10,563 nucleotides of DNA from Verrucomicrobiota bacterium (lineage in GTDB: Bacteria; Verrucomicrobiota; Verrucomicrobiia; Verrucomicrobiales; Verrucomicrobiaceae). The translations under genes were made by a program, and so were the position numbers. The notes beneath the pieces are model-generated. The model saw nothing but the letters and a program-made list of their open reading frames with translations, was not told where the DNA came from and did no database searches. Location of the stretch: the NCBI GenBank assembly GCA_009885275.1, contig VFKY01000121.1:1-10563 (forward strand), given 5' to 3'. Position 1 is the stretch's first letter; every line of letters begins with the position of its first letter. Below, piece after piece: positions 1 through 10,563 of this stretch.

Positions 1-2
1 GT

Positions 3-548
3 CCTGATTTCCGAACGCTGCTCATGATGGCAAAGTTGAAGAAACGGAATGCCGAGACCCTGTTTGGAGGGATCGCTGATGAGTTGAAGAAAGACGGTAT
101 CGAACTGTTGCCGGCGACGACTTTTTTAGAAGATTTTATGCCCGGTGCAGGGCATGTGGCGGGACCGAATCCCAAGAAGCGCCGCTGGGAAGATGCTCAA
201 TACGGTTTCAGCATTGCCAAAGCCTCAAGCAAACTCGACATTGGTCAAACCGTCGTCGTCAAGAAAGGCACGGTTTTGGCGGTGGAAGCTTTTGAAGGCA
301 CCAACGAAGCGATCAAGCGCGGCGGAGCTTTAGGCAAAGGCGAGGCGACGATGGTGAAAGTCAGCAAGCCGAATCAGGACATGCGCTTCGATGTTCCCGT
401 CGTCGGACCGGATACCATCACCACCGCGGCCGGAGCCGGAGTCGATGTTATTGCTATCGAGGCCGGTATGACACTCATCCTCGACCAGGCTGAAGTGTTT
501 CGTCGTTGCGTGGAGATGAGGGTGAGCCTGCTGGCGTTGACGGAGTAG
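3..548 (+). CDS. lpxI: UDP-2,3-diacylglucosamine diphosphatase LpxI (C-terminal part, 5' truncated)
   Basis: LpxI hydrolyses UDP-2,3-diacylglucosamine to lipid X and UMP in lipid A synthesis at the cytoplasmic side of the inner membrane. The reading frame is open to the left edge, so the 181 visible residues are the C-terminal two thirds of a protein that is normally about 270-285 residues long. The ATG pair at 24-29 is internal, because residues encoded before it (PDFRTLLMM) already fit the family. Family signatures seen in order are ELKKDGIELLPATTFLEDF, KLDIGQTVVVKKGTVLAVEA with the following EGTNEAIKR, KPNQDMRFDVPVVGPDTI, and VDVIAIEAGMTLILD. These match the LpxI C-terminal domain (formerly DUF1009). 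The stop codon TAG at 546-548 lies inside the GTAG head of the palindromic repeat that follows. The gene indicates a lipid A-bearing outer membrane. Confidence 0.88.
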   Translation, partial: PDFRTLLMMAKLKKRNAETLFGGIADELKKDGIELLPATTFLEDFMPGAGHVAGPNPKKRRWEDAQYGFSIAKASSKLDIGQTVVVKKGTVLAVEAFEGTNEAIKRGGALGKGEATMVKVSKPNQDMRFDVPVVGPDTITTAAGAGVDVIAIEAGMTLILDQAEVFRRCVEMRVSLLALTE

Positions 549-608
549 TGACGGCATCCTGCCGTCATCATAGGAATGAAAAATATGACGGCAGGATGCC
601 ATCACTAC
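545..608. repeat. Paired REP-like palindromes (BIME-like), copy 1
   Basis: Two 24-nt units lie tail to tail (545-568 and 585-608) around a 16-nt A-rich loop. Each begins with GTAG, on the plus strand at 545 and on the minus strand from 608, and continues into a palindrome of the form GACGGCA-TCC-TGCCGTC. The second unit differs from the first by one base. A GTAG head followed by an imperfect palindrome, arranged as inverted pairs, is the architecture of REP elements mobilised by REP-associated tyrosine transposases (RAYTs). The left unit overlaps the lpxI stop codon. As RNA the pair would fold into a long hairpin that could protect or end the lpxI transcript. Confidence 0.8.
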
Positions 609-618
609 TGCGTATGAT

Positions 619-637
619 AAGGCTTGGGACAAGCCTT
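619..637. terminator. Possible hairpin terminator, copy 1
   Basis: AAGGCTT-GGGAC-AAGCCTT forms a 7-bp stem with a 5-nt loop. It lies just past the BIME after lpxI and just after the stop codon of the polyprenyl synthase remnant on the other strand. No good U-tract follows on either strand (CAACTTT on plus, ATCAT on minus), so terminator activity is a guess. The same hairpin recurs unchanged at 1543-1561. Confidence 0.4.
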
Positions 638-643
638 CAACTT

Positions 644-724
644 TCACACCGCGCTGCGGCACTGATTCAACAGCCCATCAAGATATCCCGTGATTAAATG
701 CAGTGAGTCTTTGTATTCCGACTT
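644..724 (-). pseudogene. Remnant 3' end of a second polyprenyl diphosphate synthase allele
   Basis: On the minus strand this encodes KSEYKDSLHLITGYLDGLLN followed by QCRSAV and a stop. That is nearly the C-terminus of the intact synthase at 1568-2578, which reads ESEYKDALHSITGYLDGLLD then QCRSAV. Of about 13 codons that differ, nine are synonymous, one is a stop-for-stop change (TGA against TAA) and three change the residue (N/D, L/S, S/A). An additional K/E difference falls at the left edge. The excess of synonymous changes means the fragment diverged while part of a working gene. The frame continues open to about 770 but similarity fades beyond about 724, so only some 27 codons survive. 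No start or upstream domain is present. Confidence 0.8.
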
Positions 725-752
725 TGCCATGGAAAGCCAGGGAAGTCCTCGC

Positions 753-769
753 CTTGTAACATTTACAAG
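753..769. promoter_or_regulatory. Palindrome, possible toxin-antitoxin operator
   Basis: CTTGTAA-CAT-TTACAAG is a perfect 7-bp inverted repeat with a 3-nt centre. The octamer TGTAACAT within it (755-762) recurs at 778-785. It overlaps a possible promoter for the downstream pair (TTTACA at 762-767, 17-nt gap, TATTTA at 785-790). Antitoxins of type II systems commonly repress their own promoter through such palindromes. The distance to the antitoxin start (about 130 nt) is long for this, which lowers confidence. Confidence 0.35.
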
Positions 770-919
770 TCAATAGATGTAACATATTTAGTAACTTCGT
801 GAGACGTCGAGGCGGCTGACTCGGGGGATGGGATAACTATCTGACAATAGACTCTAGATCTCCAGTGGTGGAGCGACAAAGGGGTTGCCGATTGATGGCG
901 CAAGCGATAGAGTACATTC

Positions 920-1123
920 ATGAGCACCATCGCAAAAAAGATCGTTGTGGATGAGCGCGGGCATCCGCTGGAGGTCATCATCGCGTGGGACGTCTATCAA
1001 GACCTTGCTGAGCGCATGGGTTGGGATTTGAGCGAGCCGGAAGTGGCTGACCTTAAGGAAGCCATGGCGGCTTGGAAAAGCGGCAAACGCGACGCGTTTG
1101 TGTCGCTTTCAGATTTAAAGTGA
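920..1123 (+). CDS. Type II antitoxin (RelB/Phd-like small antitoxin)
   Basis: This 67-residue acidic protein should bind and neutralise the RelE-like toxin encoded directly downstream. The N-terminus (KKIVVDERGHPLEVIIAWDV) resembles small antitoxins of the type VVDexGxPxEVIIPWexy found beside RelE/ParE toxins. The C-terminal half is helical with a WKSGKRDAFVSLSDL tail that would form the toxin-binding segment. I recognise the type by pattern and neighbour rather than by a firm family name. An in-frame stop at about 908-910 fixes ATG 920 as the first possible start. No strong Shine-Dalgarno is visible. The stop TGA (1121-1123) is in the same frame as the toxin reading frame that continues behind it. 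Confidence 0.75.
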   Translation: MSTIAKKIVVDERGHPLEVIIAWDVYQDLAERMGWDLSEPEVADLKEAMAAWKSGKRDAFVSLSDLK

Positions 1124-1162
1124 TATGGCTGGGATCGTCGTTCACAAGCAGCGGCCAAATAC

Positions 1163-1384
1163 TTGAAGCGCATGGACGGGCGCATCAAGGCGCAACTCAT
1201 CACCAAGCTTGAAGCTCTGGCGGAGAATCCCGAGAGCGCCCCAAATGTGAAGCCCATGGAGGGGGAGTTTGCCGGGTATTTCCGTCTTCGGCATGGCGAT
1301 TTGCGCGTGATTTACCACTGGGACAAGGAAGCTGACACCATCGTCATCTCCGTAATTGGGGCGCGAGGCGACATCTATAAATGA
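1163..1384 (+). CDS. RelE/ParE-family toxin, probably 5'-damaged
   Basis: The protein resembles RelE-superfamily mRNA interferases or ParE-like toxins. Motifs seen are LEALAENPESAPNVKPMEGE, FAGYFRLRHGDLRVIYHWD and the ending ISVIGARGDIYK, with the usual basic and tyrosine residues of the fold. The first in-frame start is TTG 1163, which gives 73 residues, short of the usual 85-95. Typical toxin sequence clearly continues upstream in the same frame (WDRRSQAAAKYLKRMDG, from 1130) up to the antitoxin stop at 1121, with no start codon in between. The expected ATG at 1125-1127, right after the antitoxin stop, is out of frame: it reads 13 codons to a TGA at 1164-1166. One or a few lost bases near 1128-1130 would explain this, leaving a product without its first beta strand. 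It may be inactive, or it may be initiated at TTG by coupling to the short upstream frame. Confidence 0.75.
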   Translation: MKRMDGRIKAQLITKLEALAENPESAPNVKPMEGEFAGYFRLRHGDLRVIYHWDKEADTIVISVIGARGDIYK

Positions 1385-1468
1385 GCGCTTCCCAAGCGGT
1401 AAGTGTCACGCCGAGTGAAAAACTGTGAAGTGAATCCATGTGTGTCGTGGCCTGCGGGCTATGACGGA

Positions 1469-1532
1469 GTAGTGACGGCATCCTGCCGTCATCATAGGAA
1501 TGGAAAATATGACGGCAGGATGCCATCACTAC
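1469..1532. repeat. Paired REP-like palindromes (BIME-like), copy 2
   Basis: Same structure and length (64 nt) as 545-608. Two inverted 24-nt units at 1469-1492 and 1509-1532 each have a GTAG head and a GACGGCA-TCC-TGCCGTC-type palindrome. It differs from copy 1 at one loop base. It lies between the toxin gene and the 3' end of the convergent polyprenyl synthase gene, a typical REP position between gene ends. Confidence 0.8.
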
Positions 1533-1542
1533 CGCGTATGAT

Positions 1543-1561
1543 AAGGCTTGGGACAAGCCTT
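1543..1561. terminator. Possible hairpin terminator for the polyprenyl synthase gene, copy 2
   Basis: AAGGCTT-GGGAC-AAGCCTT lies 6 nt beyond the synthase stop codon (TAA, 1570-1568 on the minus strand). The stem is perfect, but the sequence following on the minus strand (ATCATACG) is not a U-tract, so it may stabilise the 3' end rather than terminate. Confidence 0.4.
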
Positions 1562-1567
1562 CAACTT

Positions 1568-2578
1568 TTAAACTGCGCTGCGACACTGATCCAACAGCCC
1601 ATCGAGGTAGCCTGTAATAGAGTGCAGTGCGTCTTTGTATTCCGACTCTACGAGCCCGACAAGGCTACCTCTTGCTTCTTCGACCATGTTCTTGGCGGTT
1701 TTGACGGCACGTTCGATGGCGCCTTCATAGTCGGCAATTCCAGCGAGGATGGTGGTGTCCATCGGTTCCCCCTTTAGCACCATGCGATGAAGCTTGGTAC
1801 GTTGAATTTCGGTGGAATCACGAAGCAAAAAAAGAATAGGCAGGGTGAACTTTCCTTTGGCAAGATCGGTACCGAGTGTTTTACCAATGGCTTTTTCATC
1901 ACCCACGAGATCAATGCAGTCGTCGTAGATTTGATAAGCGGTCCCAAGCTTGTTGCCATAGTTGAGCATCGCTGCGGTAATGGCGTCGCTTTGATGATTG
2001 AGCACCGATCCCAGTTCGGTGGCTGCGGCAAAAAGAGCGGCGGTTTTCATCTCGATGATACGGAAGTAATCTTCGAGGGAGAGATTGAAATCAAAGCGGC
2101 GTTGAGTCTGGAGGATTTCTCCACAGGCGACATCACGAGAAGCTTTGGCAATTCGACGACATATACTGGAGTCTTCGAATTCAGTGGCCAGCTCCAGAGC
2201 GTAGGCAAACATACTGTCACCGAGAAGGACGCTAAGCGCGCTTCCCCATTTTGCGGCGGCGGTCGGCATTTCGCGCCGGATCGTTGCTCCGTCCATGATG
2301 TCGTCATGAACGAGAGAGGCGATATGTACCATTTCGAGAATGACGGAAAGACGGCGATGGTCTTCCGTTACTCCTCCGGTGGCTCCCCCTGTCAGTACTG
2401 CCAGAGCCGGACGGATGCGCTTACCAGAGGTTTTGCAGACATAGGCGACATAGCCTTCTACGCTAGGGTCAAACGTGCGGGCCTGTTCTTGTAGCAACAA
2501 TTCAATGCGATCAATCTCGGGTTTGACGAGGTCAAAAGGGAACGCCGGTTTGGGTTTCAATAAGGATGGCAGCTTCAT
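1568..2578 (-). CDS. Long-chain polyprenyl diphosphate synthase (IspB/HepT type)
   Basis: This soluble trans-prenyltransferase adds isopentenyl diphosphate units to an allylic primer, making the side chain of respiratory quinones. It has 336 residues, normal for the family. Motifs are GKRIRPAL (52-59), the first aspartate-rich motif DDIMD (92-96) followed by ATIRR, LLGDSMFAYAL (118-128), GEILQ (153-157), the second aspartate-rich motif DDCID (219-223) and KTLGTDLAKGKFTLP (233-247). Small residues (Ala, Ser) four and five positions before DDIMD leave the product tunnel open, which in this family goes with long-chain (C30-C50) products rather than farnesyl diphosphate. Exact chain length cannot be read. 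The start at ATG 2578 lacks a clear Shine-Dalgarno. A palindromic operator candidate is 12 nt upstream. The 3' end lies in the long direct repeat. Confidence 0.9.
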   Translation of the reverse strand: MKLPSLLKPKPAFPFDLVKPEIDRIELLLQEQARTFDPSVEGYVAYVCKTSGKRIRPALAVLTGGATGGVTEDHRRLSVILEMVHIASLVHDDIMDGATIRREMPTAAAKWGSALSVLLGDSMFAYALELATEFEDSSICRRIAKASRDVACGEILQTQRRFDFNLSLEDYFRIIEMKTAALFAAATELGSVLNHQSDAITAAMLNYGNKLGTAYQIYDDCIDLVGDEKAIGKTLGTDLAKGKFTLPILFLLRDSTEIQRTKLHRMVLKGEPMDTTILAGIADYEGAIERAVKTAKNMVEEARGSLVGLVESEYKDALHSITGYLDGLLDQCRSAV

Positions 2579-2590
2579 GTCCGGCGTAGA

Positions 2591-2608
2591 TTGTGAAATA
2601 TTTCACAA
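2591..2608. promoter_or_regulatory. Perfect 18-bp palindrome, Rex-type (or CRP-type) operator
   Basis: TTGTGAAATATTTCACAA is fully self-complementary and ends 12 nt before the synthase start codon. It matches the published Rex consensus TTGTGAA-N4-TTCACAA at every fixed position. It also contains TGTGA-N6-TCACA, the CRP/FNR-family core. The match over the full 18 bp and the position between any promoter and the start codon favour a repressor such as Rex, which responds to the NADH/NAD+ ratio. Control of quinone side-chain synthesis by redox state would be sensible, but no regulator gene is in the window. Confidence 0.55.
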
Positions 2609-2717
2609 GGAGCGCGATTGAGGCTCCAAGTCAAGATTCTGTGACGAGAACTTTGCATAAGGGAATACGTCTTAGCGCGATATTCCGATGTCGTAATTTG
2701 TACGTTTCCTGACATTA

Positions 2718-2830
2718 CCAACACTCCCGACAGCGGAGACAGACTGCCATAGGCAGCCCGAAGGGAGAGCGCAGCGAGTCAATGTCGAGCTGCCATTGCC
2801 TGATGGCACCGTCTCGGTAGCTTGTTAGCT
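2718..2830 (+). other. Folded element resembling an integron attC site
   Basis: The element is bounded by an AAC triplet (2720-2722) and a GTT triplet in GTTAGCT (2824-2830). The ends pair imperfectly: AACA with TGTT, then CTCCCGA (2723-2729) with TCGGTAG (2814-2820). Inside are hairpins CTGCC-ATA-GGCAG (2744-2756) and TGCCA-N8-TGGCA (2791-2808). The total size of about 110 nt falls in the attC range, and the next gene starts 2 nt after GTTAGCT, as in cassettes. The outer boxes match RYYYAAC and GTTRRRY only partly, and there is no integrase or second such site here, so this could equally be an unrelated structured leader. Confidence 0.35.
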
Positions 2831-2832
2831 GC

Positions 2833-3753
2833 ATGACCAAACCTTACACTCTTGCCAACTATGCCTGGCTCTCCATTGCGGCTGCGGTGGCTACGCTATG
2901 CCTTAAGATGTTGGCCTGGTGGCTGACGGGTTCTGTGGGCTTGATGTCTGATGCCATGGAGTCGCTGGTGAATCTTGTGGCCGCGGTGATTACCTTGTTA
3001 TCCGTGTCTGTGTCAGTATTACCTGCTGATGATGAACATGCCTATGGCCATACTAAGGTGGAATACTTTGCCAGTGGGTTAGAGGGAGGATTGATCTTGT
3101 TGGCAGCCACCGGCATTGGCTGGAATGCGCTCGATCGCTTGATGCATCCTCAAATACTGGAGACCATTAGCTTGGGCTTGCTGATCTCTGTCCTAGCATC
3201 GGTGATAAATTTAGTGGTAGGGCGTGCTTTGATGCGTGTAGGAAAAAGCAGGCATTCAGTGGCTTTGCTTGCCGATGGTCAGCATCTCATGACGGATGTC
3301 TGGACATCGGTAGCGGTGGTCATCGCCGTGGCCATGGTTGGATTCACGGGCTGGCAATGGCTTGATCCCGTGATCGGGATTCTCTTAGCGGGTCACATCA
3401 TTGGCATGGGGGTGCGTCTTGTCAGAGAATCTTTGATGGGGCTGATGGATACGGGATTGCCTCCCGAAGAAATGCGGACCATCAAAGAACTGTTGGAAGG
3501 ATATGCGGCACGAGGAATGCAATATCATGCTTTAAGAACCAGACAGGCTGGTGCATGGCGGTTTATGTCGGTTCATCTCCTTATGCCAGGAGAGTGGACC
3601 ATTGCTCGTGGTCATGAAATAGCCGACCAGATCGAAGAGGAAATTCGCACTAAAGTGCTCCGTCTCAATGTGTTGACCCATCTGGAACCCTTGGAAGACC
3701 CTGCCTCTTGGGATGATGTGGAACTGGAGCGCAAAACGCCCCCTAAAAAATAA
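2833..3753 (+). CDS. Cation diffusion facilitator, FieF/YiiP-like
   Basis: This inner-membrane divalent-metal/proton antiporter of 306 residues has six predicted helices and a cytoplasmic C-terminal domain. Similarity to E. coli YiiP (FieF) is clear throughout: LAWWLTGSVGLMSDAMESLV in TM2, LPADDEHAYGHTKVEY, ADGQHLMTDVWTS in TM5, and LRTRQAGAWRF in the C-terminal domain. In TM2 the two site-A aspartates of YiiP (D45, D49) are replaced by E43 and N47, whereas the TM5 partners H151 and D155 remain. The loop site (D66, H69, H73) and the dimer-site histidines H248, H261 and H283 are kept, with E285 instead of Asp. The altered site A may change metal preference; zinc, iron and manganese are all possible. 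The start ATG 2833 has no visible Shine-Dalgarno and follows the folded element directly. The gene is divergent from the prenyl synthase. Confidence 0.9.
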   Translation: MTKPYTLANYAWLSIAAAVATLCLKMLAWWLTGSVGLMSDAMESLVNLVAAVITLLSVSVSVLPADDEHAYGHTKVEYFASGLEGGLILLAATGIGWNALDRLMHPQILETISLGLLISVLASVINLVVGRALMRVGKSRHSVALLADGQHLMTDVWTSVAVVIAVAMVGFTGWQWLDPVIGILLAGHIIGMGVRLVRESLMGLMDTGLPPEEMRTIKELLEGYAARGMQYHALRTRQAGAWRFMSVHLLMPGEWTIARGHEIADQIEEEIRTKVLRLNVLTHLEPLEDPASWDDVELERKTPPKK

Positions 3754-3792
3754 AACCGCCCTGCCGGAGCAAGCTCAACAGCAGAGCGGTTT
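3753..3792. terminator. Bidirectional intrinsic terminator
   Basis: AAACCGC-c-CTG pairs with CAG-a-GCGGTTT around an 18-nt loop, starting at the last base of the transporter stop codon. On the minus strand the stem is followed by TTTTATTTTTT, a strong U-tract, so it would end transcripts arriving from the pheS-pheT side. On the plus strand the tail is only TTTAGG, a weaker stop for the transporter gene. Confidence 0.65.
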
Positions 3793-4025
3793 AGGATTCC
3801 CACGTTGTGCCGTTTCAGAGGCTGGCTGCCGTTCCATAGGGGCGACAGGGTGGAGGCATGCGGTAAGGTGCGCTGCCTTCCAGTGAAGGCGTGGCATTGC
3901 ACCAAATGCAAAAACCCCCGGATGCTATCAATTATCGGTTCGGGCCATGTGCGACTGCAACAACGAGCACTGCAGGAAAGGGGATTCCGCTTTCGGAAAA
4001 TGGATGTGTCAAAGATCGAAAATTC
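3793..4025. other. Intergenic stretch without a recognisable gene
   Basis: About 230 bp between the terminator and the pheT stop codon. Open frames here are short, overlap pheT or lack recognisable protein sequence. A small stem GCATT-GCACCA-AATGC is next to an A-run and a C-run, and nothing looks like a tRNA or riboswitch. It would be transcribed as the pheT 3' UTR. Confidence 0.5.
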
Positions 4026-6425
4026 TTACCTGATCGTAGCTGGGAGCGAGCCAACGAGAGCTTTGAGCACGCGCTGATGAACTACCTCTACTTCATTCGT
4101 TTCGAGTGTGCGATCAGATGCACGATACGTCAAGCTCCATGCCACGGACTTCTTGTCACTTGACAATTTTTGTCCCGTTGGATCCGAGTAAACATCAAAG
4201 ACGACCGCATCGGTTAGCAGGGGTTCTTTTTGAGCGGTGAAGAAGGCTGCGATTTTTGAACTTGGTAGGTCAGTGGGCACTTCCAGGGCGACATCGCGAG
4301 TGATGCTGGGAAAGCGTTGTAGTTCTGTGAACTTAGCCAGGCCTTGAGCCCCTTGTTGCAGGGCATTGAGTGTAAGCTCAGCCACATAAATGGGATGGCG
4401 CGCATTGATCTCTCTCGCTCGAGCTGGCGCTACTTGGGCAATCCAACCGAGGGTTTTACTGCCACGTTTTACTTCTGCGCTGAGCAACCAGTCCTCTAGC
4501 GGTTTGGGGGTGATTTCTAGAGTCTGCCCCGCCATGCCCGGCAGTGATTCCAGAATGCCACGCAAATGAAACACATCCATGACAGGACTTTCCTTTTGAT
4601 GCCAACTTGAATTGATGGCCGGACCACTCAGAAGGAAAGCGATACGCTCTTCTTCACGGCTGCCTCCATTGGGAATGGAGAGGAAGACGCGACCAATTTC
4701 AAAGAAACACAGTTTTTGCAATCCCTGACGAATGTTCAGAGCGGCTGTTGCGATCAATCCAGGTACGATGCTGGGCCGAAGAACGGTGTGGTCTTCACTC
4801 AGAGGATTTTTTAAAGCGATGGCTTTTTCTATCGTCACTCGTTGACCGAGGACATGGGAAAGTTGCGCCGTGGAAATGAGCCTTAATGTTTGAGCTTCAA
4901 ACCAGCCGCGATGCACCATGGCATGACGTAGGTTCATGGCGAAGTCATAAGCGCGATCGGTGCTTTGGCTCGGGGTGAAAACTCCAGTGGTGCGGGAGGG
5001 AATGCGTTCCAGTCCGATGACTCTGGCGATTTCTTCGACCAGATCGACGGAGCGTTGCAGGTCGAGACGATGGCTCGGAATGTGCCAGAGCGATTTGTCA
5101 TCACTGGAGGAAATTTTTTTCAGCCCCAGAGAACTGAGCACGCCATGCATTTCAGCACTCGATAGATCAGGATTGCCAATCAGTTTGCGCGCGCGCACCT
5201 CATCAAATTCCACATCCTGCACCAGCACAGGTGCGGTTCCCGCAACGATGACTTCATCAGCGGCTTCGCCTCCGGCGATTTCAAGGATGAGTTTGGTGGC
5301 CAACTCGGAAGCATTAAGCACTTGTTGGGGATCGACACCGCGCTCGAAACGATAACTGGAGTCGCTGCTTAAAATAAGGCGACGCGCGGTGCGACGCACA
5401 TGGCTGGGAGTGAAGTAAGCAGACTCAAGGAGGATCGTAGTTGTGGTATCGGTCACGCCACTAGTTGACCCTCCCATGACTCCGGCAATGGCGAGAGCTT
5501 GAGTGGTGTCTGCGATTACGAGATCGTCCGTAGTAAGGGCGTAAGTTGCTTCATCCAGCGCGATAATGGTTTCGTCAGCCATGGCGTGACGCACGACGAT
5601 GCCGCTTTGGAGTTTTTCCGCATCAAAGGCGTGGAGCGGTTGCCCCATCTCCATGAGGACGAAGTTCGTGATATCCACGATGTTGTTGATCGGGCGCAGG
5701 CCGACACTTTGAAGCCGACTCTGTAACCATTCAGGGCTTGGTGCGACACGGACATTCTTGATGGTGCGGACCGTATAGAGCGGACAGCTCTCTGGAGCGG
5801 ACAACAGAACTTGGTTTGCTGCCGCTTTTGTTATTTTTGTCGTAGCGCTGGCTGTGGTCTTGATCAATGCATTGCCGGTCAATGCCGCAAGCTCACGCGC
5901 CAGTCCAGCATGACTCAAAAGGTCAGAGCGGTTTGGAGTGATCTCCAGATCAAAAATGACATCGGGTTGCACCACATCACGAAAGAGTTTTCCGACAGGC
6001 AGACTTGGATCAAGAATAAGGAGGCCACCGTGATCATCACCAATACCGAGTTCACGGCCACTGCACATCATGCCGTTCGATTCAACATCGCGGAGTTTGC
6101 CTTCTTTGATTTCGATACCGCCTGGCAAAGAAGCGCCTGGAAGTGCCAGCGGAATTTTGTCGCCTACTTTGTAGTTTTTGGCTCCACAGACAATCTGGCG
6201 CGGGGTGCCACTGCCATCATCAACCTGACAAACGCTGAGGCGATCGGCTTTTGGATGCGGCACCGATTCAAGGATTTGGGCGACCACGATTTTATCGGAG
6301 TCCACTCCCAGCACTTCAATACCTTCTACCTCAATGCCAGCGAAGGTGAGAAGATTACGCATTTTATCGACCGTGGTTCCAGAGAGATCGAGATGTGTTT
6401 TAAGCCAGGATAGGGAAGTTTTCAT
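4026..6425 (-). CDS. pheT: Phenylalanine--tRNA ligase beta subunit
   Basis: This is the beta chain of the heterotetrameric (alpha-beta)2 phenylalanyl-tRNA synthetase, providing tRNA binding and editing. Its 799 residues are normal length. The order is: N-terminal part starting MKTSLSWLKTHLDL; EMAP-II-like tRNA-binding domain with HPKADRLSVCQV (57-68), VCGAKN (79-84) and SNGMMCSGRELG (116-127); B3/B4 editing region including PLYTVRTIKNVRVAPSPEWL and GQPLHAFDAEKL; a B5 domain ending SVDLVEEIARVIGLERIPSR; a catalytic-like core; and a C-terminal anticodon-binding FDX-ACB domain (about the last 93 residues, FTELQRFPSITRDVALEVP). pheT is normally directly behind pheS, but here 471 bp separate them because a GxxExxY unit intervenes. 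The sequence before the ATG (CCTGTCCAAAGCATC) comes largely from the end of that unit and shows no Shine-Dalgarno. Confidence 0.97.
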   Translation of the reverse strand: MKTSLSWLKTHLDLSGTTVDKMRNLLTFAGIEVEGIEVLGVDSDKIVVAQILESVPHPKADRLSVCQVDDGSGTPRQIVCGAKNYKVGDKIPLALPGASLPGGIEIKEGKLRDVESNGMMCSGRELGIGDDHGGLLILDPSLPVGKLFRDVVQPDVIFDLEITPNRSDLLSHAGLARELAALTGNALIKTTASATTKITKAAANQVLLSAPESCPLYTVRTIKNVRVAPSPEWLQSRLQSVGLRPINNIVDITNFVLMEMGQPLHAFDAEKLQSGIVVRHAMADETIIALDEATYALTTDDLVIADTTQALAIAGVMGGSTSGVTDTTTTILLESAYFTPSHVRRTARRLILSSDSSYRFERGVDPQQVLNASELATKLILEIAGGEAADEVIVAGTAPVLVQDVEFDEVRARKLIGNPDLSSAEMHGVLSSLGLKKISSSDDKSLWHIPSHRLDLQRSVDLVEEIARVIGLERIPSRTTGVFTPSQSTDRAYDFAMNLRHAMVHRGWFEAQTLRLISTAQLSHVLGQRVTIEKAIALKNPLSEDHTVLRPSIVPGLIATAALNIRQGLQKLCFFEIGRVFLSIPNGGSREEERIAFLLSGPAINSSWHQKESPVMDVFHLRGILESLPGMAGQTLEITPKPLEDWLLSAEVKRGSKTLGWIAQVAPARAREINARHPIYVAELTLNALQQGAQGLAKFTELQRFPSITRDVALEVPTDLPSSKIAAFFTAQKEPLLTDAVVFDVYSDPTGQKLSSDKKSVAWSLTYRASDRTLETNEVEVVHQRVLKALVGSLPATIR

Positions 6426-6434
6426 GATGCTTTG

Positions 6435-6461
6435 GACAGGATTAACAGGATTATAAGGATT
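6435..6461 (+). repeat. Left terminal inverted repeat of the GxxExxY unit
   Basis: After one G, the end consists of three 9-bp iterations: ACAGGATTA, ACAGGATTA and TAAGGATT(T). On the minus strand it contains TATAAT (complement of 6450-6455), but no good -35 box stands at the right spacing, so an outward promoter for pheT is only a possibility. Confidence 0.8.
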
Positions 6462-6463
6462 TT

Positions 6464-6865
6464 TCAGGAAGGCAGATCCACTGTGATGGCGGGGCGAGGT
6501 TTGCGGTATTTGCGCTTAAAGTCGAGGCTGACAGCTCCGAAGTTGATCAGTAGGCCGGTCTCTACGCCTGTGGCGTTGAGATAATTGACGAGTTGGACTT
6601 CGTGGGCGGGATTGATTTTTTCTACAGATTTTAATTCAAGTATAAGACGTTTCTCTATGAGCACATCAGCGCAAAAGTCTCCGACTTTGGTTTTGCGATA
6701 GTACACGGCTATAGGCTCCTCGGTAGCGTACGCGATGTTTTCGTGTGTCAGTTCAAAACAAAGTGCATTCTGATAAACGCTCTCAAGAAACCCGGGGCCA
6801 AGTTCACGATGAACCCGCATGGCACAACCAATTACAAGCCCAGTAAGTTCATCGTTGATGCTCAT
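6464..6865 (-). CDS. GxxExxY protein, PD-(D/E)XK_3 nuclease-like family
   Basis: This 133-residue protein belongs to the GxxExxY family (PD-(D/E)XK nuclease-fold superfamily), whose function is not established. The naming motif is GFLESVY (G25, E28, Y31) in HRELGPGFLESVYQNAL. The nuclease core can be read as D67 in CADVLIEKR, then E77-L-K79 in LILELKS, then Q91 in HEVQLVNYL, so the catalytic residues appear intact. The ending GLLINFGAVSLDFKRKY is also typical. The start at 6865 is supported by an AAGGA Shine-Dalgarno (complement of 6873-6877) 7 nt upstream, supplied by the right inverted repeat. The stop at 6464-6466 lies 2 nt from the left inverted repeat. The gene is co-oriented with pheS and pheT and is probably co-transcribed. 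Nothing suggests a link to tRNA charging. Confidence 0.9.
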   Translation of the reverse strand: MSINDELTGLVIGCAMRVHRELGPGFLESVYQNALCFELTHENIAYATEEPIAVYYRKTKVGDFCADVLIEKRLILELKSVEKINPAHEVQLVNYLNATGVETGLLINFGAVSLDFKRKYRKPRPAITVDLPS

Positions 6866-6870
6866 ATCCG

Positions 6871-6897
6871 AATCCTTAAAATCCCGTTAATCCTGTC
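6871..6897 (-). repeat. Right terminal inverted repeat of the GxxExxY unit
   Basis: Read on the minus strand it is G followed by ACAGGATTA, ACGGGATTT and TAAGGATT, matching the left end at 25 of 27 positions. It supplies the Shine-Dalgarno of the GxxExxY gene, and its outermost base is the last base of the pheS stop codon. Confidence 0.8.
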
Positions 6898-7913
6898 TAA
6901 AATTGCCCCAAAAACCGCACGTCATTTTCAATCAGATGTCGTATGTCGGTGATGCTATGCAGGATCATAGCAAGGCGATCAATGCCCATGCCGAAGGCGA
7001 ACCCCGTGACTTCATCAGGATTGAATAAAGCATCTCCACGCTGCTGAGAGATGGCTTGGAACACGGCGGGATCGACCATGCCGCAGCCGGCGATTTCGAT
7101 CCAACGCGCTTCTTGTCCCTTGGCTTCAAGTTTCACATCGATTTCAAAACTAGGCTCGGTAAACGGAAAGAAGTGGGGACGAAATCGCACTTGAGTCTGT
7201 GCCCCAAGCATTTCTTGGAAGAAGTATTCGAGAGTGCCCTTGAGATCGGCAAGACTGACATCCCTATCGACATAGAGGCATTCGAGTTGGTTAAAAACAC
7301 TGAGGTGTGTGGCGTCAATTTCATCGCGTCGATAGGCGGCACCCGGAGCAATGATGCGAACAGGCAATGATTTTACGGATTCCATGGTCCGGACTTGCAC
7401 TGATGAAGTGTGGGTGCGGAGCAGGCGACCGTCAGGCAGGTAAAAGGTATCTTTTTCATTTCTTGCTGGATGATCAGCAGGAGTATTCAACGCATCAAAA
7501 CAATGCCACTCGGTCTCGATTTCAGGGCCATCAGCCAATGCAAAACCCATGCGGCGCAGTGTTTGAATAGCGCGATCGCGAATACGGGTCAATGGATGCA
7601 AGGCTCCGCTTGTGCTGGGGCGACCGGGGAGGGTGACGTCGATACCAGTCACTGATTCAGCATCCTTGGCGGATTGTAGGCCCAAAAGTTTTTCCTCAAT
7701 GCTTACCGTTAATGTGGTGCGCACCTCATTAAGTTTTGCTCCTACCGCAGGCTTCAGATCAGGGGGTACATCACGCATGCCTGCTGCTATGGTGGTGACG
7801 GAACCTTTTTTTCCGAGGTAAGCAACGCGGAAAGATTCCAATCCCGCTTCATCGATGATGGATGAGAGGGCGGCGAGGCCCTCTGTTTGGAGGAGATCAA
7901 GTTGGGTGAGCAT
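6897..7913 (-). CDS. pheS: Phenylalanine--tRNA ligase alpha subunit
   Basis: The catalytic class II subunit activates phenylalanine with ATP and charges tRNA-Phe, in complex with PheT. Its 338 residues are close to the usual length. An N-terminal coiled-coil tRNA-binding region (about 1-85, with VAYLGKKGSVTTIAAGMRDV) is followed by motif 1 (LHPLTRIRDRAIQTLRRMGF, 105-124), RTHTSSVQVR (166-175), motif 2 (GAAYRRDEIDATHLSVFNQL, 191-210), the phenylalanine-pocket stretch FPFTEPSFE (249-257), EIAGCGMV (273-280) and motif 3 (GFAFGMGIDRLAMI, 304-317). The C-terminus (ENDVRFLGQF) is complete, so the neighbouring insertion did not truncate it. A strong terminator lies between rplT and this gene, so expression needs read-through or its own promoter in 7914-7949. 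No clear Shine-Dalgarno precedes ATG 7913. Confidence 0.97.
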   Translation of the reverse strand: MLTQLDLLQTEGLAALSSIIDEAGLESFRVAYLGKKGSVTTIAAGMRDVPPDLKPAVGAKLNEVRTTLTVSIEEKLLGLQSAKDAESVTGIDVTLPGRPSTSGALHPLTRIRDRAIQTLRRMGFALADGPEIETEWHCFDALNTPADHPARNEKDTFYLPDGRLLRTHTSSVQVRTMESVKSLPVRIIAPGAAYRRDEIDATHLSVFNQLECLYVDRDVSLADLKGTLEYFFQEMLGAQTQVRFRPHFFPFTEPSFEIDVKLEAKGQEARWIEIAGCGMVDPAVFQAISQQRGDALFNPDEVTGFAFGMGIDRLAMILHSITDIRHLIENDVRFLGQF

Positions 7914-7949
7914 GGATTAGTTCTGTGTTAAGGAAGATTCAGGAACGAA

Positions 7950-7980
7950 AAAAGCTGAGGCGTATGCGGCCCCAGCTTTT
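7950..7980 (-). terminator. Intrinsic terminator after rplT
   Basis: On the minus strand AAAAGCTG pairs with CAGCTTTT, extended by two G-C pairs after one mismatch, and runs into TTTTTT. It lies about 50 nt past the rplT stop and 37 nt before the pheS start. It separates the ribosomal-protein genes from the synthetase genes, or attenuates between them. Confidence 0.8.
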
Positions 7981-8003
7981 GGTTGGATTGGTAAAGTAAT
8001 TGG

Positions 8004-8022
8004 ACGTGTTTTAGAAACACGT
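8004..8022 (-). other. Perfect hairpin directly after rplT
   Basis: ACGTGTTT-TAG-AAACACGT is an 8-bp perfect stem with a 3-nt loop, 5 nt beyond the rplT stop codon. No U-tract follows on the minus strand (CCAATTAC). It may protect the 3' end of the rplT mRNA, or act with the terminator further on. Confidence 0.55.
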
Positions 8023-8027
8023 ACCGC

Positions 8028-8399
8028 TTAGGCTGCGGCCTTCTTTTCCAGGGCTTGTTTAGCTTGCTGTATAAGGGCTTGAAAAGCAGCTTCGTCCTTG
8101 ATGGCAATATCGGAAAGAACTTTGCGATCCATTTCGATACCGGCAGCTTTTAAGCCTTCGATAAATCGACTGTAGCTCAGTCCTTGTGCACGGGTTGCGG
8201 CATTGATACGGGCGATCCAGAGTTTGCGGAACTCACGCTTGCGCACCTTGCGGTCACGGTAAGCATAAGTCATCGCCTTACGGACTGCATCCTTGGCATA
8301 ACGGAAAAGTTTCGAGCGGAAACCGCGGAAACCTTTGGCTTTGGCCAGCGTGCGCTTGCGGCGCTTGCGACTGGCGGGAGAATTAGTGGCTCTAGGCAT
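8028..8399 (-). CDS. rplT: 50S ribosomal protein L20
   Basis: L20 is a basic protein that binds 23S rRNA and is needed early in assembly of the large subunit. Its 123 residues are typical. Seen are the long basic N-terminal extension ([20 protein letters not shown]), then [48 protein letters not shown] as the helical core, split here as [16 protein letters not shown] and [16 protein letters not shown], and the globular end with [20 protein letters not shown]. The C-terminus is an alanine- and lysine-rich tail. It follows rpmI after 129 nt, longer than the few tens of bases usual in other bacteria. In several bacteria L20 represses its own operon by binding the mRNA leader. Confidence 0.97.
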
Positions 8400-8528
8400 A
8401 TTTCTTTATTCAGTGATCAAGCTGTTGTTTGGGTAGCGACGGTGGCCTCACTTGATCGAAGGCTCTCACGAAGAAAGCCAGGCCGGGGCGTCGTGCTGCA
8501 TCAGCAGCGTGTGGAGATCAGACTTTCA
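8400..8528 (-). promoter_or_regulatory. Structured rpmI-rplT spacer, possible L20 leader
   Basis: This 129-nt spacer on the minus strand contains a tight hairpin GCTGC-TGAT-GCAGC and a longer-range pairing of GATCAAG with CTTGATC that encloses about 30 nt close to the rplT start. L20 autoregulation through mRNA structures that mimic its 23S site is known in E. coli and Bacillus. Whether this spacer does so is inference; no specific L20-binding pseudoknot was identified. Confidence 0.3.
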
Positions 8529-8753
8529 TCAGGACCAAGGCATGTTGGCCTTGACTGCTTTAACATCTGTTACATCCACGAGTACGGCTTTTCCGAGACT
8601 CCGTTTGCGTTTGCGATTTTTTGATTGCAGCAAATGGCGCTTGCCCTGCCGACGGCGGAGCACTTTACCACTTCCAGTAATCTTGAACCGTTTGGAAACG
8701 GATTTTCTCGTTTTGGAGATGCCTGGGTTTTTTGACATAGGGGTCGCGACCAT
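8529..8753 (-). CDS. rpmI: 50S ribosomal protein L35
   Basis: L35 is a small basic protein of the large ribosomal subunit. Family signature: KTRKSVSKRFKITGSGKVLR, then RRQGKRHLLQSKNRKRKRSLGKA, given here as the two adjoining pieces RRQGKRHLLQ and SKNRKRKRSLGKA. The frame gives 74 residues from ATG 8753. A second ATG at 8738 gives 69 residues beginning MSKNPGISKTRK, which looks more like the family N-terminus. Neither start has a convincing Shine-Dalgarno, and I slightly favour 8738. The gene leads the rpmI-rplT block. infC, which usually precedes rpmI, is absent, and the upstream DNA instead diverges to a histidine kinase gene. Confidence 0.93.
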   Translation of the reverse strand: MVATPMSKNPGISKTRKSVSKRFKITGSGKVLRRRQGKRHLLQSKNRKRKRSLGKAVLVDVTDVKAVKANMPWS

Positions 8754-8928
8754 ACGGAGAAGTGATATCGGCGCAAGGGATTTTTGGTGGCAGCTTTTAT
8801 CACGGGTGATTTTTTCTATTCTGGAAGGTCCGCCATAGGGCGAAGAAGAGCAAAAAGATCACTTTATTGTAAAATAGCGCTTTGCCGAATCGATCGTAAA
8901 TGCTAATTGTTAAGATATATTAATTAAT
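8754..8928. promoter_or_regulatory. Divergent promoter region between rpmI and the histidine kinase
   Basis: These 175 bp must hold the promoters for rpmI-rplT (minus) and the kinase (plus). The right part next to the kinase is very AT-rich (TTAAGATATATTAATTAAT before the ATG). TTGCCG at 8882-8887 could be a -35 box, but no good -10 follows at normal spacing. I do not call an exact promoter. Confidence 0.4.
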
Positions 8929-10194
8929 ATGGTCGTTGTGTCCGCCGTCACTGCCAATTCTAAACCTGTGCGACAAAGCATCACAGGAAGAAAGGTCACG
9001 GCATCACCTAAAGAGCGACTCAACATCAAAGCTCTTTCATCTGGAGGTGGGGGCGAAGTTAAACTATCGAAGAAGGCCGAGGCGCGTCGGCTTCTAAATG
9101 AGGATCTAGCCTCACTCTCGTTGGGTGTTTTTCATGATCTCAACAACTTGATGGGCATCGTGATGACCAATCTTTCTGAAGCTGCACGTCAGGGATCAGT
9201 GCGTGACAAAATGGAGCTGCATGTGGATCAAGCCATGGCTGCGGCCCAGCAGGCGCGGAGCTTTATTACAGAGACGATGAGATTGGCGCATGACGTTCCC
9301 ATTCAAAGAGAACTTGCGAACATGGCGAATGTTATTCGTGAGACAGCTCGTGTCAGTCAGAGCGGCAGTGGGATCCATTTGCATCTGCATATCCCTAAGA
9401 ATTTGTGGTATTCCGTAGTCAATCCGACCCATATCAATCAAGTGCTCCAAAACCTCATTCTCAATGGCATTCAAGCCATGGAAAATAAAGGCTACATGGA
9501 CGTCTTTGCTCGCAATGTTGTGATTGCTGACAAACATCGCGTCTTATTATCAGGCCCGCATGTCGAAGTGTTGGTTCGGGATCGTGGCTGCGGCATGGAA
9601 GCTGATCTTCTCCAGCTAATTTTTCGTGAACCCTTTAGTACAAAGCCAAACGGTAACGGCATTGGATTAACGACCTGCAAGCGCATCATCGCGCAGCATC
9701 AAGGGCATATCGAGATTGCATCAGCACCCGGACTTGGCACGGAGGTTACCTTTTGGCTTCCCGCCACCGTGAAGAGTGCCGCGAAAATACTACCTAAAAA
9801 AAAGCATGCGCTTAAGGTGGGCACAGGGACGGTATTAGTCGTGGACGATGAGGCGCACTTGCGAAAGCTCATGCTCACCGTGTTGAAACAGTGTGGCTAT
9901 GACTTGCATGAGGTGGGCAGCGGAGAAGAAGCGGTGAGCCTCTACGAGCAGTTGTTGAAGGAGGACAAAAATCTCGTCGTCGTGATGGACCTGAGTCTCA
10001 AAGGCGAACTTTGCGGTGAGGCCACCTTGCATAAAATCAAAGCGCTCCATCCCGGAGCCAAAGTCATCGCCGCCAGCGGCGGGCTGGTCAGCGAATCACG
10101 CCAGAGCTATCTGAAAAAAGGCTTCGTAGACATTCTCCCGAAGCCCTTCATGCCTGCCGACATCGCTGATGTCGTGCACCGCACGCTAGGATAA
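8929..10194 (+). CDS. Soluble hybrid histidine kinase (NtrB-type kinase core plus receiver)
   Basis: This 421-residue cytoplasmic protein should autophosphorylate on histidine and pass the phosphate to its own receiver domain. Residues 1-50 are Ser/Lys/Gly-rich and look disordered, with no membrane segment or recognised sensor. The H-box is SLGVFHDLNNLMGIV with H69 in an HDxNN context, as in NtrB-like kinases. The ATPase domain shows the N-box QNLILNGIQAM (N175, N179), G1 RDRGCGM (218-223), F-box EPFSTKP and G2 GNGIGLTTCKRII. The receiver follows (301-421) with acidic pair D306/D307, phosphoacceptor D354 in VVVMDLSL, S383 in VIAASGG and K405 in LPKPF. No output domain is present, so the phosphate probably goes on to a partner encoded elsewhere. 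The signal is unknown. The gene is convergent with the sulfatase, with a 4-nt gap. Confidence 0.92.
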   Translation: MVVVSAVTANSKPVRQSITGRKVTASPKERLNIKALSSGGGGEVKLSKKAEARRLLNEDLASLSLGVFHDLNNLMGIVMTNLSEAARQGSVRDKMELHVDQAMAAAQQARSFITETMRLAHDVPIQRELANMANVIRETARVSQSGSGIHLHLHIPKNLWYSVVNPTHINQVLQNLILNGIQAMENKGYMDVFARNVVIADKHRVLLSGPHVEVLVRDRGCGMEADLLQLIFREPFSTKPNGNGIGLTTCKRIIAQHQGHIEIASAPGLGTEVTFWLPATVKSAAKILPKKKHALKVGTGTVLVVDDEAHLRKLMLTVLKQCGYDLHEVGSGEEAVSLYEQLLKEDKNLVVVMDLSLKGELCGEATLHKIKALHPGAKVIAASGGLVSESRQSYLKKGFVDILPKPFMPADIADVVHRTLG

Positions 10195-10198
10195 GTGG

Positions 10199-10563
10199 CT
10201 ACTTCTTGCCCTTCTTGCCGTCCTGTTTTGGCCAGCCGTCCCTCGGCCAATGTGCTTCAATCATGCCGTGCATTTCTGCTCGGGGTTGGGCATATTTCGG
10301 ATCGTTAGCGAGGTTCTTCGTCTGAAACGGATCGTTGATCATGTCGTAAAGTTGAGCTCCGTTATCACCGTAGTTCCATTCGGTGTAGCGATACATGACA
10401 GTGCGGACAGACGTGCCGTGAACTGCGCCGCGTTCGACTTGAGTGAAGGCCGCTTCATGAACGGATAGGGCGGTGCCATCGAGCACCGGTTTGAGACTTT
10501 TGCCATCAAGATACTTCGGAGCTTCCAGACCGCAGAGGTCGGCGAGCGTCGGGTAAAGATCCA
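10199..10563 (-). CDS. Sulfatase, C-terminal part (5' end beyond the window)
   Basis: The last 120 or so residues of a sulfatase of the alkaline phosphatase superfamily, probably close to iduronate-2-sulfatase or arylsulfatase types. The frame is open to the window edge and reads DLYPTLADLCGLEAPKYLDG followed by KSLKPVLDG, a standard sulfatase block. Later come RTVMYRYTEWNYGDNGAQLY and DMINDPFQTKNLANDP, the usual C-terminal segment in which the enzyme's product text reads ELYDlxxDPxExxNLAxdP. A GTG within KPVLDG is internal, not a start. The catalytic CxPSR region lies outside, so activity and substrate cannot be judged. The tail is lysine-rich (KQDGKKGKK). Such sulfatases are usually exported and act on sulfated polysaccharides. 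The stop is 4 nt from the convergent kinase gene. Confidence 0.9.
   Translation of the reverse strand, partial: DLYPTLADLCGLEAPKYLDGKSLKPVLDGTALSVHEAAFTQVERGAVHGTSVRTVMYRYTEWNYGDNGAQLYDMINDPFQTKNLANDPKYAQPRAEMHGMIEAHWPRDGWPKQDGKKGKK

Follow-up and report, generated by a model that had tools for sequence, protein, structure and literature searches.

The window analysed here, a stretch of 10,563 nucleotides, is an entire contig of a draft genome (G000:C211) of a Verrucomicrobiota bacterium. On its minus strand, pheS, an ORF of 133 aa and pheT follow one another, and the ORF, a member of the GxxExxY family, is enclosed by two inverted-repeat arms. In minus-strand order, the features are:

6897..7913, minus strand: pheS, the upstream host gene (TIGR00468, 303.6 bits)
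6871..6901, minus strand: start-side end, an inverted-repeat arm (31 nt, 90%) with ACAGGATTA-type units about 9 nt apart
6464..6865, minus strand: GxxExxY gene, 133 aa, with a predicted PD-(D/E)XK nuclease fold resembling Cas4/lambda exonuclease
6431..6461, plus strand: stop-side end, the second inverted-repeat arm, between the GxxExxY gene and the pheT start
4026..6425, minus strand: pheT, the downstream host gene (TIGR00472, 727.9 bits)

The arms at 6431-6461 and 6871-6901 form an inverted repeat of 31 nt with 90% identity, each arm consisting of three or so repeats with a spacing of about 9 nt. A first-pass annotation of the window had described inverted repeats of 27 bp matching at 25 positions; these are real and extend slightly further. 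It had also placed the repeats 2-5 nt from the gene and the Shine-Dalgarno sequence of the gene inside a repeat, which agrees with the gaps of 2 nt on the stop side and 5 nt on the start side and with an SD-like AAGGA (6873-6877, minus strand) in the start-side arm, 7 nt before the GxxExxY ATG. The claim that the unit is inserted exactly between intact pheS and pheT genes needs a small correction. Both genes match their profiles above the cut-offs and along the gene length (TIGR00468 and TIGR00472), but the start-side arm shares the last five bases of pheS including the TAG stop (6897-6899), the outer TTTAG of the unit doubling as the pheS stop codon.

The GxxExxY gene is the sole ORF of at least 80 aa within the ends, and no known transposase is encoded inside. 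When folded, the unit reached -143.3 kcal/mol (z -4.2, with none of 100 shuffled sequences as good), the inverted arms forming one long stem around the one small ORF. No Rfam RNA family matched in 6300-7050. A clean target-site duplication was not found; TA or TTTA is often present at the ends, where it cannot be told apart from repeat sequence, and the flanks are too diverged.

The 133-aa protein matches TIGR04256 (GxxExxY; 139.3 bits, cut-off 35) and PF13366 (PDDEXK_3; 136.8 bits), and its GxxExxY motif and the D and ExK residues are all intact. In an alignment of 68 sequences that includes the window protein, no variation is seen at G25, E28, K79, Q91, Y95, N108 and F109, and at least 90% of the sequences share Y31, D67 and E77, in line with the D67, E77 and K79 set pointed out earlier. 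The protein is predicted to be a PD-(D/E)XK nuclease: its model resembles Cas4 and lambda exonuclease and solved members of the fold were matched, with no Foldseek match below E 0.001 for the modelled protein. PADLOC Cas4 profiles match weakly (E 0.0095-0.017), and the GxxExxY protein is shorter than Cas4, lambda exonuclease and RecB-type nucleases. A candidate solved relative found by sequence was discarded as a single chance-level match (E 0.25). The predicted fold would be of the type of trimming nucleases and not of any known strand-transfer enzyme.

To our knowledge, no function has been assigned to this common family; in one search, 7719 of 7999 scored candidates were relatives. The name GxxExxY has one mention each in PMC8934634 and PMC12085832. 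Among the matches listed for open-licence PMC articles, as far as their excerpts go, inverted ends of GxxExxY genes are not described, and the end sequences GGATTAACAGGATT and ACACAGAGACACAGAG gave no match in these articles.

Operon junctions and inheritance of the unit

We searched 68 genomes of the family, including that of the window, for the GxxExxY protein and PheS, and read the pheS-pheT junction in 66 of them (the junctions of G022 and G052 are outside this number). A GxxExxY gene lies beside pheS in 25 of the 66 genomes, one of which (G050) has a contig that ends before pheT, and is absent from this junction in 41; pheT comes next after -4 to 146 nt in 37 of the latter and was not found in four. 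Some GxxExxY match occurs in 65 of the 68 genomes, and most hold other GxxExxY types. Seven units from four genera start flush with the pheS stop codon (L040, L041, L043, L044, L046, L047 and L064).

The same spacer takes other inserts. Gene-less hairpins of the GACAGAAGAATGGGG / GACAGAAGAATGGGGACAG type were found at pheS-pheT in several genus g9 species (L079, L091, L099, L100 and L110), gene-less ACCGCAGAGG hairpins in L088, L089 and L097, and ACCACGAATG hairpins in further species; the L075 junction, without GxxExxY, retains one GGATT-type end. We also read 39 junctions in further families of the same order: pheT was next in 31, a gene for a four-helix-bundle protein (TIGR02436) was present in three (L116, L117 and L128) and a distant GxxExxY gene in one (L125), each of these four inserts having its own nested-repeat ends as judged by reading. 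Three more four-helix-bundle loci lie between pheS and pheT (L325, L330 and L333).

Presence and absence of units or ends was also seen at a second operon junction, tsaE-tsaB. Among the 15 genus g9 genomes read across it (G026 and G028, searched and not read across, are outside the 15), a GGATT pair occurs in G034, G048 and G043, in the last as three tandem copies, and 12 have no such pair, five of these with an insert-free gap of 31 nt. At this junction, L375, L376, L380 and L382 carry GTCATTCGTCATTC-like repeats in place of the GGATT pair, perhaps another end family. In named genomes, pheS and pheT both lie within the fetched flanks of a single GxxExxY locus (L163) out of 80; these are the best 80 of 578 confirmed GxxExxY relatives, a top slice from at least that many. 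The unit is not confined to pheS-pheT, and the idea of this junction as a specially picked site is not supported, given this count and the gene-less copies taken up at tsaE-tsaB.

GxxExxY distances correlate with PheS distances over 24 genomes (Pearson r = 0.79, reached in 0 of 2000 permutations), which implies some vertical persistence of GxxExxY. On a PheT tree of 60 genomes, the presence of the gene requires 13 changes, at least 10 of which are forced by starred branches, and one genus g9 group retains similar spacer sequence left of the unit.

Closely related species can carry very different units. The sisters G065 and G067 are 98.8% identical in PheS and 97.3% in PheT and only 51% in GxxExxY, the values for G036 and G013 are 97.3% in PheS and 57% in GxxExxY, and the gene tree separates the GxxExxY rows of both pairs. 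The arms are mostly GAATT in G067 and G011, GGATT or AGATT in G065 and G066, and ACAGGAGG in G059, and G065 and G067 each carry ends that match across their own arms. The unit occupies the full spacer from pheS stop to pheT start in G065 and G066; in G067, spacer sequence is left on both sides. Divergent GxxExxY proteins with their own matching ends in sister species imply that gene and ends change together; the two are exchanged as one unit, atop vertical descent.

Strict vertical inheritance was ruled out by the sister species with different units. Carriage by phages or plasmids was also rejected: with the window protein as query, none of 50,697 phage records and eight of 72,556 plasmid records matched at E 1e-5, all eight typed non-mobilizable. 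In viral contigs, one peptide pattern gave 28 matching stretches with no GxxExxY relative among them.

Repeat ends across the GxxExxY family

For the loci of named genomes, we scored the best inverted match of the upstream against the downstream flank, with a threshold of 14 that was picked after seeing the distribution; L154 has no usable downstream flank, which leaves 79 loci in some counts. Inverted ends at a score of at least 14 were found at 56 of the 80 GxxExxY loci, i.e., at most of the sampled family members, against 7 of 237 neighbouring ORFs from the same loci, and at a score of 20 the numbers were 34 of 80 and 4 of 237. The remaining 24 GxxExxY loci are without inverted ends at score 14. 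True flank pairings had a median score of 17.5, compared to 8.0 for flanks mixed between loci. The seven neighbouring ORFs at or above 14 include two GxxExxY genes and one four-helix-bundle-like gene by reading, and a REP-associated tyrosine transposase with long inverted ends (L212, 5504-6067, minus strand; NF047646, 104.4 bits). This confirms that inverted repeats around GxxExxY genes exceed chance and, together with the exchangeable gene and ends of G065 and G067, speaks for the small mobile unit proposed in the first-pass annotation. Of 20 other, hand-picked GxxExxY loci of the family, 16 reach a score of 14.

Direct flanking copies are present at 24 of 79 GxxExxY loci, 19 of them inverted as well, and inverted or direct copies at 61 of 79. 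At L175, L181, L189 and L224, the GxxExxY gene seems to lie between direct copies of an entire hairpin, unlike the arrangement with single inverted ends.

End types include GACAGGATTAACAGG, CACAGAG, CGCCAAG, CACGAA, CGGATT and TGATT. In cross-phylum pairs, end similarity climbs with protein identity (Spearman 0.255, reached in 0 of 1000 permutations), the mean cosine rising from 0.05 at 30-35% identity to 0.29 above 60%. Six end classes placed on a tree of 50 loci require 13 changes versus 30.6 when shuffled (0 of 200 shuffles as low); the classes were defined by simple regular expressions, and 7 of 57 loci with ends were unclassed and left out. Nine GACAGGATT loci form one supported clade that spans Verrucomicrobiota, Kiritimatiellota, Lentisphaerota, Chloroflexota and Myxococcota, while the AGGAT class as caught by its regular expression has 14 rows, i.e., this clade of nine and five rows elsewhere. 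At the level of sequence, end type follows GxxExxY protein similarity, even across phyla. This accounts for the three other GxxExxY genes of the window's genome, which do not have the ends found here, an outcome that the first-pass annotation had named as counting against its reading: the gene on C272 has no ends by score, that on C10 is accompanied by direct copies of a different type of repeat, and for that on C98 the downstream side could not be assessed. Overall, the earlier interpretation is partly supported.

The period of the repeats differs with the enclosed protein. Autocorrelation in GxxExxY arms (90 of 114 arms, those shorter than 24 nt being left out) peaked at 9 nt (z 16), with z 11 at 8 nt and an echo at 17-18 nt. 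Four-helix-bundle loci (TIGR02436) have the same architecture, 23 of 30 reaching a score of 14, and their arms have a period of 7 nt (z 21.7) with an echo at 14 nt. When periods were assigned per locus, leaving out arms shorter than 20 nt, the best period was 8-10 nt in 42 of 49 GxxExxY loci from named genomes, in 12 of 14 other family loci and in all 24 loci of the pheS-pheT set, which are non-independent; a best period of 7 nt was obtained for 1 of 87 GxxExxY loci. For the four-helix-bundle loci it was 7 nt in 19 of 21 and 8 nt in the other two. The pattern recurred in an independent set taken from viral contigs: 24 of 34 four-helix-bundle loci had inverted ends, and of the 20 distinct arm pairs, with identical pairs counted once, 16 were best at 7 nt and four at 8 nt. 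A best period of 8 nt thus occurs in both classes, in 16 of 87 GxxExxY and 6 of 41 four-helix-bundle loci.

Gene-less pairs and solo ends

Reading the window's genome revealed gene-less inverted GGATT pairs on contigs C96, C144, C39, C215 and C338 and single ends elsewhere. With at most two mismatches, GACAGGATTNACAGGATT has up to 85 matches per family genome, where one copy may count more than once, and the reversed control has 0-1. Such gene-less copies suggest that movement may occur in trans, as had been proposed from the window itself.

Genomes with GxxExxY at pheS-pheT have a median of 36 end matches and those without it a median of 3 (25 versus 43 genomes, p 1.4e-7, the 43 including G022 and G052, two genomes outside the set of 66 junctions read). 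Within genus g9 the medians are 36 and 2 (17 versus 31 genomes, p 6e-6). Among 10 phylogenetically independent pairs, 4.7 had the same direction, 0.0 the opposite one and 5.3 were ties at a threshold of 15 (median p 0.0625), the corresponding values being 4.3, 0.1 and 5.6 at a threshold of 10 (p 0.125) and 3.4, 0 and 6.6 at a threshold of 20 (p 0.25). With phylogeny controlled, the higher number of end copies where the gene sits at pheS-pheT is only suggestive. Many ends without GxxExxY at pheS-pheT were found in G006 (68 matches), G008 (47) and G047 (32). Many of the 68 matches in G006 are exact; the two GxxExxY genes fetched from this genome are not flanked by such ends, and no match to TIGR02436 occurs in it.

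In the window's genus, 30 of 128 listed places were sampled, of which 28 are solo ends of about 40 nt and the two paired copies correspond to the units at pheS-pheT in G065 and G066. Several solos are common to sister species at identical places. The predominance of solos, several at places common to sisters, indicates that spread is not frequent in this genus. G034 has gene-less pairs that measure about 160 nt, some of them arranged in tandem.

At one site in G065 (L269, 748-1542), a solo end is followed by about 1.4 kb with two extra ORFs and a second direct solo end inside, and the matching site of G066 (L279) has a single solo end. Integron-like cassettes with a repeat after each gene, prompted by this locus, were dropped by reading because solos in other genomes also have gene starts on their outer side. 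Copy counts of GAATT were uninformative about end-type specificity, since the two-mismatch window takes in GGATT and the genus g1 relatives G065-G067 are rich in both. A G059-specific end variant gave four matches in G059, at three sites of which two are its pheS-pheT unit, and one three-mismatch match and one control match in the other 11 genomes, numbers too small to carry much weight.

A candidate mode of spread and its alternatives

On balance, we lean towards a reading of the locus as a single copy of a small mobile unit that is defined by its ends, resembles REPINs and the intervening sequences (IVS) of rRNA, and encodes a nuclease that recognises its own repeat ends. Recognition of its own ends is suggested because protein subfamily and end sequence co-vary. 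The GxxExxY protein would bind its tandem end repeats, and the predicted nuclease may trim or cut DNA there. Units, gene-less pairs and solo ends would then be copied into intergenic spacers, where they do little harm, and the nuclease, alone or with a host factor, could drive the spread of ends in trans. With each subfamily tied to its own DNA ends, the function of the family may become a direct question of binding and cleavage. Several results weigh against this reading: the copy-number link is only suggestive with phylogeny controlled, G006, G008 and G047 are rich in ends without GxxExxY at pheS-pheT, a clean target-site duplication was not found, the predicted fold is that of trimming nucleases, solos prevail in the window's genus, and 24 of 80 loci score below 14.

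The ends might instead serve at the RNA level, the arms pairing in the pheS-pheT transcript so that RNase III cuts the long stem as in IVS, with co-evolution of the arms. The fold of the unit, far beyond that of shuffled sequences and with the arms as one stem, speaks for such an element, IVS are similar in size and architecture (excerpts of PMC4990558), and the longest flanking ORF on either side has the same direction as the gene in 47 of 66 assessable loci by crude ORF picks. However, G:U-compatible transitions are in no clear excess over incompatible ones (65:54 in the 80-locus set and 26:16 in the non-independent family set), the solo ends that dominate in the window's genus cannot pair, and the direct flanking copies, most of them at loci with inverted ends as well, also count against it. 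The wobble counts and solos argue against an RNA stem as the main reason for the ends, and we consider this explanation unlikely. It also seems rather improbable that an unlinked enzyme, e.g., a RAYT-like transposase, moves the ends as dispersed repeats, with GxxExxY as a passenger or a host-serving gene between two inverted copies. The sampled copies are mostly gene-less and many are solo, G006 has its 68 matches without GxxExxY at pheS-pheT, and the L212 transposase with inverted ends indicates that RAYT-like systems exist in these genomes. Yet end type tracks GxxExxY phylogeny across phyla, and the period varies with the enclosed protein (about 9 nt for GxxExxY and 7 nt for the four-helix bundle), which a passenger would not explain.

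Two further explanations have little probability. A selfish nuclease of the homing type with specificity for pheS-pheT could account for the presence of the gene at this junction in 25 of 66 family genomes and for the seven units, from four genera, that start flush with the pheS stop, but it is very hard to reconcile with the single pheS-pheT neighbourhood among 80 loci in named genomes, with the recurrence of these ends at many sites per genome, and with unrelated inserts, i.e., four-helix-bundle units and gene-less hairpins, in the same spacer. We give as little credence to an operon gene that is passed on vertically and surrounded by ordinary repeats: the correlation with PheS distances and the similar left spacer in one genus g9 group would fit, whereas the 10 or more presence changes forced on the PheT tree and the very different units in the sister pairs G065/G067 and G036/G013 contradict it.

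For the preferred reading, a mobile unit with a nuclease that recognises its own ends, the closest working analogue is REPIN/RAYT and the closest architecture that of rRNA IVS. According to excerpts of PMC3116915 and PMC8049555, REPINs are inverted doublets with more copies in gene-holding genomes, and here too a gene is tied to inverted short repeats, with gene-less inverted pairs and intergenic solos. However, the RAYT protein, a tyrosine transposase, belongs to a different family and the partner gene here is GxxExxY; REPs are palindromic, whereas the ends here, by reading of the arms, are tandem units of about 9 nt in one strand sense and not palindromes; and a genome here often holds several GxxExxY subtypes, with the gene exchanged between species. 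Gene-less inverted-end pairs with short insides are also reminiscent of the MITEs of DDE-transposase elements, but the gene-bearing unit here contains no transposase, and no clean target-site duplication was found. The IVS of 23S rRNA, as described in excerpts of PMC4990558, has a 28-bp stem, a length of 428-444 nt and one small ORF, and is excised by RNase III. The unit described here is 471 nt long and, like IVS, has terminal inverted repeats (about 30 nt), one small ORF, tandem short repeats next to the ORF start and an occurrence in only some strains. It differs in lying outside rRNA, between pheS and pheT, in its nuclease ORF and in its period of about 9 nt. Because partner protein, repeat structure and location differ, the unit belongs to neither REPIN/RAYT nor IVS.

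A broader reading, which we find quite possible though short of probable, is that GxxExxY and four-helix-bundle (S23/IVS) genes represent a single widespread, unnamed class of small mobile units, distributed over many phyla of bacteria and some archaea. Members would have one small ORF in inverted short-tandem-repeat ends, with a period set by the protein (about 9 versus 7 nt) and each subfamily reading its own repeat, and gene-less or solo ends would spread without a known transposase. In excerpts of PMC4990558, the 23S rRNA IVS of Coxiella burnetii has a 28-bp terminal stem and tandem GACAGAT heptamers before an S23-family ORF, which would fit the 7-nt class. The architecture shared with four-helix-bundle units also offers a testable view of 23S rRNA IVS as a single branch within a wider class of elements in operon spacers, and the similar units in many bacterial phyla point to an overlooked kind of mobile element.

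The window also carries a 198-nt direct repeat (90%) at 526-723 and 1450-1647, unrelated to the ends of the unit, which contains a hairpin with 29-nt arms at 90-93% and a 16-nt loop.
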